This document shows positions 1 to 64,000 of a stretch of DNA of 64,000 bases, in pieces. The notes beneath the pieces are model-generated. The model was not told the origin of the DNA, ran no database searches, and was given only the letters and a program-made list of their open reading frames with translations. This DNA is from Microbacterium arborescens (GTDB taxonomy: Bacteria; Actinomycetota; Actinomycetes; Actinomycetales; Microbacteriaceae). The stretch lies in contig NZ_CP128474.1 in the NCBI RefSeq assembly GCF_030369635.1, positions 682,001 through 746,000 on the forward strand, read 5' to 3'. The position numbers and the translations under genes are program-made. How positions within the stretch are numbered: the stretch's first letter is position 1; every line of letters starts with the position of its first letter.

Positions 1-330
1 CTGGCGATCCTGACGATCGGCTTGGGCCTGACGTACGGCCCGCAGGCCGCGCTGTACGCCGAGCTCTTCCCGGCATCCATCCGGTTCTCGGGGGTCTCGA
101 TCTCATACGCCATCGGCGCCATTCTCGGCGGCGCGTTCGCGCCGACCATCGCCACGGCGCTCGTGCAGGCGACGGGCTCGACGATGTCGGTGACGTGGTA
201 CCTGGCCGGGATGACGGTCCTCGGGCTCGTCGCGACGCTGCTCCTGCGCGATCGCAGCGGCATCCCGCTCGACCCCGACCACGAGGCCGAGCAGTCGGTC
301 AGCCCGATCGTCGGCATCGGTCGACGCTGA
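1..330 (+). CDS. MFS permease, MHS branch, C-terminal fragment
   Basis: C-terminal 109 residues of a major facilitator superfamily permease whose start lies left of the window; the frame stays open back to base 1, so this is a window truncation and not a broken gene. The stretch GPQAALYAELFP followed by RFSGVSISYAIGA is typical of the metabolite:H+ symporter branch, which carries shikimate, benzoate, protocatechuate and osmolytes. The last membrane helices and a short hydrophilic tail are visible. It ends 24 bases before an aromatic-ring monooxygenase on the same strand, so the cargo is probably an aromatic acid imported by proton symport; that substrate is inferred from the neighbour only. 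Confidence 0.85.
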   Translation: MAILTIGLGLTYGPQAALYAELFPASIRFSGVSISYAIGAILGGAFAPTIATALVQATGSTMSVTWYLAGMTVLGLVATLLLRDRSGIPLDPDHEAEQSVSPIVGIGRR

Positions 331-354
331 GCGCGGCGGCGAGGAGGGGGCGCG

Positions 355-2244
355 ATGCAGTTCCACCATCACGGCTACGTCTCGGGGGATCCCCGCGTGC
401 AGCCCGCGGCCGGTCGCGGGCTGCACCGCTCGGCTGAGCTGCCCGATGAGACCGACGTCCTGATCGTCGGCTCGGGACCGGCGGGGATGCTGCTGGCGGC
501 GCAGCTGTCGCAGTTCCCCGACGTCGACGTCCGCCTGATCGAGCGCCGGGTCGGGCGACTCGAGCTGGGGCAGGCCGACGGCATCCAGCCGCGCAGCGTC
601 GAGACCTTCCAAGCCTTCGGGTTCGCCGAGCGCATCATGGCCGAGGCCTACAACATCGGCTGGATGAACTTCTGGGCGCCCGACCCTGCCGACCCGGTGC
701 GCATCGTGCGCACCATGCGCACCGAGGACTACGCGCTGCGAATGAGCGAGTTCCCGCACCTGATCGTCAATCAAGCGCGCGTGCTCGACTACTTCGCCGA
801 GGCTGCGGCGCAGGGCCCGGGGCGCGTCGTGCCGGACTACGGCGTCGAGTTCCTCGGGCTGACGGTCGGTGACGAGGGCGACTTCCCCGTCGAGGCGCGC
901 GTCCGTCATCTCACGGGAGAGCGGGCGGGGGAGGAGCGCACGATCCGCGCGAAGTACGTCGCGGGGTGCGACGGTGCGCGCAGCCGCGTGCGCGACGCGA
1001 TCGGGCGGGTCCACGTCGGTGAGGCATCCGCTCACGCGTGGGGCGTCATGGATGTGCTGGTGAACACCGACTTCCCCGACTGGCGGATCAAGTGCGCGAT
1101 CAACTCGGCCGCCGGCAACATCCTGCACATCCCGCGGGAGGGCGGTTACCTCAGCCGCATGTACATCGATCTCGGCGCGGTGGCCCCCGACGACGACCAC
1201 CGTGTGCGGCAGACGCCGATCGACGAGATCATCCGGCGAGCTAACGCGATCCTGCATCCGTACTCGATCGACGTGAAGGAAGTCGCCTGGCACAGCGTCT
1301 ACGAGGTCGGACACCGTGTCACAGACGGCTTCGACGACGTCCCGGCGGGGGCCGAGCGTGCGCCGCGCGTGTTCCTCACCGGTGATGCCTGCCACACCCA
1401 CAGCGCGAAAGCCGGTCAGGGGATGAACGTCTCCATGCAGGACGGGTTCAACCTCGGGTGGAAGCTCGGTCATGTCCTGACGGGGTTGGCTGCGCCGTCG
1501 CTGCTGTCCACGTACTCAGCGGAGCGGCGCCCCGTCGCGCAGCAGCTCATCGACTTCGACCGGGAGTGGTCGGCCCTCATGGCGCGAAAGCCCGAGGAGA
1601 TCACTGATCCGCAAGACCTCGCGACGCACTACCTGGCGACGGCCGAGTTCCCCTCGGGCTTCCGAACGCGCTACGCACCGTCGGTGATCGTCGCCGACGG
1701 CGCCCACCAGGAGCTCGCTTCGGGCTTCCCGATCGGCATGCGCTTCGCCTCGGTCGAGGTCGCGCGCGTCGCCGACGGCAACGCGGTCCACCTCGGTCAC
1801 CATGCCCGCGCCGACGGGCGGTGGCGCATCTACGCGTTCGCCGACGCCCCGTTGCCTGGCGCGCCCTCGGCCCTCGACGACTTCGCGCGGTGGCTGGCGT
1901 CGCCGGTGTCGCCGGTGTCCGTGCACACCCCCGCGGGCGCCGACGTCGATGCGGTGTTCGACGTCAAGGTCGTGTACCAGCAGCGGTACGACGAGATCGA
2001 GCTGCCGCTCGTGCCCGACGTCTTCCGTCCGAGCACGGGCCCGCTCGGCCTGACGGACTGGGAGAAGGTGTTCGCCGCGGCGCCGAGCGCGTGGCACGAT
2101 TCCGACATCTTCGACGAGCGGGGGCTCTCGCGAGACGGGGTCGTCGTGGTTGTCCGCCCCGACCAGTATGTGGCCGCCGTGCTGCCGCTGACCGCGACGG
2201 ACGAGCTCGCCCGCTTCTTCGCGGCAGCACTGCTGCCGCGCTAG
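355..2244 (+). CDS. mobA: FAD aromatic hydroxylase, 3-hydroxybenzoate 4-monooxygenase-like
   Basis: 629-residue flavin monooxygenase that would hydroxylate a phenolic acid using NAD(P)H and O2, feeding ring cleavage. A Rossmann FAD motif (IVGSGPAGM) begins near residue 36, the second FAD motif GDACHTHSAKAGQGMN near residue 343, and a thioredoxin-like C-terminal domain occupies roughly residues 450-629, as in phenol 2-monooxygenase and MobA. The N-terminus MQFHHHGYVSG resembles 3-hydroxybenzoate 4-hydroxylases more than phenol hydroxylases. The ATG at 355 has a strong GAGGAGG ribosome site. It follows the permease by 24 bases and probably shares its mRNA. Its TAG stop shares bases with the stop of the convergent gene. 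Family is certain; the exact substrate is not. Confidence 0.8.
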   Translation: MQFHHHGYVSGDPRVQPAAGRGLHRSAELPDETDVLIVGSGPAGMLLAAQLSQFPDVDVRLIERRVGRLELGQADGIQPRSVETFQAFGFAERIMAEAYNIGWMNFWAPDPADPVRIVRTMRTEDYALRMSEFPHLIVNQARVLDYFAEAAAQGPGRVVPDYGVEFLGLTVGDEGDFPVEARVRHLTGERAGEERTIRAKYVAGCDGARSRVRDAIGRVHVGEASAHAWGVMDVLVNTDFPDWRIKCAINSAAGNILHIPREGGYLSRMYIDLGAVAPDDDHRVRQTPIDEIIRRANAILHPYSIDVKEVAWHSVYEVGHRVTDGFDDVPAGAERAPRVFLTGDACHTHSAKAGQGMNVSMQDGFNLGWKLGHVLTGLAAPSLLSTYSAERRPVAQQLIDFDREWSALMARKPEEITDPQDLATHYLATAEFPSGFRTRYAPSVIVADGAHQELASGFPIGMRFASVEVARVADGNAVHLGHHARADGRWRIYAFADAPLPGAPSALDDFARWLASPVSPVSVHTPAGADVDAVFDVKVVYQQRYDEIELPLVPDVFRPSTGPLGLTDWEKVFAAAPSAWHDSDIFDERGLSRDGVVVVVRPDQYVAAVLPLTATDELARFFAAALLPR

Positions 2245-3893
2245 GAGTTCACGCGCAGGATCTCCTCCTGGTACGGCGCACGGATCTGCGCCGACACCCG
2301 CAGGTCGAGCAGGAGGAACGGCCGCTCATCGGCGGGGCGATCGCGCCACCGGGCGAGGGCGTCGAGATCGTCGAGTGCGCGCACGACGACGCCCTCACCG
2401 CCGACAGCGCGGCACAGCGCGGCGAAGTCGACCTCGGGGATGAGCATGGGGGCGGGCGCGAGGCCCTGTGCGCCGTAGAGGTGCACCTCGGCGCCGTACG
2501 CGCGATCGTTCCACACGACCGCGAGGCCGCGGCCGCCCGCGACCCGCACCGCGGACTCGAGGTCGCTGACGGCCATGAGTCCGCCGCCATCACCGGTCGT
2601 CAGCACGATCGTCGCGTCGGGGCGGGCGCGAGCCGCGCCGGGGACGGAGGGGAAGCCGAGTCCGATCGACTGATACGCCGTGCCCACCATCATCATCCGG
2701 TCGGGCGACGACACGGGCCAGTACATGTTCGCCCACCCGATGAAGTGTCCGCCGTCCGACACGACGACGCGGTCCTCGGGCAGCAGCTCTCCGATCCGCC
2801 GCGCGGCGGACCGGGGGTCGAGGCGCCCATCGGGGGCGAGAGCGTCGCCGGGGTGGTGGTCGCGCAGGTCGGCGATGTCGAGCGATTCGCGCCAGCCGCT
2901 CGCGGGAGCACCGATCGCGGTGAGCTCGTCGGCGATCGCCCGGGCGGCGAGGGCCGCGTCGGCGCGCACGTAGAGCCCGACATGCGGATGCGTCGCCGTG
3001 GGGGCCGTGTCGATCTGTGCGACGGTCGTCCCGGGTGAGAACAGGGCGCCGAACCGCATCGTGAACTGATTCAGCGACGCGCCCACGACGACCACGACAT
3101 CGGCTTCGCGGATGAGGTGCATCGCGCCCTCGGCGCCGAAGCCGCCCGTGACTCCGAGGTCGAACTCCGGGCGGGGGAAGAGGCCGCGTCCGAGCGCGGT
3201 GGTCGCGGTCACGGCGCCGGTGGCGTCGGCGATGTCTCCGAGTGCTCGTCCCGCTCCCGCGAGCCAGGCGCCCCGGCCGGCCAGGATGAGGGGGCGCTGC
3301 GACGTCGCGAGCGCGCGGGCGATCTGTGCGACCGTGCCCGCCGCGAACGGTGTGGTCGGAGCCGGTGCTGCGCTGTGCCGCGGCTCGGGCGTGTCGGTCA
3401 GCGGCCCGGCGTCGGCCTTCGCGACGTCGTAGGGGATCGCCAGGACGACGGGGGCGGAGTACGCGAGGGCGTGCTCGATCGCGATGATGGTCGTGGCGGC
3501 GGCATCCGTTCGGCCGACCGTGTACGTGCGGACCCCGACCGCCGAGGCGAGGGCGATCTGGTCGACGTCCCACGGGCGCGGTCCCGACGTCGGCGCGTCG
3601 CCGACGACCAGTACCAGCGGGGTGCGTGCCTGAGCCGCCTCGGCGAGCGGCGTCAGGGTGTTCGTGAAGCCCGCGCCGTACGTCGCGGTCGCTGCCGCGA
3701 GGCCGCCGCCGGCACGGTAGTGGGCATCGGCGGCGACCACGCCGCCGGCTTCATGGCGAAGCGCGGTGAAGGTGACGCGGGGCGAACGCTCGAGTGCATC
3801 GAGCAGATGGGCGTTGCCGTTGCCCATCACGCCGAAGACGTGCGATACGTGTCGGGCGAGGACTGCGGAGACATGCGCGGAGACGGAGGGCAT
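2241..3893 (-). CDS. Thiamine diphosphate-binding decarboxylase/acetolactate synthase-like enzyme
   Basis: 550-residue enzyme of the ThDP-dependent 2-keto acid family (acetolactate synthase, benzoylformate decarboxylase and relatives). The N-terminal Pyr domain has the catalytic glutamate in ALRHEAGG (E48). A central domain follows, then the C-terminal PP domain with the cofactor motif TTGDGGGLM near residue 430 closing at VWND. The ATG at 3893 is preceded by GAAAGG. It converges on the aromatic hydroxylase gene; the two stop codons overlap in a CTAG. An operator-like repeat overlaps its -10 box. A role in aromatic keto-acid metabolism is suggested by position; acetolactate synthesis is unlikely because no small regulatory subunit is adjacent. 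Confidence 0.75.
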   Translation of the reverse strand: MPSVSAHVSAVLARHVSHVFGVMGNGNAHLLDALERSPRVTFTALRHEAGGVVAADAHYRAGGGLAAATATYGAGFTNTLTPLAEAAQARTPLVLVVGDAPTSGPRPWDVDQIALASAVGVRTYTVGRTDAAATTIIAIEHALAYSAPVVLAIPYDVAKADAGPLTDTPEPRHSAAPAPTTPFAAGTVAQIARALATSQRPLILAGRGAWLAGAGRALGDIADATGAVTATTALGRGLFPRPEFDLGVTGGFGAEGAMHLIREADVVVVVGASLNQFTMRFGALFSPGTTVAQIDTAPTATHPHVGLYVRADAALAARAIADELTAIGAPASGWRESLDIADLRDHHPGDALAPDGRLDPRSAARRIGELLPEDRVVVSDGGHFIGWANMYWPVSSPDRMMMVGTAYQSIGLGFPSVPGAARARPDATIVLTTGDGGGLMAVSDLESAVRVAGGRGLAVVWNDRAYGAEVHLYGAQGLAPAPMLIPEVDFAALCRAVGGEGVVVRALDDLDALARWRDRPADERPFLLLDLRVSAQIRAPYQEEILRVNS

Positions 3894-3999
3894 GGCGATG
3901 CCTTTCGAGACGGGACGGTGATGGAGGCCGTATGTGTCTCACGCGCGGATGCCGCTTCGTGCCCATTTTTCGAGCACCGACGGCAACGCCGCCGCCGGA

Positions 4000-4035
4000 C
4001 GTTCCGATTATAGGAACGACCGACGACGGCGTGAA
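4000..4035 (-). promoter_or_regulatory. Promoter with overlapping inverted-repeat operator for the ThDP enzyme
   Basis: On the minus strand the -10 is a perfect TATAAT (4012 to 4007), with TTCACG as -35 (4035 to 4030) at 17-base spacing. The -10 sits in the loop of an inverted repeat, CGTTCC (4000-4005) and GGAACG (4013-4018) with a 7-base centre, so a bound dimer would block RNA polymerase. Consensus -10 boxes are rare in this window. The regulator is not encoded nearby; the spacing would fit an IclR- or MarR-type dimer, which is a guess. The leader to the ATG at 3893 is about 105 bases. Confidence 0.55.
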
Positions 4036-4054
4036 GTGTGCGGTGCGGTGCGGG

Positions 4055-4411
4055 TCAGGCCGGGACCTTCAGCCGCGGCACTCCGGCGGTCACGGGGCGC
4101 AGCTCCCGCTGCGGGGCCTCGGGGATCTCCTGATCGAGAGCCACGATGAGACCGGCGGACGACGTCGCGGCGTTGGCCATGTCGCGGACAGCGGCCGGGT
4201 TGAGGACCTCCATGTCGGCGCTTCCGAAGACGAAGCGCAGGGGGATCGACGGCTGCAGCCAGATCGACGAACGACCTCCGTCGCCGGTCCACGACATCAT
4301 GAAGCTCTCGTTGCGCCGGAGCTTGGTCGCGATGACGACCTTCAGGTGCGCGAGCAGGCGGTCCGGGATCTCGATGCGGGTGTCGGAGTTTCCGTAGTGG
4401 AGCTGTCCCAT
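4055..4411 (-). CDS. DUF7882-like small protein, copy 1
   Basis: 118-residue cytosolic protein of a small family common in Microbacteriaceae, which I know as DUF7882 and which is often mislabelled ATP-dependent DNA ligase; the name is from memory. Function is unknown. The N-terminal 70 residues (MGQLHYGNSDTRIEIPDRLL, then AHLKVVIATKLRRNESFM) align clearly with the product of 9266-9565, while the C-terminal third is longer and differs. The start is set by AGGAGG seven bases upstream and a good promoter at 4466-4495. It is divergent from a MarR regulator, the same partnership seen at the second copy. Confidence 0.7.
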   Translation of the reverse strand: MGQLHYGNSDTRIEIPDRLLAHLKVVIATKLRRNESFMMSWTGDGGRSSIWLQPSIPLRFVFGSADMEVLNPAAVRDMANAATSSAGLIVALDQEIPEAPQRELRPVTAGVPRLKVPA

Positions 4412-4465
4412 GCTGTCCTCCTGAGATCGTCGATGAGAGAGGAAAGTGTTGGTTCCCTCGTTAAG

Positions 4466-4495
4466 TATCTAGCCAGACAAGACACTTCCTGTCAA
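4466..4495 (-). promoter_or_regulatory. Promoter of DUF7882-like copy 1 with candidate operator in spacer
   Basis: Read on the minus strand, TTGACA (4495 to 4490) and TAGATA (4471 to 4466) are 18 bases apart, a near-consensus housekeeping promoter. The spacer carries an imperfect dyad at 4476-4493 (GACA.GA at one end, TC.TGTC at the other) that resembles the perfect dyad at 4530-4542. Both could be sites for the adjacent MarR protein. Confidence 0.6.
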
Positions 4496-4529
4496 TTCTT
4501 AGATCTTATGTATCTCACGATCTGTGAAA

Positions 4530-4542
4530 GACAGAATCTGTC
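4530..4542. promoter_or_regulatory. Candidate MarR operator, 13-base dyad
   Basis: GACAG-AAT-CTGTC is a perfect inverted repeat about 50 bases before the MarR start. A possible weak promoter for the MarR gene (CTGTCA, 16 bases, TAGGAT at 4560-4565) overlaps it. Its half-sites match the dyad inside the divergent promoter, which suggests joint autoregulation of the two genes. Confidence 0.45.
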
Positions 4543-4591
4543 AAGCCGGACTAGTGTTCTAGGATGCTGTTCGTGAGGAGGTGGCAACCCG

Positions 4592-5101
4592 ATGCCTCAG
4601 AACGTCGTCCGTCATGAAGGACTTCATCTCTACGCGGACCAACCCCGCGATGAGGTCGGCCGTCGGTTGAGCGATGCCGTGCTGCGCCTGCGGCGCGCCG
4701 AGCAGGTGCAGGCGGGTCTCGCCGTGCGGGCGTCCGAGCTGTCGGCGATCGACCTGACGGCGCTGCGGTACCTCGTCCAGGGTCACCGGGACGGCCGCGA
4801 CCTGGGCCCGAAGGACCTCATCGTCATGCTCGCCACCTCGAGCGCGACCGTGACCAACGTCGTCGAGCGCCTCGCATCGAAGGGCCTGGTCGAACGCGTC
4901 CAGCACCCCAGCGACCGCCGCGCGCACTACCTCGTTCCCACGGAGGCGGCGATCGAGCGGGTGGATGCCGCCTTCGCCGCCCATCACCGCGCGATCGTCA
5001 CCGTCATCGATGAGCTCGACGCCGACCGGGCCGCCATCGCCGCCGAGGTCATGGACCTGCTCGCCGCCGCCCTCGACGACGTCGCCGGACGCAGCGCCTG
5101 A
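4592..5101 (+). CDS. MarR-family transcriptional regulator
   Basis: 169-residue winged-helix protein. The helix-turn-helix and wing run from about residue 70 (LGPKDLIVMLATSSATVTNV, then VERLASKGLVERVQHPSDRR), with the family's D-x-R signature in the wing. A dimerisation helix lies at each end. The ATG follows an ideal GAGGAGGTGG ribosome site. It is divergent from DUF7882-like copy 1, separated by a relatively AT-rich 180-base region holding a strong promoter and two similar dyads, so it most likely represses that gene and itself. The regulator at 8803 shares the same N-terminal LRLAEA-type helix and has the same partner family. Confidence 0.85.
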   Translation: MPQNVVRHEGLHLYADQPRDEVGRRLSDAVLRLRRAEQVQAGLAVRASELSAIDLTALRYLVQGHRDGRDLGPKDLIVMLATSSATVTNVVERLASKGLVERVQHPSDRRAHYLVPTEAAIERVDAAFAAHHRAIVTVIDELDADRAAIAAEVMDLLAAALDDVAGRSA

Positions 5102-5180
5102 CGAGCCTGAACATGCCGGGGGCCGGCTCCACCTCGGTGGATGCCGGCCCCTGGCTCATTGCGTTCAGCTGATCTCGTGG

Positions 5181-5303
5181 TCAGCTGTCTTCGCCCTCGG
5201 CCTGCGAGGGGTGTCCCGTAGCCTCCTCCGGGGCTTCGCCCGTGTCGGGGTGTTCGGGGTCGGCACCTTCGGCCTGACTGGGCTTCGCGTCGTCTCGCGA
5301 CAT
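5181..5303 (-). CDS. Small acidic protein, 40 residues
   Basis: A 40-codon reading frame with an ATG at 5303 and a strong GGAAGGAG ribosome site eight bases upstream. The product starts MSRDDAKPSQAEGADPEHPD and is highly acidic and proline-rich, with the hexapeptide PSQAEG near both ends, so it is likely disordered. No membrane segment or signal peptide is present. Function is unknown. It fills most of the 308-base gap between the MarR gene and the oxidoreductase operon and faces away from that operon. Confidence 0.6.
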   Translation of the reverse strand: MSRDDAKPSQAEGADPEHPDTGEAPEEATGHPSQAEGEDS

Positions 5304-5408
5304 CGACGGTCTCCTTCCGGGATGGGCTTGTCGTCCCCTGGCTATCACGCTTGCCAGGTCGTCGCCATCCCCTCGCCCCGGTCGGGGCGACGTGCTTACG
5401 GTCGGCCC

Positions 5409-5627
5409 ATGTCCGACTCATCTGAACCCCTGACCGACGAGAACGACCGCCGTGAAGAGCTGCTGCGCGCCGGCGGCTCGACCGAGGCCGACGCGGCACC
5501 ACGTATCGAGACGAGCGAGCACGATGGTGTGACGCGCATCGACATCGCCGAGACCGCCGCCGTGCGCCCCGGCCCCGGCCCCGGCACGCCCGAAGCCGAC
5601 GGCGACGGATCGGAGGAGGCGCGATGA
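5409..5627 (+). CDS. Small acidic protein, 72 residues, first gene of oxidoreductase operon
   Basis: 72-residue hydrophilic protein rich in Glu, Asp and Ala with a proline/glycine stretch (RPGPGPGTPEADGDG) near the end. It has no recognisable domain and is probably disordered. The ATG at 5409 has no ribosome site but follows TACGGT by six bases, the leaderless pattern used widely here. Its TGA overlaps the ATG of the alcohol dehydrogenase gene by four bases (ATGA), and the GGAGGAGG that serves the dehydrogenase lies within its last codons, so the two are translationally coupled. Confidence 0.6.
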   Translation: MSDSSEPLTDENDRREELLRAGGSTEADAAPRIETSEHDGVTRIDIAETAAVRPGPGPGTPEADGDGSEEAR

Positions 5628-6799
5628 AGGCACTCACCTGGCAGGGGCGCCGCAACGTCTCGGTCGAGAACGTGCCCGATCCCGAGATCCTCGAGCCGAC
5701 GGACGCGATCGTGCGGATCACGTCGACGGCGATCTGCGGGTCGGATCTGCACCTCTACGAGATCTTCGGGCCGTTCATCGACCGCGGCGACGTGCTCGGC
5801 CACGAGCCGATGGGCGTCGTCGTCGAGGTCGGCTCGGCGGTGACGAACCTCGCGGTCGGCGACCGGGTCGTGGTGCCGTTCAACATCTCATGCGGCCACT
5901 GCTTCATGTGCCGGAGGGGACTGCAGTCCCAGTGCGAGACGACCCAGGTGACGGAGTACGGCAGCGGTGCGTCGCTGTTCGGCTACACGAAGCTGTACGG
6001 TCAGGTTGCGGGAGGGCAGGCCGAGTACCTCCGCGTGCCGCTCGCCGACTACAACCACATCCGGGTCGGTTCCGACCTGCCCGACGACCGTTACCTGTTC
6101 CTCAGCGACATCCTCCCGACCGCATGGCAGGGCGTCGAGTATGCCGACGTGCCCGACGGCGGGACGCTCGCCGTCATGGGCCTCGGTCCCGTGGGGCAGT
6201 TCGTCGCTCGCGTCGGCGCGCATCGCGGCTACCGGGTGCTCGCGGTCGATCCTGTCGCCGAGCGGCGTGCGATGGCCGAACGACACGGCGCGGAGGTGTT
6301 CGACCTGACCGACTCGGTGGTCGACGAGCTCCGTGATCTCACCGACGGACGTGGCGCGGACGCCGTCGTCGACGCGGTCGGCATGGAGGCGCACGGCAAC
6401 CCGGCCGTCTCGACCGTGCACAAGGCGTTGGGCCTGCTGCCCGACGCCCTGGCGCAGAAAGTCATGGAGACCGGCGGACTCGACCGGCTCGCCGCGCTCC
6501 ACTCGTCGATCGACCTGGTGCGCCGCGGCGGCACCGTGTCGATCAGCGGCGTGTACGCGGGCGAGGCCGACATGATGCCGATGAAGACGATGTTCGACAA
6601 GCAGCTGAGCCTGCGGATGGGACAGTGCAACGTCAAGCGCTGGATCGATGACCTGCTGCCCCTCGTGGAAGATCCCGCCGACCCGCTCGGGGTCATGGAT
6701 CTGACGACCCACCGCGCGCCGCTGGCCGACGCGCCGGACCTCTACGAAACTTTCCAGAAGAAGGAGGACGGCTGCATCAAGGTGGTGCTGCAGCCGTGA
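5624..6799 (+). CDS. Zinc-dependent alcohol dehydrogenase (formaldehyde dehydrogenase-like)
   Basis: 391-residue medium-chain dehydrogenase that would oxidise an alcohol or aldehyde adduct with NAD(P)+. Catalytic zinc ligands are visible at C38 (AICGSDLH), H60 and E61 (LGHEPMG). The structural zinc loop has C90, C93, C96 and C104. The Rossmann motif MGLGPVGQFVARVG lies near residue 186. A 30-residue insertion before LVRRGGTVSISG, and overall length, match the glutathione-independent formaldehyde dehydrogenase-like subgroup. It overlaps the 72-residue gene upstream and is followed after 24 bases by an SRPBCC protein, so it is part of a four-gene operon. Substrate unknown. Confidence 0.85.
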   Translation: MKALTWQGRRNVSVENVPDPEILEPTDAIVRITSTAICGSDLHLYEIFGPFIDRGDVLGHEPMGVVVEVGSAVTNLAVGDRVVVPFNISCGHCFMCRRGLQSQCETTQVTEYGSGASLFGYTKLYGQVAGGQAEYLRVPLADYNHIRVGSDLPDDRYLFLSDILPTAWQGVEYADVPDGGTLAVMGLGPVGQFVARVGAHRGYRVLAVDPVAERRAMAERHGAEVFDLTDSVVDELRDLTDGRGADAVVDAVGMEAHGNPAVSTVHKALGLLPDALAQKVMETGGLDRLAALHSSIDLVRRGGTVSISGVYAGEADMMPMKTMFDKQLSLRMGQCNVKRWIDDLLPLVEDPADPLGVMDLTTHRAPLADAPDLYETFQKKEDGCIKVVLQP

Positions 6800-6823
6800 C
6801 CTCGCCCCGGAGAGGAGACCGCC

Positions 6824-7264
6824 GTGTCGCGTAACGTCCGGCTCATGCACTGTGCACCCGAGGATGTCTTCGCGGTCCTGAACGACGGCTGGCTCTTCCC
6901 GGCCTGGGTCGTCGGCGCGTCGCGCATGAGAGACGTCGGCGAAGCGTGGCCGCAGAAGGGCTCGAAGCTGCACCATTCCTTCGGAGTGTGGCCCTTCGTG
7001 ATCGACGACAGCACCTCGGTGCTCGAGTTCGACCCGCCCCGACGCATGGTGCTCCAGGCGCGAGGGTGGCCGGTCGGCGAGGCCCACATCACCATCGACG
7101 TCAAGCCGCGGGGCGACGACTGCGTCGTGCGGCTGCAGGAGGTCGCCGCGGAGGGGCCGGGCTCCCTCATCCCGCAGCCGCTCCTCGATCTGCCCCTCCA
7201 CGTGCGCAACGCCGAGACGCTCCGGCGGCTCGCGCACCTGGCGGAGGGCGGCGCGGGACGGTGA
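6824..7264 (+). CDS. SRPBCC-fold protein
   Basis: 146-residue protein of the START/Bet v1-like superfamily, a hydrophobic-pocket fold used by polyketide cyclases and lipid or co-substrate binders. The N-terminus (SRNVRLMHCAPEDVFAVLND) and the central LEFDPPRRMVLQARG strand pattern are characteristic. The GTG at 6824 follows GGAGAGGAG at the right distance. The stop overlaps the GTG of the next oxidoreductase by four bases (GTGA), which implies a shared mRNA and perhaps a shared hydrophobic substrate. No enzymatic residues can be assigned. Confidence 0.7.
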   Translation: MSRNVRLMHCAPEDVFAVLNDGWLFPAWVVGASRMRDVGEAWPQKGSKLHHSFGVWPFVIDDSTSVLEFDPPRRMVLQARGWPVGEAHITIDVKPRGDDCVVRLQEVAAEGPGSLIPQPLLDLPLHVRNAETLRRLAHLAEGGAGR

Positions 7265-8715
7265 CGACCGAGTACGACGCCGTCATCGTCGGCTCGGGGC
7301 CGAACGGACTGGCGGCGGCCGTCACCCTCGCCCGCTCGGGACTGAGGGTGGCCGTCTTCGAAGCGGAGGACCACTTCGGCGGCGGCGCGGCGACGGGTGA
7401 GATCACCCTTCCGGGGTACCGGCACGACCTCTGCTCGGCGGTGCACCCGCTCGCGTTCGAATCAGCGTTCTTCCGCGAGTTCGGACTCCGTCGGCGGGTC
7501 GAGTTCGTCGTGCCGGAGGTGTCGTACGCGCACCCGCTCGACGGTGGGGCGGCCCTGGCCTATCGCGACCTCGACCGCACCGCCGACGGCCTGGGCGTCG
7601 ACGGCCGCGCATACGCACGACTGATGGCCCCCCTCGTCGACCGCGTGCGGGGGATCGCCGATTTCACGGGTGGCTCGCTGCTGCGCGTGCCCGGTGATCC
7701 GATCGCCGCGGCCTGGTTCGGGGCTCGCACCCTCGAACAGGGGACGGCGGCATGGAACCTGCGGTTCCGCGAGCAGGCCGCACCGGCGCTCGTGTCGGGG
7801 GTCGCGGCCCACACGATCCTGGGTCTGCCCACGCTCGCGGCGGCCGGTGGCGGACTCGCGCTCGCGACCTACGGCCACGCTCGGGGGTGGCCGATCCCGG
7901 TGGGCGGCAGTGGCGCCATCGTCGCGGCGATGGTCGACGACATCCGCGCCCACGGCGGCCAGCTCTTCGCGAGTCGCCGCATCAGCTCGCTCGACGAGCT
8001 GCCCTCCGCGCGTGCGCTTCTGCTGGATGTCACCCCGCGAGCCCTCATCGGGATGTCGGGTGAGCGGATGCCGGCGCGCTACCGCCACCGCCTCGAGCGC
8101 TTCCGCTATGGCGACGCCGTCGCGAAGGTCGATTTCGCGCTCTCGGCGCCCGTGCCGTGGCGCGATCCGGACATCGCGCGCAGTGGCACGGTGCACGTGG
8201 GCGGCACGCGGTCGGAGATCGCGGCCTCGGAGAACGCGGTGCGGGCGGGTCGCCTGCCCGATGCGCCATACGTGCTGGTCGCCCAGCCGTCGCTGTTCGA
8301 CGAGAGCCGCGCGCCGGCCGGCCACCACACGTTGTGGGCGTACACGCACGTCCCCGCGGGCAGCGACGTCGACCGCACGGAGGCGATCGTGCGTCAGATC
8401 GAACGCTTCGCGCCGGGCTTCCGCGACACGATCCTCGGCACACGCTCCGAGACCGCGCGGCAGGTGGCGACCCGTAACCTGAACTACCCTGACGGCGACA
8501 TCTCCGCCGGTGTGCCGTCGCTCGACCAGTTGATCGCGCGGCCCGTGCTCGCCCGCGACCCGTGGCGGACGCCGATGACGGGGGTGTACCTCTGCTCGTC
8601 GTCGACGAGTCCGGGGCCGGGTGTGCACGGCCTGGCGGGGTGGTGGGCGGCGCTGAGCGCGTTGCGGCACGAGTTCGGTGTGCGCACCCGGCCCGACCTG
8701 TCGCCGCGTCTCTAG
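7261..8715 (+). CDS. Phytoene dehydrogenase-like FAD oxidoreductase
   Basis: 484-residue protein of the amine oxidase/phytoene desaturase superfamily. The dinucleotide motif VIVGSGPNGLAAAVTLARSG is at residues 8-27 and is followed by VFEAEDHFGGGAATGE, the typical RxGG-like region of this family with the first residue altered. A C-terminal GxxPGxG-like segment (SSTSPGPGVHGLAGWWAALS) closes the FAD site. I chose the GTG at 7261, which overlaps the SRPBCC stop, over the much longer open frame upstream that runs through the previous gene. The substrate is unknown; homologues are usually called NAD(P)/FAD-dependent oxidoreductases without a demonstrated reaction. Confidence 0.8.
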   Translation: MTTEYDAVIVGSGPNGLAAAVTLARSGLRVAVFEAEDHFGGGAATGEITLPGYRHDLCSAVHPLAFESAFFREFGLRRRVEFVVPEVSYAHPLDGGAALAYRDLDRTADGLGVDGRAYARLMAPLVDRVRGIADFTGGSLLRVPGDPIAAAWFGARTLEQGTAAWNLRFREQAAPALVSGVAAHTILGLPTLAAAGGGLALATYGHARGWPIPVGGSGAIVAAMVDDIRAHGGQLFASRRISSLDELPSARALLLDVTPRALIGMSGERMPARYRHRLERFRYGDAVAKVDFALSAPVPWRDPDIARSGTVHVGGTRSEIAASENAVRAGRLPDAPYVLVAQPSLFDESRAPAGHHTLWAYTHVPAGSDVDRTEAIVRQIERFAPGFRDTILGTRSETARQVATRNLNYPDGDISAGVPSLDQLIARPVLARDPWRTPMTGVYLCSSSTSPGPGVHGLAGWWAALSALRHEFGVRTRPDLSPRL

Positions 8716-8802
8716 GGTCGCGATGTGTCCGAGTCAAGCGGAAGTGCGTCGATCCGCCGCGCTCTTACAGTGGACGGATCATCGTCGTCTGCGGGAGGTT
8801 CC

Positions 8803-9252
8803 ATGGTGAGCGGTTCGTCCGAGCCCGAATCCGTCGCGCGTGCGGTCGAGCGTCTGCGGTTGGCCGAAGCCAGTCTGGCTCGGCGTCGGCAGAGCGACTG
8901 CGGTCCGAGTGAGACCGCGCGCGCCGCGATGCGCGTCGTCTACGACAGTGCGGATGCCGGCAAGCGCGTCACTCCGACCGATATCGCGGCGACGCTCGGC
9001 ATCTCGACGCCGACGGCCACCACGATGCTGAAGCGACTCCACGACGGGGGACTCGTCGCGTTTCAGCGGAACCCCGACGACGGCCGGAGCAAGTACGTCG
9101 TCCCGACCGACCGCAACGCCGACGTCGAGGGCGTCGATCCGCTCACGGTCCGTGTCCGCGACATCGCGCGCGGGCTCGACGAGGAGACCGCCGCCAAGCT
9201 GGCGACCCTTCTCGACGCGATCGCGGAGGCCGTCGACGAGGAGTGCCGCTGA
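8803..9252 (+). CDS. MarR-family transcriptional regulator, second module
   Basis: 149-residue winged-helix regulator. The recognition helix region (VTPTDIAATLGISTPTATTM, then LKRLHDGGLVAFQRNPDDGR) carries the MarR wing signature. The open frame extends upstream to 8725, but the ATG at 8803 has GGGAGG at the proper distance, so the shorter form is preferred. It is the counterpart of the regulator at 4592. The DUF7882-like partner here is convergent and only 13 bases away. A possible -10 (TACAGT, 8766-8771) lies between weak half-sites GATCCG and CGGATC. Confidence 0.8.
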   Translation: MVSGSSEPESVARAVERLRLAEASLARRRQSDCGPSETARAAMRVVYDSADAGKRVTPTDIAATLGISTPTATTMLKRLHDGGLVAFQRNPDDGRSKYVVPTDRNADVEGVDPLTVRVRDIARGLDEETAAKLATLLDAIAEAVDEECR

Positions 9253-9265
9253 GGCACGCGGGTCG

Positions 9266-9565
9266 TCAGGCGTCGGCGGTCGCCGGCTCCGGGATCACAC
9301 GGAGGCCGTTCGCCCCGCCCGCCTCGAGCATGAGCGCCTCGACCCAGTGCCGGTTGATCGTCGGCGGTCGGCTGCCGCTGAAGAGGAACACCATCGGCAC
9401 CGCCGGATGCACCCAGACGCTGAACAGCCCACTGTCGGTCGAGCGATGGAACATGAAGGGCTCGTTGCGTCGCAACTTGTTCATGAAGACCACCCGCAGG
9501 TGCGCGAGCAGACGGTCCTCGACGTCGAACGTCCGCCCCTGGCTTCCGTAAACGAGTGTTCCCAC
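9266..9565 (-). CDS. DUF7882-like small protein, copy 2
   Basis: 99-residue paralogue of the product of 4055-4411. It shares the start MGTLVYGSQGRTFDVEDRLL, the segment AHLRVVFMNKLRRNEPFMF, the FSVWVHPAVPMVFLFSGSRP core and an asparagine-containing C-terminal helix. Function is unknown; no catalytic or metal motif stands out, and no membrane segment. It ends next to a MarR regulator and is preceded at 9592-9630 by a clear three-half-site operator, so it is probably the main target of that regulator. Confidence 0.65.
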   Translation of the reverse strand: MGTLVYGSQGRTFDVEDRLLAHLRVVFMNKLRRNEPFMFHRSTDSGLFSVWVHPAVPMVFLFSGSRPPTINRHWVEALMLEAGGANGLRVIPEPATADA

Positions 9566-9591
9566 GGACGCGAGGCTAATCGCGGGTTCCG

Positions 9592-9630
9592 GCCTAACTA
9601 ATTCCGGTTAGTTAGGCGAACTAGTTAGGC
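9592..9630. promoter_or_regulatory. Three-half-site operator upstream of DUF7882-like copy 2
   Basis: GCCTAACTAA (9592-9601) and TTAGTTAGGC (9608-9617) form a perfect 10-base inverted repeat around a TTCCGG centre. A third copy of TAGTTAGGC follows at 9622-9630, 13 bases after the start of the second. The AT-rich half-sites stand out from the GC-rich surroundings and lie 27 bases upstream of the DUF7882-like ATG. A MarR dimer site is the simplest reading. Confidence 0.65.
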
Positions 9631-9728
9631 CGTGTTGCTCGTGCGTAAACCCCGCGTGAACTTCTGTCAAGCGGCTAGGTGCGGCGGGCCCGGGGCGCGA
9701 CACTCGGTGAAGAGCGACAGGAGTGGTC

Positions 9729-10037
9729 ATGGTTCTGGATATGTCACCGATCGCCCGCAAGCCCAGCGCGGTGCGCCTGGCCACATCGGGAGCGCTTCGT
9801 CAGCTACCCACTCGGCGCCCCGAGCCCGCGAGCGCGCAGGCGGATGTCCGCTGGGAGCTCGTCGACGTCGACCGCTACGAGGTGCGCGAGGGCGAGGTCG
9901 TCCTCGGATTCATCGACGTGGTCGGCGCCGTCTTCGTCGCGCTCGGCGGCCCGTGGTACTCGGCCGCGGTCGAATTGCGGCAGACGCTGCGTTTCGACGA
10001 AGCGGTGCAGACGCTGCGTTCGACCCGGCGCCACTGA
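9729..10037 (+). CDS. Conserved-looking hypothetical protein, 102 residues
   Basis: 102-residue soluble protein with no domain I recognise. The first 35 residues are basic and loosely structured (IARKPSAVRLATSGALRQLP). The rest has a strand-rich pattern (WELVDVDRYEVREGEVVLGF, then IDVVGAVFVALGG) and an amphipathic C-terminal helix. The ATG at 9729 follows AGGAG by five bases; a GTG at 9723 is also in frame but lies over that site. It could share the operator region at 9592-9630 with the divergent DUF7882-like gene. Confidence 0.6.
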   Translation: MVLDMSPIARKPSAVRLATSGALRQLPTRRPEPASAQADVRWELVDVDRYEVREGEVVLGFIDVVGAVFVALGGPWYSAAVELRQTLRFDEAVQTLRSTRRH

Positions 10038-10078
10038 CGGCGCTCGGAGCCGAGGCCGCGGCCTTCTAGGCTGAAGGC

Positions 10079-11038
10079 ATGATCCGGATCGCGACCGTCG
10101 GCACGAGCGTCATCACCGACGCGTTCATCGGCGCGGCATCCCGCACCCCCGGCATCGAGGTCGCCGCGGTCTCCTCGCGGGACGGTGCGAAGGCGCGCTC
10201 GTACGCGGATCGTCTGGGCGTGGCCGGGGCGTTCGCGGGTCTGGACGCGGTCCTGGCCGACCCCGGTATCGACGCGGTCTACATCGGGTCGCCCAACTCG
10301 GCGCACGCACCGCAGGTCGCAGCCGCCATCGCAGCCGGAAAGCACGTGCTCGTCGAGAAGCCCGCGGTCGCCTCCGCCGCCGAGTGGGACGACCTCGTCG
10401 ACCGCGCCCGGCGTGCCGGGGTGGTGCTGATCGAGGCGATGCGCACGGCATACGATCCGGGCATCGGGGCCGTTCGCGAGCAGCTGGGGTCGCTCGGAGT
10501 CCTCCGTCGCGCTTCGTTCCATTACGCCAAGCGGTCCTCGCGCTACGACGCCGTGCTGGCGGGAGAGACGCCGAACATCTTCGACCCCGCGATGGGCGGA
10601 GGTGCGCTCGCCGACCTCGGCGTCTACGGCGTGCATGCGGCCATCCTGCTCTTCGGCGAGCCCGCAGAGGTCTCCGCGTCGGCGGTGACGATCGCCACCG
10701 GCGCGGACGGCGCCGGTCTCGCGGTGCTGCGGTACCCGGGACTGATCGTCGACGTCGGATACTCGAAGATCACGACCGCGGTCCGGCCGAGCGAGATCCA
10801 GGGCGAGAGCGCGACGCTCCTGATCGATCATCTGGCCAGCCCGCGCCGCGTGACGCGCGTCGGGGCCGGCGGCCCCGAGTCGGAGTGGACGTCCGAGGCG
10901 CCCGTCGACACTCTCGACGGTGAGGTCGCTCGTTTCGTGGAGCTCGTCGGCGGTGGCGCCGCCCCCGACGACGACCAGGTTCGGACATCGGCTACGTTGC
11001 GCACCCTCGAGCGCATTCGTCAGGAGGCCGCCGCCTGA
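10079..11038 (+). CDS. Gfo/Idh/MocA-family oxidoreductase
   Basis: 319-residue NAD(P)-dependent dehydrogenase of the glucose-fructose oxidoreductase family. The Rossmann domain begins at residue 2 (IRIATVGTSVITDAFIGAA) with the first glycine motif altered to GTSVIT. The EKPAV motif follows near residue 90 (HVLVEKPAVASA), and the C-terminal beta-sheet domain contains GGGALADLGVYGVHAAILLF with the usual D-x-G-x-Y/H catalytic pattern. The ATG is preceded by TAGGCT and six bases, so the mRNA is probably leaderless. The sugar or cyclitol substrate cannot be told. Confidence 0.85.
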   Translation: MIRIATVGTSVITDAFIGAASRTPGIEVAAVSSRDGAKARSYADRLGVAGAFAGLDAVLADPGIDAVYIGSPNSAHAPQVAAAIAAGKHVLVEKPAVASAAEWDDLVDRARRAGVVLIEAMRTAYDPGIGAVREQLGSLGVLRRASFHYAKRSSRYDAVLAGETPNIFDPAMGGGALADLGVYGVHAAILLFGEPAEVSASAVTIATGADGAGLAVLRYPGLIVDVGYSKITTAVRPSEIQGESATLLIDHLASPRRVTRVGAGGPESEWTSEAPVDTLDGEVARFVELVGGGAAPDDDQVRTSATLRTLERIRQEAAA

Positions 11039-11102
11039 CGCATCCGTCGAGCGTGGTGTCAAGGCCCTGGGGTTCCGTGGCTGCTCGACGCAGGCTCGAA
11101 TC

Positions 11103-11396
11103 ATGCAATACTCGGGACTGCGCTGGGATGAGATCGCTGAGGATGCCTGGCGGGTATGCGATCCCGCTCGCCCGGCCTCGGATGCCGACGCCGTCGTCGC
11201 CTACGTCGAACGGCGCCGCGACGGTGTCTACGAGGTCGTGTGGCTCTGCGGGACCGCGGGGACGGAGACGTTCGTCGCGATCGGTGAGGCGGCGTTCGCC
11301 ATCGCCGCCCGCCATGCCGCGTCGCGCCGGGCGGGATCGCCACTGGCGACCAAGCCGTTGCCCATCGCGCACCGGCCTCCGCTTTCGCCGGCGTGA
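11103..11396 (+). CDS. Hypothetical protein, 97 residues
   Basis: 97-residue protein starting MQYSGLRWDEIAEDAWRVCD, with an alternating strand/helix pattern (GVYEVVWLCGTAGTETFVAI, then GEAAFAIAARHAASRR). No known domain is recognised. The ATG at 11103 lacks a ribosome site but follows CAGGCT by six bases, close to the leaderless pattern of this window. It ends 13 bases from the convergent CinA-like gene. The open frame extends further upstream into the dehydrogenase gene, which is taken as overlap without meaning. Confidence 0.5.
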   Translation: MQYSGLRWDEIAEDAWRVCDPARPASDADAVVAYVERRRDGVYEVVWLCGTAGTETFVAIGEAAFAIAARHAASRRAGSPLATKPLPIAHRPPLSPA

Positions 11397-11409
11397 GGCG
11401 CGACCGCGG

Positions 11410-11865
11410 TCAGTCTCGCATCCGATCGATGAGCAGTCCCACGGCCGCGTTCACGCTGTCGTCGATGACCTGCTCGGGTTCGCCGTCGAGCTCGAGCAGC
11501 ACGTGCCCGGTGTCGTCGCCGGCGCTCCACCCGAGGTAGACCGTCCCCGGCTCATGTCCGTCGTGGGGCTCCGGTCCGCCGACGCCGGTCGCCGACACTG
11601 CGAGGTCGGCTCCCGTGAGCTCGCGGACGGCCCGCGCCAGCTGTTCGGCGCACTCGGGGGAGCAGGGATCGATGCCCTCGGCCAGATCCAGGACCCGGTG
11701 CTTCGTCTCGAGTCGGTAGGCGACGACCCCGCCGGCGAACCAGTCGCCGGCGCCCTCGGCGGCGCCGATCGTCGCGGCGAGGTTGCCCGAGGTCAGTGAT
11801 TCCGCCACGGCGATCACGGTGCCGGTCTCCTGCGCGCGGCGGGCGAGTTCGTCGATGTGTGTCAT
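11410..11865 (-). CDS. pncC: CinA-like nicotinamide-nucleotide amidohydrolase
   Basis: 151-residue protein matching the stand-alone C-terminal domain of CinA (PncC), which deamidates nicotinamide mononucleotide in NAD recycling. The family signatures VAESLTSGNLAATIGAAEGA and GDWFAGGVVAYRLETKHRVL appear at residues 18-58, and the loop SATGVGGPEPHDGHEPGTVY carries the conserved glycine-rich catalytic region. Length fits the single-domain form. The ATG at 11865 is preceded by AGGAG. It converges with the 97-residue gene and stands alone otherwise. Confidence 0.8.
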   Translation of the reverse strand: MTHIDELARRAQETGTVIAVAESLTSGNLAATIGAAEGAGDWFAGGVVAYRLETKHRVLDLAEGIDPCSPECAEQLARAVRELTGADLAVSATGVGGPEPHDGHEPGTVYLGWSAGDDTGHVLLELDGEPEQVIDDSVNAAVGLLIDRMRD

Positions 11866-11966
11866 GTCTCCTCCTGGGGCGACCTAAGCACCGCGCGGCG
11901 CCGGGGGCGCGGGGATTGTCCGGAATCCGGTGCGGTGATACGTGCGCCGCACCTGCATGCAGAATC

Positions 11967-11980
11967 AGGACTTTAGTCCT
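11967..11980. promoter_or_regulatory. DosR/DevR-like box upstream of the DoxX gene
   Basis: AGGACTTTAGTCCT is a perfect 14-base palindrome. It matches the core of the mycobacterial DosR consensus (GGGACTWWAGTCCC) at 12 of 14 positions, including the WW centre. It lies 65 bases before the DoxX start. DosR regulates hypoxia and redox genes; whether a DosR orthologue exists in this organism cannot be seen here. Confidence 0.5.
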
Positions 11981-12009
11981 AGTTCGGCGGGGAGCAAACG
12001 CGACATAGT

Positions 12010-12028
12010 TATGTGGTCAGACCACATA
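12010..12028. promoter_or_regulatory. FadR-type (GntR) operator before the DoxX gene
   Basis: TATGTGGTCAGACCACATA is a perfect inverted repeat with nine-base arms around a single central A. Its core TGGTCAGACCA fits the TnGTnnnACnA pattern of FadR-subfamily GntR regulators. It ends 17 bases before the ATG, so binding would block transcription or ribosome access. No GntR gene is nearby. Confidence 0.55.
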
Positions 12029-12045
12029 CGATAAAGGAGACAGAA

Positions 12046-12636
12046 ATGACCACGCACGCGGTCCACGCAGCCATTCCCCGCACGGAGGCTCGGACCCGCA
12101 CCCAGGCGATCGCCCGCCAGGACGAGATCGTGACCTCGCTCACCGGACGCCGCACCCTCGCTGCGCTGCGCTATGCGACCGGCTTCATCTTCCTCTGGGC
12201 GTTCCTCGACAAGCTGCTCGGCCTCGGTTTCTCGACGCCGTTCGAGCGGGCGTGGATCAACGGCGGCACGCCGGCGCAGGGCTTCCTCAACAGCCCCGCC
12301 GTCACCGGCCCGCTCCAGCCGTGGTTCCAGGGCATGGCGAGCCCGCTCGCCGACGTCCTGTTCATGGGCGGCATGCTCGCCATCGGTGTCGCGGTGATGT
12401 CCGGGATCGGACTCCGCGTCGCTGCGGTCACCGGAAGCCTCGTCATGCTCCTGATGTATCTCGCCGAGTGGCCGTTCGCCTGGGGTGCCGCATCCACCAA
12501 CCCCCTCGTCGACTACCACATCGTCTACGCGCTCGCGCTGATCGTGATCGCCGTGCTCCACGCCGGCGACACCTGGGGCCTCGGCGCCATGTGGAAGAAG
12601 CTGCCTCTCGTGCAGCGCTTCCGGTGGCTCGTCTGA
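12046..12636 (+). CDS. DoxX-family membrane protein
   Basis: 196-residue integral membrane protein of the DoxX/DoxD family, proteins linked to thiosulfate:quinone oxidoreduction and redox stress. Four hydrophobic segments are visible: about residues 40-60 (LRYATGFIFLWAFLDKLLGL), 95-115 (LADVLFMGGMLAIGVAVMSG), 118-138 and 155-172 (IVYALALIVIAVLH). The ATG at 12046 follows AAAGGAGA. A longer frame starting within the operator at 12013 is rejected. Two candidate operators (a DosR-like box and a FadR-like dyad) and a strong terminator isolate it as a single-gene unit. Confidence 0.8.
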   Translation: MTTHAVHAAIPRTEARTRTQAIARQDEIVTSLTGRRTLAALRYATGFIFLWAFLDKLLGLGFSTPFERAWINGGTPAQGFLNSPAVTGPLQPWFQGMASPLADVLFMGGMLAIGVAVMSGIGLRVAAVTGSLVMLLMYLAEWPFAWGAASTNPLVDYHIVYALALIVIAVLHAGDTWGLGAMWKKLPLVQRFRWLV

Positions 12637-12650
12637 CATCGAGTCGCCCC

Positions 12651-12689
12651 AGCGAAGGCGCGGACCCCACCCGGGTCCGTGCCTTCGCT
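12651..12689. terminator. Bidirectional hairpin between DoxX and response regulator genes
   Basis: AGCGAAGGCGCGGACCC (12651-12667) pairs with GGGTCCGTGCCTTCGCT (12673-12689), a 17-base stem with one G-U pair and a 5-base loop. It fills the gap between two convergent genes and touches the stop of the right-hand one. There is no U-run, as is usual for high-GC actinobacteria. Confidence 0.7.
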
Positions 12690-13294
12690 CATTCGCGCAC
12701 GGGATGCGCGGCGCGCAGTGCAGCCTGCGTGCGGCTCGTGACACCGAGGGTGCGCATGATGGCGGTCAGGTGGTTCTTGACCGTCTTCTCGGTGACACCG
12801 AGCTCGGCCGCGATCGCCCGATTCGACAGTCCGCGCGCGACCAGCGCCAAGACCTCGCGCTGCCGGCGGGGAAGGGCCTCCCCGGGCGGCACCGGCGCCG
12901 CCGCCGTGTGCAGGGTCGCGCTCAGCGGGTGCCCCGAGCCGACGCGGCGCACCGCGTCGATGAGCTCACTCGCCGCGAGGTCTTCGAGGAGGAAGGCCGA
13001 GGCCCCCGCCGACGCGCTCGCGCTGCGGGCCTCATCGTCGTCGGCGGCGCTCAGGACGATGCACCTCACGCGCGGATCCATCGCCCGGAGTGCGCGACAC
13101 GCGTCTGCCCCGGTGCCGTCCGCGAGTCGATAGCCGAGGACTGCGACATCCGGTCGTGTCACCTCGGCGCGTGCGGTGGCCTGTCGGGCGGTGGCCGCCT
13201 CGGCGACGACCTGCATGCCCGTGGCCGCATCGATCAGGTCGGCGACGCCGCGACGGACCAGGTCGTGGTCGGCCAGGACGAGCACGGCGAGCAT
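12689..13294 (-). CDS. NarL/LuxR-type response regulator with degenerate receiver
   Basis: 201-residue DNA-binding protein with a receiver-like domain and a C-terminal LuxR helix-turn-helix (LPRRQREVLALVARGLSNRA, then IAAELGVTEKTVKNHL). The receiver lacks its active site. The phospho-accepting Asp is Gly54 (RPDVAVLGYRL), the first of the acidic pair is Ala8 (LADHD), and the conserved Lys is Glu104 (AFLLEDLA). It therefore cannot be switched by Asp phosphorylation in the normal way, and no histidine kinase is adjacent. The ATG at 13294 follows GGTGGAG; a GTG at 13303 is the alternative. It is divergent from a TetR gene, sharing a 10-base-arm inverted repeat. Confidence 0.8.
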   Translation of the reverse strand: MLAVLVLADHDLVRRGVADLIDAATGMQVVAEAATARQATARAEVTRPDVAVLGYRLADGTGADACRALRAMDPRVRCIVLSAADDDEARSASASAGASAFLLEDLAASELIDAVRRVGSGHPLSATLHTAAAPVPPGEALPRRQREVLALVARGLSNRAIAAELGVTEKTVKNHLTAIMRTLGVTSRTQAALRAAHPVRE

Positions 13295-13297
13295 GGG

Positions 13298-13330
13298 CTC
13301 CACCGTAGCGTCCGGCTCGTTACGGTGGAG
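13298..13330. promoter_or_regulatory. Inverted repeat spanning both start regions of the divergent pair
   Basis: CTCCACCGTA (13298-13307) and TACGGTGGAG (13321-13330) are perfect 10-base arms with a 13-base centre. Part of the symmetry comes from each gene using GGTGGAG as its ribosome site, but the arms extend beyond it. The whole intergenic space is covered, so a bound TetR dimer would silence both genes. Confidence 0.45.
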
Positions 13331-13332
13331 GG

Positions 13333-13887
13333 ATGGAGGAGCATCGCGCCGGTCCGCGCCGCAGCGAGCAGGCTCGTCTGGCGGTGCTCACGGCAGCGGC
13401 CGAGCTGATCGCCCGGAGCGGCTACGAGAACCTCACCATCGAGGCCATCGCCCGGCACGCGGCCGTGGGCAAGCAGACGATCTATCGGTGGTGGCCCTCA
13501 CGCGCCGCCATCCTCAGTGAGGCGCTGCTGGAGGGGATGATCTTCCGGCATCAGCTCGCGGTGCGCGACACCGGCGACCTGCGGGGCGACCTCACGGAGT
13601 GGATGTCGCGGGTATGGACGGTGCTCGATGCCCCGCAGGGGCGCCTGCTGCTGCGATCGCTCGTCGCAGCGGCCACCGAGCACCCGCCGATCGGCGAACT
13701 CATGCGTGATCGCCTGAGCGCCGACGGGGGCATCCGGGCGCGCGTGGTCGCTCACGGTGATCCCGCGCTCGCGGCGGTCGAGATCGGCGACGCGGTGGCG
13801 GGGTGGATGATGATGCAGGCGCTCCTGGGCGCGGCTCCCACGCCCGACAGCATCCGAGCGATCGTCCACGTCCTCGTGCCGGGTTAG
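13333..13887 (+). CDS. TetR/AcrR-family regulator
   Basis: 184-residue repressor-type protein. The N-terminal helix-turn-helix (LTIEAIARHAAVGKQTIYRW, then WPSRAAILSEAL) is standard for TetR. The C-terminal ligand and dimer domain has the WMSRVWTVLDAPQGRLLLRS region common to regulators of exporter genes. The ATG at 13333 follows GGTGGAGG. It lies 54 bases before an MMPL exporter gene and just upstream of a 25-base perfect palindrome, so it probably controls that exporter in response to a hydrophobic ligand. Confidence 0.85.
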   Translation: MEEHRAGPRRSEQARLAVLTAAAELIARSGYENLTIEAIARHAAVGKQTIYRWWPSRAAILSEALLEGMIFRHQLAVRDTGDLRGDLTEWMSRVWTVLDAPQGRLLLRSLVAAATEHPPIGELMRDRLSADGGIRARVVAHGDPALAAVEIGDAVAGWMMMQALLGAAPTPDSIRAIVHVLVPG

Positions 13888-13889
13888 GG

Positions 13890-13914
13890 TTGACGAGACG
13901 TCGCGTCTCGTCAA
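13890..13914. promoter_or_regulatory. TetR operator before the MMPL exporter gene
   Basis: TTGACGAGACG (13890-13900) and CGTCTCGTCAA (13904-13914) form a perfect palindrome with 11-base arms and a TCG centre, starting two bases after the TetR stop codon and ending 28 bases before the MMPL ATG. Size and position are typical of a TetR dimer site. Confidence 0.75.
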
Positions 13915-13941
13915 GGCGTCCGCACCGCGAAGGAGTCGCCG

Positions 13942-16428
13942 ATGGCCGAGCTGCTGTACCGCCTGAGCAAGGGAGCCGCGCGCCGCGCCTGGCTCGTCGT
14001 CGTCGCCTGGATCGCGGTGCTGGGGATCGCCGGCGGTGCCTTCGCACTCGGATTCGGCGGGCTGTCGTCGAGCTTCGACATCCCGGGCACCGCCTCGTCG
14101 AAGGTCACCGATCAGCTCGCCGACGAGCTGCCCGACTTCGCCGGAGCCGCGGGAACCGTGGTGTTCCACGCCGAGGACGGTGCGCTCACCGACGATCAGC
14201 GCGCGGCGATCTCCGACCTCGTCGCCTCGGCCACCGACCTGCCCGACGTCGCGACCGTCAACGATCCGTTCCAGGCGGAGGCGCAGCGGGCGACGCAGGC
14301 TCAGCAGCTGGCCGACGGCCGGGCGCAGCTGTCGGCCGCGCGTGACCAGCTCGACGCCGGACAAGCGCAGCTCGACCAGGGGACGGCCCAGCTCGAGGCG
14401 GGGCAGGCCCAGCTCGACGCCGCACGGGCTCAGCTCGAGGCTGCCGGCGCCCCCACTCAGCAGCTCGCCGCGCTCGATGCCCAGCAGGCACAGCTCGACG
14501 CCGGCCGCGCCGAGCTGGAACGGCAACAGGCGACCCTCGACTCGGGCCGTGCCGAGCTCGAGGCGCAGGCCGAGACCGCCGACCTCGGCGGTCGTCTGCT
14601 CGACCTGGCCGACGGGATCGCGCTGGTCTCGCCCGACGGCTCGACCGCGACGGTCAACGTCGCCTTCACCCTGCCGCGCCTCGAACTGCCGCAGGACGCG
14701 AAGGACGCCGTCGTCGAGCACTTCACCGCCGAGCCGATCGACGGTGTCGAGGTGGGCTTCTCGACCGAGATCTCGCAGGGCGTGCCGAAGATCCTCGGTG
14801 TCGGCGAGGCCGTCGGCGTCGGCGTCGCCGCCGTCGTCCTGCTCGTCATGCTCGGAAGCCTGATCGCGGCCGCGCTTCCCCTGGTCACCGCCATCGTCGG
14901 CGTGGGGGTCGGCGTGCTCGGGGTGCTCTCGCTGTCGGGAGTCGTGCAGATGGCGTCGGTGACCCCCGTGCTCGGCGTGATGCTCGGGCTCGCGGTCGGC
15001 ATCGACTACGCGCTGTTCGTGCTCAATCGGCACCGCAAGCAGCTGCTGCGCGGCATCGACCTGCACGAGTCGATCGGCCTCGCCGGCGGCACCGCCGGCA
15101 ACGCCGTGGTCTTCGCCGGCTCGACGGTCGTCGTCGCCCTCCTCGCCCTCAACATCACCGGCATCCCGTTCCTCGGTCTCATGGGAACGGCCGGGGCCGT
15201 GTGCGTCGCCATCGCCGTCCTGATCGCGATCACGCTGCTTCCGGCGCTCCTCGGGCTGCTCGGGATGCGCGTGCTCGGCCGCCGGGCGCGCACCCGTGTC
15301 GGAGCGCCCGACGTCGTGTCGACGCCGACGCGCGCCATGCCGACCTGGCGCGCCGTCACGACCGCCGTCGTCTCGGTCGGGCTCCTGCTCGTCCTGGCGG
15401 TGCCGGCGCTGTCGATGCGGGTCGGCCTTCCCGATGGGGCATCCGAGCCGGAGGGGTCGTACGGACAGCGTGCGTTCCAGCTCACCGAAGACGCTTTCGG
15501 TCCCGGCGCGAACTCGCCGCTGCTGGTGACCGCGAGCCTCCCGGAGGGCCTCGACGACGCCGGGCGTCTGCAGGCGCAGGTCGCGGTGGCCGAGGCGATC
15601 GCCGGCCGGGAGCACGTGAGCGCCGTCGCCCCGATCGCCGTCTCCGACAGCGGTGCCATCGCCGCGTTCCAGGTGATCCCCACCGAAGGCCCGAGCAGCG
15701 TCGCGACCGAAGACCTGGTGCGCGACCTGCGCTCACTGCCGCCCGTCGACGGCGAGTACGCGCTCGGTGTCGCCGGTCAGGCCGCCATCAACATCGACAT
15801 CTCCGAAGGTCTCGTCGGCATCCTGCCGATCTACCTCGCGGTCGTGGTGGGGCTCTCGCTGGTGATCATGATCGTCGTGTTCCGGTCGCTCGTCGTGCCG
15901 CTCATCGCCACCGGCGGCTTCATCCTGTCGCTGTTCGCGACCTACGGCGCCGTCGTCGCGGTGTTCCAGTGGGGGTGGGGCGCCGAGCTCATCGGTCTGC
16001 ATACGACCGGTCCGATCCTGAACTTCCTCCCCGTGATCCTCGTGGGCATCCTGTTCGGGCTCGCCATGGACTACCAGCTGTTCCTCGCATCGGGCATGCG
16101 TGAAGCGTTCGTGCACGGCTCCGAAGCGAGGCTCGCCGTCATGCAGGGGTTCCGCGCCGGCCGCTCGGTCGTCGTGGCGGCGGCGCTGATCATGGTGTCC
16201 GTCTTCGGCGGCTTCATCTTCGCCGAGGCGACGATCATCCGCTCGATGGGCTTCGGTCTGGCCTTCGGCATCCTGGTCGACGCGCTCGTGGTGCGCATGC
16301 TGCTGATGCCGGCGCTCATGCACCTCATCGGCCGCGGCGCGTGGTGGCTGCCCCGGTGGCTCGACCGCATCCTGCCCGATGTCGACGTCGAGGGCGCCAA
16401 GCTCGAGCGGACGCACCCGCACGTCTGA
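13942..16428 (+). CDS. MMPL-family RND transporter
   Basis: 828-residue inner-membrane exporter of the MmpL/YdfJ type, driven by the proton gradient. Helix 1 is at residues 17-36 (AWLVVVAWIAVLGIAGGAFA). Two six-helix blocks lie near residues 290-450 and 610-810, with the RND proton-relay region ending GLAVGIDYALFVLNRHR in the first and GLAMDYQLFLASGMREA in the second. The first periplasmic loop carries an unusual run of Ala/Gln/Leu/Asp heptads at about residues 120-215, predicted coiled coil. A TetR gene and palindromic operator lie directly upstream. Cargo is probably a lipid or hydrophobic toxin; not determinable here. Confidence 0.9.
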   Translation: MAELLYRLSKGAARRAWLVVVAWIAVLGIAGGAFALGFGGLSSSFDIPGTASSKVTDQLADELPDFAGAAGTVVFHAEDGALTDDQRAAISDLVASATDLPDVATVNDPFQAEAQRATQAQQLADGRAQLSAARDQLDAGQAQLDQGTAQLEAGQAQLDAARAQLEAAGAPTQQLAALDAQQAQLDAGRAELERQQATLDSGRAELEAQAETADLGGRLLDLADGIALVSPDGSTATVNVAFTLPRLELPQDAKDAVVEHFTAEPIDGVEVGFSTEISQGVPKILGVGEAVGVGVAAVVLLVMLGSLIAAALPLVTAIVGVGVGVLGVLSLSGVVQMASVTPVLGVMLGLAVGIDYALFVLNRHRKQLLRGIDLHESIGLAGGTAGNAVVFAGSTVVVALLALNITGIPFLGLMGTAGAVCVAIAVLIAITLLPALLGLLGMRVLGRRARTRVGAPDVVSTPTRAMPTWRAVTTAVVSVGLLLVLAVPALSMRVGLPDGASEPEGSYGQRAFQLTEDAFGPGANSPLLVTASLPEGLDDAGRLQAQVAVAEAIAGREHVSAVAPIAVSDSGAIAAFQVIPTEGPSSVATEDLVRDLRSLPPVDGEYALGVAGQAAINIDISEGLVGILPIYLAVVVGLSLVIMIVVFRSLVVPLIATGGFILSLFATYGAVVAVFQWGWGAELIGLHTTGPILNFLPVILVGILFGLAMDYQLFLASGMREAFVHGSEARLAVMQGFRAGRSVVVAAALIMVSVFGGFIFAEATIIRSMGFGLAFGILVDALVVRMLLMPALMHLIGRGAWWLPRWLDRILPDVDVEGAKLERTHPHV

Positions 16429-16439
16429 GGGGCAGGGTC

Positions 16440-17765
16440 TCAGAAGGCGTCGAGGTCGGCGCGCAGGCCCTGACCGGTGTGCTCGGTGCGCAGGATGCCG
16501 CGCCGCCGGAGCACCGGAACGAGCTCGTCGAGCGCTCGGTGCAGTGTGACGGGGTGGAAGTCTCCCGAGAAGATCAGACCGTCGTTGTCGGCGTCGTCGC
16601 CGAGCGCCTGGATGACGTCGGCGATCTCCTCCGCGGTCCCCACCGTTCCTCCGGCGCCGTCGGTCACGCGACCGAGCCGTGCCTTGCCGGCGAGGATGTC
16701 GCGCAGCGGCGCCTCCGAGAAATCGGAGTATCGGCCGAGCAGGCCCCGGATGGTGCCTTTCGAGACGTGATCGCCGAAGATCGCGGGGTCGAGCGGGCGG
16801 TCGAGATCGAGCGTCGTGAGGTCGGTCTCGAGGTCGCTCGACCAGGCCTCGGCGACCTCGACGAGGGTCGCCTCGTCCGGGTGGCGTGACGCCTCGACGA
16901 TGCGCTCCGCCTCGTCGGCCGAGCTCGCGACGATCGGCTTGAAGACGAAGAAGGTCTTGACGGCGTCGGCATCCCGGCCCGCAGCGCGCGCCGCCTCGCG
17001 CACCCGGGCGCGGTAGGCGCGGATGCTCGCGGGATCGAGGTTCGACAGGGCGAGCTGGATCTCGGAGTTCGCACCGGCGAAGCCGATGCCCCGGGGGGAG
17101 CCGCCGGGCGAGGCCACGATCGGATCACCGGCGGCCAGCGGCTCGGCATTCAGTGGACCGTCGAACGAGAAGTACTCGCCCCGGTGCCGGACGGCGTGGA
17201 TCTTCGAGCCGTCGGCGTAGATCTGCGTGTCGGGGTCGGCGATCAGCGCGTCGTCGTCCCAGCTGTGCCAGAGCAGGCGCAGGGCGTCGAGCCATTCCTG
17301 GGCGCGGTCGTACGCTGCATCGTGACCGAGGCGCTCGGTGCCGAAGTGGTGCGCCGAGCCGACGTCGGTGACGACGTTGAGTCCGAGCCGGCTGCCGCTG
17401 AGGTGCTGCAGCGATGCGAACTGACGGGCCGCGAGGTACGGCGGCCAGGCGGCCGGATTGACGGTGGGGATCACGCCGAGGTGCTGCGTCGCGGCGAACA
17501 GGTACGGCGCGAGTGTCCACGGGTCGTGCTTCGGCCCGCCGTAGGCCTTGCGCACCCGCAGATTGAGCGTCTCGGGGGTGATGCCGACCGAGAGCGCGTC
17601 TTCGATGAGGACGAAGTCGAACCCCGCCTGCTCGAGCTCGCGCGCCGAGTGCTGGTAGAGGTCGGGCTTCTGCCACGGCCAGTTCCACCGCTGGTAGGGC
17701 CGAGCCCAGCCGTGGGGACCGAAACCTCGGGAGAGGAACCACCCGAAATGCTGCGTGCGGGTCAC
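16440..17765 (-). CDS. LLM-class flavin-dependent monooxygenase (NtaA/SnaA/DszA family)
   Basis: 441-residue reduced-flavin monooxygenase. The N-terminus (FGWFLSRGFGPHGWARPYQR) and the HLSGSRLGLNVVTDVGSAHH segment are typical of the nitrilotriacetate/dibenzothiophene-sulfone group, which needs a separate flavin reductase. The GTG at 17765 overlaps the stop of metY by four bases (GTGA), a very tight coupling that suggests the monooxygenase frees sulfur that MetY then fixes into homocysteine. A flavin reductase gene lies 2.4 kb away at 20166. The long open frame continuing upstream through metY is not coding. Substrate, such as a sulfone or thioether, is inferred. Confidence 0.8.
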   Translation of the reverse strand: MTRTQHFGWFLSRGFGPHGWARPYQRWNWPWQKPDLYQHSARELEQAGFDFVLIEDALSVGITPETLNLRVRKAYGGPKHDPWTLAPYLFAATQHLGVIPTVNPAAWPPYLAARQFASLQHLSGSRLGLNVVTDVGSAHHFGTERLGHDAAYDRAQEWLDALRLLWHSWDDDALIADPDTQIYADGSKIHAVRHRGEYFSFDGPLNAEPLAAGDPIVASPGGSPRGIGFAGANSEIQLALSNLDPASIRAYRARVREAARAAGRDADAVKTFFVFKPIVASSADEAERIVEASRHPDEATLVEVAEAWSSDLETDLTTLDLDRPLDPAIFGDHVSKGTIRGLLGRYSDFSEAPLRDILAGKARLGRVTDGAGGTVGTAEEIADVIQALGDDADNDGLIFSGDFHPVTLHRALDELVPVLRRRGILRTEHTGQGLRADLDAF

Positions 17766-19099
17766 GCCGACACCGCCTCCGACACATCGGCGGTCGCGGC
17801 CGCGGCCGCGATGAGCCCGCGCTCGAGGTCGGCGATGAGGTCGCCGGTGTCCTCCAGCCCGACCGAGAGCCGCAGGAGCCCCGGTCCGACGCCGATCCGC
17901 TCGAGATCGGCGTCGCTGCGGCTGGCGTGGGTGGTGGTCGCGGGATGCAGCACGAGCGACCTCACATCGCCGAGATGGGTCATCGGGGTGAACAGCCGGA
18001 CGCTGCGGGTGAATGCCTCCGCGGCTGCTCTCCCGCCCGCGAGGGTGAAGGAGAACAGGGCGCCCTGCCCGGCCGGGAGGAGGCGGGCGGCGAGGTCGTG
18101 GTCGGGGTGCGAGGCGAGTCCGCTGTAGTCGACGCCGACGACCTCGGGGCGCGTCTCGAGCCAGGCAGCGAGCGCCGCCGCCGTCTGCGATTGGCGAGCC
18201 ACGCGCAGCGAGAGGGTCTCGATGCCCTGTAGCAGCAGGAACGCGTTGAGGGGCGACGGTGACGGACCGAAGCGCATCGCGACGCGTCGTGCCGTGTCGA
18301 GGAAGGCTCTCTCGCCCGAGCGTTCGACGAACGTGCGGCCGTCGGGTCCGGTCTCGGAGGCGATCTGGCGGAAGCGTCCTGGTACCGCATCCCACGCGAA
18401 GCGTCCGCCGTCGATGATGACGCCGCCGAGGCCCGTGCCGTGGCCCGACAGGAACTTCGACGCGGAGTGGATGACGATGTCGGCACCCAGCTCGAGCGGA
18501 CGCAGCAGGTACGGGGTCGCGAGGGTCGAGTCGACCACGAGCGGGATGCCGTGGCGGTGTGCGACCTCGGCGACGGTGGGGATGTCGAGCACGCCGCCGC
18601 GTGGGTTGGCGATCGACTCGGCCACGAGGGCGCGGGTGCGCGGGCCGATCGCCGACTCCCAGGCGGCGGGGTCGCGCGGGTCGTCGACGAAGTCCGTCGT
18701 GATCCCGAGCCGTGCGAACTCCGAGCGCAGCAGCTCGCGCGTGCCTTCGTAGATCGCGGAGGCGGCGACGATGTGATCGCCGGATTCCAGGATCGTCAGC
18801 AGCGCCGTCGTCGTCGCCGCCTGGCCGCTGCCGACCAGCAGCGCTCCGACGCCACCCTCGAGATCGGCGATGCGCCGCTCGGCCGCCGCCGCCGTCGGGT
18901 TGCCGACGCGCGTGTAGCTGAAGCCCGTGGCGGGGTCGGCGAAGCGGCCCTCGCCGTCGGCGATGTCGTCGAACTCGAACCCGGCGGTCAGATAGATCGG
19001 TGTCGCGCGCGAGCCGTACGCGTCGAAACCGCGGGCCCCCGCGTGCAACTGACGCGTCGCGAAGGCGAGGGATTCGGGGTTGTTCTCCAGAGCGGACAT
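17762..19099 (-). CDS. metY: O-acetylhomoserine sulfhydrylase (PLP enzyme)
   Basis: 445-residue Cys/Met-metabolism PLP enzyme that makes homocysteine from O-acetylhomoserine and sulfide. The PLP lysine is in HSASKFLSGHGTGLGG, the cofactor-phosphate region is LVGSGQAATTTALLTILESG, and the substrate loop GFSYTRVGNPTAAAAERRIA matches MetY. Length (longer than the 380-residue MetB type) supports sulfhydrylase over gamma-synthase. The ATG at 19099 follows GGAGG closely. It is the first gene of a two-gene unit with the LLM monooxygenase and is divergent from a rhodanese gene. Confidence 0.85.
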   Translation of the reverse strand: MSALENNPESLAFATRQLHAGARGFDAYGSRATPIYLTAGFEFDDIADGEGRFADPATGFSYTRVGNPTAAAAERRIADLEGGVGALLVGSGQAATTTALLTILESGDHIVAASAIYEGTRELLRSEFARLGITTDFVDDPRDPAAWESAIGPRTRALVAESIANPRGGVLDIPTVAEVAHRHGIPLVVDSTLATPYLLRPLELGADIVIHSASKFLSGHGTGLGGVIIDGGRFAWDAVPGRFRQIASETGPDGRTFVERSGERAFLDTARRVAMRFGPSPSPLNAFLLLQGIETLSLRVARQSQTAAALAAWLETRPEVVGVDYSGLASHPDHDLAARLLPAGQGALFSFTLAGGRAAAEAFTRSVRLFTPMTHLGDVRSLVLHPATTTHASRSDADLERIGVGPGLLRLSVGLEDTGDLIADLERGLIAAAAATADVSEAVSA

Positions 19100-19180
19100 G
19101 GAGGGAAGAGTACGGCGGGCGACCGAGGCGGCGCTTTCGTCTCGTCATGCGGAGTCACGCGGCGCCTGTCGGCCGCCCTC

Positions 19181-19220
19181 GTGTGTCGCCCTGTGTTCTC
19201 ATGTGTCGCCCTGTGTTCTC
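19181..19220. repeat. Tandem 20-base repeat between metY and rhodanese genes
   Basis: GTGTGTCGCCCTGTGTTCTC is followed immediately by ATGTGTCGCCCTGTGTTCTC, differing at the first base. The pair lies 82-121 bases upstream of metY and 62-101 bases upstream of the divergent sulfurtransferase, the usual place for regulator sites. No start codon with a ribosome site overlaps it. Confidence 0.55.
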
Positions 19221-19281
19221 GTGTTTCCGACTGTTTCGCCGGGGGAGGTGGGCCGGGGGCGGTCGTGGCGAGCATGGGGTC

Positions 19282-20139
19282 ATGTCCCCCCTGGTGAGCG
19301 TCGACGACCTCGCCGCCGAACTCGCCGCGGACGCTCCCGTGCGGCTGCTGGATGTCCGGTGGCGGCTGGACCGCGCCGAAGGGCGGCCCGACTACGTGAG
19401 CGGGCACCTGCCCGGCGCTGTCTACGTCGACCTGGAGCGCGAGCTCGCTCGCCCCGGTGTTCCCGAGCAGGGGCGGCATCCGCTGCCCGGTCGCGCCGAC
19501 CTCGAGGTCGCGATCCGACGCTGGGGTGTCACCGCGGGTGACCGTCTCGTCGCCTACGACGACAACGACGGCGTCGCGGCAGCCCGCGCATGGTGGTTGC
19601 TGCGCCGTCACGGCCTCGACATCCGCGTGCTCGACGGAGGTTTCCGGGCGTGGGTCGCATCGGGCCGACGTCTCGAGCGCAGTGATCGCGCCGCGGCGGC
19701 CGGCGATGTGGAGCTGCCGGAGGGGAGGGGCGGTCTCGCCGGTATCGACGAGGCGGCCGTCGCTCCGGCCCGAGGCGTGCTGCTCGACGTCCGCGCGCCA
19801 CAGCACTACCGCGGTCAGACGGTCGGGGCCGACCCGGTCAGCGGGCACATCCCGGGCGCGCTCAATCTTCCTACGGTCGTCCACATCGCCCCGGACGGGT
19901 TGCTGCGAAGCCCCGACGAGATCCGTGCCTCGCTCGCAACAGTGGGCATCGGTCCCGACACGGATGTCGTCATCACGTGCAGTTCGGGAATCGCCTCGGC
20001 TCACACCGCCCTCGCCTTCGCCGTCGCCGGATACGGCCGTGCGCGGGTGTTCGCGGGATCGTGGAGCCAGTGGTCTCGCGACCGCGGCCGTCCGGTCGCG
20101 ACCGGTCCCAGCCCGGCCGCCGCGATCGGCGTCGTCTAA
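19282..20139 (+). CDS. Rhodanese-type sulfurtransferase
   Basis: 285-residue two-domain rhodanese that would move sulfane sulfur from thiosulfate or 3-mercaptopyruvate to a thiol acceptor. Domain 1 (residues 1-125) has VRLLDVRWRLDRAEGRPDYV but no active cysteine. Domain 2 carries LLDVRAPQHYRGQTVG and the catalytic loop VITCSSGIASAHTAL, which differs from the usual CxxGxTA. The ATG at 19282 is chosen by homology of the start; the open frame extends much further left. It is divergent from metY, in keeping with sulfur assimilation. Confidence 0.85.
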   Translation: MSPLVSVDDLAAELAADAPVRLLDVRWRLDRAEGRPDYVSGHLPGAVYVDLERELARPGVPEQGRHPLPGRADLEVAIRRWGVTAGDRLVAYDDNDGVAAARAWWLLRRHGLDIRVLDGGFRAWVASGRRLERSDRAAAAGDVELPEGRGGLAGIDEAAVAPARGVLLDVRAPQHYRGQTVGADPVSGHIPGALNLPTVVHIAPDGLLRSPDEIRASLATVGIGPDTDVVITCSSGIASAHTALAFAVAGYGRARVFAGSWSQWSRDRGRPVATGPSPAAAIGVV

Positions 20140-20165
20140 TAGACGACGATCTGATCTGACGACGA

Positions 20166-20735
20166 TCAGTCGCGGAGGGCGGAGCCCTCGCTGAGGCGGT
20201 GCCACGTGCGGTTGTGGTAGACCAGTGCGTCGCCGTGACCGCCCGGCTCGACGTCGCGTTCGACGTGAGACTGCAGGGCGTGGCCGGCGATGACGATGGA
20301 GCCGCCCGCATCCATGCGCGACACGACCGCGCAACGGACCCACGCACGCACGCCGCGGTACACGGGCTCTCCCGTAGTCAGCCGTGACCAGGTCGAGGTG
20401 TCGGCGAAGCGATCGATGCCGCTCGTCGCGCCGAGCTTCGCGAGCGGAAGGTCGTCGGCGTCGAGGAGATGCACCACGACGGTCTCGGCCGTCGACAGCA
20501 CCGCCGAGGCGGACGACTGCGCCGACACCGAGAACACCAGCAGCGGCGGGTCGGCGCTCACCGACGACACCGAGGTCGCCGTCAGCGCGACCGGGCCGTC
20601 GCCTGCGTCAGCCGTGATGACGGCGACACCGCCGGGGTGCCCGCGGAAGAGCGTCTTGAAGTCATCGGCGGACAGCGAGCCGCCCAGATGACGGGAGGGG
20701 TGCTCCGCGGACGGGTCGATGTTCGGCTGAGACAT
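20166..20735 (-). CDS. Flavin reductase-like protein
   Basis: 189-residue FMN-binding protein of the flavin reductase family, which supplies reduced flavin to two-component monooxygenases. Signatures are FRGHPGGVAVITADAGDGPV near residue 33, then TATSVSSVSADPPLLVFSVS and the RFADTSTWSRL region. It is the natural partner for the LLM monooxygenase at 16440. The ATG at 20735 has no ribosome site but stands seven bases after a TAACGT -10, mirrored exactly by the divergent nitroreductase gene; a longer start at 20756 would sit upstream of that -10 and is rejected. Confidence 0.8.
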   Translation of the reverse strand: MSQPNIDPSAEHPSRHLGGSLSADDFKTLFRGHPGGVAVITADAGDGPVALTATSVSSVSADPPLLVFSVSAQSSASAVLSTAETVVVHLLDADDLPLAKLGATSGIDRFADTSTWSRLTTGEPVYRGVRAWVRCAVVSRMDAGGSIVIAGHALQSHVERDVEPGGHGDALVYHNRTWHRLSEGSALRD

Positions 20736-20742
20736 GATCACG

Positions 20743-20813
20743 ACGTTAGTAACCACGAAGGCTCACCACATGTTCCGTGAACGTCGGAGACGATCGATGA
20801 CGCCATGTAACGT
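20743..20813. promoter_or_regulatory. Mirror-image leaderless promoters of a divergent pair
   Basis: TAACGT occurs on the minus strand at 20748 to 20743 and on the plus strand at 20808-20813, each exactly seven bases before its start codon (ATG at 20735, GTG at 20821). Both genes are thus expected to begin transcription at the start codon. A small dyad GTTC-CGT-GAAC lies between them and could be a shared regulator site. Confidence 0.6.
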
Positions 20814-20820
20814 TCCCCGC

Positions 20821-21636
20821 GTGACGACGAAACCCCACGACGGATGGTCGCGCCGGTACGGCTCGGCTGCGCCCCACGACGACCTTCCGCGCAACGACGT
20901 GCTCGACCTGCTCTACCGTCACCGTTCCGTGCGCCGGTTCGCGCCCGGCGAGATCGACGATGCGACACTGACCGCGATCGTCGCCGCGGCGCAGTCGGCG
21001 TCGACGAGCTCGAACCTGCAGGCGTGGTCGGTCATCGAGGTGCGCGACCCCGAGCGGCTCGACGCGCTCGCGACGCTCGCCGGCGACCAGGACTTCATCC
21101 GCCGGGGCGGCGTCTTCCTCGTCTTCGTCGCGGACTGGGCCCGCGCGCGCGAGCTCGCACACCGAGCGGGGGAGAGGTCGGACGCCGTCGAGTACATCGA
21201 GAGCACGATCGTCGGCTTCATCGACGCGGCGCTCGCCGCCCAGAACGCCGTCGTCGCGGCGGAGTCGCTGGGGCTCGGCGCCGTCTACGTCGGAGCCGTC
21301 CGAAACCACCCCGAGCAGATCGCCGACCTGCTCGAGCTTCCCGTGGGCGCCTTCCCCGCGTTCGGTCTCGTGCTCGGTCGCCCCGACCCGGACGATCGCG
21401 CCGGGGTGAAGCCGCGATTGCCGCAGCGGGTCGTCCGTCACCGCGAGACCTACCGCATGCCGGTCGACGCCGACATCGCCGCATACGAGGAGGCCGTCAC
21501 GGCGTACTACCGCGCGCAGGGCGAGCCGCGGGGCTGGCTGCGCGCCGCGATCGCGCGGGTGCGGGATGCCGCCAGCCTGCACGGGCGTCACACGCTGCGC
21601 AGCTCTCTCGAGCGGCGCGGGCTGTCGTCGCGCTGA
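20821..21636 (+). CDS. NfsA-type nitroreductase family flavoprotein
   Basis: 271-residue FMN oxidoreductase of the NfsA/FRP group. The FMN-phosphate motif HRSVRRFAPGEIDDATLTAI is near residue 34, the AAQSASTSSNLQAWSVIEV helix follows, and the C-terminal LPQRVVRHRETYR closes the active site. Such enzymes reduce nitroaromatics, quinones or flavin with NADPH. The GTG at 20821 is chosen because TAACGT lies seven bases upstream; the frame is open further left without a ribosome site. It is divergent from the flavin reductase and precedes the cysteine operon on the same strand. Confidence 0.8.
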   Translation: MTTKPHDGWSRRYGSAAPHDDLPRNDVLDLLYRHRSVRRFAPGEIDDATLTAIVAAAQSASTSSNLQAWSVIEVRDPERLDALATLAGDQDFIRRGGVFLVFVADWARARELAHRAGERSDAVEYIESTIVGFIDAALAAQNAVVAAESLGLGAVYVGAVRNHPEQIADLLELPVGAFPAFGLVLGRPDPDDRAGVKPRLPQRVVRHRETYRMPVDADIAAYEEAVTAYYRAQGEPRGWLRAAIARVRDAASLHGRHTLRSSLERRGLSSR

Positions 21637-21654
21637 GCTCGACGGGCGGAACCC

Positions 21655-21683
21655 TCGACAGCGCCCCGGCCCTGGCCTAGGGT
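21655..21683 (+). promoter_or_regulatory. Promoter of the cysteine operon leader
   Basis: TCGACA (21655-21660) and TAGGGT (21678-21683) are 17 bases apart. The -10 is followed by six bases and the GTG of the leader peptide, so transcription is predicted to start at that GTG. Confidence 0.65.
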
Positions 21684-21689
21684 GGACGC

Positions 21690-21716
21690 GTGCAGACCTG
21701 TCGTTGTTGTCGCTGA
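21690..21716 (+). CDS. Cysteine-codon leader peptide (leaderless, 8 residues)
   Basis: GTG-CAG-ACC-TGT-CGT-TGT-TGT-CGC-TGA encodes MQTCRCCR: three Cys in eight codons, in a strongly GC-biased genome where TGT is a rare codon. The GTG is the predicted transcription start, because TAGGGT ends six bases upstream. It sits 77 bases before a cysteine/cystathionine synthase gene. Short leaderless frames with Cys runs are known in mycobacteria as cysteine-responsive attenuators of sulfur genes; this looks like the same device. Ribosome stalling when Cys-tRNA is scarce would change folding downstream. The frame is too short to judge by composition alone; the promoter geometry and gene context make the case. 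Confidence 0.7.
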   Translation: MQTCRCCR

Positions 21717-21785
21717 GCGCCGCCGCGCTCACCTCAGACGACCCCGACAGCACCCGCGCCTCTGAGCGCGCGGACACCGTGAGGA
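21714..21785 (+). promoter_or_regulatory. Candidate attenuator structures of the cysteine operon
   Basis: TGAGCGC (21714-21720) and GCGCTCA (21725-21731) form a 7-base stem whose left arm contains the leader stop codon. CTCAGA (21733-21738) can pair with TCTGAG (21761-21766). CCTCA (21732-21736) can instead pair with TGAGG (21780-21784), which covers the GAGGA ribosome site of the next gene. The last two pairings exclude each other, as an attenuator or sequestering switch requires. Folding energies were not computed. Confidence 0.45.
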
Positions 21786-21792
21786 CACCCTC

Positions 21793-22791
21793 GTGCGCTA
21801 CGCAGAGAACATCGCCGAACTCGTCGGCAACACACCCCTGGTCCGGCTGAACCGTGTCGCCGCGTCGACGCGGGCGACCGTGCTCGCCAAGATCGAGTAC
21901 TTCAACCCGGGCAGTTCGGCGAAGGACCGCATCGCCGCGAGGATCATCGAGGCCGCCGAGCGCGACGGCTCGCTGCGGCCGGGGGGAACGATCGTCGAAC
22001 CCACGAGCGGCAACACCGGTGTCGGCCTCGCTCTCGTCGCGCAGCAGCGGGGATATCGGATGGTCTTCGTCGTTCCCGACAAGTTCGCGGGCGAGAAGGT
22101 CGCGGTGCTGAAGGCATACGGAGCCGAGATCGTCATGACTCCCACGAGCGTGCCGCCCGAGCATCCGGATTCGTACTACAGCGTCTCAGACCGGCTCGCG
22201 CGGGAGATCCCCGGCGCGTTCAAGCCCAACCAGTTCGCCAACGCCGCAGGACCCCGCGCGCACTACGAGACGACTGGACCCGAGATCTGGCGCGACACGG
22301 ACGGACGCGTGACGCACTTCGTCGCCGGTGTCGGCACGGGCGGCACGATCACGGGCACCGGCCGGTACCTCCGCGAGGCCTCTTCCGGAGCCGTCACGAT
22401 CGTCGGCGCCGACCCCGACGGCTCGATCTACAGCGGCGACGTCGGCCGGTACCTCGTCGAAGGCGTCGGTGAGGACTTCTGGCCCGAGACCTTCGACCCT
22501 TCGATGGTCGACCGTTACGAGCGGGTGGGCGATCGCGAGTCGTTCGCGATGACGCGTCGCCTGGCGCGCGAGGAGGGTCTGCTCGTCGGCGGCTCGTCGG
22601 GCATGGCGGTGGTCGCCGCGCTTCGCACCGCCCGCGACCTCGGGTCCGACGACATCGTCGTCGTTCTGCTCCCCGACCACGGCCGCGGATATCTCTCGAA
22701 GATCTACGACGACGACTGGATGCGCGCCCACGGCTTCGCCGACCTCGTCGACGATCCCCACACCACCCCCGACACCAGGAGCGACGCATGA
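21793..22791 (+). CDS. Cysteine/cystathionine beta-synthase, PLP enzyme
   Basis: 332-residue fold-type II PLP enzyme. The PLP lysine is in NPGSSAKDRIAARIIEAAER, the substrate loop is PTSGNTGVGLALVAQQRGYR, and the phosphate-binding GVGTGGTITGTGRYL follows near residue 180. The sequence is nearest to cystathionine beta-synthases, yet the two C-terminal CBS regulatory domains found in many of these are absent. It would make cystathionine from serine and homocysteine, or cysteine from O-acetylserine and sulfide. The GTG at 21793 follows GAGGA. It overlaps the next gene by four bases and lies behind the Cys-codon leader. Confidence 0.85.
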   Translation: MRYAENIAELVGNTPLVRLNRVAASTRATVLAKIEYFNPGSSAKDRIAARIIEAAERDGSLRPGGTIVEPTSGNTGVGLALVAQQRGYRMVFVVPDKFAGEKVAVLKAYGAEIVMTPTSVPPEHPDSYYSVSDRLAREIPGAFKPNQFANAAGPRAHYETTGPEIWRDTDGRVTHFVAGVGTGGTITGTGRYLREASSGAVTIVGADPDGSIYSGDVGRYLVEGVGEDFWPETFDPSMVDRYERVGDRESFAMTRRLAREEGLLVGGSSGMAVVAALRTARDLGSDDIVVVLLPDHGRGYLSKIYDDDWMRAHGFADLVDDPHTTPDTRSDA

Positions 22792-23942
22792 CCACGCACG
22801 ATTCCGCCCGCGGCCTCGCCAGCCTCGCGGTCCACGCCGGCCAGGAGTTCGACCCCACGACCGGCGCCGTCATCCCGCCGGTGCACTTCTCCACCACCTT
22901 CACCCAGGACGGGATCGGGGGCCTCCGCGGCGGGTACGAGTACGGCCGTTCGGGCAACCCGACGCGCACGGCGCTCCAGGTGCAGCTCGCCGCGCTCGAG
23001 GGCGGAGCTCACGGCTTCTCGTTCGCGTCGGGGCTCGCCGCTGAGGACGTGCTGCTGCGTGCCGCGCTGACGCCCGGCGACGAGGTGCTGCTCGGCAACG
23101 ACGTCTACGGGGGCACACATCGTCTCATCGCGCGTGTCCTGGCTCCCTGGGGTGTCAAGCTGCGCGTGGTCGACATGAGCGACCTCGCCGCCGTGCGGGC
23201 CGCGGTCGCCGAGCGCGCGCCCCGCGTGCTGTGGGTCGAGACGCCGTCCAACCCGCTGCTGCGCATCACCGATATCGCCGGGCTCGCAGCCATCGGTCAT
23301 GAGGCCGGCTCGCTCGTCGTCGTCGACAACACCTTCGCGACACCGGCGCTGCAGCGCCCCCTCGAACTCGGCGCCGATGTGGTCGTGCACTCGACGACGA
23401 AATACCTCGGCGGACACTCGGATGTCGTCGGCGGCGCACTCGTGCTCGACGATGACGCGCTCGCCGAGAAGATCGGCTTCCTGCAGTACGCCGCCGGCGC
23501 GGTGTCGGGGCCGATGGATGCCTGGCTCACCACGCGCGGCATCAAGACGCTCGACGTCCGTATGCAGCGCCACAGCGAGAACGCGGGCGCGATCGCAGCG
23601 TTCCTCGAGGGACACGAGCGCGTGGCTCGCGTGTTCTATCCCGGTCTCGCCTCGCACCCGGGGCACGAGCTCGCGGCATCGCAGATGATCCGTTTCGGCG
23701 GCATGCTCTCGCTCGCGCTCGAGTCGGGTGAGGCGGCACGTCGCTTCGCCGAGTCCACGCGGCTGTTCCAGCTCGCTGAGTCGCTCGGCGGGGTCGAGTC
23801 GCTCGTGAACTACCCCGATGCGATGACCCACGCGTCGGTCCGCGGCACCGAGGCCGCCGTGCCGGTCGAGGTCGTCCGGCTCTCGGTGGGCATCGAGTCG
23901 GTGGACGATCTGCTGGCCGACGTGGAGCAGGCGCTGCGCTGA
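22788..23942 (+). CDS. metB: Cystathionine gamma-synthase/gamma-lyase
   Basis: 384-residue fold-type I PLP enzyme of the Cys/Met family. PLP lysine in VVHSTTKYLGGHSDVVGG, YEYGRSGNPTRTALQVQLAA near residue 44, and SSLxDRP-like C-terminal region replaced by NYPDAMTHASVRGTEAAVP. Length fits MetB or the gamma-lyase MccB/CTH type; sequence alone does not separate them. The ATG overlaps the stop of the upstream synthase (ATGA). Together the two enzymes interconvert homocysteine and cysteine through cystathionine, and the Cys-codon leader favours the reverse transsulfuration (cysteine-making) direction. Confidence 0.85.
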   Translation: MTTHDSARGLASLAVHAGQEFDPTTGAVIPPVHFSTTFTQDGIGGLRGGYEYGRSGNPTRTALQVQLAALEGGAHGFSFASGLAAEDVLLRAALTPGDEVLLGNDVYGGTHRLIARVLAPWGVKLRVVDMSDLAAVRAAVAERAPRVLWVETPSNPLLRITDIAGLAAIGHEAGSLVVVDNTFATPALQRPLELGADVVVHSTTKYLGGHSDVVGGALVLDDDALAEKIGFLQYAAGAVSGPMDAWLTTRGIKTLDVRMQRHSENAGAIAAFLEGHERVARVFYPGLASHPGHELAASQMIRFGGMLSLALESGEAARRFAESTRLFQLAESLGGVESLVNYPDAMTHASVRGTEAAVPVEVVRLSVGIESVDDLLADVEQALR

Positions 23943-23945
23943 ACC

Positions 23946-23982
23946 CGCTGAGTGACCCGCTGTGCGGGCGGGGCGCTCAGCG
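23946..23982. terminator. Nested hairpin between cysteine operon and DUF1992 gene
   Basis: CGCTGAG (23946-23952) pairs with CTCAGCG (23976-23982); inside it ACCCGC and GCGGG form a second stem around TGT. It follows the metB stop by three bases and overlaps the end of the convergent gene, a likely terminator for both. Confidence 0.5.
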
Positions 23983-24477
23983 CCGGAACAGCCGCCGGCG
24001 CCGGCGGGGTTCTGGTGGGGGAGCGGCGGATGCCGCGGCAGCCGCATCCCTGCGGCGCTGACGCCAGGCCGCGACCTCGCTCTCGACGTCGCGTGTGGGC
24101 GTCACGACGGGCGGTCCGCCCTGCAACTGGCGCCGGGCCTCGACGACGCGCCGGTTGAAATCGGCGACGTACTCGCGCACGTCGTCCTCGCGGGCGAGGG
24201 CGTCGGCGCGTTCGTCGAACTCCGCGTGCTCGATCCGCAGGGTCAGTGCCGGCGGACCGAGGCCGGTGAGCTGCTCGTCGCGGATCTTGCGTTTGATCCA
24301 CCAGTCGGGATCGTGGCTCGGCCCGAGGTCGGCGATGGGCTTACCGGCCCCCGGCAGATCGTCGAAGTCGCCGCGGCGGATGGCCTGCTGGATCGCCGTC
24401 TCGATGTAGGCGGCGCGTTCGCGTGCGCCGGGCGCAGGCCTGTCCGACGTCGGGGAGGCGGGGGAATCGTCGCTCAT
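23977..24477 (-). CDS. DUF1992 (DnaJ-like) domain protein
   Basis: 166-residue cytosolic protein. The DUF1992 signature is clear: YIETAIQQAIRRGDFDDLPG then GAGKPIADLG near residue 25, and WWIKRKIRDEQLTGLGPPAL. This family includes the heat-shock DnaJ-homologue subfamily C member 28 type, whose biochemical role is unknown. The C-terminus is a basic tail (PEPRRRRRLFRR). The ATG at 24477 is set by GGAGGAGGAG upstream. It stands alone between convergent metB and a divergent FUSC gene. Confidence 0.8.
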   Translation of the reverse strand: MSDDSPASPTSDRPAPGARERAAYIETAIQQAIRRGDFDDLPGAGKPIADLGPSHDPDWWIKRKIRDEQLTGLGPPALTLRIEHAEFDERADALAREDDVREYVADFNRRVVEARRQLQGGPPVVTPTRDVESEVAAWRQRRRDAAAAASAAPPPEPRRRRRLFRR

Positions 24478-24544
24478 ATCGTTCTCCTCCTCCAGCGTAG
24501 ATGTGCTCGCCTGGTCGATGCCGATGTCGCGAGACAATGGGGTA

Positions 24545-25621
24545 ATGCCGCTCTCGCCCGGACCGACGCCCGACAGTTCCGGCCGGTGGCGGCGCGAAGC
24601 GGGTGAGCTGGGGCGCAGTCTCGCCCGGTTCGGCCCGTCGCCCGGGCCGCGCTGGCACCTGGGGCTGCAGGCAGCGATCGCGATGGCGCTGCCCGTCGTG
24701 GCGCTCTCGGCGCTGGGGCTCGAGAGCATCGCGCTGCTCGCCGCGACCGGCGCGTTCGCGACGCTCTACGGCGGGCGACTGACTCCCCGCGAGCGCGCGG
24801 GATTCGTGCCCATCGTCGCGGCGGTGCTGTGGGCGTGTGCAGCCCTCGGGGTCACGGCGGCAGCGGTCGGTCCGGTCGCGGTGGCCGTCGGCCTCGTCGT
24901 GGTCGCCGTCGCGGCATCCGTTCTGGTCTTCGGGCGCTCGGTGGGGCCCCCGGGCCCGCTGTTCGCGGTGCTCATCTACGGTCTGTCCGCACATGTCACG
25001 GCTCCGCAGGCGGCGCATGCGGTGCACCCGGCGCTGTACCTCGGCGTCCTCGCGGCGTCGCTCGCGTTCGGGTGGCTGGTCACCGCGGCGCCGCTCGTGC
25101 GGCGCTCGCACCGAGGAGCCCAGCCTCGAGCGCTGCGCTCCCTCTTCCCGGCCGCGCTCGGGACGGCGACGACGCGGACGCTGGTCGCGCGCACGGCGGC
25201 GGTCGCGGTCGTCGGCACCCTGATCGCGGTGATCGTCGATCCGGAGCGCGCCTATTGGATCGTCGGGGCGGGCCTCGCCGTGCTCGGGGTCAGCGCGAGC
25301 CGCCGCGTCGCGCTGTCGCGCGGCATCCACCGGGCGCTCGGCACCGCGGCCGGCGGCGCCGTCTTCCTCGCCGTCAGCATCGTGCCGCTCGGCGGTGTCG
25401 TGCTCGGCCTCGTGCTCGGGGCGCTGCAGTTCGTCATCGAGCTGGTGGTCGTGCGCCATTACGCTCTCGCGCTCGTCTTCATCACCCCGCTCGTGCTCCT
25501 CATCCTCAGCTCAGCGGGAGGTGGCGGTCCGGAGCTCGCCGTCGAGCGGGTGGTCGATACGGCGGTGGGCGTCGGGCTCGGCATCCTCAGCAGCCTGATC
25601 GTGGTGGGACCGCGTCGGTAG
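24545..25621 (+). CDS. FUSC-like multi-helix membrane protein
   Basis: 358-residue integral membrane protein with about ten hydrophobic segments in two repeats, the layout of the fusaric acid resistance/aromatic acid exporter (FUSC) superfamily. Repeat 1 starts at ALPVVALSALGLESIALLAA, repeat 2 at AVAVVGTLIAVIVDPERAYW; the second holds the family's RxxxR-type pattern SRRVALSRGIHRALGTAAGG. The ATG at 24545 follows GACAAT by six bases and has no ribosome site, so it is probably leaderless. A PadR repressor gene with paired operators lies immediately downstream, which suggests control by a phenolic ligand. Confidence 0.7.
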   Translation: MPLSPGPTPDSSGRWRREAGELGRSLARFGPSPGPRWHLGLQAAIAMALPVVALSALGLESIALLAATGAFATLYGGRLTPRERAGFVPIVAAVLWACAALGVTAAAVGPVAVAVGLVVVAVAASVLVFGRSVGPPGPLFAVLIYGLSAHVTAPQAAHAVHPALYLGVLAASLAFGWLVTAAPLVRRSHRGAQPRALRSLFPAALGTATTRTLVARTAAVAVVGTLIAVIVDPERAYWIVGAGLAVLGVSASRRVALSRGIHRALGTAAGGAVFLAVSIVPLGGVVLGLVLGALQFVIELVVVRHYALALVFITPLVLLILSSAGGGGPELAVERVVDTAVGVGLGILSSLIVVGPRR

Positions 25622-25629
25622 CTCGTTCG

Positions 25630-25670
25630 ATACTCGGTATGCATATACTCGCAAATTACATACCCGGTAT
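25630..25670. promoter_or_regulatory. Paired PadR-type operators
   Basis: ATACTCGGTAT (25630-25640) and ATACCCGGTAT (25660-25670) are 11-base dyads 30 bases apart, i.e. nearly three helical turns. A further GTAT/ATAC pair occurs at 25637-25648 over a TATACT -10 (25644-25649). They occupy the gap between the FUSC and PadR genes, a classic autoregulated PadR layout. Confidence 0.65.
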
Positions 25671-25684
25671 GCGAAAGGATGACC

Positions 25685-26272
25685 GTGTCGGTTCGACTCA
25701 GCCTTCTGGCGATCCTCGACCAGGGCCCGTGCTACGGCTATCAGCTGCGGGCGGAGTTCGATCGTCGCACCGGCTCGACGTGGCCGCTCAACGTCGGTCA
25801 GATCTACAACACGCTCGACCGGCTCGAGCGAGACGGGCTCGTCGAGAAGGGGGCCGTCGACGGTCAGGGGCATGTCTACTGGCAGATCACGGATGCCGGC
25901 CGAGCCGAGGTCGCGTCGTGGTTGGGGTCTCCCGTCGAGCGGCCCGCGGGCACGCGCGATGAGCTCGCGATCAAGCTCGCCGTCGCGGCGACGCTGCCCG
26001 GGATCGATGTGGGTGAGGTGATCCACGCCCAGCGGCGGGCGTCGCTTGCGCAGCTGCAGGCACTCACTGGTGCCGAGTACGCCGGCGCGAACCCCGACGG
26101 ACCCGAGCAGCTCGCCTGGTCGCTCGTCGTCGACTCGATGATCTTCGCCGCCGAGGCCGAGGTGCGCTGGCTCGATCACACCGAGCAGCGCCTCGCGCAG
26201 CATCCCGGCCGCGCGATGGCGATCGAGCTGTCGACGGAGAAGCCCAAGCGCGGGCGGCCGGTCAAAGCCTGA
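25685..26272 (+). CDS. PadR-family transcriptional regulator
   Basis: 195-residue regulator with the N-terminal PadR winged helix (VRLSLLAILDQGPCYGYQLR, then NVGQIYNTLDRLERDGLVEK) and a C-terminal Vir-like dimerisation helix bundle (residues 95-175). The GTG at 25685 has AAAGGA five bases upstream and gives the usual MSVRLSLLAIL start; the ATG at 25679 is an alternative with no spacing to its ribosome site. It likely represses itself through the dyads directly upstream, and perhaps the FUSC gene. Confidence 0.85.
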   Translation: MSVRLSLLAILDQGPCYGYQLRAEFDRRTGSTWPLNVGQIYNTLDRLERDGLVEKGAVDGQGHVYWQITDAGRAEVASWLGSPVERPAGTRDELAIKLAVAATLPGIDVGEVIHAQRRASLAQLQALTGAEYAGANPDGPEQLAWSLVVDSMIFAAEAEVRWLDHTEQRLAQHPGRAMAIELSTEKPKRGRPVKA

Positions 26273-26274
26273 GT

Positions 26275-26910
26275 TCAGCCGAGCCCACACCCGGTAGCCC
26301 AGAAATCGGGGCGGACCTCGGCGATGGGGGCGAGCTCGTCGCGCAGGCGGCGCCAGATCGCCAGGCCGGTCTCGAACGAGTCGGCGGGGACCGGGCCGTC
26401 GGGCCCCGCGTCCTGGATCGCGCCGTCCCAGGCGAGGAGATCCCGGGTCAGGTCATCGCTGATTCCGAGACTGCGCGGGTCGACGACGTACTCGTCCGTG
26501 AAGCTCTCCCACAGCGGGCTCGAGGCCCATCCCGAGAACATGCGGATGACGCGCCGTCCGTCGGGGAGCACGACCGGCTCGCCGCGACGGGAACGCGCCA
26601 TCAGGTAGCGATCCTGCATCTCACGACGACGTTGCCATTCGACGCCGTCGGTCGGGGTGTCGTCGTAGTCGTAACCCGACAGCCAGACCAGACCCCGTTG
26701 CGCTCCCTCCCCACGGACCAGAGCGACCGACCAGAGGTGGCGATCGTCGTCGGAGAGGATGCGCATCTCGCGGAACACGGTGTCGATCGAGACGTCGACG
26801 ATGTCGATGATCCGCGTGTCTTCTGCGTCGCAGGGGTAGACGAACACCCGGAATCTCGGGCCGAGATCCTCCCAGGTCGTGTCACGGCGATCGGCGAGCT
26901 CTGCGCGCAT
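26275..26910 (-). CDS. Hypothetical protein, 211 residues
   Basis: 211-residue soluble protein without a recognised domain. It reads RVFVYPCDAEDTRIIDIVDV early on, has a central YDYDDTPTDGVEWQRRREMQ segment and ends in WRRLRDELAPIAEVRPDFWA. The composition is acidic and tryptophan-rich, with no membrane segment. The ATG at 26910 follows TAGGCT by seven bases, a leaderless start. It converges with the PadR gene, leaving two bases between the two stops. Confidence 0.6.
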   Translation of the reverse strand: MRAELADRRDTTWEDLGPRFRVFVYPCDAEDTRIIDIVDVSIDTVFREMRILSDDDRHLWSVALVRGEGAQRGLVWLSGYDYDDTPTDGVEWQRRREMQDRYLMARSRRGEPVVLPDGRRVIRMFSGWASSPLWESFTDEYVVDPRSLGISDDLTRDLLAWDGAIQDAGPDGPVPADSFETGLAIWRRLRDELAPIAEVRPDFWATGCGLG

Positions 26911-27111
26911 GACGCAGAGCCTACGGGGCCGGATGCCGCGCTCTCAGGCGACTGCCAGGAAACCGCCGCGATCCGCATGAGGGCGCGGATCGCCGTCGCT
27001 CCAAACGGGGGCGGATGCACGGTTTTCGCTCGGGGTGTCCAATCCGCCCCGGTGCCCGTCTCGGATAGCCCCACGTGCCGCAATCCAGCGGACGTGACGG
27101 AAGGAAGAGAC

Positions 27112-27726
27112 ATGCGTACGAACCTGAAGCGAGCAGCAATCTTCGGCACGGCGGGCCTCGGTGCAGCCGCGATCGCCACCGCCGGATTCGCTCTGCCCGC
27201 GTCGGCTGACGACACCACCGCGGTCGACTCGTCCACCACAGACACGACCACCACCACGGATGTCACGTCGTCCTTCGACGCGCTGTCGACGTGGATCGAC
27301 AGCGTCCTCGAGGCCAACGGCACCGGAGTCGGCGAGGGTGCGAACATCGGCAACCTCGGGCTCGAGGGCGGCCTCGTCAACGGCCCGCTGATCAGCGACG
27401 TCGGCAACGGCGCACTGCTGTCGGGTAACGACGCCCCGATCGCCTCGGGCAACGACACCGCCGTGGAGGCCCCGATCGACGCCCCCGTCGTCTCCGGCAA
27501 CGAGACCGGCAACGGCAACGAGGTCGGCACCGGCAACGAGGTGGGCAACGGCAACGAGGTCGGCACCGACCTCGGCAACGGCACGGACGTCGGCACCGGT
27601 GATGTCAGCACGGGCGACGTCACGAGCGGCATCGGCAGCACCGTCGACAACCTCGTCGGCGGCATCACCTCGGATGTGACCTCCGACGTCGACGACCTGG
27701 TCGGCGGCATCCTCGGCGACCGCTGA
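27112..27726 (+). CDS. Secreted Gly/Asn-repeat protein
   Basis: 204-residue exported protein. A signal peptide covers residues 1-32 (KRAAIFGTAGLGAAAIATAG then ALPASA for signal peptidase I). The mature part is Thr-rich, then contains low-complexity GNGNEVGTGNEVG repeats and several LVNGPLI/LVGGI motifs. There is no cysteine and no cell-wall sorting signal. The ATG at 27112 follows GGAAGGAAG; the open frame continuing to 26632 is antisense to the gene on the left and is rejected. Possibly a surface adhesive or chaplin-like protein, which is speculation. Confidence 0.7.
   Translation: MRTNLKRAAIFGTAGLGAAAIATAGFALPASADDTTAVDSSTTDTTTTTDVTSSFDALSTWIDSVLEANGTGVGEGANIGNLGLEGGLVNGPLISDVGNGALLSGNDAPIASGNDTAVEAPIDAPVVSGNETGNGNEVGTGNEVGNGNEVGTDLGNGTDVGTGDVSTGDVTSGIGSTVDNLVGGITSDVTSDVDDLVGGILGDR
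27514..27567 (+). repeat. Three 18-base tandem repeats in the secreted protein gene
   Basis: Units at 27514-27531, 27532-27549 and 27550-27567 share GGCAACGAGGTSGGCAMC; units 1 and 3 are identical and unit 2 differs at two bases. They encode repeats of GNEVG-type hexapeptides and are prone to length change by slippage. Confidence 0.7.
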
Positions 27727-27817
27727 TCCTCAGGACCGGATCCGACCGGGAGATCTCGAGGGGCGGCACGCGGCTTCGGCCGGTGCCGCCCTTCGGCGTG
27801 CCCGCTAGCCTGGCGCA

Positions 27818-28834
27818 GTGAGCGAAGCGATGCCCGGGCGGGCGCGAGTGGGTGTGCGGGATGTCGCGGCCGCTGCGGGCGTGTCGACGCAGACGGTCTC
27901 GCGTGTCATCAACGACCACCCCCACATCCGGCCCGAGACGCGCGAGCGCGTGATCACGGCGATGTCCGAGCTGGGCTACCGTGTCAACAACGCAGCCCGT
28001 GCCCTCGGCACCGCGACGACGCGGACGATCGGGGTGATCGCCTCCGACACCGACCTGTACGGCCCCGCGGCGGGCATCGGCGCCCTCGAGCGTGCGGCGC
28101 GCTCAGCAGGCCGGTGGATTGCCACGGCTTACGCCGACGGCTCCGACGCGGGCAGCGTCTCCGCTGCCGCCGATCATCTGCTCGCCCAGGGCGTGGACGG
28201 GATCGTCGTCGTGGCTCCGCATACCGCCGCCCTCGCGGTCCTCGCTGCGGCTTCCCTCGGAGTTCCCGTCGTGCCCCTGCATGCGCGGGTGGATGCAGCG
28301 GGGGAGCGCGCGAGCGGGGGCGATCGCGGCGCCGAGGGAGCGGCGCTGGCCGTCGACCACCTGCTGGATGCCGGGCACCGCCGCATCGCCCACCTGTCGG
28401 GCCCGGCTGCCTGGCTCGAGGCCGTCGCCCGCGACACCGGCGCGGAGTCTGCCCTCGCGCGCCGGGGACTGCAGATCGCGGGCCAGTGGCGCGGCGACTG
28501 GTCCGCCGGCTCGGGCGCTGCCCTGGCTCCCGAGATCGCGGGCGCGATCGGCGCCGCGGCAGGGCCGACCGCGGTCGTCGTCGCGAATGACCAGATGGCG
28601 CTCGGCTTGATCTCCGGGCTGGCTCGCCTCGGTCTGGATGTGCCCGCGGACGTCAGCGTGGTGGGTTTCGACGACCATCCCGACGCTGCGTTCTACCGGC
28701 CGGCCCTGACCACGGTGCGGCTCGACATCGCGGGGGAGGCGTGGAGATGCGTCCGTATCCTGCTGGGCGATGCCTCGCCCGCCGAGCCCACTCCGCCTCG
28801 ACTCGTCGTGCGCGAATCGACTCGCGGGGTATGA
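27818..28834 (+). CDS. LacI-family regulator, likely of arabinose genes
   Basis: 338-residue repressor. The LacI helix-turn-helix is at residues 12-35 (VGVRDVAAAAGVSTQTVSRV) with the hinge helix NNAARALGTATTRTIGVIAS, then a periplasmic-binding-protein-like ligand domain. The GTG at 27818 follows TAGCCT by six bases, a leaderless start. A perfect palindrome with a CG centre lies downstream before the kinase gene, the expected LacI-type operator. Control of the arabinose genes is inferred from position. Confidence 0.85.
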   Translation: MSEAMPGRARVGVRDVAAAAGVSTQTVSRVINDHPHIRPETRERVITAMSELGYRVNNAARALGTATTRTIGVIASDTDLYGPAAGIGALERAARSAGRWIATAYADGSDAGSVSAAADHLLAQGVDGIVVVAPHTAALAVLAAASLGVPVVPLHARVDAAGERASGGDRGAEGAALAVDHLLDAGHRRIAHLSGPAAWLEAVARDTGAESALARRGLQIAGQWRGDWSAGSGAALAPEIAGAIGAAAGPTAVVVANDQMALGLISGLARLGLDVPADVSVVGFDDHPDAAFYRPALTTVRLDIAGEAWRCVRILLGDASPAEPTPPRLVVRESTRGV

Positions 28835-28873
28835 GGCCGGGTGACCAGGTCTTCGACGCTCGCACGAAGCAGG

Positions 28874-28887
28874 TGTTACCGGTAACA
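28874..28887. promoter_or_regulatory. LacI-type operator before the arabinose operon
   Basis: TGTTACCGGTAACA is a perfect 14-base palindrome with the CG centre typical of LacI-family sites. It lies 40 bases after the regulator gene and 34 bases before the kinase start. Confidence 0.75.
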
Positions 28888-28921
28888 TGATCCCACCGCG
28901 GCACGACCAATGGAGGCATCC

Positions 28922-30535
28922 GTGACCCACACCGCCACGCGCGATCGATCCGCCGATCGCGACGACATCCTCGCCGGCCGCACCAGCCTGGGCATCGAGT
29001 TCGGCTCGACGCGCATCAAGGCGTGCCTCATCGGCCCGGATCCGGCACACGTCCTCGCGACCGGATCGCACGCGTGGGAGAACCGGTTCGAAGAGCGTCG
29101 CTGGACCTACGCCCTCGACGACGTGTGGTCAGGTCTCCAAGCCGCCTACGCCGACCTGACGGCCGCGGTCGAGTCCGCGTACGGCGTCGTGCCCGAGACT
29201 CTCGGGGCGATCGGGGTCTCGGCGATGATGCACGGCTACCTCGCCTTCGACGCTGACGACGAGCTGCTGGTGCCCTTCCGCACCTGGCGCAACACCAGTA
29301 CCGGCCCGGCCGCCGCCGAGCTCACCGAGCTGCTCGGCATCAACATCCCGCTCCGCTGGTCGATCGCCCACCTGCACCAGGCGGTGCTCGACGGCGAGGC
29401 GCACGTCGACGACATCCGTCACGTGACCACCCTCGCCGGCTACGTGCACGCGCGACTGACCGGCGAGAAGGTGCTCGGCGTCGGTGACGCGTCGGGGATG
29501 TTCCCCATCGATCCGGCCACGCGCGACTACGACCAGCGCCGCGTCGACCTCTTCGACGCCCACTTGGCGGGCCGTCTTCCCGCCGGCGTTCGCTCGTTGC
29601 TGCCGGAGATCCGTGTCGCCGGGCAGGCCGCCGGTGCGCTCACCGACGCCGGCGCCGCACTGCTCGACCCGTCGGGGGCGCTGCACCCCGGCATCCCGTT
29701 CTGCCCTCCCGAGGGCGACGCCGGGACCGGCATGGTCGCCACCGCTGCGGTCGCGCCGCGCACGGGCAACGTCAGCGCCGGCACGAGCATCTTCGCCATG
29801 GTCGTCCTCGAGCGGCCGCTGCAGAGCACTCACCATGAGATCGACGTCGTCACGACGCCCGCGGGCGATCTCGTCGCGATGGTCCACTGTAACAACGGAG
29901 CGAGCGAGCTCGCGGCGTGGGTCGGGATGTTCGAGCGGTTCGCCGCAGCGTCGGGTTCGGAGCTCGGTGCGGACGGCGTCTACGACATCCTGTTCCGCGA
30001 GGCCCTCTCGGGCGAGCCGGACGCGGGCGGCCTGATCGCCTACAACCACCTCGCGGGCGAACCCATCGCCGGTACCGACGAGGGGCGTCCGCTCTTCGTC
30101 CGCACCCCCGACAGCCGCTTCACGCTCGCGAACGCGATCCGCGCGCAGCTGTACGGCGTCTTCGGCACCCTCGCGCTCGGTATGCGGGTGCTCGACCGCG
30201 AGGGTGTGCAGCTCGACCGGATGTTCGCCCACGGTGGCATGTTCCGCACCGCCGGCGTCGCCCAGCGGTTCCTCGCCGCCGCTCTCGGTGCCCCGGTGGC
30301 CGTCGGCGACACCGCCTCCGAGGGAGGCGCGTGGGGCATCGCCGTCCTCGCCGATTATCTCGTCCACGGCGACGGGCTCGATCTCGACGATTACCTCCGC
30401 GAGCGCGTCTTCGCGGCTGCGTCGATCGACGTCGCCGAGCCCGACGAGGCGGATGCCGCCGGCTTCGCCGCCTACCTCGATCGTTACGACGCGGGGCTCG
30501 CCGTCGAGCGTGCCGCCGTCGCCGCCCTCTCCTGA
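28922..30535 (+). CDS. FGGY-family carbohydrate kinase, probable ribulokinase
   Basis: 537-residue sugar kinase. The N-terminal ATPase motif [18 protein letters not shown] replaces the usual DxGT with EFGST, as in the branch annotated as xylulokinase-like ATPase that replaces AraB in several Gram-positive arabinose operons. Further signatures are [20 protein letters not shown] and [20 protein letters not shown]. The GTG at 28922 is preceded by GGAGG at five bases, so it is preferred over the ATG at 28910, which lies at the ribosome site. It leads into araA after 28 bases. Phosphorylation of L-ribulose is inferred from that neighbour. Confidence 0.75.
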
Positions 30536-30563
30536 CCCGTCCGATACCACCGGAAGAAGAACA

Positions 30564-32066
30564 ATGACCCTCTCCACCTCTCTCGAGCAGTACACCGTCT
30601 GGTTCGTGACGGGCAGTCAGAACCTCTACGGCGAGGAGACCCTCCGCCAGGTCGCCGAGCAGTCGCAGCAGGTCGTCGCCGGCCTCGCCGGGCTGCCGGT
30701 GCGTGTCGAGTGGAAGCCCGTCCTGAAGGACTCCGAGTCGATCCGCCGGCTCGCGCTCGACGCGAACGCCGACGACTCGGTGATCGGCGTCATCGCGTGG
30801 ATGCACACGTTCAGCCCGGCCAAGATGTGGATCACGGGTCTCGACGCCCTGCGCAAGCCGCTGCTGCACCTGCACACGCAGGCCAACGTCGAGCTGCCGT
30901 GGGCCGACATCGACTTCGACTTCATGAACCTCAACCAGGCCGCCCACGGCGACCGCGAGTTCGGCTACATCCAGACGCGTCTCGGCGTCTCGCGCAAGAC
31001 CGTCGTCGGGCACGTCTCCAACCCCGAGGTCACCCGCCAGATCGAGGACTGGCAGCGGGCCGCGGCCGGTTGGCAGGCCGCCCGCACGCTCAAGCTCGCG
31101 CGCTTCGGCGACAACATGCGCTACGTCGCGGTGACCGAGGGCGACAAGACCGAGGCCGAGCTGCAGTTCGGCGTGCAGGTCAACACGTGGGGCGTGAACG
31201 AGCTGGCGGAGGCCGTGGCCGCGGCATCCGACGCCGACGTCGATGCGCTGGTCGAGGTCTATCTCGCGCAGTACGACGTCGCGGACGAGCTGCTCCCGGG
31301 AGCCGAGCGGCACCAGTCGCTGCGCGACGGCGCGGCGATCGAGATCGGGCTGCGCTCGTTCCTCGAGAGCGGCGGCTTCGGGGCGTTCACCACATCGTTC
31401 GAAGATCTCGGCGACCTGAAGCAGCTGCCCGGCCTCGCCGTCCAGCGCCTCATGGCCGAGGGGTACGGCTTCGGCGCCGAGGGCGACTGGAAGACCGCGA
31501 TCCTCGTGCGCGTCGCCAATGTCATGGGTTCGGGTCTGCCCGGTGGGGCGAGCCTCATGGAGGACTACACCTACGACCTCGTTCCCGGTTCTGAGCGCAT
31601 CCTCGGGGCGCACATGCTCGAGGTGTCGCCGTCGCTGACGACCGCGAAGCCCCGTCTGGAGATCCACCCGCTGGGCATCGGCGGCAAGGACGACCCGGTG
31701 CGCCTCGTCTTCACCGCCGACCCGGGTCCCGCGCTCGTCGTGGCGATGAGCGACATGCGCGACCGGTTCCGTCTGACGGCGAACGTCGTCGAGAACGTCG
31801 AGGCTCCCGACCTGCCGAAGCTGCCCGTAGGACGCGCGATCTGGAAGCCGGCGCCCGACTTCGCCACGTCCGCCGCGTGCTGGCTCGCAGCCGGTGCCGC
31901 CCACCACACGGTCATGACGACGGCGGTCGGCATCGAGGTGTTCCGCGACTTCGCCGAGATCGCCGGGACGGAGCTCGTGGTCATCGACGACGACACGACG
32001 GTGCGAGGATTCCAGAAGGAGCTCCGCTGGAACCAGGCCTACTACCGCCTGGCCCGCGGACTGTGA
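30564..32066 (+). CDS. araA: L-arabinose isomerase
   Basis: 500-residue metal-dependent isomerase turning L-arabinose into L-ribulose. The start [20 protein letters not shown] is diagnostic for AraA, and conserved regions [20 protein letters not shown] and [20 protein letters not shown] follow, with metal ligands expected at E-x-H/H positions such as ..[20 protein letters not shown]. Length equals the E. coli enzyme. ATG at 30564 follows GAAGAAG. Co-transcribed with the kinase upstream; its stop overlaps an in-frame GTG of the epimerase. Confidence 0.95.
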
Positions 32067-32098
32067 GCTCTGAGAACCAGAATCGAGAGGGGACGCCC

Positions 32099-33034
32099 GT
32101 GGCGGCATCCGGAACGTCGTACGTGCTGCGATTCGGCGACGCCGAGGCGATCGTGGCGAGCGTGGGAGCGTCGCTGCGCTCCTTCCGGGTCGCCGGACGC
32201 GACCTCGTCGTGCCCTACGGCGAGGACGAGGTGCGTCCGGGTTACCGCGGCGCGACGCTCGCGCCGTGGCCGAACCGGGTCGTCGACGGCCAGTACGAGG
32301 TGGACGGCACGCGCTACCGCCTCGCCCTGACCGAACCCGAGCGGCACCATGCGCTGCACGGCCTGGTGGCCTGGCTCGACTTCGAGCCCGTGGTCGTCGC
32401 CGCCGATCACGTGACGCTCGGCGCCACGATCGTCGCGCAGACGGCCTACCCGTGGACGGTGCGCGTCGAGACGACCTACCGGCTCGGCGCCGACGGATTG
32501 ACGCAGACGGTGCGCGCGACGAACGAGAGTACGGATGCCGCGCCTTTCGGCACGGGGCCGCATCCCTATCTCGTCGCCGGGTCGTCGCCGCTCGACGAGT
32601 GGACGCTCGAGCTTCCCGCCGCACGCGTGCTCGAGGTGACGCCTGATCGGTTGTCGCCGGTCGCGCTGGCCGATGTCTCGGATATCGCCGAGTTCGACTT
32701 CCGAGAGCCGCGGGCGCTGGGCGCCGTCGAGATCGACCATGCGTTCACGGGGCTCTCGCGTACCGATGACAGCGTGGCAACCGTGCGGGTGACCGATCCG
32801 TCGGGCACCGGCGTCGCGATCTCGTGGGATTCCGCGTGTCCCTGGGTGCAGGTGCACACCGCCGACCTTCCCGGGGGACCGGCGCAGCCGGGGCACCGTG
32901 CGGGTCTCGCGGTCGAGCCGATGACGTGCGCGCCGGATGCGTTCAACGCCGCACGCTACGACTACGACGCGGGACTCATCTTCATCGCTCCCGCCGAGAC
33001 GGTCGAGGCTTCCTGGCGCATCAGCGCGATCTGA
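32099..33034 (+). CDS. Aldose 1-epimerase family protein
   Basis: 311-residue mutarotase-like protein. It has the GalM-type beta-sandwich pattern: LAPWPNRVVDGQYEVDGTRY near residue 57, HHALHGLVAWLDFEPV with the catalytic His region, and GTGPHPYLVAG with the second His. The C-terminal glutamate is in GLAVEPMTCAPDAFN. The GTG at 32099 has GAGAGGGG seven bases upstream; an in-frame GTG at 32063 overlaps the araA stop but lacks a ribosome site. It probably interconverts arabinose anomers for AraA. Confidence 0.8.
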   Translation: MAASGTSYVLRFGDAEAIVASVGASLRSFRVAGRDLVVPYGEDEVRPGYRGATLAPWPNRVVDGQYEVDGTRYRLALTEPERHHALHGLVAWLDFEPVVVAADHVTLGATIVAQTAYPWTVRVETTYRLGADGLTQTVRATNESTDAAPFGTGPHPYLVAGSSPLDEWTLELPAARVLEVTPDRLSPVALADVSDIAEFDFREPRALGAVEIDHAFTGLSRTDDSVATVRVTDPSGTGVAISWDSACPWVQVHTADLPGGPAQPGHRAGLAVEPMTCAPDAFNAARYDYDAGLIFIAPAETVEASWRISAI

Positions 33035-33064
33035 TCCCGCGGCTGGGTCGCCGAGCGCCGGGTC

Positions 33065-33610
33065 TCAGTGACTGTGCTCGGTGGAGAAGAGCGGGTGGTC
33101 GGAGTGGCTCGGCGCAGCGCGGCCGGCCTCCGTCGCGCCCAGTGCCGGTGTGACGAGTCCGGCGACGATGACGCAGCCCGCGACGAGTCCGATGACGCTC
33201 GTCCGTGGTGCGACTCGGGCGTCGGCGGGAGAGGTGTCGGCTGACGCTGAGCGCGCCCGCCGTACGACGGCCGCCGCCGCTACGCCGTACGCGACGTGGA
33301 GAAGGGCGGTCACGCCGACGGCGTGCACGCTGATGCGCATCGGGTCCGCCGCAAGAGCAAGCCCCGACATCACCGTGCCGACGACGGCGATGGCCATCGC
33401 GACGCGGGGAGCGACGAGGCGGCCGCGCGTCAGGGCGGCGACGCCCCAACCCAGGGCGGCCGCCCCGACCGCGACCGCCAGGGCACCGACGCCGCGGTCG
33501 GCGGCTCCGGTGCCCTGGGTGATCATGCCCGCGCCCACGCCGAGCTGGAGCAGACCAGCCCCCCACGCGGCGAGCGTGGGCCAGGAGCGGGTGAGCGCGG
33601 CGGCGTTCAT
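33065..33610 (-). CDS. Small membrane protein, unknown family
   Basis: 181-residue protein with four or five hydrophobic stretches (for example LAAWGAGLLQLGVGAGMITQ, VAVGAAALGWGVAALTRG, VAMAIAVVGTVMSGLALAAD, SVIGLVAGCVIVAGLVTPAL). It ends in a His-containing tail HSDHPLFSTEHSH that might bind metal. No family is recognised. The ATG shares its A with the stop of the DUF4383 gene (TGATG), so the two are translationally coupled. Confidence 0.65.
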   Translation of the reverse strand: MNAAALTRSWPTLAAWGAGLLQLGVGAGMITQGTGAADRGVGALAVAVGAAALGWGVAALTRGRLVAPRVAMAIAVVGTVMSGLALAADPMRISVHAVGVTALLHVAYGVAAAAVVRRARSASADTSPADARVAPRTSVIGLVAGCVIVAGLVTPALGATEAGRAAPSHSDHPLFSTEHSH

Positions 33611-34023
33611 CAGATCGCGGCCGTGCGCGGGGCGGTGGCGCGGTCGGTGCCGAGGCCGACACCCAGCAGCACGAGGGCGCTGGCGAGGTGGAGGAAGTGG
33701 TCGGCGGTGTTCAGGGCGAGCACGTTGGCGGCGCTGTCCTGGATGAAGAAGCCCACGATGCCGAGAAGCAGGTAGGCGGCACCGACCGTCGTGTTCACGC
33801 CCTTCGCGGCGCGGACGCCGGAGAGGCCGCCGATGAGCAGCGCGGCGCCGATCAGGAGGTGCGCGATGTTGTGCAGCGGGTTGACCTCGAAGATGCCGAG
33901 CAGCAGGCCACCCTCGGTGGCGATGAAGTCGACGCCCGCGGTCACGGTGAAGCCGAGGAGGCCGACGAGGATGTAGACGGCGCCGAAGATGATCGCCACG
34001 AGGCGGTTCGGTGATGTACGCAT
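33610..34023 (-). CDS. DUF4383 membrane protein
   Basis: 137-residue four-helix membrane protein with the DUF4383 pattern: IIFGAVYILVGLLGFTVTAG, LLGIFEVNPLHNIAHLLIGA with the conserved NxxHNxxH motif, AAYLLLGIVGFFIQDS and NTADHFLHLASALVLLGVGL. The conserved histidines facing the membrane are typical and unexplained. The ATG at 34023 follows GGGAGGG; the longer frame to 34194 is rejected. It is the first gene of a two-gene unit with the His-tailed membrane protein. Confidence 0.8.
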   Translation of the reverse strand: MRTSPNRLVAIIFGAVYILVGLLGFTVTAGVDFIATEGGLLLGIFEVNPLHNIAHLLIGAALLIGGLSGVRAAKGVNTTVGAAYLLLGIVGFFIQDSAANVLALNTADHFLHLASALVLLGVGLGTDRATAPRTAAI

Positions 34024-34232
34024 GAGGGTTCCCTCCCATTGGGCGACGGATGTCGCGGTGCTGCGGTTGTTCGGTGACAGTGGCAGATCGGTTTGCCTCT
34101 GGGTGGGCCCGGGGCGTCCGATCTTGTGTGGTCGTCGATATCGATGGGGAGTAATGCCCAGGCCGTGACGCGAGGCTACGGTCAGCGACTTCACGGCTCA
34201 CAGGCCTTGTGCTGCCTTCATGGGCGGTGGTA

Positions 34233-34670
34233 GTGAGAATCGTGCGATTCGAGACGACGCTGTCCCAGTTCGGGAACAACACCGGCATCGAGGTGCCCTT
34301 CTCGGTGCTGGATGCCCTGGGCGGTGGGCGTCGTCCCGCCGTCTCCGTCACCGTCAACGGCTTCTCCTTCCGCAGTACGGTGGGTTCGATGCGCGGGCTC
34401 GCGCTGGTGCCGTTCTCCGCCGAGCGGCGGCGCGAGAGTGGCCTCGCGGGCGGGGATGCCATCGTCGTCGACATCGAGCTGGATGAGGCGCCTCGAGAGG
34501 TCGAGACGCCGGACGATCTGGTCGCCGCGCTGGCCGAAGCGGGGGCGACCGCGGCGTTCGACCGTCTGGCGCCGAGCGCGCGCAAGGCGCACGTCGTCAA
34601 CGTCGAGTCGGCGAAGACGCCGGAGACCCGCGCGAGGCGGATCGCGGCGATCATCGCCAAGCTCGGCTGA
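34233..34670 (+). CDS. DUF1905/YdeI-like protein
   Basis: 145-residue protein with an N-terminal DUF1905 beta-barrel (RFETTLSQFGNNTGIEVPFS, then VTVNGFSFRSTVGSMRG) and a C-terminal bacteriocin-protection/YdeI-like helical part (FDRLAPSARKAHVVNVESAK, then TPETRARRIAAIIAKL). Function unknown; homologues are linked to antimicrobial tolerance. Several GTG starts compete (34209, 34227, 34233, 34242); 34233 has a GGCGGTGG close upstream and the best fit to the family start. Confidence 0.7.
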   Translation: MRIVRFETTLSQFGNNTGIEVPFSVLDALGGGRRPAVSVTVNGFSFRSTVGSMRGLALVPFSAERRRESGLAGGDAIVVDIELDEAPREVETPDDLVAALAEAGATAAFDRLAPSARKAHVVNVESAKTPETRARRIAAIIAKLG

Positions 34671-34714
34671 CACCTGCGCCCCATAGGATTGGGGTGAGGT
34701 GAGGAGGGGCAGCG

Positions 34715-35332
34715 TTGGCCACCCGTCAAGCGCGTACCAAGAGCTCGGAGATCGTCGCCGAAGGGCTGTACATCGCCTCCGCGGCGACCCGCCTGGCGCT
34801 CAAGAACGCCATCCTCGTCGACATCCTCGCCGATGGGCGCGATTTCGAGCCCGATCGCTTTCTCGACGACGCCCGCGATGCGCTGATCTCGCTCGCGGAG
34901 GAAGCCGAGGCCGACGCCGAGCGCACTCACCGAGAACGTAAGGCGGCGAGCGGCCGCTACAGCGACTCGAGCGGCACCCACGATTACCGCAGCCGCGATG
35001 TGTCGAACCTGCGACGGCGGCGCAAGCAGTCGCTGCGCATCGCCAAGGAGCTGCGTGAACGCGCGGCGGATGAGGGCGAGCTGCGCAAACTGATCGCCGA
35101 CGCGCGCGAGGCCGCGTGGTCCGAGGTCGCCGGCAACATCGACCGGACCCTTCGCATCGAGGCGGCGCGGCCGGATCTCGAACCCGACTACGAGCGCATG
35201 CGCACGGCGCGCATGCAAGCTCTACGGATGGTCGATCTTCCGCGCTTGCGGTCGCAGCGTCGCAACGCGCAACGGCAGGTTGTCGAGCGCGACGAAGCCC
35301 TCGATTCCGCGGCCACGCCGGTGATCGACTAG
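34715..35332 (+). CDS. Hypothetical helical, highly charged protein
   Basis: 205-residue soluble protein, almost entirely charged alpha helix (RRRKQSLRIAKELRERAADE and RLRSQRRNAQRQVVERDEAL). The N-terminal 40 residues (GLYIASAATRLALKNAILVD) are more hydrophobic. Similar actinobacterial proteins carry the label asparagine synthase, but no such domain is visible. The TTG start at 34715 is set by GAGGAGGGG upstream and a TAGGAT -10 at 34684-34689. It ends 76 bases before a tRNA gene. Confidence 0.6.
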   Translation: MATRQARTKSSEIVAEGLYIASAATRLALKNAILVDILADGRDFEPDRFLDDARDALISLAEEAEADAERTHRERKAASGRYSDSSGTHDYRSRDVSNLRRRRKQSLRIAKELRERAADEGELRKLIADAREAAWSEVAGNIDRTLRIEAARPDLEPDYERMRTARMQALRMVDLPRLRSQRRNAQRQVVERDEALDSAATPVID

Positions 35333-35408
35333 CCGTTCCGCGCTCGATTCGCTCTTTGTGCGAGAGCGGGCTATGCTTGACGACGGCCCGGGAGACATTC
35401 CAGGCCAT

Positions 35409-35481
35409 GCGCCCGTAGCTCAATGGATAGAGCATCTGACTACGGATCAGAAGGTTAGGGGTTCGAGTCCCTTCGGGCGCA
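35409..35481 (+). tRNA. tRNA-Arg (ACG)
   Basis: A 73-base cloverleaf. The acceptor stem GCGCCCG (35409-35415) pairs with CGGGCGC (35474-35480), D arm GCTC/GAGC, anticodon stem TCTGA/TCAGA around loop CTACGGA (anticodon ACG), and T arm with TTCGAGT loop and one G-U pair. Discriminator A; CCA is not encoded. A TATGCT -10 lies about 32 bases upstream, and a strong terminator follows. No integrase or repeated 3' end is seen, so it is not in use as an attachment site here. Confidence 0.97.
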
Positions 35482-35504
35482 CACTGTGTTGAGACAGTGA
35501 ACGA

Positions 35505-35536
35505 GAAGCCTCCGCTCTGCGGGGGCTTCTTTGTTT
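35505..35536 (+). terminator. Rho-independent terminator after tRNA-Arg
   Basis: GAAGCCTCCGC (35505-35515) pairs with GCGGGGGCTTC (35519-35529), an 11-base stem with one G-U and a TCT loop, followed by TTTGTTT. This is the only hairpin in the window with a proper U-run. Confidence 0.9.
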
Positions 35537-35619
35537 CTCTGGCGCCATCTGGCGTGACAGCATCGAGGACTTTGTTGTAGCTGTGTACATTCTCGGTGGC
35601 CATCGCGTAGCGTGGGCTC

Positions 35620-36873
35620 GTGACCGAACGGAACTGGGCCGGAACACACACCTTCGCCGCCGAAGGCGTGCTCGTGCCGACGACGATCGCCGAGGCGCAG
35701 CGACTCGTCGCGTCTCACGACCACGTCAGATCGCTGGGGACTCGGCATTCCTTCAACGACCTGGCCGACGCTGCCGGCGTTCTCCTCGACCTGACCGGGA
35801 TCGATCCCGACATCGTCATCGATGAGGCGGCCCGCACCGTGACCGTGGGGGCCGGCACGCGGTACGCCGTCGTCGCTCGGCACCTCGCCGATCACGGGTG
35901 GGCGCTGCACAACATGGGGTCGCTGCCGCACATCTCCGTCGGGGGCGCGACGGCGACGTCGACGCACGGATCAGGCGATCGCAACGGTTCGCTCGCGACC
36001 GCCGTCCGCGCGCTGGAGTTCATCGACCCGGACGGCGAGCTGCGCACGGTCTCAGCGGGCGACGACGACTTTGCCGGGAGCGTCGTCCACCTCGGCGCGC
36101 TCGGGCCGGTCGTGCGCCTGACGCTCGCGATCGAACCCACGTACCGGGTTCGCCAGGACACGTATGCCGGGCTCACGTGGGACGACCTCTTCGAGCGGTT
36201 CGACGAGGTGACGGCATCCGGGTACAGCGTCAGCGTGTTCACGCGCTGGAACACGGCCGATGTCGGCGAGGTCTGGATCAAAGAGCGTCTCGACGAAACC
36301 TCGGCTCCCGACATGGCGGAGCGGCTGCTGAGTGCCCGTCGCGTGAGGACGAAGGCAGACTCGCCGGCCGCGGACGGGGTCGACAACACCACCGAGCAGG
36401 GTGGCGTGCCCGGCGACTGGTGCGAGCGTCTGCCGCACTTCCGTATCGACGCGACGCCGTCCAACGGCGACGAGATCCAGACCGAGTACTGGGTCGACCG
36501 GGCTGTGGCCGTCGAGGCCATCGCGGCCGTTCGTTCGATCGCCGACCGGGTCGAGCCGGCACTCCTCGTGACCGAGCTGCGTACCGTGGCGGCCGACGAC
36601 CTCTGGCTCTCGCCCGGGTTCGGACGCGACAGCGTCTGCATCCACTTCACCTGGAAGAACGAACCGGATGCCGTTCGGGCGGCGATCTCTCACGTCGAGC
36701 GCGTGCTCGCACCGTTCGACGCTCGTCCGCACTGGGGCAAGGTCTTCTCGATGCCCATCGGCGACTCGCTTCCGCGCCTCGACGACTTCCGCGCGCTCGT
36801 CGCGCGGGTCGACCCGAACGGCAAGTTCTCGGGGCCGTACCTCGAACGGGTGCTGGGTATCCCGGCGCGGTGA
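35620..36873 (+). CDS. Alditol oxidase/FAD-linked oxidase
   Basis: 417-residue vanillyl-alcohol-oxidase-type flavoprotein close to Streptomyces alditol oxidase (xylitol/sorbitol to aldose plus H2O2) and to arabinonolactone oxidases. H43 in SLGTRHSFNDLAD is the expected covalent FAD attachment site. SVGGATATSTHGSGDRNGSL is the FAD-pyrophosphate loop, and the C-terminal HWGKVFSMPIGDSLPRLDDF carries the substrate-site residues. The length equals the Streptomyces enzyme. The GTG at 35620 follows TAGCGT by six bases, a leaderless start. Substrate among alditols is uncertain. Confidence 0.8.
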   Translation: MTERNWAGTHTFAAEGVLVPTTIAEAQRLVASHDHVRSLGTRHSFNDLADAAGVLLDLTGIDPDIVIDEAARTVTVGAGTRYAVVARHLADHGWALHNMGSLPHISVGGATATSTHGSGDRNGSLATAVRALEFIDPDGELRTVSAGDDDFAGSVVHLGALGPVVRLTLAIEPTYRVRQDTYAGLTWDDLFERFDEVTASGYSVSVFTRWNTADVGEVWIKERLDETSAPDMAERLLSARRVRTKADSPAADGVDNTTEQGGVPGDWCERLPHFRIDATPSNGDEIQTEYWVDRAVAVEAIAAVRSIADRVEPALLVTELRTVAADDLWLSPGFGRDSVCIHFTWKNEPDAVRAAISHVERVLAPFDARPHWGKVFSMPIGDSLPRLDDFRALVARVDPNGKFSGPYLERVLGIPAR

Positions 36874-36895
36874 CCTGCCGCGCCGACCGGTCGCG

Positions 36896-37966
36896 TCAGG
36901 CGAACGGTCGAGACGCCTCGATGATGCGGCTGAGATCGACCGCGGCGCGGGTCCACGGCGAGATGCGGCCGTCGCTGGGCGTGGGTGCCGCCTCGACGAC
37001 GCGGGCGAGTGCCGTCTCGGCCTCCTCGACCGCCGCCGGGGTCGCGGGATCGCGCACCGGCCGTGCCACCGCCCGCGCCGTGGCCCGTACCGCCTCGGCG
37101 AGCTCGGCGCGCAGCGGCTCTGCATCCGGGGTCAGGGGGAGGGCGTCGATCCCCTCGGCGAGCTCGATCGTCTGACGGACGGTGTTCTCGAGCGCTCTCA
37201 GGCGGCGCCCGTTCTCGGCCTCGATCCCGCGGCGTCGTCGGGCGAGCGGGTGGGCTTTGCGGCTGCGGGCGGCCTCGCGCACGTCGGCCGAGACGGCGTC
37301 GAGGATCTCTTGGAGATAGCGCTGGCCGGTCGCGTCGGTGGGCGCGCTGTCGGCGACGGAGGCGGCGAGCATCTCGAGGCGGTCCGAGACCGCGTCGCGC
37401 AGCTGCGACAGGCGGGTGGAGGCGCGTCGCAGGTACAGGGGCGGAACGATCGCGAGGTTGACGGCGACACCGATGACGACGCCGAACGCCATCGTGACGA
37501 GGTACGACACCGAGAAACCGCCGGCGTCGTTCGCTCCCAGCAGCAGCACGAACAACGCCGCGATGGCGATCCAGTCCCGGCCGGTGCCGAGCGCCCGGAT
37601 GCCGCCGACAGCCACGCCCGCGGCGACGACGATCGCGACACCCAGGATGCGGGGGCTCGGGCCCGAGACGATCCACAGGCCCGCGAGCCCGATCGCGATG
37701 CCGATCGCCAGCCCGCCGACCGCTTGCAGTCCGGCCTTGGCCGAGTCGGCGATCGTCGGGTACATGCTGACGAGCACGCCGAGCGGTGCGTAGTAGGAGT
37801 ACTCGTCGTGCGCGAAGGGGACGAACGGTGCGAGGTACCAGGCGATGGCGGCGGCGAGGGCCGTCTTGCCGGCCAGCAGCAGGCGCGAGACCGCGAAGGC
37901 CTCGCCGCCCGCGGTTCGCGCGGCGGCTTTGAGCGACGCCAGACGGGGGTGGGGTGCAGTGGTCAT
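36896..37966 (-). CDS. FUSC-family aromatic acid exporter-like protein
   Basis: 356-residue membrane protein: six predicted helices in residues 30-185 (KTALAAAIAWYLAPFVPFAH, GGLAIGIAIGLAGLWIVSG, IAALFVLLLGANDAGG, YLVTMAFGVVIGVAVNLAIV), then a long cytoplasmic helical region, as in ArAE/FUSC half-transporters. The segment YSYYAPLGVLVSMYPTIADS is the family's conserved P-loop-like motif between helices. The ATG at 37966 has no ribosome site but TATCGT lies eight bases before it. It converges with the alditol oxidase gene and is unrelated in operon to the FUSC protein at 24545. Confidence 0.75.
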   Translation of the reverse strand: MTTAPHPRLASLKAAARTAGGEAFAVSRLLLAGKTALAAAIAWYLAPFVPFAHDEYSYYAPLGVLVSMYPTIADSAKAGLQAVGGLAIGIAIGLAGLWIVSGPSPRILGVAIVVAAGVAVGGIRALGTGRDWIAIAALFVLLLGANDAGGFSVSYLVTMAFGVVIGVAVNLAIVPPLYLRRASTRLSQLRDAVSDRLEMLAASVADSAPTDATGQRYLQEILDAVSADVREAARSRKAHPLARRRRGIEAENGRRLRALENTVRQTIELAEGIDALPLTPDAEPLRAELAEAVRATARAVARPVRDPATPAAVEEAETALARVVEAAPTPSDGRISPWTRAAVDLSRIIEASRPFA

Positions 37967-38055
37967 CGGTCGCGACGATAGGTGCGCCCCGGGTTCTCGC
38001 ATATGCCCTTGACGTCGCCGGGCTCCTGCGGCAGATGCTGGCGTAGCCTGGGGGT

Positions 38056-39465
38056 GTGAGCGCTTACGTCTCGGCGTTCGAGCTGTTCTCCATCGGTGTA
38101 GGACCCTCGAGCTCCCACACGGTCGGACCGTTGCGCGCTGCCCGCGCCTTCGCGGTGGGGCTCGAAGCCGGTGGCCGGCTGAACGAGGTCGAGCGCGTCG
38201 GCTGTGTGCTGTACGGGTCGCTCGGGGCGACCGGGATCGGGCACGGCACGCCGGATGCCGTGGTCGCGGGGCTGCAGGGCCACGCGCCGGAGACCGTCGA
38301 TCCCGATGTGGTTCGCGCGGCGTGGACGGACTGGGTCGACGGAGCGGTCCTTTCGCTCGCGGGGCGGCACCCGGTGTCGTTCTCGCGAAGCGACGTGTCC
38401 TTCGAGCCGCGGACGCGACTGCCCGAGCACCCGAACGCGATGACGCTCAACGCCTGGGATGCCGCAGGCGTGCTCGTCGCATCGGAGACCTACCTCTCGG
38501 TCGGGGGCGGTTTCATCCGCCGGGCGGGGACGGGCGAGCAATCGCACGCCGATGGTTCGCCGGGCCGGGATGTCGCATGGCCGTACCGCTTCGGCAGTGC
38601 CGCAGAGCTGCTGGAGCTGTGCGATCGCGATGGCCTGAGCATCGCCGGGCTGGCGCGCCGCAACGAGGAGGCGCTCCGGCCCGAGGCCGAGGTCGCCGCC
38701 GGCCTCGACGCGATCTGGGACGCCATGGCGGGGTGCGTCGAGGCGGGCCTGCGCGCCGAGGGCACATTGCCGGGGATGCTGCGGGTGCGGCGTCGCGCAG
38801 GTGCGATGCGCGCGCAGCTCGAGGCGGCCGAGGCCGCCGGTGGGCGCGAGCTCCCGGGGGAGTGGCTCGGCGCTTTCGCGCTCGCCGTCAACGAGGAGAA
38901 CGCATCGGGGGGACGCGTGGTCACCGCGCCCACGAATGGGGCCGCGGGCATCCTCCCCGCCGTCGCGATGTACTGGTGGCGGTTCGCCGCGGAGTCGCGG
39001 CTCGGGTCGGAGGAGCTCGATCGCCGGCGCGGCATCCGGCGGTTTCTGCTGACCGCGACCGCGCTCGGCTCGCTCTTCAAGGCGAACGCGTCGATCTCGG
39101 GCGCGGAGGGCGGCTGCCAGGCGGAGGTGGGTTCCGCGTGCGCGATGGCGGCGGGCGGTCTGACGGCAGTCATGGGCGGCAATAGCGCGCAGATCGAGAA
39201 CGCTGCGGAGATCGCCATGGAGCATCACCTGGGGCTCACGTGCGACCCGGTCGGCGGCCTCGTGCAGATTCCATGCATCGAGCGGAACGCGATCGCCGCG
39301 TCGACCGCGGTCACCGCGGCGCGCCTCGCCCTGCGCGGCGATGGGCAGCACTACGTCTCGCTCGACGCCGTCGTCGAGACGATGCGTCAGACCGGGATCG
39401 ACATGTCGCACAAGTACAAGGAGACGAGCGAAGGCGGTCTCGCCGTCAACGTCGTCGAGTGCTGA
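38056..39465 (+). CDS. sdaA: L-serine ammonia-lyase (iron-sulfur)
   Basis: 469-residue single-chain L-serine dehydratase converting serine to pyruvate and ammonia. The beta domain comes first ([20 protein letters not shown] with the SSSHT motif), then the alpha domain with cluster cysteines in [31 protein letters not shown] and the same segment's last Cys. Length and domain order match bacterial SdaA. The GTG at 38056 follows TAGCCT by six bases, so it is leaderless. The enzyme is oxygen-sensitive; no partner gene is adjacent. Confidence 0.92.
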
Positions 39466-39517
39466 GTGCCGCCCATGTGCCCCGCTCGTCGGGGCGCTGT
39501 TCGCCGTGCGAGAACCC

Positions 39518-39544
39518 TTGGCACTCGAAGGGAGGGAGTGCTAA
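39518..39544 (+). promoter_or_regulatory. CIRCE element (HrcA site) over the hsp20 promoter
   Basis: TTGGCACTC (39518-39526), nine bases, then GAGTGCTAA (39536-39544): the CIRCE inverted repeat with one deviation in the left arm (TTGG for TTAG). The probable -35 TTGGCA and -10 TAATCT (39542-39547, 18-base spacing) coincide with its two arms, so HrcA would block polymerase directly. Confidence 0.85.
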
Positions 39545-39555
39545 TCTGGATGCAG

Positions 39556-39574
39556 TTGAGCCGCTAAGGCTCAA
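39556..39574 (+). promoter_or_regulatory. HAIR-like element (HspR site) downstream of the CIRCE
   Basis: TTGAG (39556-39560), nine bases, CTCAA (39570-39574), the half-sites and spacing of the HspR-associated inverted repeat. The flanking arms are GTTGAGCC/GGCTCAAC, a perfect 8-base repeat. It lies nine bases after the -10, where bound HspR would stop initiation. Confidence 0.6.
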
Positions 39575-39616
39575 CTTTCAGATCTCAACACGAAGCATCA
39601 GAGAAGGGAAAGATCG

Positions 39617-40042
39617 ATGGCTACTTACGACCCGTTCCGCGACCTCGACCGCATCGCCTCGAGCCTCTTCGACACGCGCCGCGGCCCCCGTCGCATGCCG
39701 ATGGACCTCTACCGTGACGGCGACCACTACGTGATGACCGCCGACCTGCCCGGCATCGACCCGGGTTCGGTCGACATCGACGTCGACGGCCAGCTGCTGA
39801 CGATCCGCGCCGAGCGCACGCTCGCGAGCGGTGACGGTGTGAAGTGGATCACGCGCGAGCGCGAGGCCGCCAGCTTCCTGCGTCAGCTGAACCTCGGTCA
39901 GGGCGTCGACACCGAGGGCATCGCCGCGACCTACAACAACGGTGTCCTGACGGTCACCATCCCGGTCAGCGAGAAGGCCAAGCCGCGGAAGGTGGAGGTC
40001 ACGACCGACGCCGCCGCGCCGGTGGTGCCGATCGAGAACTGA
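39617..40042 (+). CDS. Hsp20/alpha-crystallin small heat-shock protein
   Basis: 141-residue ATP-independent holdase. The alpha-crystallin domain spans residues 35-130: YRDGDHYVMTADLPGIDPGS, then ERTLASGDGVKWITRERE, and GIAATYNNGVLTVTIPVSEK with the conserved A-x-x-x-N-G-V-L signature. The short N-terminus begins MATYDPFRDLDRI, common in actinobacterial Hsp20. The ATG at 39617 follows GAAGGGAAAG. Transcription is under a CIRCE and a HAIR-like element, so both HrcA and HspR are expected to act. A UUCG-loop terminator ends the unit. Confidence 0.92.
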   Translation: MATYDPFRDLDRIASSLFDTRRGPRRMPMDLYRDGDHYVMTADLPGIDPGSVDIDVDGQLLTIRAERTLASGDGVKWITREREAASFLRQLNLGQGVDTEGIAATYNNGVLTVTIPVSEKAKPRKVEVTTDAAAPVVPIEN

Positions 40043-40120
40043 TCGACAACCGATCGCGCAGAACCTGCCGAAGCGCATGTCGTGACGCGTTCACAGCGCG
40101 CGTCGAGCGCACTGCATGAC

Positions 40121-40158
40121 GGGCGGCCGCAGCCCCTTCGGGGGCGCGGCCGCCCTTT
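40121..40158 (+). terminator. Terminator of the hsp20 gene
   Basis: GGGCGGCCGC, a bulged A and GCCCC (40121-40136) pair with GGGGC and GCGGCCGCCC (40141-40155) around a stable TTCG tetraloop, followed by TTT. Fifteen paired bases make this a strong terminator. Confidence 0.85.
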
Positions 40159-40270
40159 GCGTGTGCACAGCGACGGCAGGGTCTCAGGGTCGTCGCGGAC
40201 TGACCTCAGCGAGGCAGCGATGCGTCGTGGGGCGCGCTGGCATAGTTTCGCCACGCCTGGGAAAAGTCGT

Positions 40271-40295
40271 GGTGCGCGCGAGTGCGCGACGCACC
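40271..40295 (-). terminator. Hairpin after the HNH endonuclease gene
   Basis: GGTGCGCGCG (40271-40280) pairs with CGCG-A-CGCACC (40285-40295) across an AGTG loop with one bulge. It begins four bases past the stop of the HNH gene on the minus strand, so it probably ends that transcript. Confidence 0.5.
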
Positions 40296-40298
40296 GGC

Positions 40299-41738
40299 TC
40301 AGAAGGGTGGTGGTTCGGGTGGCGGTGCCCCGCCAGTTCGACCGCCCCGCGGTGGATCGGTCGTGTCGGTCGTGTCGGTGGTGAAGCAGACCGCTGGTGT
40401 GGGTACGTCTTCGCGGTAGACCCTGCCGAGGGGTGAGGTCCATTCCAGGACTCCGCCGCCGACCTGCCGCACTTCCCACCGGGTGAATTGCTTCATGGAG
40501 TGGTGTCGTTGGCAGAGGTGGGCGAGGTTGTGGAGGTGGGTGTGGCCGCCGAGGGCGTAGTCGATGGTGTGGTCGAGTTCGCACCTGATCGCCGCCCGCC
40601 GGCATCCGGGGAACCGGCAGTGCTGATCACGGGCGGTGAGGAGTTTCTTCATCGCCATGGTGGGCCGGTACGTGTCGATCTCGACCGGGGTGCGGGTGAC
40701 CGGGTCGATGAAGAGCCGGTCCCACTCGGTGACCTGTCCCGCGAGCAGCCGCGCGGTCTCGGCATCGACCAGCGCACCGCCGACGGCCTCGGCGGGGTGC
40801 TCGTCACGGCCCACCAGGGTCTCCGCGGTGAGGGTGACCTGCACGCGCGCCCGGATCGCCCCGAGCCCGCCGGCCCGGTCGGCCCCGTAGGTCGGGTCGA
40901 CCACCGGTGCTCCGCCGAGGACGAGGTCGCCGAGGATGTCAGCACGCAGTTGATCCATCGTCCGGGCGTCTGGCGCCGCATCTGCCCCGGCGCCCGCAGC
41001 ACCGGCCGAGGCAGCACCGGCCGCGGCAGCATCCGCCTCCACCGCATCACCGCAACCACCCGCCTCCGCGGCATCCGCCCGGGCGTCCTTCACCGACTGT
41101 CCCATCTGGGTGAGCCGGTCAAGCATCCCCACAGCGATGACGGTGGGGAGGTTGGCGACGAGGTTCGACATCCCGTCGGCCCCGTGGAACACCCGCACGC
41201 ACCGCTCCACCGCCGCAGCACCATGCCGCTCCGTGAACGACTGGGGGTGCACCCGCGCCGCCAAAACCTCGAGCGCACCCCGCACCCGGGACGGTACATC
41301 CCGCTCGCACACGCCGATCGCCGCTTCCGCGAACGACTCCCGCACCTCGTCCGGCAGCCCCGCCCCGATCTTCACGACGACATCGACGTGTCCGCGTTCG
41401 ATCCGCCGTTCCACCCACGCCTCGAACACGGCGGGGTAGTCGTCGATGACGGTCATCGCATGGTCGATCTCGCCCTGCAACCGCCGATCCGTCAACCGCG
41501 CCATCCCCGCCGCCTCGGCCGCAACCGATCGCAACTCCATGTCGGAGGCCATGCCCCGCACCCCATCGCGCCGGGCCTCCCGCAACGCCGACCGGCCCAG
41601 ATCGGCCAACGCACGCATCCGCTCAACCTCGCCAGCATGGACAAGATCGAGCGCCTCCGCATACCGCGCGAACGCGAGCACCTGCGCGGGCGCGGCGTCA
41701 TCGCATCGCACCCCACACATCTCGCCGCTCGATTCCAT
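40299..41738 (-). CDS. DUF222-HNH endonuclease family protein
   Basis: 479-residue protein with an N-terminal helical DUF222 domain (residues 20-330) and a C-terminal HNH nuclease zinc-finger: CRFPGCRRAAIRCELDH then HLHNLAHLCQRHH near residues 395-435. This family is present in many copies in actinobacteria and its cellular target is unknown; it is often considered selfish or related to 13E12 repeat proteins. An Ala/Gly-rich linker around residue 240 is encoded by tandem 15-base repeats. The ATG at 41738 has CACAAT six bases upstream (leaderless). The last 30 residues are a Thr/Pro tail. Confidence 0.8.
   Translation of the reverse strand: MESSGEMCGVRCDDAAPAQVLAFARYAEALDLVHAGEVERMRALADLGRSALREARRDGVRGMASDMELRSVAAEAAGMARLTDRRLQGEIDHAMTVIDDYPAVFEAWVERRIERGHVDVVVKIGAGLPDEVRESFAEAAIGVCERDVPSRVRGALEVLAARVHPQSFTERHGAAAVERCVRVFHGADGMSNLVANLPTVIAVGMLDRLTQMGQSVKDARADAAEAGGCGDAVEADAAAAGAASAGAAGAGADAAPDARTMDQLRADILGDLVLGGAPVVDPTYGADRAGGLGAIRARVQVTLTAETLVGRDEHPAEAVGGALVDAETARLLAGQVTEWDRLFIDPVTRTPVEIDTYRPTMAMKKLLTARDQHCRFPGCRRAAIRCELDHTIDYALGGHTHLHNLAHLCQRHHSMKQFTRWEVRQVGGGVLEWTSPLGRVYREDVPTPAVCFTTDTTDTTDPPRGGRTGGAPPPEPPPF
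40996..41040. repeat. 15-base tandem repeats in the HNH gene linker
   Basis: GCAGCACCGGCCGAG (40996-41010) is followed by a copy with one change (41011-41025) and a diverged third unit (41026-41040). They encode the Ala/Gly/Ser linker between DUF222 and HNH domains. Confidence 0.6.
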
Positions 41739-41943
41739 GTTCCCATTGTGGCAGCGGGGTACGACATTCAGGTCGAACTTTTGTACGACTGTGGGGGCAA
41801 TTGATGACGGCGCCGCTGGGGAGGAGCAGGCGCCCGGCACCCCGGCCCCGGCGACACCGCACCCGAACCGAGCCAAGGCCCGTCACGAACGCGCTACGAC
41901 ACCACCCGCCGCGCCCGAAAGCCACTGGACCGGGCGCCGCAGA

Positions 41944-42375
41944 TCAGGAGAGTCGGCGCAGCTTCGTCGTGAGCTGCTCGAGCTGCTCCAGTTCGTCGGT
42001 CGACAGCACCGACATCCGCTCGGCGATCGAACGTCCGTGAGCTGCCGCGAGGCGGCGGAACGCCGAGACGCCTTCGGGTGTCGCGGTGAGCATCGCGCCG
42101 CGGCCGTCGGTCGGGTCTCCGCATTTGGTGATGAGCCCGCGCGCGACCATCCGGTCGACGAGCCGCGACACGCTCGGCTGGCTGATGAGCATGTTCGCCG
42201 TGACGTCGCGCAGCCGCGCACGATGACCGGCGCCACGCACGACGGTCAAGAGCACGTCGTACTCGGCTTGCGTGAGCTCGTCGCCGGCGAAGTCGTTGCT
42301 GATGTCGTCGAAGATCTCGTGCTGTGCGCGGAAGAGACTCTCCCACGCTGCCACGGCACGACGACGATCGCTCAT
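41944..42375 (-). CDS. MarR-family transcriptional regulator
   Basis: 143-residue winged-helix protein: LTQAEYDVLLTVVRGAGHRA, then RLRDVTANMLISQPSVSRLV as recognition region and MVARGLITKCGDPTDGRGAM as wing with the D-x-R signature. The dimer helices include ELEQLEQLTTKLRRL at the end. The ATG at 42375 stands seven bases after TAAAGT on its strand. It is divergent from the DUF2207 gene with only 35 bases between start codons, so repressor binding would affect both. Confidence 0.85.
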   Translation of the reverse strand: MSDRRRAVAAWESLFRAQHEIFDDISNDFAGDELTQAEYDVLLTVVRGAGHRARLRDVTANMLISQPSVSRLVDRMVARGLITKCGDPTDGRGAMLTATPEGVSAFRRLAAAHGRSIAERMSVLSTDELEQLEQLTTKLRRLS

Positions 42376-42410
42376 GGCGACAACTTTACTGCCCGCCTAA
42401 GCTGGTCGGC
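42376..42410. promoter_or_regulatory. Face-to-face leaderless promoters, MarR/DUF2207
   Basis: Within 35 bases the minus-strand -10 TAAAGT (42388 to 42383) and the plus-strand -10 TAAGCT (42398-42403) each stand seven bases before their start codon. The two -10 boxes are nine bases apart, so each -35 must lie in or beyond the other's -10 and the two polymerases compete for the same DNA. Confidence 0.55.
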
Positions 42411-44210
42411 ATGATCCGTCGCAGCCGGGCGGCAGTCGCGGTCGCGGTCCTCATGCTGATCACAGCAGTTTTCGCGCTGGCAGCACCGGCCGCGGCATCC
42501 GCCGACGAATCCGCCGATCTCGATGCGTTCGTCTTCGACTCGCTGTCCGTCGACTACACATTCACCCGCGACGACGACGGGACCGCACGCATGCGCGTCG
42601 TCGAGACGTTCGTCGCCGACTTCCCCGATTCGGATCAGAACCGCGGCATGCGGCGACTTCTTCCCGAGACCTACAACGGGCAGCCGCTGCATCCCGAGCT
42701 CATCTCGGTCACGGATGAGAACGGCGCGGCCCGGCCCGTCGAGACCGACAGCGAGGATGGCACGCTCGGCATCCTGACGCGAGGCGCTGCCTACCTGCAC
42801 GGCCGGAACACGTTCGTGTTCACCTACGACCTCGAGAACGTCGTCTGGGACTTCCCCGACACGGGACTCGAGTTCTATTGGGACGTCAACGGCACCGACT
42901 GGAACCAGCCGTTCCGTCAGGTGACCGCGACGCTGCATGTCGATCCGACCATCGCGGACTCCCTCGCGGGACGTGAGGCCTGCTACGTCGGTGAGCAGGA
43001 CAGCACCACCGCGTGCCCGGAGATCACCGCGTCGCCGGATGGCGCCACGATCACCGCGTCGGCGTCCGACCTGGCTCCGCATGAGACCCTCACCCTGGCG
43101 GTCGGGTTCGAAGCGGGTGCGTTCGAGACCTACGACACCTCGTTCGTGTCGTCGCCTCTCGGATGGCTTCAGTCCGGGTCGGTCGCGCTCCTCGCCGGCG
43201 CTACCGGCTGGGCGCTGCGGAACCGGCGCCGCTACCTCCGCGACGAGCCGGGGCGCCCCACGATCATCGCCGAGTACACCCCTCCCCGGGATATCGATGC
43301 TCTCGAGTCGGCGGTGCTGCTGAAGAAGACCTCGAAGGCGATCCCGGCCGAGGTGCTCGAGCAGGCGCTCGTCGGCTCGATCCGCATCGTCGACGACGGC
43401 AAGCATCGCTGGGGGCGGGCGAAGCTGCAGGCGGAACTGGTCGACCCGAAGCTGGCCGATCAGAACGGCCGGATGCTGCTGAGCGGGATGTTCCCGCACC
43501 ACCGGCGCGGCGAGATCTACCGTTTCGGCTCGTCCGATACCCGGCTATCATCCGAGACGCAGCGCGCCCTCAAGCTCGCCGAGGACAACCTCAAGCGGCG
43601 CGACATGTACCGCACGGTTCCGGCCGGGGTTCGTGGCTGGCCGGTCGCCGCGTGCGTCGTGCTGGCCGGTCTCGTCATCCTGTTCGGCGCGCTGGCCCTG
43701 AGCTCGTACGTGCACCCGGCCCTCCCCGTGGTGGGGATCGTGCTGGCCGCGGCATCCTTCTTCGTCGTGATCTTCGCCGTCTCGGGCTCGCCGCTCTCGC
43801 GAGCCGGCGCCGAGACGCGTGATCACCTCCTGGGGCTCGACCTGTTCATTCGCTGGGCCGAAGAAGATCGCATCCGGATGCTGCAGTCGCCGGCGGGCGC
43901 TGAACGCGAGCCCGTGGCGACGGACGACCCGCGGGAGGTGCTGCGGATCTACGAGCGGCTGCTGCCGTACGCCGTGCTGTTCGGCCGCGAGAAGGAGTGG
44001 GCGGCCCACCTGACGGCGGCGTACGCCGCAGCCGGCGTGACCGCGCCGATCTGGTACTCCGGTTCCGGAGGGTTCGACGCCTCGTCGTTCGCGGCCGGCA
44101 TCGGCACCCTGTCGTCGGCCGCCGCGTCGTCGTCGTCGACGGCTGGCGGGTCGAGCGGCGGCGGTTCAGCGGGCGGGGGAGGCGGCGGGGGTGGTGGCGG
44201 CGGCGCCTGA
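42411..44210 (+). CDS. DUF2207 membrane protein
   Basis: 599-residue membrane protein. A signal peptide at residues 1-30 ends APAAASA, then an extracellular DUF2207 domain follows (VDYTFTRDDDGTARMRVVET onward, to about residue 245). One helix near 250-268 comes next, a cytoplasmic region, a helical hairpin (GWPVAACVVLAGLVILFGAL and VVGIVLAAASFFVVIFAVSG), and a cytoplasmic tail ending in Ser and a run of ten glycines. Such Gly-rich ends are usual for this family. Function unknown, possibly a scaffold in the envelope. The ATG at 42411 is leaderless-type, opposite the MarR gene. Confidence 0.8.
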   Translation: MIRRSRAAVAVAVLMLITAVFALAAPAAASADESADLDAFVFDSLSVDYTFTRDDDGTARMRVVETFVADFPDSDQNRGMRRLLPETYNGQPLHPELISVTDENGAARPVETDSEDGTLGILTRGAAYLHGRNTFVFTYDLENVVWDFPDTGLEFYWDVNGTDWNQPFRQVTATLHVDPTIADSLAGREACYVGEQDSTTACPEITASPDGATITASASDLAPHETLTLAVGFEAGAFETYDTSFVSSPLGWLQSGSVALLAGATGWALRNRRRYLRDEPGRPTIIAEYTPPRDIDALESAVLLKKTSKAIPAEVLEQALVGSIRIVDDGKHRWGRAKLQAELVDPKLADQNGRMLLSGMFPHHRRGEIYRFGSSDTRLSSETQRALKLAEDNLKRRDMYRTVPAGVRGWPVAACVVLAGLVILFGALALSSYVHPALPVVGIVLAAASFFVVIFAVSGSPLSRAGAETRDHLLGLDLFIRWAEEDRIRMLQSPAGAEREPVATDDPREVLRIYERLLPYAVLFGREKEWAAHLTAAYAAAGVTAPIWYSGSGGFDASSFAAGIGTLSSAAASSSSTAGGSSGGGSAGGGGGGGGGGGA

Positions 44211-44253
44211 GTGACCGTCAGTCGGAGCCCCGCCGGGCGTCGCGAACGCAGTT

Positions 44254-44289
44254 GAGGGCCCGACCGAAGAGGCATTCGGTCGGGCCCTC
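44254..44289. terminator. Terminator after the DUF2207 gene
   Basis: GAGGGCCCGACCGAA (44254-44268) and TTCGGTCGGGCCCTC (44275-44289) are perfect 15-base arms around a six-base loop, 44 bases past the stop codon. Confidence 0.8.
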
Positions 44290-44496
44290 GTCCCTTTGCA
44301 CCAAGAGTTTCCTGCAATCACATGCCGGTGGCTGCCACAGCAAAACAGCTACCGTGCGAGCACTCTATAACGACGAGGTAACGACGAGCAAGGGTTTTCC
44401 GTTATCTCTTCGTAATCATTGAGAACACTGAGCCTGCGCCTCACCGACGTCGGGCTTTCGGCCTTCGAGGAGCCGCCGGTCTGTCAGGATGAGCGG
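44290..44496. other. AT-rich non-coding stretch with direct repeat
   Basis: About 200 bases with clearly lower GC than the rest of the window. TAACGACGAGG (44368-44378) is repeated at 44379-44389 with one change, behind a TATAAC (44366-44371). A further TTATC/GTAATC-rich stretch follows. No start codon with a ribosome site or RNA fold was convincing; it may be a promoter region for the next gene. Confidence 0.35.
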
Positions 44497-44829
44497 GTGC
44501 ACGCCCACGGCCGAGACACCGCCAGCGGACCCTTCGTGGTCACGCTCGTCGTCGACCTGCCGATCGCCAAGCCCGACGCGCTCGAGACGATCGCCTTCGT
44601 CTCGGACGGCGTCATCGAGAACGCGGGCACCGCGTTCCCCCGCGTCGGACTCGGCCGGGACGTATGGGCGGAGGTGCAGATCCCGAAGTTCGCCGACCCG
44701 CCCCCGCTGGCGGTGGACGTGTGCTCCGACGTGTCGTGGGATGCTGCGGCGACCGAGGCCGCGCGCCTGGCAGATGCACTGCGCCGCGTGGGCTGGTCGG
44801 TGCGGTCGCCCCGCTCGGACGAGATCTGA
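44497..44829 (+). CDS. Hypothetical protein, 110 residues
   Basis: 110-residue soluble protein with no recognised domain, starting VHAHGRDTASGPFVVTLVVD and ending in an amphipathic helix (AATEAARLADALRRVGWSVR). The GTG at 44497 stands six bases after CAGGAT, close to the leaderless pattern. A TTG at 44419 would add 26 residues of poor quality and is less likely. It converges with the antiporter gene 33 bases further on. Confidence 0.5.
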   Translation: MHAHGRDTASGPFVVTLVVDLPIAKPDALETIAFVSDGVIENAGTAFPRVGLGRDVWAEVQIPKFADPPPLAVDVCSDVSWDAAATEAARLADALRRVGWSVRSPRSDEI

Positions 44830-44862
44830 CCCGCGCCCTCGGCGACGCCCACTCGGCGACGC

Positions 44863-45927
44863 TCACCCGGCGACGGCGAAGAGACCCGCCACGCCGGCGC
44901 CGTAGAGCACGAGCACGACGAGCGAGTCGACGCCCATCCCGGCGACGCGCCGTGCGGGCCGGAAGATGAGCCCGACGACATACACGAGGGTCAGCAGCGC
45001 GGCAAGCGCCGTGAGATAGATGTCGGCGCCGTTCGCTTGGGGCAGCACAGCCTGCCCCGAGATCAGTGTCGCCACGAGGAACAGCACCGGCAGGAAGGCG
45101 TTGCCGCCGAAGATGTCGCTCATCGCGAGGTTGTCGTCGCCCTGCCGGATCGCCTGCAGCCCCGTCGAGATCTCCGGCAGCGCGGTGGCCAGCGCGAGGA
45201 CGGTGGCTCCGAACAGCACGCCCGACAGCCCGATCCCGTCGGCGATCGCGTCGCCGGATCGTTCGAGAACGACTCCCGCACCGAGGGTCGCGAGCGCCGA
45301 GACCACGAACACCACGACGACCGCGGGAGTGCTCATCGCATGATGCGGATGCTGCGGCTTCGCGCGCCGGTGGCCCGGCGTGTGCTCGCTCGCGCCCGGC
45401 GACGTGCCGTTCTCATGCCAGGGCAGATGCTTCCCGGCGCGCTGCACGAGGAAGAGCCCCGCGAGCCACAGCGCCGCGATGAGCACGACATCGGGGGTCA
45501 CCCGTGCGACGACGAGGTCGCCGGGCAGCTGGCTGCCCGCCATCACCACGGCGAGCACGGCGACCACGACCACGGCTTCGAGCACGAGGACGAGCGATGC
45601 CGCACGATAGGTGAGCGGCCTGACCCCGCGCCCGCGCTTGCCGAACGCGTCGAGGATCACCAGTACGACCGTCTGCAGGGCGATGCCGCCGAGGATGTTG
45701 CCCACGGCGACCTCGAGGTTTCCCGAGATCGCGGCGCTGACGGTGATGGCGATCTCCGGCAGGTTCGTCGCCACAGCGAGCACGATCAGTCCACCGAAGG
45801 CACTGCCGATGTGCCATCGGTCGTCGAGCACGTCGGTCGACTTCGAGAGCTGGATGCCCGCCGCCCACACGACGGCCGCAGCGCCGACGAACATCACCAG
45901 GAGCAGCCACAGGGGCAGGTTCGACAT
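44863..45927 (-). CDS. Cation/Ca2+ exchanger (CaCA family)
   Basis: 354-residue membrane antiporter with two homologous halves of about five helices. The alpha repeats that form the ion path are visible: VATNLPEIAITVSAAISGNL with VAVGNILGG in the first half, and LATALPEISTGLQAIRQGDD with LAMSDIFGGN in the second. Between the halves lies a His-rich cytoplasmic loop (EHTPGHRRAKPQHPHHAM) that may sense or buffer metal. The ATG at 45927 is chosen; GTG 45942 is the alternative. Exchanged ion (Ca2+, Na+, H+) not determinable. Confidence 0.85.
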   Translation of the reverse strand: MSNLPLWLLLVMFVGAAAVVWAAGIQLSKSTDVLDDRWHIGSAFGGLIVLAVATNLPEIAITVSAAISGNLEVAVGNILGGIALQTVVLVILDAFGKRGRGVRPLTYRAASLVLVLEAVVVVAVLAVVMAGSQLPGDLVVARVTPDVVLIAALWLAGLFLVQRAGKHLPWHENGTSPGASEHTPGHRRAKPQHPHHAMSTPAVVVVFVVSALATLGAGVVLERSGDAIADGIGLSGVLFGATVLALATALPEISTGLQAIRQGDDNLAMSDIFGGNAFLPVLFLVATLISGQAVLPQANGADIYLTALAALLTLVYVVGLIFRPARRVAGMGVDSLVVLVLYGAGVAGLFAVAG

Positions 45928-46010
45928 GCCCTCAGTGCACACCCGTACCGCGGCATGCGCGTACCTCTTGCGCTCGCGGGCGCGAGAGACTCCGGTTCAG
46001 CCGGTCGGGC

Positions 46011-47249
46011 TCAGCGCAGCCAGCTGGAGCGCCCGAACCGCTCCCACCGCTCGACGATGTGCACGTCTCCGTCATCGGTGGTCTCGAGCACCGTGGCGCC
46101 GCCGATCACGACGTGCTCGACACGCGATTCGACCGCGAGGGGGTCGCCCGACCACAGCACGAGGTCGCCGTCGCGACCGGGCTCGAGAGCACCGACGCGA
46201 TCGTCGAGACGCAGGATGCTGGCGGGGTTGGTCGTCAGCGCCTGCAGGGCGACGTCGGCCGGGAGGCCCTCGCGCACTGCCAGGATGGCCTGCAGCCGGA
46301 TCTGGTCGATCGGCACAACGGGGTGATCGGTCGTGATCGCGACGGTGACGCCCGCCGCAGCGATCAGGGCGAGGGCCCCGATCGCACGGTCGCGCAGTTC
46401 GACCTTCGAGCGCGAGGTGAGCATCGGTCCGAAGATGACCGGGATGCCCTTCTCGGCCAGGACATCGGCGATCTTGTGGCCTTCGGTGCCGTGGTTGACG
46501 ACGAGGCGGTAGCCGAACTCCTCGGCCAGACGGATCGCGGTGACGATGTCGTCGTGCCGGTGGCTGTGCTGGTCCCACAGGAGCGTGCCGTCGAGCACCT
46601 CCGCGAGCGTCTCTTTGCCGAGGTCGCGATCGAATGGTTCGCCCTTGGCTGCCGCGGCATCCCGTTTGGCCACGTAGTTCTGCGCATCGACGAAGGCGTC
46701 GCGCAGCACGGAGGCGACGCCCAGGCGGGTCGAGGGCGTCTGCTTCTTGTCACCGTAGACGCGCTTGGGGTTCTCGCCGAGGGCCGACTTCACCGACACG
46801 TTCTCGGCGATGACCTGTTCGTCGACGGTGCGCCCGCCCCAGGTCTTGATCGCGACCGTGCGTCCGCCGATCGGGTTGCCCGATCCCGGCTTGATGACGA
46901 CGGACGTCACGCCGCCGCCCAATGCGTCGCGGAACCCGACCTCCTCGATGTCGATGCCGTCGAGTGCGCGGAAACGAGCGCCGTTCGGGTCGGTCATCTC
47001 GTTGGTGTCATTGCCCGACCAGCCTTCGCCGTCTTCGTGGACGCCGAGATGCCCGTGGGCCTCGACGAATCCGGGCAGCACCCAGCGCCCCGCGGCATCC
47101 ACGATCTCGGCTCCGTCGGGAACGGGCGTCTCGGGTCCGCCGACGGCGGTGATCACGCCGTCGGTGACGACGACCGTCCCGCCCTCGATGACGGGTGCGG
47201 ACACGGGGACGATGCGGCCGTTCACGACGGCGAGGGTGCGGGGGGCCAT
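46011..47249 (-). CDS. Amidohydrolase-family metal-dependent hydrolase
   Basis: 412-residue TIM-barrel hydrolase. The HxH metal motif is in GFVEAHGHLGVHEDG near residue 62, with further ligands in LLWDQHSHRHDDI, LVVNHGTEGHK and AITTDHPVVP, and the NPASILRLDDRVGALEPGRD end typical of imidazolonepropionase-like and prolidase-like amidohydrolases. The ATG at 47249 follows TAGGGT by seven bases, a leaderless start, so the longer frame upstream through the VOC gene is rejected. Substrate unknown. Confidence 0.85.
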   Translation of the reverse strand: MAPRTLAVVNGRIVPVSAPVIEGGTVVVTDGVITAVGGPETPVPDGAEIVDAAGRWVLPGFVEAHGHLGVHEDGEGWSGNDTNEMTDPNGARFRALDGIDIEEVGFRDALGGGVTSVVIKPGSGNPIGGRTVAIKTWGGRTVDEQVIAENVSVKSALGENPKRVYGDKKQTPSTRLGVASVLRDAFVDAQNYVAKRDAAAAKGEPFDRDLGKETLAEVLDGTLLWDQHSHRHDDIVTAIRLAEEFGYRLVVNHGTEGHKIADVLAEKGIPVIFGPMLTSRSKVELRDRAIGALALIAAAGVTVAITTDHPVVPIDQIRLQAILAVREGLPADVALQALTTNPASILRLDDRVGALEPGRDGDLVLWSGDPLAVESRVEHVVIGGATVLETTDDGDVHIVERWERFGRSSWLR

Positions 47250-47272
47250 GACGTCGACCCTATGACGGGTGG

Positions 47273-47707
47273 TCACTGGAGGCAGAACTCGTTGCCCTCG
47301 GGGTCTGTCATCTGCCAGTAGCGCTCGGGCCACGCGCCCCACTGCTGCTCGACGAGCCGGACGACGCTCGCGCCGAGCGCGACGAGCCGATCCTTCTCGG
47401 CATCCACGGCCTGCGGAGAAGCACGGCGCTCGCCGTCTGCGGGGGCGACCGAGACGTCGATGTGCAGCCGGTTGCGCCCCGTCTTCGCGCCGTCGGCGTG
47501 ATGGAAGTAGAGGCGCGGCCCGCGGCCGTCGGGATCTTCGGCGAGCCCTCGGCGGTCGAGATCGTCGTCGGTGAGACCGGCCTCGAGCTGCTGCCGGCGC
47601 ATGTCGTCGGGCCAGTCGAGGCGGGGATAGCCGAAGACATCCGACCAGAAATGCGAGAGCGCCCGCGGGTCGTCTGCGTAGAAGGTGATGTTGCCGAGCC
47701 TGTTCAC
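47273..47707 (-). CDS. VOC-family (glyoxalase/bleomycin resistance-like) protein
   Basis: 144-residue vicinal-oxygen-chelate protein with two beta-alpha-beta-beta-beta modules: LGNITFYADDPRALSHFWSD then PRLYFHHADGAKTGRNRLHI with a possible metal His, and WQMTDPEGNEFCL at the end, the usual E-F-C-type terminus. The GTG at 47707 is fixed by GGAGGT at five bases; the frame extends 18 codons further without support. Role unknown; such proteins bind or rearrange small molecules. Confidence 0.8.
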   Translation of the reverse strand: MNRLGNITFYADDPRALSHFWSDVFGYPRLDWPDDMRRQQLEAGLTDDDLDRRGLAEDPDGRGPRLYFHHADGAKTGRNRLHIDVSVAPADGERRASPQAVDAEKDRLVALGASVVRLVEQQWGAWPERYWQMTDPEGNEFCLQ

Positions 47708-47786
47708 GGTGACCTCCTCGTCGCGACCGACGGTACCCCCGACCACCGACACCGGGTACACCCGACGTCGCCGCGAGGCAACGGGG

Positions 47787-47815
47787 CTGACCGCGGCCGG
47801 GCATCGTCGTAGCGT
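47787..47815 (+). promoter_or_regulatory. Promoter of the 43-residue acidic protein gene
   Basis: CTGACC (47787-47792), 17 bases, TAGCGT (47810-47815). The start codon is 32 bases past the -10, leaving a short leader with GGGAGG. This promoter lies in the upstream part of the VOC gene region but on the other strand. Confidence 0.55.
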
Positions 47816-47847
47816 GAGCGGTTCACGAACTGCAGGGAGGAACCCTC

Positions 47848-47979
47848 ATGAGTCTCAATGGAAACGTGCCCTTCGTCGCACCCGGTGAGATGCCGATCGA
47901 CCCGATCGAGGAGGCCCCGACGCTCGAGGTCACGGGCGACGACCTCCTCGACGACGAGGCTCTCCCGGACGAGGACTGA
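47848..47979 (+). CDS. Small acidic protein, 43 residues
   Basis: A 43-codon frame with ATG at 47848, GGGAGG ribosome site, own promoter and a long terminator hairpin just after the stop. The product starts MSLNGNVPFVAPGEMPIDPI and its second half is very acidic (EVTGDDLLDDEALPDED), with predicted charge strongly negative and no cysteine. No membrane segment or RiPP modification gene is nearby, so a peptide toxin or RiPP precursor is unlikely but not excluded. Function unknown. Confidence 0.65.
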   Translation: MSLNGNVPFVAPGEMPIDPIEEAPTLEVTGDDLLDDEALPDED

Positions 47980-47991
47980 CCCGCCGGAACA

Positions 47992-48051
47992 GCGAAAGCG
48001 CACGTCCGCACGGTCTCCGCGTCAGCGGACCGTGCAGACGTGCGCTTTCGC
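47992..48051. terminator. Long hairpin between the 43-residue gene and the transglycosylase gene
   Basis: GCGAAAGCGCACGTC (47992-48006) pairs with GACGTGCGCTTTCGC (48037-48051), and the inner parts GCACGGTC and GACCGTGC-type bases extend the stem to about 26 pairs with one mismatch and one two-base bulge. It separates two convergent genes and is probably a bidirectional terminator. Confidence 0.75.
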
Positions 48052-48062
48052 CTGCTATCGGG

Positions 48063-49097
48063 TCAGTACCAGCCGGTCGACTGGGAGTGGCCCCACGCGC
48101 CGCACGGCGAGCCGTAGCGGCCGGAGATGTAGCCGAGGCCCCAGCGGACCTGCGTGACGGCACTGGTCTGCCAGTCGCCGCCGGCCGACGCCATCTTGCT
48201 GCCGGGGAGCGCCTGCGGGATGCCGTAGGCGCCGCTGCCGCTGTTGTAGGCCTGGTAGTTCCAGCCCGACTCCTTGTTCCAGAGGGAGACGAGGCACGAG
48301 AACTGGTCCTGGCCCCAACCGAACTCGCCGAGCATGCTGCTCGCGGCCTCCTGTGCGGCGCCGGGCGAGTTGTCACCCGTCGAGGCGACCGCAGAAGCAG
48401 CGGGCGCAGCCGACGACGAGGACGACGAACGCGAGCTGGTCGAGCGCTGTGCGGCCGCGGCGGCGGCGGCTTCTTCCTCGGCCTTGGCCTGTGCGGCGGC
48501 CTCGGCTGCTGCAGCCTCCTCAGCGGCGATGCGAGCGGCCTCCTCCTCGGCGGCCTTCTGCGCCTGCGCCGCCTCGAGGCGCCCGCGCAGGTCGGACGTC
48601 TCGGCCTGCACGTCATCGGTCGCGTCGACCAGCTTGTCGGTCAGGTCGGGGAGGAGCAGCGTCGGGATGACGTCGGTCTGCTTCAGACCCTCGATACGCT
48701 CACGCAGCTGCGCGGTGTCGATCGTCGTGTCGCCCTCGATGGGGAGGGCGGCCGCAGACACGTCGCCGGTCACGGTCGCGGCCTCGACGACGGATGCCTC
48801 GGCTGCGGCGACCGCGTCGCTCGTGGCCTGCTCGATCGCGCTGAGCGGCTTGGCCGTCGACGTCGCCGCCGCGGTCACGAGCGCGGCGCGCTGCATGACG
48901 GGGGCGGGACCCGAGGCGGTGGGAAGCGCGGCCGAGGCCGTCGTGCCGACGACCGCTGTCAGGCCCAGGGCCAGCCCGAGAGTGAGGGCGGCGGGGCGGA
49001 CGAAGCGGCGGGATGCGGAGGTGGTGGAGCTGGTGGAGCTGGAGCTGGTGGAGCGCCGCAGGTCGCGGCGGGTGGGCTGGCTTGACGAAGAAGTCAT
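48063..49097 (-). CDS. Secreted transglycosylase-like cell-wall protein
   Basis: 344-residue exported protein: Ser/Thr-rich cytoplasmic start, signal peptide near residues 33-58 (LTLGLALGLTAVVGTTASAA), a helical region with long Ala/Glu runs predicted as coiled coil (residues 160-235), a Ser-rich linker, and a C-terminal lysozyme-like domain of about 85 residues (CLVSLWNKESGWNYQAYNSG, with the catalytic Glu in NKESGWN, and GAYGIPQALPGSKMASAGGD). This C-terminus is the aggregation-promoting-factor/transglycosylase type used to cut peptidoglycan. The ATG at 49097 lacks a close ribosome site. The upstream 230 bases are unusual (see repeat 49191-49221). Confidence 0.8.
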   Translation of the reverse strand: MTSSSSQPTRRDLRRSTSSSSTSSTTSASRRFVRPAALTLGLALGLTAVVGTTASAALPTASGPAPVMQRAALVTAAATSTAKPLSAIEQATSDAVAAAEASVVEAATVTGDVSAAALPIEGDTTIDTAQLRERIEGLKQTDVIPTLLLPDLTDKLVDATDDVQAETSDLRGRLEAAQAQKAAEEEAARIAAEEAAAAEAAAQAKAEEEAAAAAAAQRSTSSRSSSSSSAAPAASAVASTGDNSPGAAQEAASSMLGEFGWGQDQFSCLVSLWNKESGWNYQAYNSGSGAYGIPQALPGSKMASAGGDWQTSAVTQVRWGLGYISGRYGSPCGAWGHSQSTGWY

Positions 49098-49190
49098 GCG
49101 AACAGGGGCGGTCCTTCGATGTTTGCGGGCACCGCGACAGGCGGCGGGCGTCTCGGGCGGACGCACAAAACTCCCCGAGTCTGCGCGGTG

Positions 49191-49221
49191 AGTCTGGACG
49201 AGTCCCGGACAGTCCCTGGAC
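49191..49221. repeat. Three degenerate tandem 10-base units upstream of the transglycosylase gene
   Basis: AGTCTGGACG, AGTCCCGGAC and AGTCCCTGGACG follow each other, each with an AGTC...GGAC pattern that is itself palindromic. They lie 94-124 bases upstream of the transglycosylase ATG and 107 bases before luxS on the other strand. Possible regulator sites; nothing else was found in this 230-base gap apart from a TAATCT (49265-49270) that may be the luxS -10. Confidence 0.35.
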
Positions 49222-49327
49222 GTAACCTGGGAGCGGGGGTGGGCCGACCCCGCGGCTCGGCGGGCTAATCTGGCCGGAACGACGGGCTGTGTCTGCTGTC
49301 CGACCGCCCGCGCCGAGGGAGGAAACC

Positions 49328-49801
49328 ATGGCTGAAATCGAGAGCTTCACGCTGGACCACACCGCCGTGATCGCCCCTTATGTGCGGCGCATCGGGGTCG
49401 AGCACGGTCCGGGCGGCGGAACCATCACGAACTTCGACGTGCGGTTCGTGCAGCCCAACGCGGGCGAGATCCCGACCGCCGGCATCCACACCATCGAGCA
49501 CATGCTCGCCGGCCTCCTCCGTGACCGCATCGACGGTGTCATCGACATCTCGCCCTTCGGTTGCCGCACCGGATTCCACCTGCTGATGTGGGGCGAGCCC
49601 GAGGTCGCCGACGTCGTCGCCGCGCTGACGGGGAGCCTGCGCTTCATCGCAGATGAGGCGGTCGAGGCCGACATCCCGGGCGTCTCCGCGCTCGAGTGCG
49701 GCAACTACCGCGACCACTCCCTGCACTCTGCCCGCGAGTGGTCGAGGACCGTGCTCGATCAGGGCATCAGCCTCGACGCCTTCTCCCGCGTCGGAGTCTG
49801 A
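49328..49801 (+). CDS. luxS: S-ribosylhomocysteine lyase
   Basis: 157-residue metalloenzyme cleaving S-ribosylhomocysteine to homocysteine and the autoinducer-2 precursor. Metal ligands H54 and H58 sit in the diagnostic HTIEHMLAG motif with E57, C124 ([12 protein letters not shown]) is the third ligand and C79 (PFGCRTG) the catalytic cysteine, the same numbering as the Bacillus enzyme within two residues. The ATG at 49328 follows GGGAGGAAACC. It is not linked to a Pfs nucleosidase here. Its homocysteine would feed the transsulfuration genes at 21.8-23.9 kb. Confidence 0.95.
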
Positions 49802-49842
49802 CGACCGCCCGACCGACCGATCGACCGACTGACCGCCGCGAC

Positions 49843-50496
49843 GTGACCTCCCCTCGCCACCAGCGCGCGCTGAGAGCCGTCGCCGCCGCGACCCTGGCGA
49901 CGTTCGTCGCGCTGCTCTCGCACGTCGCGGCGGGAGGCGAACCGCCTTCGCCCCTGGGCGCCGCGCTACCGTGGGCGCTCTCGCTGATGGTGAGCCTTCT
50001 CGTCGTCGGGCGGCGTCTCTCGGTCGTTCGCCTCGGGGTGGCCGTCACCGCCGCGCAGGCGCTCTTCCACGTCATGTTCGCGCTCGGGGTCGTCCCGCTT
50101 GCAGGCTCGACCCCGGGCGCGCCCGGCGCCGCGGGCCAGACGGGTCCGTTCAGCCTGCATGCGGGACATATGTCGCTGCCGGCATCCCTCGCTATACCCG
50201 GTGTGCCCGGTGGGCTGGCCGGGGTCGCACCGGATGCCGCGATGCTCGTGGCCCACGTGCTGGCCGCCGCGGTGACGACGCTTCTGCTCCATCGCGGCGA
50301 GCAGCTCGTCGCGGCCCTGTCGGACATCGCCCGGCGGATCGCGCTGCGACTGCGTACCGTGACCCGAGGCGCCCTCCCTCGCGTCCAGATGCCGCCGCGG
50401 GTGCGCCCGCTGACGGCGAGCGTCGGTATGCCGCGCCTCCGGGCTCTCCTGGCGGCTCCCGCCCGCCGCGGCCCGCCCGCACTCCTCGCTTCCTGA
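49843..50496 (+). CDS. Hypothetical membrane protein, 217 residues
   Basis: 217-residue protein with four or five hydrophobic segments: residues 11-30 (AVAAATLATFVALLSHVAAG), 38-55 (LGAALPWALSLMVSLLVVGR), 63-85 (VAVTAAQALFHVMFALGVVP) and a helix near 130 (APDAAMLVAHVLAAAVTTLLL). Histidines recur (FHVMF, LHAGHMS, VAHVL), and the C-terminus is basic. It is the kind of protein found beside copper or PepSY genes, and here a PepSY gene follows on the same strand. The GTG at 49843 is uncertain, since no ribosome site is evident; a (GACC)n-like stretch precedes it. Confidence 0.55.
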   Translation: MTSPRHQRALRAVAAATLATFVALLSHVAAGGEPPSPLGAALPWALSLMVSLLVVGRRLSVVRLGVAVTAAQALFHVMFALGVVPLAGSTPGAPGAAGQTGPFSLHAGHMSLPASLAIPGVPGGLAGVAPDAAMLVAHVLAAAVTTLLLHRGEQLVAALSDIARRIALRLRTVTRGALPRVQMPPRVRPLTASVGMPRLRALLAAPARRGPPALLAS

Positions 50497-50508
50497 CGCC
50501 TCGGCGAC

Positions 50509-50564
50509 CGTCGGGGCGATGCGTCGTGCGCGCCGAACCTTCTCCGCGCGCCGGCACCCCGACG
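50509..50564 (+). promoter_or_regulatory. Stem-loop in the leader of the PepSY gene
   Basis: CGTCGGGG (50509-50516) pairs with CCCCGACG (50557-50564) and encloses a second stem of GCGCGC type. The structure ends four bases before the GAGGAG ribosome site. It could be a terminator for the gene on the left or a regulatory leader; no known riboswitch is recognised. Confidence 0.35.
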
Positions 50565-50577
50565 ACCGAGGAGACCC

Positions 50578-52086
50578 ATGTCCATCACCGAGTCGCGCAC
50601 GCCCGCAGGCGGCGCCTCCGACCGCGACGGCGCACCCGTCACCCCGACGCGCGAACACGCTCCGCCCGCCCGTCGCCGGCCGTGGGCGATGCCGCTGCTG
50701 CTGCGCATCCACTTCTTCGCCGGCATCCTGGTCGGCCCGTTCATCCTGATCGCCGCCCTCAGCGGCGCGGTCTACGTCGTGACGCCGCAGCTCGAGCGCG
50801 TCGTCTACTCCCACGAGCTCAGCGCACCTGTCACCGAGGCGACACTCTCGATCGGCGACCAGGTCCGTATCGCGGAAACGTACATCGGCGATGCCGCGGC
50901 CCTCGCCGCTGTCCGGCCCGCGCCGGAAGCCGGCGACACGACGCGCGTCATGTTCGCGCAGGAGGGCCTCGGCCCGAGCGAGACCCGTGCCGTCTTCATC
51001 GACCCCGGCACCGGCGAGATCCGCGGCGACCTCACGGTGTACGGCACGAGCGGAGCGCTGCCCATCCGCGCGTGGGTGAGCGATCTGCACCGCAACCTCC
51101 ACCTCGGCGAGCCCGGTCGCCTCTACAGTGAGGTCGCCGCCTCATGGCTCGGCATCGTCGTCGTGGTAGGACTCGCCCTCTGGCTGGCGCGGCTGCGCCG
51201 GGCGCGCGTGAAGAAGGACCTGCTCCGTCCGAAGCGCGGCGCCACAGGCTATCGCAGGGTCTTCGGATGGCATGCGTCGCTCGGGGTGTGGCTCGTCGTC
51301 GGGGCGCTCTTCCTCTCGGCGTCGGGCATCACGTGGTCGACCTACGGCGGAGCGAACGTCTCGACGCTTCGTGCCGCGCTGTCGTGGCAGAACCCGACGC
51401 TGACGACTGACCTCGGCGACGCCGCTTCGGCCGCCGGATCGAGCGCCGGTGCCCACGCCGACCACGGCGTCGTCGCGGCGCCGACGGCGACCGTTTCGCC
51501 CGACACGTTCGACGACGTGCTCGCCGTCGCCCGCACCGAGAACGTGAACGTCGGGCTGATCGAGATCCGGCCGCCCGCCTCGGCGGGGCAGGCCTGGGTC
51601 GTCCAGGAGATCCAGCGGAGCTTCCCGATCGAGGTCGATGCGGTCGCGGTCGACGGCGACACGCTCGCGGTCGTCGATCGGGTGGATTTCGCCGACTACC
51701 CCGTCATGGCGAAGCTCGCGCGCTGGGCCGTCGACCTCCACATGGGATCGATGTTCGGGCTCGTGAACCAGCTCGTCCTGTTCGTCGTCGCCGCGGGCAT
51801 CGCCGTGATGGTCGTGCTGGGCTACCTCATGTGGTGGAGACGCCGCCCCACGCGCGACGGTGCCCGTCGAATGGGAGCGGTTCCCGGCGACGCACTGCCG
51901 AACGCACCGGTGTGGGCGGTCGCCCTCGTCGTCGCCGCCGCGATCGGCATCGGATACGCCCTTCCTCTCGTCGGGGTGCCACTCGCGGCATTCGTGATCG
52001 GCGATGCGATCGTGCAGGGGATCCGAGCCCGACGTGCGCCGAAATCTTCGTCCGGGGGAGCGGAAGCGAGTGTGGTCAGGCCATGA
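50578..52086 (+). CDS. PepSY-associated membrane protein
   Basis: 502-residue protein with the four-helix PepSY-TM layout: helix 1 (LLRIHFFAGILVGPFILIAA) with the conserved H-x-x-x-G pattern, extracellular PepSY domain, helix 2 after RNLHLGEPGRLYSEVAASWL, a third at VFGWHASLGVWLVVGALFLS, a His-containing extracellular loop (GSSAGAHADHGVV), PepSY domain 2, and two C-terminal helices. The family includes siderophore-iron reductases and heme or metal-reducing proteins. The ATG at 50578 follows GAGGAG. Reduction of imported ferric complexes is the common proposal; not shown here. Confidence 0.8.
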   Translation: MSITESRTPAGGASDRDGAPVTPTREHAPPARRRPWAMPLLLRIHFFAGILVGPFILIAALSGAVYVVTPQLERVVYSHELSAPVTEATLSIGDQVRIAETYIGDAAALAAVRPAPEAGDTTRVMFAQEGLGPSETRAVFIDPGTGEIRGDLTVYGTSGALPIRAWVSDLHRNLHLGEPGRLYSEVAASWLGIVVVVGLALWLARLRRARVKKDLLRPKRGATGYRRVFGWHASLGVWLVVGALFLSASGITWSTYGGANVSTLRAALSWQNPTLTTDLGDAASAAGSSAGAHADHGVVAAPTATVSPDTFDDVLAVARTENVNVGLIEIRPPASAGQAWVVQEIQRSFPIEVDAVAVDGDTLAVVDRVDFADYPVMAKLARWAVDLHMGSMFGLVNQLVLFVVAAGIAVMVVLGYLMWWRRRPTRDGARRMGAVPGDALPNAPVWAVALVVAAAIGIGYALPLVGVPLAAFVIGDAIVQGIRARRAPKSSSGGAEASVVRP

Positions 52087-52174
52087 CGGGTCAACCCCTC
52101 GTTCCCGGCGAACTCTCAGGGTAAAGTTCCGGGCGAAGAACTCCGGCCACCCGTCGGAGAACAGGAGAAGAGCC

Positions 52175-54274
52175 ATGGCGACAAGCCCCGCTGAATCGAT
52201 CGTCGACGCCGTCGGCGGTCCCGGAAACATCGAGAGTCTGACGCACTGCGCCACGCGCCTGCGTTTCCAACTGCGCGATTCCTCGAACGTCGACCAGTCG
52301 ACGGTCGAGGCGATCCCGGGCGTCATGGGCGCCGTTCCGCAGGCGGGAAACCGTTACCAGGTCGTCATCGGCGGTGCCGTCCAGAACGTCTACAACGACA
52401 TCAACGCGCTCCCCGCGATGTCGGGCGCCGGTGGTGGCGCGGTCGACGAAGACGACATCGATTCGGTGAAGGCGCGCGAGCGGGCCAAGGGCCCTCGCGG
52501 CAAGGTCGCCTGGCTCGACTCCCTGTTCGAGTTCCTGTCCGACTCGTTCCGCCCCATCCTCGGCGCGCTGCTGGGCGCGTCGCTGTTCATCACTTTCATG
52601 GCGCTGATGGCGACGCTCGGTGTCATCCCGGCGTGGAACGCCCCGGGGGTCGTCCTCGACCCGTCGTGGCAGTTCGTCAACCTGATGTGGCAGTGCGTCT
52701 TCATCTTCCTGCCGCTCATGGTCGCCTACAACGCGGCCAAGAAGGTCGGCGCCGACCCGTGGGTCGGATTCGCGATCATGGCCGTCGTCATGCTGCCCCA
52801 GTTCTCGGGGCTGGCCAGCCACGAGAGCGCCCAGCAGATCAACTTCCTCGGGTCGGACATCACCACCGTCTCGGTGTTCGGTCTGCCGCTGACGGTCTTC
52901 GACTACAGCTCGCAGGTGTTCCCGCCGCTGCTCATGGCGGGCGTGCTCGGTCTGCTGTGGAAGGGGCTGCGCAAGATCATCCCCGAGAACATCCAGCTGA
53001 TCTTCGTGCCGTTCCTGGCGATGCTGATCATGATCCCGCTCACGGCCTTCCTCATCGGCCCTATCGGCGTGTACGCGGGTGCCGGTCTCGCGAACCTCCT
53101 GAGCTCGATCAACGACTTCTCGCCGTTCATCTTCGCGATCGTCATCCCGCTCGCGTACCCCTTCATGGTGCCGCTCGGCCTGCACTGGCCGATCAACGCG
53201 GTCATGCTGCTGAACATCCAGACCCTCGGGTACGACTTCATTCAGGGCCCCATGGGCGCGTGGAACTTCGCCTGCTTCGGAGCGACCGCCGGTGTGCTGT
53301 GGATCTCGTGGCGCGCCCGTGACAAGCAGATGCGCCAGACCGCGACGGGTGCCCTCGCGGCCGGTCTGCTCGGCGGCATCTCGGAGCCGTCGCTGTACGG
53401 CATCCACCTGCGGTTCAAGCGCATCTACCCCCGGATGCTCGTCGGATGCCTCGTGGGCGGCCTCATCATCGGCATCGGCGGCGGCGTGAAGACGCAGGCG
53501 TTCGTGTTCACCTCGCTCCTGACGATCCCGGCGTTCGACTCGGTCATCCTCTACGGCATCGCCGTGCTCTCCGCGTTCGTCGTGGCGATGGTGCTCGTCA
53601 TCATCAGCGACTACCGCACGCCCGAGCAGCGCGCCGAGTTCGAGGCGCAGCGCGACAAGGCCAAGGCCGGTGCGACGGCTGCCGGTGCTGCGGCAGCGCC
53701 CGCCGGCGCAGGTGCGGCGACCACGACCGCGGGCTCGTCGACCACGACGCCCGCGGAGACGCCGCGGGGAACCGCGACCGCGACGCTCGAGAAGCCCGGC
53801 GCCACCGACGAGGTGTCTGCTGCGATCGAGATCGCATCGCCGCTCGACGGTACGGTGGTCCCGCTCTCCGAGGTGCCCGATCCGGTCTTCGGCGGAGGTG
53901 TCATGGGCCCCGGTGTGGCGATCGAGCCCACGGGCGACACGGTCGTCTCGCCCGGTGCCGGAACCGTCGCGGCGGCCCAGCCGACCGGCCACGCGTTCGG
54001 GCTCGAGCTCGACAACGGCGTGGAACTGCTCATCCACGTCGGCATCGACACCGTCAACCTGAAGGGCGAGGGCTTCGAGGTCCACGTCAAGGCGGGCGAC
54101 CGCGTCGAGCAGGGCACGCCCCTGGTGTCGTTCGACCGCTCCGTGATCGAGAAGGCGGGCTACCCGCTGATCACACCGGTCATCGTCCTCAACGGCGACG
54201 CGTTCGCGACGGTCGACCCGGTGGGCCTGGGCGCGACGACGGCCGGCGCCCCGCTCCTGATCCTGGAGAAGTAA
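52175..54274 (+). CDS. PTS permease IIBCA, beta-glucoside type
   Basis: 699-residue three-domain sugar transporter: IIB with phospho-Cys25 (LTHCATRLRF), IIC with about ten helices (residues 115-480) and the substrate motif LLGGISEPSLYGIHLRFKRI, an Ala/Thr/Pro-rich linker with poly-Ala (residues 500-540), and IIA with the active His in VELLIHVGIDTVNL. Domain order matches BglF. It imports and phosphorylates a glucoside or glucose using PEP-derived phosphate. ATG 52175 follows AGGAGAAG; a TAAAGT -10 is at 52122-52127. No antiterminator or glucosidase gene is adjacent, so the sugar is open. Confidence 0.9.
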   Translation: MATSPAESIVDAVGGPGNIESLTHCATRLRFQLRDSSNVDQSTVEAIPGVMGAVPQAGNRYQVVIGGAVQNVYNDINALPAMSGAGGGAVDEDDIDSVKARERAKGPRGKVAWLDSLFEFLSDSFRPILGALLGASLFITFMALMATLGVIPAWNAPGVVLDPSWQFVNLMWQCVFIFLPLMVAYNAAKKVGADPWVGFAIMAVVMLPQFSGLASHESAQQINFLGSDITTVSVFGLPLTVFDYSSQVFPPLLMAGVLGLLWKGLRKIIPENIQLIFVPFLAMLIMIPLTAFLIGPIGVYAGAGLANLLSSINDFSPFIFAIVIPLAYPFMVPLGLHWPINAVMLLNIQTLGYDFIQGPMGAWNFACFGATAGVLWISWRARDKQMRQTATGALAAGLLGGISEPSLYGIHLRFKRIYPRMLVGCLVGGLIIGIGGGVKTQAFVFTSLLTIPAFDSVILYGIAVLSAFVVAMVLVIISDYRTPEQRAEFEAQRDKAKAGATAAGAAAAPAGAGAATTTAGSSTTTPAETPRGTATATLEKPGATDEVSAAIEIASPLDGTVVPLSEVPDPVFGGGVMGPGVAIEPTGDTVVSPGAGTVAAAQPTGHAFGLELDNGVELLIHVGIDTVNLKGEGFEVHVKAGDRVEQGTPLVSFDRSVIEKAGYPLITPVIVLNGDAFATVDPVGLGATTAGAPLLILEK

Positions 54275-54287
54275 CACCCCACCCCCG

Positions 54288-54355
54288 AACGTCGACTCGC
54301 CACGAATCGCGGATGCCGGACCTCCGGCATCCGCAGATTCTGGCGAGTCGACGTT
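54288..54355. repeat. Nested palindrome, copy 1
   Basis: Outer arms AACGTCGACTCGCCA (54288-54302) and its complement (54341-54355); inner arms GCGGATGCCGG (54309-54319) and CCGGCATCCGC (54324-54334). Spacing is 6 bases, inner loop 4, 6 bases. It lies between the convergent PTS and thioredoxin-reductase-like genes, 14 bases from each. The same architecture and core sequence recur at 56638-56703. Confidence 0.85.
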
Positions 54356-54368
54356 TCTGTCGGCGGCG

Positions 54369-56003
54369 TCAGGGGAGGCGGCGGAGCAGGAGGACGCCGT
54401 CGCGCAAGTGCGGGGGACGGGCGGGGGCGGATGCGGCGGGTGCGGATGCTGCGGGGGAGGACGCGGATGCCGCGGGGGCTCGGCGCTCGACGATCTCCTC
54501 GCGCTCGACGACCCACTCGGCCGGATCGAGGTCGAGTGCGACGCGCTCCTCCGCAGGCGTCGCGAACGCCGGATGTTCGTGCGCGTCGGGTCCTCCGGGC
54601 TCGGCGGACGTGCCGCCGGTGTGCGACACCACGAGGAGCCGGCCGCCGGGAGCGACGTGGCGAAGGGCCGCGCGCAGAAGCGGGATACGGGAGAACCCCG
54701 GATCCCACGAGTGCAGGAAGCTCGTCGTCACCAGGTCGAACTCCCCGAGCTCCGCGGCGTCGATCTCGCCCGCGACGAACGTCGCCTCGAGCTGAGCGTT
54801 TCGGGCGGCGGCGCGGGCGCGTGCGACTGCCGTCGGCGACAGGTCGACACCGGTCACCGACCACCCGCGCGACGCGAGCCACAGCGCATCGCCGCCCTCG
54901 CCGCAGCCGAGGTCGAGCGCGGTCGTCGGGGTGAGTGAGCCCGCCGCCTCGAGCTCCGCGATCACGGTCGAGGTCGTCTCGTTGACCTGGCCCGACCAGA
55001 CCCGGTCGGTCTCGGCGTAGCGGGCCTCCCAGTCGGCGGCGTGACCGCGGCGGCGCTCGACCGCCGCCTCGGCGTCGCGGGCGACGAGCGCGCCGTTGAT
55101 CGCCGCGCCGGCCATCGATCCGGCGCCCATCGAGAGGGGGACGTTCGCCATCGGCGCCGCCACGTTGCCGGCAGCCCACACGAGGGGGTGGCTCGTGGCT
55201 CCCGCCGCGTCGACGGCGATGAACGAGCCGACCGGTCCGTCGGTGCGTGCGAGGTCGAGCTCGGCGACGAAGCCGTCTTGGGGTTCGAGCAGCCCGCCGG
55301 TGAAGATCGCGTCGATCGCGACGCGCTGTCCGTCGGCGGTCAGGACGGCGCCGATGGCACCGCCGTCGGCCTCCTCTGCCGCGTCGTCCGGGCCGGTCAC
55401 GGCCACCACGGGTGAGGCGACGGTGCGGATGCCGCGGGCGCGAAGCCGCTCCCGGACGTCGTCGCCGAGCTCGCCCGCCGCGGCGGTGAAGGCCACGATG
55501 TCGGGGCTCCACTGCCGGAGCAGCTCGATCTGGTGCAGTCTCATCGGCGACGTCGCCAGCACACCGATGCGGCGATCGCGCACCTCCCACCCGTGGCAGT
55601 AGGGGCAGTGCAGCACGGTCCGGCCCCATCGCTCGGCGAGGCCCGGGATGTCGGGTAGATGGTCGGTGACCCCGGTGGCGATCAGGAGTGCGCGTGTCGT
55701 GAGGCGCTCATCGCCCGCGAGCACGACCTCGAGGCCGCCGTCGATCTCGCCGACCCGCTCGACGCGCGCGGTGCGGAAGCCGACGCCGTACGCTCCCGCC
55801 TCGTCGCGACCGCGTCGCCGCAGCTCCGCCGGCGCGGTGCCGTCGAAGCCCACGACGGCGTGCATGTGCTCGGCGAATCGGTTGCGCGGGCTGTCGGAGT
55901 CGACAACGAGCGTGCGGCGGCGGGCACGCCCGAGCATCTGCGCGGCGCTGAGGCCGGCAGGCCCCGCGCCGACGATGACGACGTCATGATCGAAGTTCTG
56001 CAT
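54369..56003 (-). CDS. Thioredoxin reductase-like protein fused to SAM methyltransferase
   Basis: 544-residue fusion. Residues 1-305 are a thioredoxin-reductase-like flavoprotein with VVIVGAGPAGLSAAQMLGRA, the redox pair in LHCPYCHGWEVRD and the C-terminal FAD motif WAAGNVAAPMANVPLSMGAG. Residues 330-510 are a class I methyltransferase with motif I ALDLGCGEGGDALWLASRGW and VTGVDLSP. The final 30 residues are an Ala/Ser/Pro linker and short tail. Similar actinobacterial fusions are known; a link to thiol or toxic-oxyanion methylation is often suggested. ATG 56003 lacks a ribosome site; 56015 is an alternative. It is divergent from an XRE-cupin regulator. Confidence 0.8.
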   Translation of the reverse strand: MQNFDHDVVIVGAGPAGLSAAQMLGRARRRTLVVDSDSPRNRFAEHMHAVVGFDGTAPAELRRRGRDEAGAYGVGFRTARVERVGEIDGGLEVVLAGDERLTTRALLIATGVTDHLPDIPGLAERWGRTVLHCPYCHGWEVRDRRIGVLATSPMRLHQIELLRQWSPDIVAFTAAAGELGDDVRERLRARGIRTVASPVVAVTGPDDAAEEADGGAIGAVLTADGQRVAIDAIFTGGLLEPQDGFVAELDLARTDGPVGSFIAVDAAGATSHPLVWAAGNVAAPMANVPLSMGAGSMAGAAINGALVARDAEAAVERRRGHAADWEARYAETDRVWSGQVNETTSTVIAELEAAGSLTPTTALDLGCGEGGDALWLASRGWSVTGVDLSPTAVARARAAARNAQLEATFVAGEIDAAELGEFDLVTTSFLHSWDPGFSRIPLLRAALRHVAPGGRLLVVSHTGGTSAEPGGPDAHEHPAFATPAEERVALDLDPAEWVVEREEIVERRAPAASASSPAASAPAASAPARPPHLRDGVLLLRRLP

Positions 56004-56036
56004 GCCGACCAGCATCCGCCCGGTCGACGACTCTCA

Positions 56037-56063
56037 GCAAACATGTTTGCGAAAATGGCAAAC
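56037..56063. promoter_or_regulatory. Palindromic operator between the fusion enzyme and XRE regulator
   Basis: GCAAACATGTTTGC (56037-56050) is a perfect 14-base palindrome, followed by a third half-site GCAAAC (56058-56063). The AT-rich motif is striking in this GC-rich DNA and lies 21 bases before the regulator's ATG and 34 bases from the fusion gene, so the XRE protein probably binds here. Confidence 0.65.
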
Positions 56064-56070
56064 TAGACGG

Positions 56071-56625
56071 ATGACCGGACTCGACCAGATCGGACCGCGC
56101 CTGCGCGCTGCGCGGCAGGACCGCGGATTGACCCTCGACGAGCTCGCCGGGCGGGCAGGGATGTCGACGAGCACCCTCTCGCGCCTCGAGTCGGGCAAGC
56201 GGCAGGCGAACCTCGAGCTGCTCGTTCCTCTCACGCGGCAGCTCGGCATCCGCATCGACGACCTCGTGCCCGCCGAGCATCCCGACCCGCGCGTCCGGCG
56301 GCCGGCGACGACCAGGCACGGCCACGTGATCGCGCCGCTGACGCGGGAGAGTTCGCCCGTCCAGACCTACAAGGTGACCTATCCGCCCTCGGATACGGCG
56401 CCGGCGCCGCGGGTCCACGACGGATTCGAATGGTTCTACGTGCTGAGCGGGCGCGTCCGTCTCGTCCTCGGAGACCAGGAGCTCACGCTGTCACGGGGCG
56501 AGGCGGCGGAGTTCGACACGCGCACCCCTCACTCCATCAGCGCGGTCGGCGCGCGCCCCGCCGAGGTGATCAGCATCTTCAACGCCGCCGGTGAGCGTAT
56601 GCACACCCTGACCGCCCCCGACTGA
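56071..56625 (+). CDS. XRE-cupin transcriptional regulator
   Basis: 184-residue regulator: helix-turn-helix at residues 5-60 (LRAARQDRGLTLDELAGRAG then MSTSTLSRLESGKRQANLEL) and a C-terminal cupin sensor domain (residues 110-180; FEWFYVLSGRVRLVLGDQEL and FDTRTPHSISAVG with the metal-type His). The ATG at 56071 follows the palindrome; the frame upstream to 56002 is rejected. It is divergent from the thioredoxin-reductase/methyltransferase fusion, which it likely controls. Confidence 0.8.
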   Translation: MTGLDQIGPRLRAARQDRGLTLDELAGRAGMSTSTLSRLESGKRQANLELLVPLTRQLGIRIDDLVPAEHPDPRVRRPATTRHGHVIAPLTRESSPVQTYKVTYPPSDTAPAPRVHDGFEWFYVLSGRVRLVLGDQELTLSRGEAAEFDTRTPHSISAVGARPAEVISIFNAAGERMHTLTAPD

Positions 56626-56637
56626 CCCACGTCCTAC

Positions 56638-56703
56638 CCGTCGACTCGCCAGATAGCGCGGATGCCGGGGTGCCGGCATCCGCTCTTCTTGGCGAGTCGA
56701 CGG
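56638..56703. repeat. Nested palindrome, copy 2
   Basis: Outer arms CCGTCGACTCGCCA (56638-56651) and its complement (56690-56703); inner arms GCGGATGCCGG (56658-56668) and CCGGCATCCGC (56673-56683); six-base linkers and a four-base loop, exactly as in copy 1 while linker sequences differ. It lies between the convergent XRE-cupin and pgi genes. Confidence 0.85.
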
Positions 56704-56719
56704 AAGGAAGGGGGAGGGG

Positions 56720-58405
56720 TCAGGAAGTGCGGTGGGTGCGGTAGTAGGCGAGGAGGGCCTGGGTCGAGGCGTCCTGCGCGGCGAGCGCGTCGGCGTCTCC
56801 CTCGATCGCGGGCGCGATCTGCAGGGCGAGCTGCTTGCCCAGCTCGACGCCCCACTGGTCGAATGAGTTGATGCCCCAGATCGTGCCCTGTGTGAAGGTG
56901 ATGTGCTCGTAGAGCGCGATGAGCTCGCCGAGCACCTTCGGGGTCAGGGCGGGCGCGAAGATCGACGTCGTCGGGCGGTTCCCCGCGAACGTGCGGGCGG
57001 CCACGAGCGCACCGGTCGTGCCCTCGGCCTCGACCTCCTCGGCGGTCTTGCCGAACGCGAGTGCCTTGGTCTGCGCGAGGAAGTTCGCCAGGAACAGTCC
57101 GTGCACGTCGCGGCCGCCGTCGGTGAGCGGGTGGGCGGGGTTGACGAAGGCGATGAAGTCGGCCGGGATGAGCCGCGTGCCCTGGTGGATCAGCTGGTAG
57201 AAGGCGTGCTGGCCATTCGTGCCGGGTTCTCCCCAGAACACCTCACCGGTGTCGGAGGTGACGGGGCTGCCGTCCCACCGCACCGACTTGCCGTTGGACT
57301 CCATGGTGAGCTGCTGCAGGTACGCGGCGAAGCGGTGCAGCTGTTGCGCGTACGGGAGCACCGCGTGCGTCTGCGCGCCGAGGAAGTTGGTGTACCAGAC
57401 GTTGAGCAGCCCCATGAGGACGGGCACGTTCTTCTCGAGCGGGGTGGATGCCACGTGCTCGTCGACCGCGTGGAATCCGGCGAGCAGGTCGCGGAACGCG
57501 TCGGGTCCGAGCTCGATCACGAGCGACAGGCCGATCGCCGAGTCGACGGAGTAGCGGCCGCCCACCCAGTCCCAGAAACCGAACGCGTTGGCGGGGTCGA
57601 TGCCGAAGGCCTCGACCTTGTCGAGCGCGGTGGAGACGGCGACGAAGTGGTGCGCGACGGCATCGGTCTTCTTCGCCTCGCTGTCGTCGATCGCGCCGGC
57701 CTCCTGCAGGCCCGCCCACAGCCAGTCGCGTGCGAGACGCGCGTTGGTCAGGGTCTCGAGAGTGGTGAAGGTCTTCGACGCGACGATGAACAGCGTCGTC
57801 TCGGGGTCGAGGTCGGCGGTCTTGTCCGCGATGTCGAACGGGTCGATGTTCGACACGAATCGCGCCTGGATGCCGGCCGTCGCATAGGGGCGCAGCGCCT
57901 CGGAGATCATGACCGGCCCGAGGTCGGACCCGCCGATGCCGATGTTGACGACGTGGGTCACCTTCTTGCCGGTGATACCGGTCCATTCACCCGAACGAAC
58001 CCGGTCGGCGAAGGCCGACATCTTCTCGAGCACCGCCTGGACGTCGGCGTCGATGTGCTGCCCGTCGACGACGAGCTCGGGTGAGGCGCCCGCGGGGCGA
58101 CGCAACGCCGTGTGGAGCACGGCGCGGTCTTCGCTGGTGTTGATGTGCTCACCCGAGACCATGGCGGCGTAGCGTTCGGCGACGCCGGTCTGCTCGGCCA
58201 GGCGCACGAGGGCCGCGACGATCTCGTCGGTGACGAGGTTCTTCGACAGGTCGACGTGCAGATCGGCCAGCGGCAGGGTCAGGCGCTCGACGCGGTCCGG
58301 GTCGCTGTCGAACCAGCCGCGGAGGTCGGGGGTGAAGCCGTTCTTCAGCGACTCGAGGTCGGTCCAGGCGGCGGTGGTGGTGGCATCGATGGGAGCAGCG
58401 GTCAC
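56720..58405 (-). CDS. pgi: Glucose-6-phosphate isomerase
   Basis: 561-residue glycolytic enzyme interconverting glucose 6-phosphate and fructose 6-phosphate. Signatures: [60 protein letters not shown] and [24 protein letters not shown] end ([20 protein letters not shown]). The length fits the bacterial type. The GTG at 58405 overlaps the last codons and stop of aztA (GTGA) and also has TACCGT six bases upstream, so it may be both coupled to aztA and made from its own leaderless promoter. Confidence 0.97.
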
Positions 58406-59121
58406 GCTCTCACGGTAGCCCCGGTGCCGCGTCCTCGTCCACGCGGCGCGGCGGGAGAACCCTCGACGACCCGCCCGTCGACGAGTCGGCAGATCGCGTC
58501 GACCTCGCCGAGCTCGGCCAGATCGTGTGTGACGGCGACGACGGCTGCGCCGGCGCGCGCCGCGACAGCGAGGGCGGATGCCACGGCCTCACGGGATGCC
58601 GCGTCGAGCCCGCTCATCGGTTCGTCGAGCAGCAGCAGGTCTGCTTCCTGGGCGAGGGCCTGTGCGATGTGCGCTCGTTGGCGCTGGCCTCCGGAGAGCT
58701 GGCCGAGCGGACGGCGGGCGAGGTGGGCCAGCCCAACGGTCTCGATCGCGTCCGCGATGCGTGCCCGATCGCTCCGCCGCAGCGGCAGGAACGCGCCGCG
58801 TTCGCGCCAGCGGCCCATCGCGACCAGGTCGCTCACGGTGAGGGGGAGGCGGGCGCCGTCGTTCGAGGTCTGCGGCACGAGACTCACCCGGATGCCGGGT
58901 TCCCGATGCGCTGTTCCCGAGGTGAGCGACAGGAGGCCCGCCGCGACGGCGACCAGTGTCGACTTCCCCGAGCCATTGGCGCCCACCACCGCCAGGACCT
59001 CGCCGCTGACGACGTCGAGGTCGATGCCGCGCAGGGCGATGTGGCCATCGAAGGCGACGGTCGCATCCCGCAGTTCGACGACGGGACGGCGACGAGCGGG
59101 AGACGCGGTCGAGCTGAGCAT
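58402..59121 (-). CDS. aztA: Zinc ABC transporter ATP-binding protein (AztA-like)
   Basis: 239-residue ABC ATPase of the metal (zinc/manganese) importer class: Walker [22 protein letters not shown]-loop LVPQTSN, signature [20 protein letters not shown], Walker [14 protein letters not shown] and H-loop [10 protein letters not shown]. It energises the permease encoded divergently at 59176. ATG 59121 stands six bases after AATACT on its strand, a leaderless start, and the Zur-type box lies in the shared promoter region. Its stop overlaps the pgi start. Assignment to the Azt type rests on the AztC/AztD-like neighbours. Confidence 0.8.
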
Positions 59122-59138
59122 TGATCCAGTATTGCAAA

Positions 59139-59153
59139 TGAAAACCGTTCTCA
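59139..59153. promoter_or_regulatory. Zur-type box in the divergent zinc promoter
   Basis: TGAAAACCGTTCTCA fits the symmetric TGAnAAnnnTTnTCA pattern of zinc-uptake-regulator sites. It lies between aztA (minus strand) and aztB (plus strand), 17 bases from the first and 22 from the second, so one Zur dimer could silence both arms in zinc-replete cells. Confidence 0.75.
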
Positions 59154-59175
59154 CTTTCATGTATCGTCGTCGATC

Positions 59176-60057
59176 GTGTCCTTCCTCCTCGACCCCCTCG
59201 CCGTGACGTTCGTTCAGCGTGCGCTGCTCGGTGGCGCCCTCGTCGCGATCGTGTGCGGCATCGTCGGCACCTGGGTCGTGTTGCGCGGCATGGCCTTCCT
59301 GGGCGAGGCGATGGCGCACGGCATGCTTCCGGGTGTCGCCGTCGCGACCCTCACGGGATTTCCGCCGATGGCCGGTGCCGCCCTCAGCGCCGCGGTGATG
59401 TCGCTCGGCGTCGGTGCCCTGCAACGCCGCGGCAGGCTCTCCGCCGACACGAGCATCGGGTTGCTGTTCGTCGCGAGCCTCTCGCTCGGCATCATCGTCA
59501 TCTCGGCGTCGCGGAGCTTCGCGACGGATGCCTCGGCGATCCTCTTCGGCGACATCCTCGCGATCGGCTCGTCCGAACTCGTTGCGCTCGCCGTCGCACT
59601 CCTCGTCACCGTCGTCGTCGCCGCCCTCGGGCATCGCTCTTTCGTCGCGCTGACCGTCGACCCGCGTCAGGCGCAGCTGCTGGGCCTCCACCCCCGCGCC
59701 GCGCACATCGTGCTCGTCGGACTCGTCACGCTGGCCGTCGTCTCGGCGTATCAGGCCGTCGGGTCGCTGCTCGTGGTGGGCATGCTGCTCGGCCCCGCCG
59801 TCGCGGCCGGCCAGTGGACCCGGCGCATCGTGCCCACGATGATCCTCGCCGCACTGATCGGCATCCTTTCGGTCGCCGCGGGCCTGCTCATCTCGTGGCA
59901 TGCCGCCACCGCCGCGGGTGCCACGGTCGCGTTCACCGCGATCTGCTCCGGTGCGTTCTCAACCGGCATCCGCGCGATCACCCGTGCCTTCACCCGCCCC
60001 GACGGACGCCGCGCGCCGGCATCCGTCATCCCGAACACCCCGGAAAGGACCGCATGA
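59176..60057 (+). CDS. aztB: Zinc ABC transporter permease (AztB-like)
   Basis: 293-residue ABC-3-type permease with about eight helices: LVAIVCGIVGTWVVLRGMAF with FLGEAMAHGMLPGVAVATL, the coupling-loop region conserved in ZnuB, LLFVASLSLGIIVISASRSF, and a long helix AAGATVAFTAICSGAFS. The C-terminus is hydrophilic. The GTG at 59176 has TATCGT eight bases upstream and no ribosome site. The stop overlaps the next gene by four bases (ATGA), beginning a tight four-gene zinc operon. Confidence 0.85.
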   Translation: MSFLLDPLAVTFVQRALLGGALVAIVCGIVGTWVVLRGMAFLGEAMAHGMLPGVAVATLTGFPPMAGAALSAAVMSLGVGALQRRGRLSADTSIGLLFVASLSLGIIVISASRSFATDASAILFGDILAIGSSELVALAVALLVTVVVAALGHRSFVALTVDPRQAQLLGLHPRAAHIVLVGLVTLAVVSAYQAVGSLLVVGMLLGPAVAAGQWTRRIVPTMILAALIGILSVAAGLLISWHAATAAGATVAFTAICSGAFSTGIRAITRAFTRPDGRRAPASVIPNTPERTA

Positions 60058-61289
60058 GAACTCGTGCACCTCTCTCGCTCATCGCGCTCACGGCCGGAGC
60101 CGCTCTGCTCGCCGGCTGCCAAGCCACACCCTCCAGCACGCCCGCCGCGACCCCGGATACCCGTGCTTCGGCCCTCGGCGACGGTCACGGCGCCATCGCC
60201 GGGGCGCGCGAACTCGCCGAGCCGGCACTGCACCTCACGAGCATCGGCACCGACGGTGCCGTGCACCACCTCGACCTGATCGACGAGGAGTCCGAGGTGC
60301 TCGGTGACGTCGCCCCGGCCGACACGCTCGACAGCGAGGGGCGCTTCCTGTTCGCCGGTCGTGAGGGCGAGGTGTCGATCATCGACAGCGGGGTGTGGAC
60401 CTGGAATCACATCGACCACTTCCACTACTACGAGGCCCCCGCCCGCCTCCTCGGCGAGGTGACCGGCTCCGGCACCCCGCGCACCGTCACGAGCGACCTC
60501 GGAGTGGGCGTGTACTTCGACGACGGCGACCGCGGCGGCGAGGCCGTGCTGCTCGACTTCGACGCGCTGAAGGAGGGCGACATCGTCGAGAGCTTCCGGC
60601 TCACGCTCGACGCGCCCGGCTCCTTTGTCGTGCCGAGCCCCGGAGGCGCCCTGATCGGCGACGCGGCCGCGGGCGAGATCCGTCGCGTCGACGCGACGGG
60701 GGCCGAACTCGGCACCACGCCCTGCGTCGATCCCGCGGGGTCTATCGCAACGAACGTCGGCGTCGTCGTCGGCTGCGCTGACGGTGCCGTGCTCGCCGTC
60801 TCGGATGCCGCGGGGACGTCTCTCGAGCGCATTCCGTACCCCGAGGGCGGGCCGAGCCGCGCCCTGTCATTCGCGAACCGCGAGGGCCGCCCCACCGTGG
60901 CCGGTCGTACCGAATCCTCGGCGTTCTGGCTGCTCGATACCCGCGAGCGCACGTGGACAGCGCACGACGCGGGTGAACCCCTCGTCCGCGTGACGGCGAT
61001 CGACGACGCCGACGAGACGGTCGTCGCGCTCGCCGCCGACGGTTCGGTGATCGTCATCTCGGGCGCAACGGGGCAGCAGGTCTCCCGCACCGAGCCGCTG
61101 GTGGCGGCATCCGTCGCCGATCCGGCGCTCGCCCCCGGAGTCGACCTCGTCGCCGACCAGCGGCGCACCTACCTCAACGGGCCCGCCGAGCGAACGCTCT
61201 TCGAAATCGATCCCGCCGACGGCGGGCGGGTGGCCCGGAGCTTCACGACTGAGCATGCGCCCGCTTTCTTCGCGGAGACGGGCCGATGA
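60054..61289 (+). CDS. Lipoprotein, AztD-like beta-propeller
   Basis: 411-residue exported lipoprotein: signal ending in the lipobox ALLAGC, then a repeat-rich beta-propeller-like region, as in the zinc chaperone AztD. Histidines cluster in LAEPALHLTSIGTDGAVHHL and the distinctive WNHIDHFHYYEAP, likely metal ligands. The conserved CVDPAGSIATNVGVVVGC carries a Cys pair resembling the CPGVHGEG...FGC pair in the downstream AztD. It overlaps both neighbours by four bases. It appears to be a second, diverged AztD copy; its role beside AztC is unknown. Confidence 0.65.
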   Translation: MRTRAPLSLIALTAGAALLAGCQATPSSTPAATPDTRASALGDGHGAIAGARELAEPALHLTSIGTDGAVHHLDLIDEESEVLGDVAPADTLDSEGRFLFAGREGEVSIIDSGVWTWNHIDHFHYYEAPARLLGEVTGSGTPRTVTSDLGVGVYFDDGDRGGEAVLLDFDALKEGDIVESFRLTLDAPGSFVVPSPGGALIGDAAAGEIRRVDATGAELGTTPCVDPAGSIATNVGVVVGCADGAVLAVSDAAGTSLERIPYPEGGPSRALSFANREGRPTVAGRTESSAFWLLDTRERTWTAHDAGEPLVRVTAIDDADETVVALAADGSVIVISGATGQQVSRTEPLVAASVADPALAPGVDLVADQRRTYLNGPAERTLFEIDPADGGRVARSFTTEHAPAFFAETGR

Positions 61290-62188
61290 GGCGGGTGACG
61301 CTGGCTCTCGGTCTCGTCGTCGCCGGAGTCGTCGCGCTCGCCGGCTGCGCCTCCGCGGACGATGACCGCCCGACTGTCGTCGTCACGACGAACATCCTCG
61401 GCGACATCGTGGAGAACCTCGCCGGCGACGAGCTGGACGTCGTGACGTTCATGCCTCCGGACGCCGATCCGCACTCGTTCGAGCTCTCGGCTCAGGACGC
61501 GGCGACGATGCGCAGTGCCGATCTCGTGGTTTCGAACGGGCTCGGGCTCGAAGAGGGTGTGCAGCATCACGTCGACGCGTCCGCCGCCGACGGTGTGGCT
61601 CAGTTCGTCGCGGGCGACCACGTCGAGACCCTCGGTTACCTCGACTCCGACGCCGTCGACCCGCACTTCTGGACCGATCCGACCCAGACCGCCCGCGTCG
61701 TCGACGCACTCGCGCCGGTCCTCGCCGAGCTCGCCGGCGCCGGCGGACAGGCCGTGACGGATGCCGGCGACGCGTACGTCGCGGAACTCGAGGCGGTCGA
61801 TGCCGAGATGGCCGCAGGCCTGCAGGCCATCCCCGCCGAGCACCGCGCGCTCGTCACCAACCATCACGTGTTCGGTTACCTCGCGCGCCGTTACGACGTC
61901 CGCATCCTGGGGGCGGCCGTGCCGGGCGGCACGACGCTCGCAGCCCCCAGCGCGTCCGACCTGCAGGAGCTCGTCGACGCGATCGACGCCGCCGGCGTCC
62001 GCACGATCTTCGCCGACTCGTCGCAGCCCGACCGGCTCATGCGCGTCCTCGCCGATGAGGCCGGGCGCGACGTGGCGGTCGTGCCGCTGCTGACCGAGTC
62101 GCTCGCGCCGGAGGGGCAGCCCGGCGACACCTACCTCGACATGATGCGCCAGAACCTCCAGCGCATCACCGACGGCCTCACCCGATGA
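61286..62188 (+). CDS. aztC: Zinc-binding substrate-binding lipoprotein (AztC-like)
   Basis: 300-residue cluster A-I metal-binding protein with the lipobox ALAGC (Cys21). Zinc ligands are readable: H63 (ADPHSFE), H127 (VDPHFWT), H193 (TNHHVFG) and D244 (IFADSSQ), three His and one Asp. No long His-rich loop is present, as in AztC and unlike ZnuA. It collects zinc outside the membrane for AztAB. The ATG overlaps the previous gene's stop (ATGA), and the next gene encodes the AztD chaperone. Confidence 0.85.
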   Translation: MRRVTLALGLVVAGVVALAGCASADDDRPTVVVTTNILGDIVENLAGDELDVVTFMPPDADPHSFELSAQDAATMRSADLVVSNGLGLEEGVQHHVDASAADGVAQFVAGDHVETLGYLDSDAVDPHFWTDPTQTARVVDALAPVLAELAGAGGQAVTDAGDAYVAELEAVDAEMAAGLQAIPAEHRALVTNHHVFGYLARRYDVRILGAAVPGGTTLAAPSASDLQELVDAIDAAGVRTIFADSSQPDRLMRVLADEAGRDVAVVPLLTESLAPEGQPGDTYLDMMRQNLQRITDGLTR

Positions 62189-62217
62189 GGCATTTCCCTG
62201 GAAAGGAAACCCACCCC

Positions 62218-63402
62218 ATGAAGAGAACCCTGCAGTTCGGCGCCCTCGCCGGCGCCGCAGCCCTGGTGCTGGCGGGATGCTCGTCCTCGCCCTCCGCGAC
62301 CTCCAGCCCGTCCGGCGACGCGTCGACCGAGGCATCCGTCCCCGCCGGTCCCCGGGTCGCGCTCGGCTACGAAGGCGGTGTGCTCGTGCTCGGCGGCGAC
62401 GAGCTCGAGGTGATCGGAGACTTCGATTCGGAGGACTTCATCCGACTCAATGCGGCCGGTGACGGCCGCCACGTCATGGTCACGACGTCGGAGGGCTTCC
62501 AGCTGCTCGACGTCCAGCAGCCCGAACTCACCGACCTCGTCGTCCCGGCGGCCGCCGCCGGCCACGTCGTCGTCCACGGCGGCAAGACCGTGCTCTACGA
62601 CGACGCGACGAGCGATACGACGATCTTCGACACCGCCGCCCTCGGGTCGCTGAGCGGCGAGCTGCCCGACGCCGAGGTGATCCCCGGCGTCGAGGCGCAC
62701 CACGGTGTCTCGGTCGAGCTCGAGGACGGCACGCTGCTGACCACCGTCGGCGGCGAGGCCGGGCGCACCGGCATCCGCGTGCTCGACGCGAATCGCGCCG
62801 AGATCGCCTCGAACGCCGACTGCCCGGGCGTCCACGGTGAGGGCACCGCCGAGGGGGAGCGCGTCGTGTTCGGCTGCGAGAACGGCGCGATCATCTACGA
62901 CGGCGGCGAGATCACCAAGGTCACCTCGCCCGACTCCTATGGCCGGATCGGCAACGCCTTCGTCGCCGAGGACAGCCCGCTCGTCGTCATGGACTACAAG
63001 GACGACCCCGACGCCGAGGGCTACCTGTTGCGCAACATCGCTCTCGTCGACACCGAGGCGAAGTCGCTGACCAAGGTCGCGCTGCCCGCCGGCGTCGAGT
63101 ACACCTTCCGCGGCATCGCGCGCGGGCCGTCCGCCGAGGCCGTGCTGATCGGCACCGACGGATCGCTGCACTGGATCGATCCCGCCACCGGCGGTGTCAC
63201 GAAGTCGCTGCCCGTCGTCGACCCGTGGGAGGGCCCGGCCGAGTGGCAGGCTCCGCACCCGGCGGTCAAGGTCGCGGGAGACATCGCCTACATCACCGAT
63301 CCGGCCGACAGCGAGCTCATCGCGGTCGATCTCACGACGGGTGAGATCGTGCAGACGGTGACGCTGCCGCACGTGCCGAACGAGATCGCCGCCGTCTCCT
63401 GA
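62218..63402 (+). CDS. aztD: Zinc metallochaperone AztD-like lipoprotein
   Basis: 394-residue exported lipoprotein (lipobox LVLAGC) with a beta-propeller-like fold. The Cys pair ADCPGVHGEGTAEGERVVFG then CENGAIIYDG, and histidines in VIPGVEAHHGVSVELEDG and CPGVHGEG, match AztD, which hands zinc to AztC in the periplasm of Paracoccus. Propeller-type repeats recur (LHWIDPATGGVTKSLPVVDP, IAVDLTTGEIVQTVTLPHVP). ATG 62218 has GGAAAGGAAA somewhat far upstream. It follows AztC by 29 bases and ends before a hairpin. Confidence 0.8.
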   Translation: MKRTLQFGALAGAAALVLAGCSSSPSATSSPSGDASTEASVPAGPRVALGYEGGVLVLGGDELEVIGDFDSEDFIRLNAAGDGRHVMVTTSEGFQLLDVQQPELTDLVVPAAAAGHVVVHGGKTVLYDDATSDTTIFDTAALGSLSGELPDAEVIPGVEAHHGVSVELEDGTLLTTVGGEAGRTGIRVLDANRAEIASNADCPGVHGEGTAEGERVVFGCENGAIIYDGGEITKVTSPDSYGRIGNAFVAEDSPLVVMDYKDDPDAEGYLLRNIALVDTEAKSLTKVALPAGVEYTFRGIARGPSAEAVLIGTDGSLHWIDPATGGVTKSLPVVDPWEGPAEWQAPHPAVKVAGDIAYITDPADSELIAVDLTTGEIVQTVTLPHVPNEIAAVS

Positions 63403-63414
63403 CATGAGGCATGC

Positions 63415-63459
63415 CCGCATCCGCTCCGCCGCAGCGACGCTGCCGCGGGGCGGATGCGG
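63415..63459 (+). terminator. Hairpin after the zinc operon
   Basis: CCGCATCCGC (63415-63424) and GCGGATGCGG (63450-63459) are perfect arms with a smaller CAGC/GCTG stem inside. It begins 12 bases past the aztD stop and ends before the -10 of the next gene. Confidence 0.6.
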
Positions 63460-63489
63460 TGCGTCCGACCCCGCCGTTAGCCTGGCGTC

Positions 63490-64000
63490 GTGCCGGCCGT
63501 CTCGACTTCGCAGCGCACCTACCGCTATCTGCGCCTGACCCTCGCGGGTGCGCCGATCGCGATCATGCTCGCGGTGCTCTTCGCGATCCCCGACGCGGGA
63601 GTGCTCCCCAGCGTCAGCCATTACTTCTATTCCTCGGCCCGCACCGTCTTCTCCGCCGCCCTGGTCACCGCCGCGGCCTGCCTGCTCGCGCTCTCCGGGC
63701 GGGGCCCGCAACGCGTGCTGTTGGATGTCGCGGCGCTCCTGGCCCCGCTCATCGCCATCATCCCCACGCCGGTCTCGCCCGGTGAGGTGCCCGGCGTCGT
63801 CGTCGACTGCGCCGCCGCCCCGTGCGTTCCCGTCGGGTTCACGGACGACCTCGACAACGCCGTGGCGACGTACCTCGCGATCGGCGCTGCCGTGCTCGCG
63901 ATCGGGCTCGTGCTGGCCCGGCGGGGCGACATCGCCCTCCGCGACACCGGTCCGACCCTCGCTCTGGCGGCCGCGGTGCTGGCGGCCACGACCCTCGTCT
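63490..64000 (+). CDS. Membrane protein, cut by the window end
   Basis: First 170 residues of an integral membrane protein that runs off the right edge without a stop. Hydrophobic segments are seen at residues 19-35 (LAGAPIAIMLAVLFAIPD), 53-72 (TVFSAALVTAAACLLALSG), 80-95 (LLDVAALLAPLIAIIPTP), 130-146 (AIGAAVLAIGLVLARR) and near 160, with a two-Cys extracellular loop (VVVDCAAAPCVPVGFTDDL). The GTG at 63490 follows TAGCCT by six bases, a leaderless start. Family not recognised. Confidence 0.7.
   Translation, partial: MPAVSTSQRTYRYLRLTLAGAPIAIMLAVLFAIPDAGVLPSVSHYFYSSARTVFSAALVTAAACLLALSGRGPQRVLLDVAALLAPLIAIIPTPVSPGEVPGVVVDCAAAPCVPVGFTDDLDNAVATYLAIGAAVLAIGLVLARRGDIALRDTGPTLALAAAVLAATTLV

Follow-up and report, generated by a model that had tools for sequence, protein, structure and literature searches.

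What is the function of a frame of eight codons, three of them for cysteine, that stands 76 nt upstream of a gene of the cystathionine beta-synthase (cbs) type in Microbacterium arborescens? The frame lies within the window, i.e., the whole stretch of 64,000 nucleotides that was analysed, and the original prediction had assigned to it the role of a leaderless leader peptide within a probable cysteine-sensing attenuator. All features described in the following are located on the plus strand. The frame itself, GTG-CAG-ACC-TGT-CGT-TGT-TGT-CGC-TGA, occupies positions 21690 to 21716, encodes VQTCRCCR and is recognized as a short ORF of the leaderless type by its sequence and its conservation; it begins 6 nt after the -10 hexamer TAGGGT (21678 to 21683), which is separated by 17 nt from the -35-like hexamer TCGACA (21655 to 21660), both being promoter-like elements by sequence. 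Re-reading of positions 21655 to 21716 found the letters and coordinates given earlier for TCGACA, TAGGGT and the GTG frame to be correct, and the observation of a Cys-codon leader at 21690 is confirmed; transcription and translation, we infer, both start at this base. For comparison, 103 distinct leaders were derived from 122 loci, comprising 96 of the Microbacterium type and seven from other genera. The -35-like element of the window leader matches at five of six positions, and at least four of six are matched in 35 of the 103 leaders; the -10-like hexamer, for which distances of 5 to 8 nt were allowed, precedes the start codon by 6 nt in 74 and by 7 nt in 29 of them, a spacing that fits a transcript beginning at the start codon. 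A standard sigma-70 scan reported no promoter at the leader at its threshold of 9/12 matches, and comparison of positions 21690 to 21793 with Rfam gave nothing above the gathering score, the sole match within the window being a tRNA located elsewhere. One match to the pattern TANNNT-6-RTG-6-TGY-3-TGYTGY was found in the window, and 100 shuffled versions gave no match. A window scan identified six leaderless-type short ORFs, none of which, apart from the VQTCRCCR frame, has two Cys codons or more, and ten Markov shuffles of the window yielded no short ORF with adjacent cysteines (CC) and one with three cysteines. In the source genome (3.37 Mb) the exact leader motif has one site and no further one at one mismatch; judged by motif match alone, up to three mismatches give 37 sites versus 25 for the reversed control.

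The Cys codons and their spacing, whose lack of conservation in close relatives the original prediction had listed among the findings that would refute it, were found to be conserved. A CBS protein search of 118 genomes gave matches in 116, and the upstream DNA was read for 70 loci. A Cys leader with a GTG start, 8 to 11 codons and two or more Cys codons is present at each of the 43 Microbacterium loci at which cbs is short (the whole gene being read for 30 and the class being assigned from open frames of 285 to 406 aa for 13), and its GTG invariably follows TANNNT by 6 or 7 nt. Where cbs is long, at six Microbacterium loci among the 70 read, the Cys leader is absent, and in other families of the order one of 21 loci has it (L041, family f14), with the peptide MVLCIRLCCC and a cbs of 454 aa. 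The leader was further identified in 72 of 80 named loci from genome contigs, a set in which L123, L124 and L162 gave a different or longer frame in one scan and the short frame in another; in six of 28 loci from other genera of the Microbacteriaceae (L182 to L209); in L210 among four further loci (L210, L211, L216, L217); and in one of 28 class-level loci, namely L234 of the same family, in a set of which two loci (L243, L248) look misplaced and two (L247, L259) come from genomes already read. At seven long-cbs loci from four other genera of the Microbacteriaceae the leaders are divergent and the Cys codons are kept, and the Cys-containing peptides identified outside Microbacterium are VFLSCCRH, MSQLCCRR, VFLNCCCR, VFLSCCRR, VWSSFPCCRCR, VIRLSCCRR, VTFTCRCCR and VLLTCCCCRRSDRP. 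The last of these, from L234, contains four consecutive Cys codons; the cbs that follows it at a distance of about 120 nt has an open frame of 499 aa. Runs of Cys codons close to the stop codon are conserved, a few variants having separated ones only (e.g., VLTCRCRR, VALTCRCPR), and leader length is 8 to 11 codons among the 103 and 8 to 14 residues across relatives. Longer Microbacterium leaders resembling VLTCRCCRPCC, with extra Cys codons, occur at L015 to L018, L021, L024, L036 and others. Within Microbacterium the nucleotide motif of the leader is almost invariant, and its exact form CTGTCGNTGTTGTCGC, listed at 75 sites, is present in 73 of the 198 Microbacterium genomes searched, compared with a single one for the reversed control.

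Judged by family names and the order of genes, the leader heads a cysteine-metabolism operon. The first gene (21793 to 22791; 332 aa) is of the cystathionine beta-synthase/cysteine synthase type, PALP (PF00291; residues 8 to 295) being the only family that Pfam finds in its product, and the second (22788 to 23942; Cys_Met_Meta_PP, PF01053), a Cys/Met PLP enzyme of the cystathionine gamma-lyase or synthase type, shares the letters ATGA at 22788 with the end of cbs, in agreement with the earlier reading of a cysteine/cystathionine synthase gene followed by an overlapping cystathionine gamma-synthase/lyase gene. Among loci with at least 300 nt downstream, counted without deduplication, a relative of the PLP enzyme follows cbs on the same strand at 105 of 106 leader loci and at 28 of 29 others, with its aligned start within 90 nt at 101 and 25 of them, respectively; as the gene pair is also kept at loci without the leader, it is broader than the leader. 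The start of cbs differs between both kinds of loci: TANNNT 5 to 8 nt before cbs occurs at none of 106 distinct leader loci versus 26 of 58 without leader, and a Shine-Dalgarno-like 4-mer at 98 of 106 versus 22 of 58. Judged by these upstream sequences, cbs appears to alternate between two states, being often leaderless where the Cys leader is absent, or Shine-Dalgarno-led behind a leaderless Cys leader, and this alternation suggests a route of origin in which the leaderless start passes from cbs to an ultra-short frame. Relatives without leader whose cbs looks leaderless include L044 to L049, L182, L184, L186 and others.

The cbs proteins of other genera mostly comprise 453 to 458 aa, a length which suggests C-terminal CBS domains, versus 332 aa in the window. 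Since the leader is present at 101 of 101 short-cbs loci (a redundant set in which two genes are cut by the locus end), RNA control may substitute for control at the enzyme level. A strict link between the leader and a short cbs was rejected in view of two Microbacterium loci that combine a long cbs with the leader (L225, 463 aa; L229, at least 451 aa) and of L211, from another genus, which has a short cbs without it. At L213 (genome G034), where the Cys leader is normal, the cbs frame ends after 254 residues, and the protein search matched residues 1 to 182 only. Positions 16440 to 21636 hold genes for a luciferase-like monooxygenase, a second Cys/Met PLP enzyme, a rhodanese, a flavin reductase and a nitroreductase, which, we infer from these families, may constitute an organosulfur set. 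PAPS/APS reductase (PF01507) gave no match in the source genome and matches in 28 of 71 Microbacterium genomes searched, and NIR_SIR gave one match in the source genome. A link between the leader and the loss of sulfate reduction was considered and rejected, as none was seen: PAPS reductase was found in 19 of 43 leader genomes versus nine of 28 other Microbacterium genomes, the region upstream of cbs having been read in six of the latter.

Downstream of the Cys codons, fold prediction and conservation identify a hairpin that begins with the stop codon (UGAGCGC-CGCC-GCGCUCA, 21714 to 21731). A stem at this position had been foreseen, and it was found to be conserved, with compensatory changes, in the set of 103 leaders. 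For the first 24 nt counted from the stop codon, the mean z versus letter shuffles is -2.27, at least four base pairs are formed in this stretch in 101 of the 103, and the pairs at position +3 (G-C in 51, A-U in 38, C-G in three) and +4 (C-G in 58, G-C in 20, U-A in 11) are compensatory, the stems being those of the individual folds, a choice biased towards pairing. In six divergent leaders of other genera (z -0.92 to 0.86) and in a few Microbacterium leaders (e.g., L007, L115, L127, L129) the stop stem is no better than shuffled letters. In the longer-leader group the position of the hairpin (UGAAGC..GCUUC) shifts together with that of the stop codon, in support of a role linked to the latter.

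The Cys codons themselves are predicted by folding to form the 5' side of a second pairing, P1 (CUGUCG plus GUUGUC, 21698 to 21711), the 3' side of which is region C, a conserved anti-Cys element at 21736 to 21751 that was delimited by conservation and folding and reads AGACGACCCCGACAGC in the window and CGACGACCCCGACAGC as consensus. Over the 103 leaders the Cys tract and the region-C stretch pair at a mean of 0.66 per base, versus 0.26 with shuffled leader codons; the value exceeds 0.5 in 91 leaders and that of the own shuffles in 101, and the mean pairing of region C to the leader is 0.61 per base. The leader-region C duplex amounts to -14.66 kcal/mol for native, -14.36 for swapped and -8.30 for shuffled partners, and the swap test on duplexes, in which some region C blocks are misplaced, barely beats permutation (59 of 2000 as good). 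Covariance, which the original prediction had proposed as a check, was found for the stop-codon stem and is almost nil for P1, with 86.9% paired natively versus 86.4% with partners swapped between species in the 67 of 103 leaders that were used, 36 being left out for poor register or other peptide type; P1 does not covary because both of its sides are nearly invariant. The evidence for P1 is complementarity, not covariation. A further hairpin, P2 (CCGCGC..GCGCGG, 21754 to 21773; fold prediction), immediately upstream of the ribosome site, is predicted in the window only in the stalled-state fold, and among the 103 leaders its stretch is self-paired above 0.4 in 75 in the free and in 67 in the stalled state. 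Once the Cys tract is blocked, no single partner of region C prevails (0.18 with the cbs start, 0.14 with itself). Pairing of region C with the ribosome site or with P2 was rejected as a candidate, being no better than for shuffled letters and small in the folds. RNAalifold on a plain MAFFT alignment returned almost no structure (8 pairs) because the variable hairpins were misaligned, and was superseded by a block-wise analysis.

In the mycobacterial attenuator model the downstream Shine-Dalgarno sequence is masked by RNA structure unless the ribosome stalls. A pairing that covers the ribosome site of cbs, whose Shine-Dalgarno-like GAGGA is located by sequence at 21781 to 21785, had likewise been proposed for the window, and this part of the original prediction is not specifically supported. 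Blocking of the Cys tract lowers the mean opening energy of the ribosome site from 6.82 to 5.95 kcal/mol over the 103 leaders, and shuffled leaders behave alike, the drop being 0.86 kcal/mol for native versus 0.61 for shuffled codons (Wilcoxon p = 0.41; the native value being the higher one in 50 of 103) and, for the 96 Microbacterium-type leaders, 0.72 versus 0.55 (p = 0.64), with eight of these lying above and one below its own shuffles by two standard deviations. In the window the opening energy is nearly unchanged by blocking (11.1 versus 10.4 kcal/mol). When the leader is kept unpaired, the mean accessibility of the Shine-Dalgarno sequence goes from 0.39 to 0.47, with an increase in 29 of 43, and the complementarity of leader and ribosome-site region is -11.0 versus -8.5 for shuffled letters, without species specificity (569 of 2000). 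For the seven leaders of other genera the drop is 2.90 versus 1.44 for shuffled codons (p = 0.30), two of the seven exceeding their shuffles by two standard deviations, and in L185, L189, L193 and L195 the gain is 3.0 to 5.1 kcal/mol, above the mean of their own shuffles. Shine-Dalgarno masking is accordingly a feature that the folds do not specifically predict for Microbacterium and that may exist in some other genera. As the native effect on the ribosome site resembles that of shuffled leaders, the switch that is supported in Microbacterium is P1 being formed or unformed.

Considering all this, the interpretation originally given is partly supported as a whole, and the leader is probably a cysteine-sensing, ribosome-stalling attenuator of the cbs operon, the output of which would most likely be translational. 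According to this model, when Cys-tRNA is plentiful the ribosome would reach the stop codon and depart, whereupon the Cys tract is predicted to pair with region C and, together with the stop-codon hairpin, to form one long 5' hairpin near the ribosome site; with P1 formed, cbs expression would be low. When Cys-tRNA is scarce, the ribosome would stall on the UGU codons and block P1, which would leave region C largely single-stranded, and cbs and the next gene would be expressed more. For the output, control of translation, e.g., by letting the 30S subunit reach the leader, would be the most likely means, and not intrinsic termination. A more detailed version for Microbacterium dispenses with Shine-Dalgarno masking and assumes that the Cys codons serve as one arm of P1, that stalling unmasks a C-rich element (a standby, protein or Rho site), and that cbs alternates between a leaderless state without the leader and a Shine-Dalgarno-led state behind it; it is put forward tentatively and is rather doubtful.

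A trp-type attenuator with a terminator was rejected: a window scan identified no intrinsic terminator between leader and cbs, and at least five U among the eight positions after the stop hairpin occur in three of 103 leaders, the window having one of eight. With neither U-tract nor terminator, any termination would need Rho, and a cysteine-sensing leader in which the ribosome position gates access of Rho to C-rich RNA before cbs is the alternative that survives best, yet it is unlikely. Region C and its surroundings are indeed C-rich and conserved, the hairpins lack a following U-tract, and Rho was proposed for similar leaders in 2005, with a prediction that the relevant section of that paper calls "rather weak" (PMC1262725); against this, the C-rich element is predicted to be free in the stalled and paired in the released state, which is the opposite of what induction upon starvation would demand. 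Clearly less probable still is a purely RNA-based element, in which the TGT runs would be retained because they pair with region C, without any sensing of cysteine. Such an element would account for the near invariance of the nucleotide motif in Microbacterium and for the codon choice, TGT making up 300 and TGC 21 of the 321 Cys codons in the 103 leaders, versus seven TGT and 43 TGC in 25 window ORFs, which were picked for high GC3 and thereby favour TGC (an earlier count of ten window ORFs, some with doubtful starts, gave seven TGT and four TGC). The TGT excess is compatible with pairing in P1 (UGU with ACA), with slower decoding, or with the two combined. Other genera keep the Cys codons amid different nucleotide contexts, the frame, the start spacing and the nearby stop codon are all kept, and the operon belongs by family to cysteine metabolism, all of which speaks against an RNA that ignores cysteine. 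That the peptide acts in trans, e.g., as a Cys-rich metal-binding micropeptide, is highly improbable: TCRCCR is strongly conserved as a peptide in Microbacterium, but length and remaining residues vary in relatives, and of 15 among the 75 motif sites that were read (picked for second copies and new genomes), 12 directly precede cbs and the other three (L218, L220, L221) are unrelated and no such leaders. A chance ORF is refuted by conservation and deserves practically no credence, given the leader at 43 of 43 short-cbs loci, its absence from the shuffles and the spread of the exact motif over genomes.

The cysteine-sensing attenuator proposed here can be placed beside several known systems. 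In mycobacteria, leaderless polycysteine ORFs were reported in which the speed of elongation through Cys codons controls downstream translation by attenuation, as summarised in PMC9031893 with reference to Canestrari et al. 2020, which bears out the original statement that poly-Cys leaderless attenuators are known there; the same work is cited as translation attenuation in PMC13236596, where the general form is outlined as an RNA structure masking the downstream Shine-Dalgarno sequence unless the ribosome stalls, and is also referred to in PMC9094748, and Cys-rich leaderless uORFs in mycobacteria are described in the pertinent part of the report by Shell and colleagues (PMC4633059). The Microbacterium leader shares with these, as far as the excerpts of those sources describe them, the short ORF of the leaderless type, the runs of Cys codons and the position upstream of the putatively regulated genes, and differs in having cbs first, a length of 8 to 11 codons in the 103 leaders and a subsequent stop-codon hairpin and anti-Cys element. 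Seliverstov et al. 2005 predicted Cys leader peptides before cys operons (Mycobacterium, Propionibacterium acnes) and before cbs of Bifidobacterium longum, and the genome list in the sections concerned includes Leifsonia xyli, which is not named there among the cases, and lacks Microbacterium (PMC1262725). The earlier statement that no such leader had been described in this family stands as regards Microbacterium, for which a literature search that left most subscription journals outside its range found none, and is to be qualified by the B. longum cbs leaders predicted in 2005. The candidates of that paper are likewise short ORFs with Cys runs near the stop codon, in B. longum before cbs, without obvious terminator; according to the sections cited, no conserved terminator-capable hairpins were seen in Mycobacterium, whereas the Microbacterium stop hairpin is conserved and covaries (PMC1262725). 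Streptomyces lividans, also an actinobacterium, possesses leaderless short leader ORFs before amino-acid genes (trpL1, leuL1, leuL2, ilvL), which, in the portion of PMC8079986 considered, concern other amino acids and have U-rich terminators in several cases. By its anatomy as read from sequence, the Microbacterium leader is a member of the known Cys-leader kind; new are the member from the Microbacteriaceae, its RNA architecture and the alternation with a leaderless cbs. About 100 natural variants make leader, stop-codon stem and anti-Cys element separately testable and, if the model holds true, control by leaderless Cys leaders extends from mycobacteria to another large actinobacterial genus.
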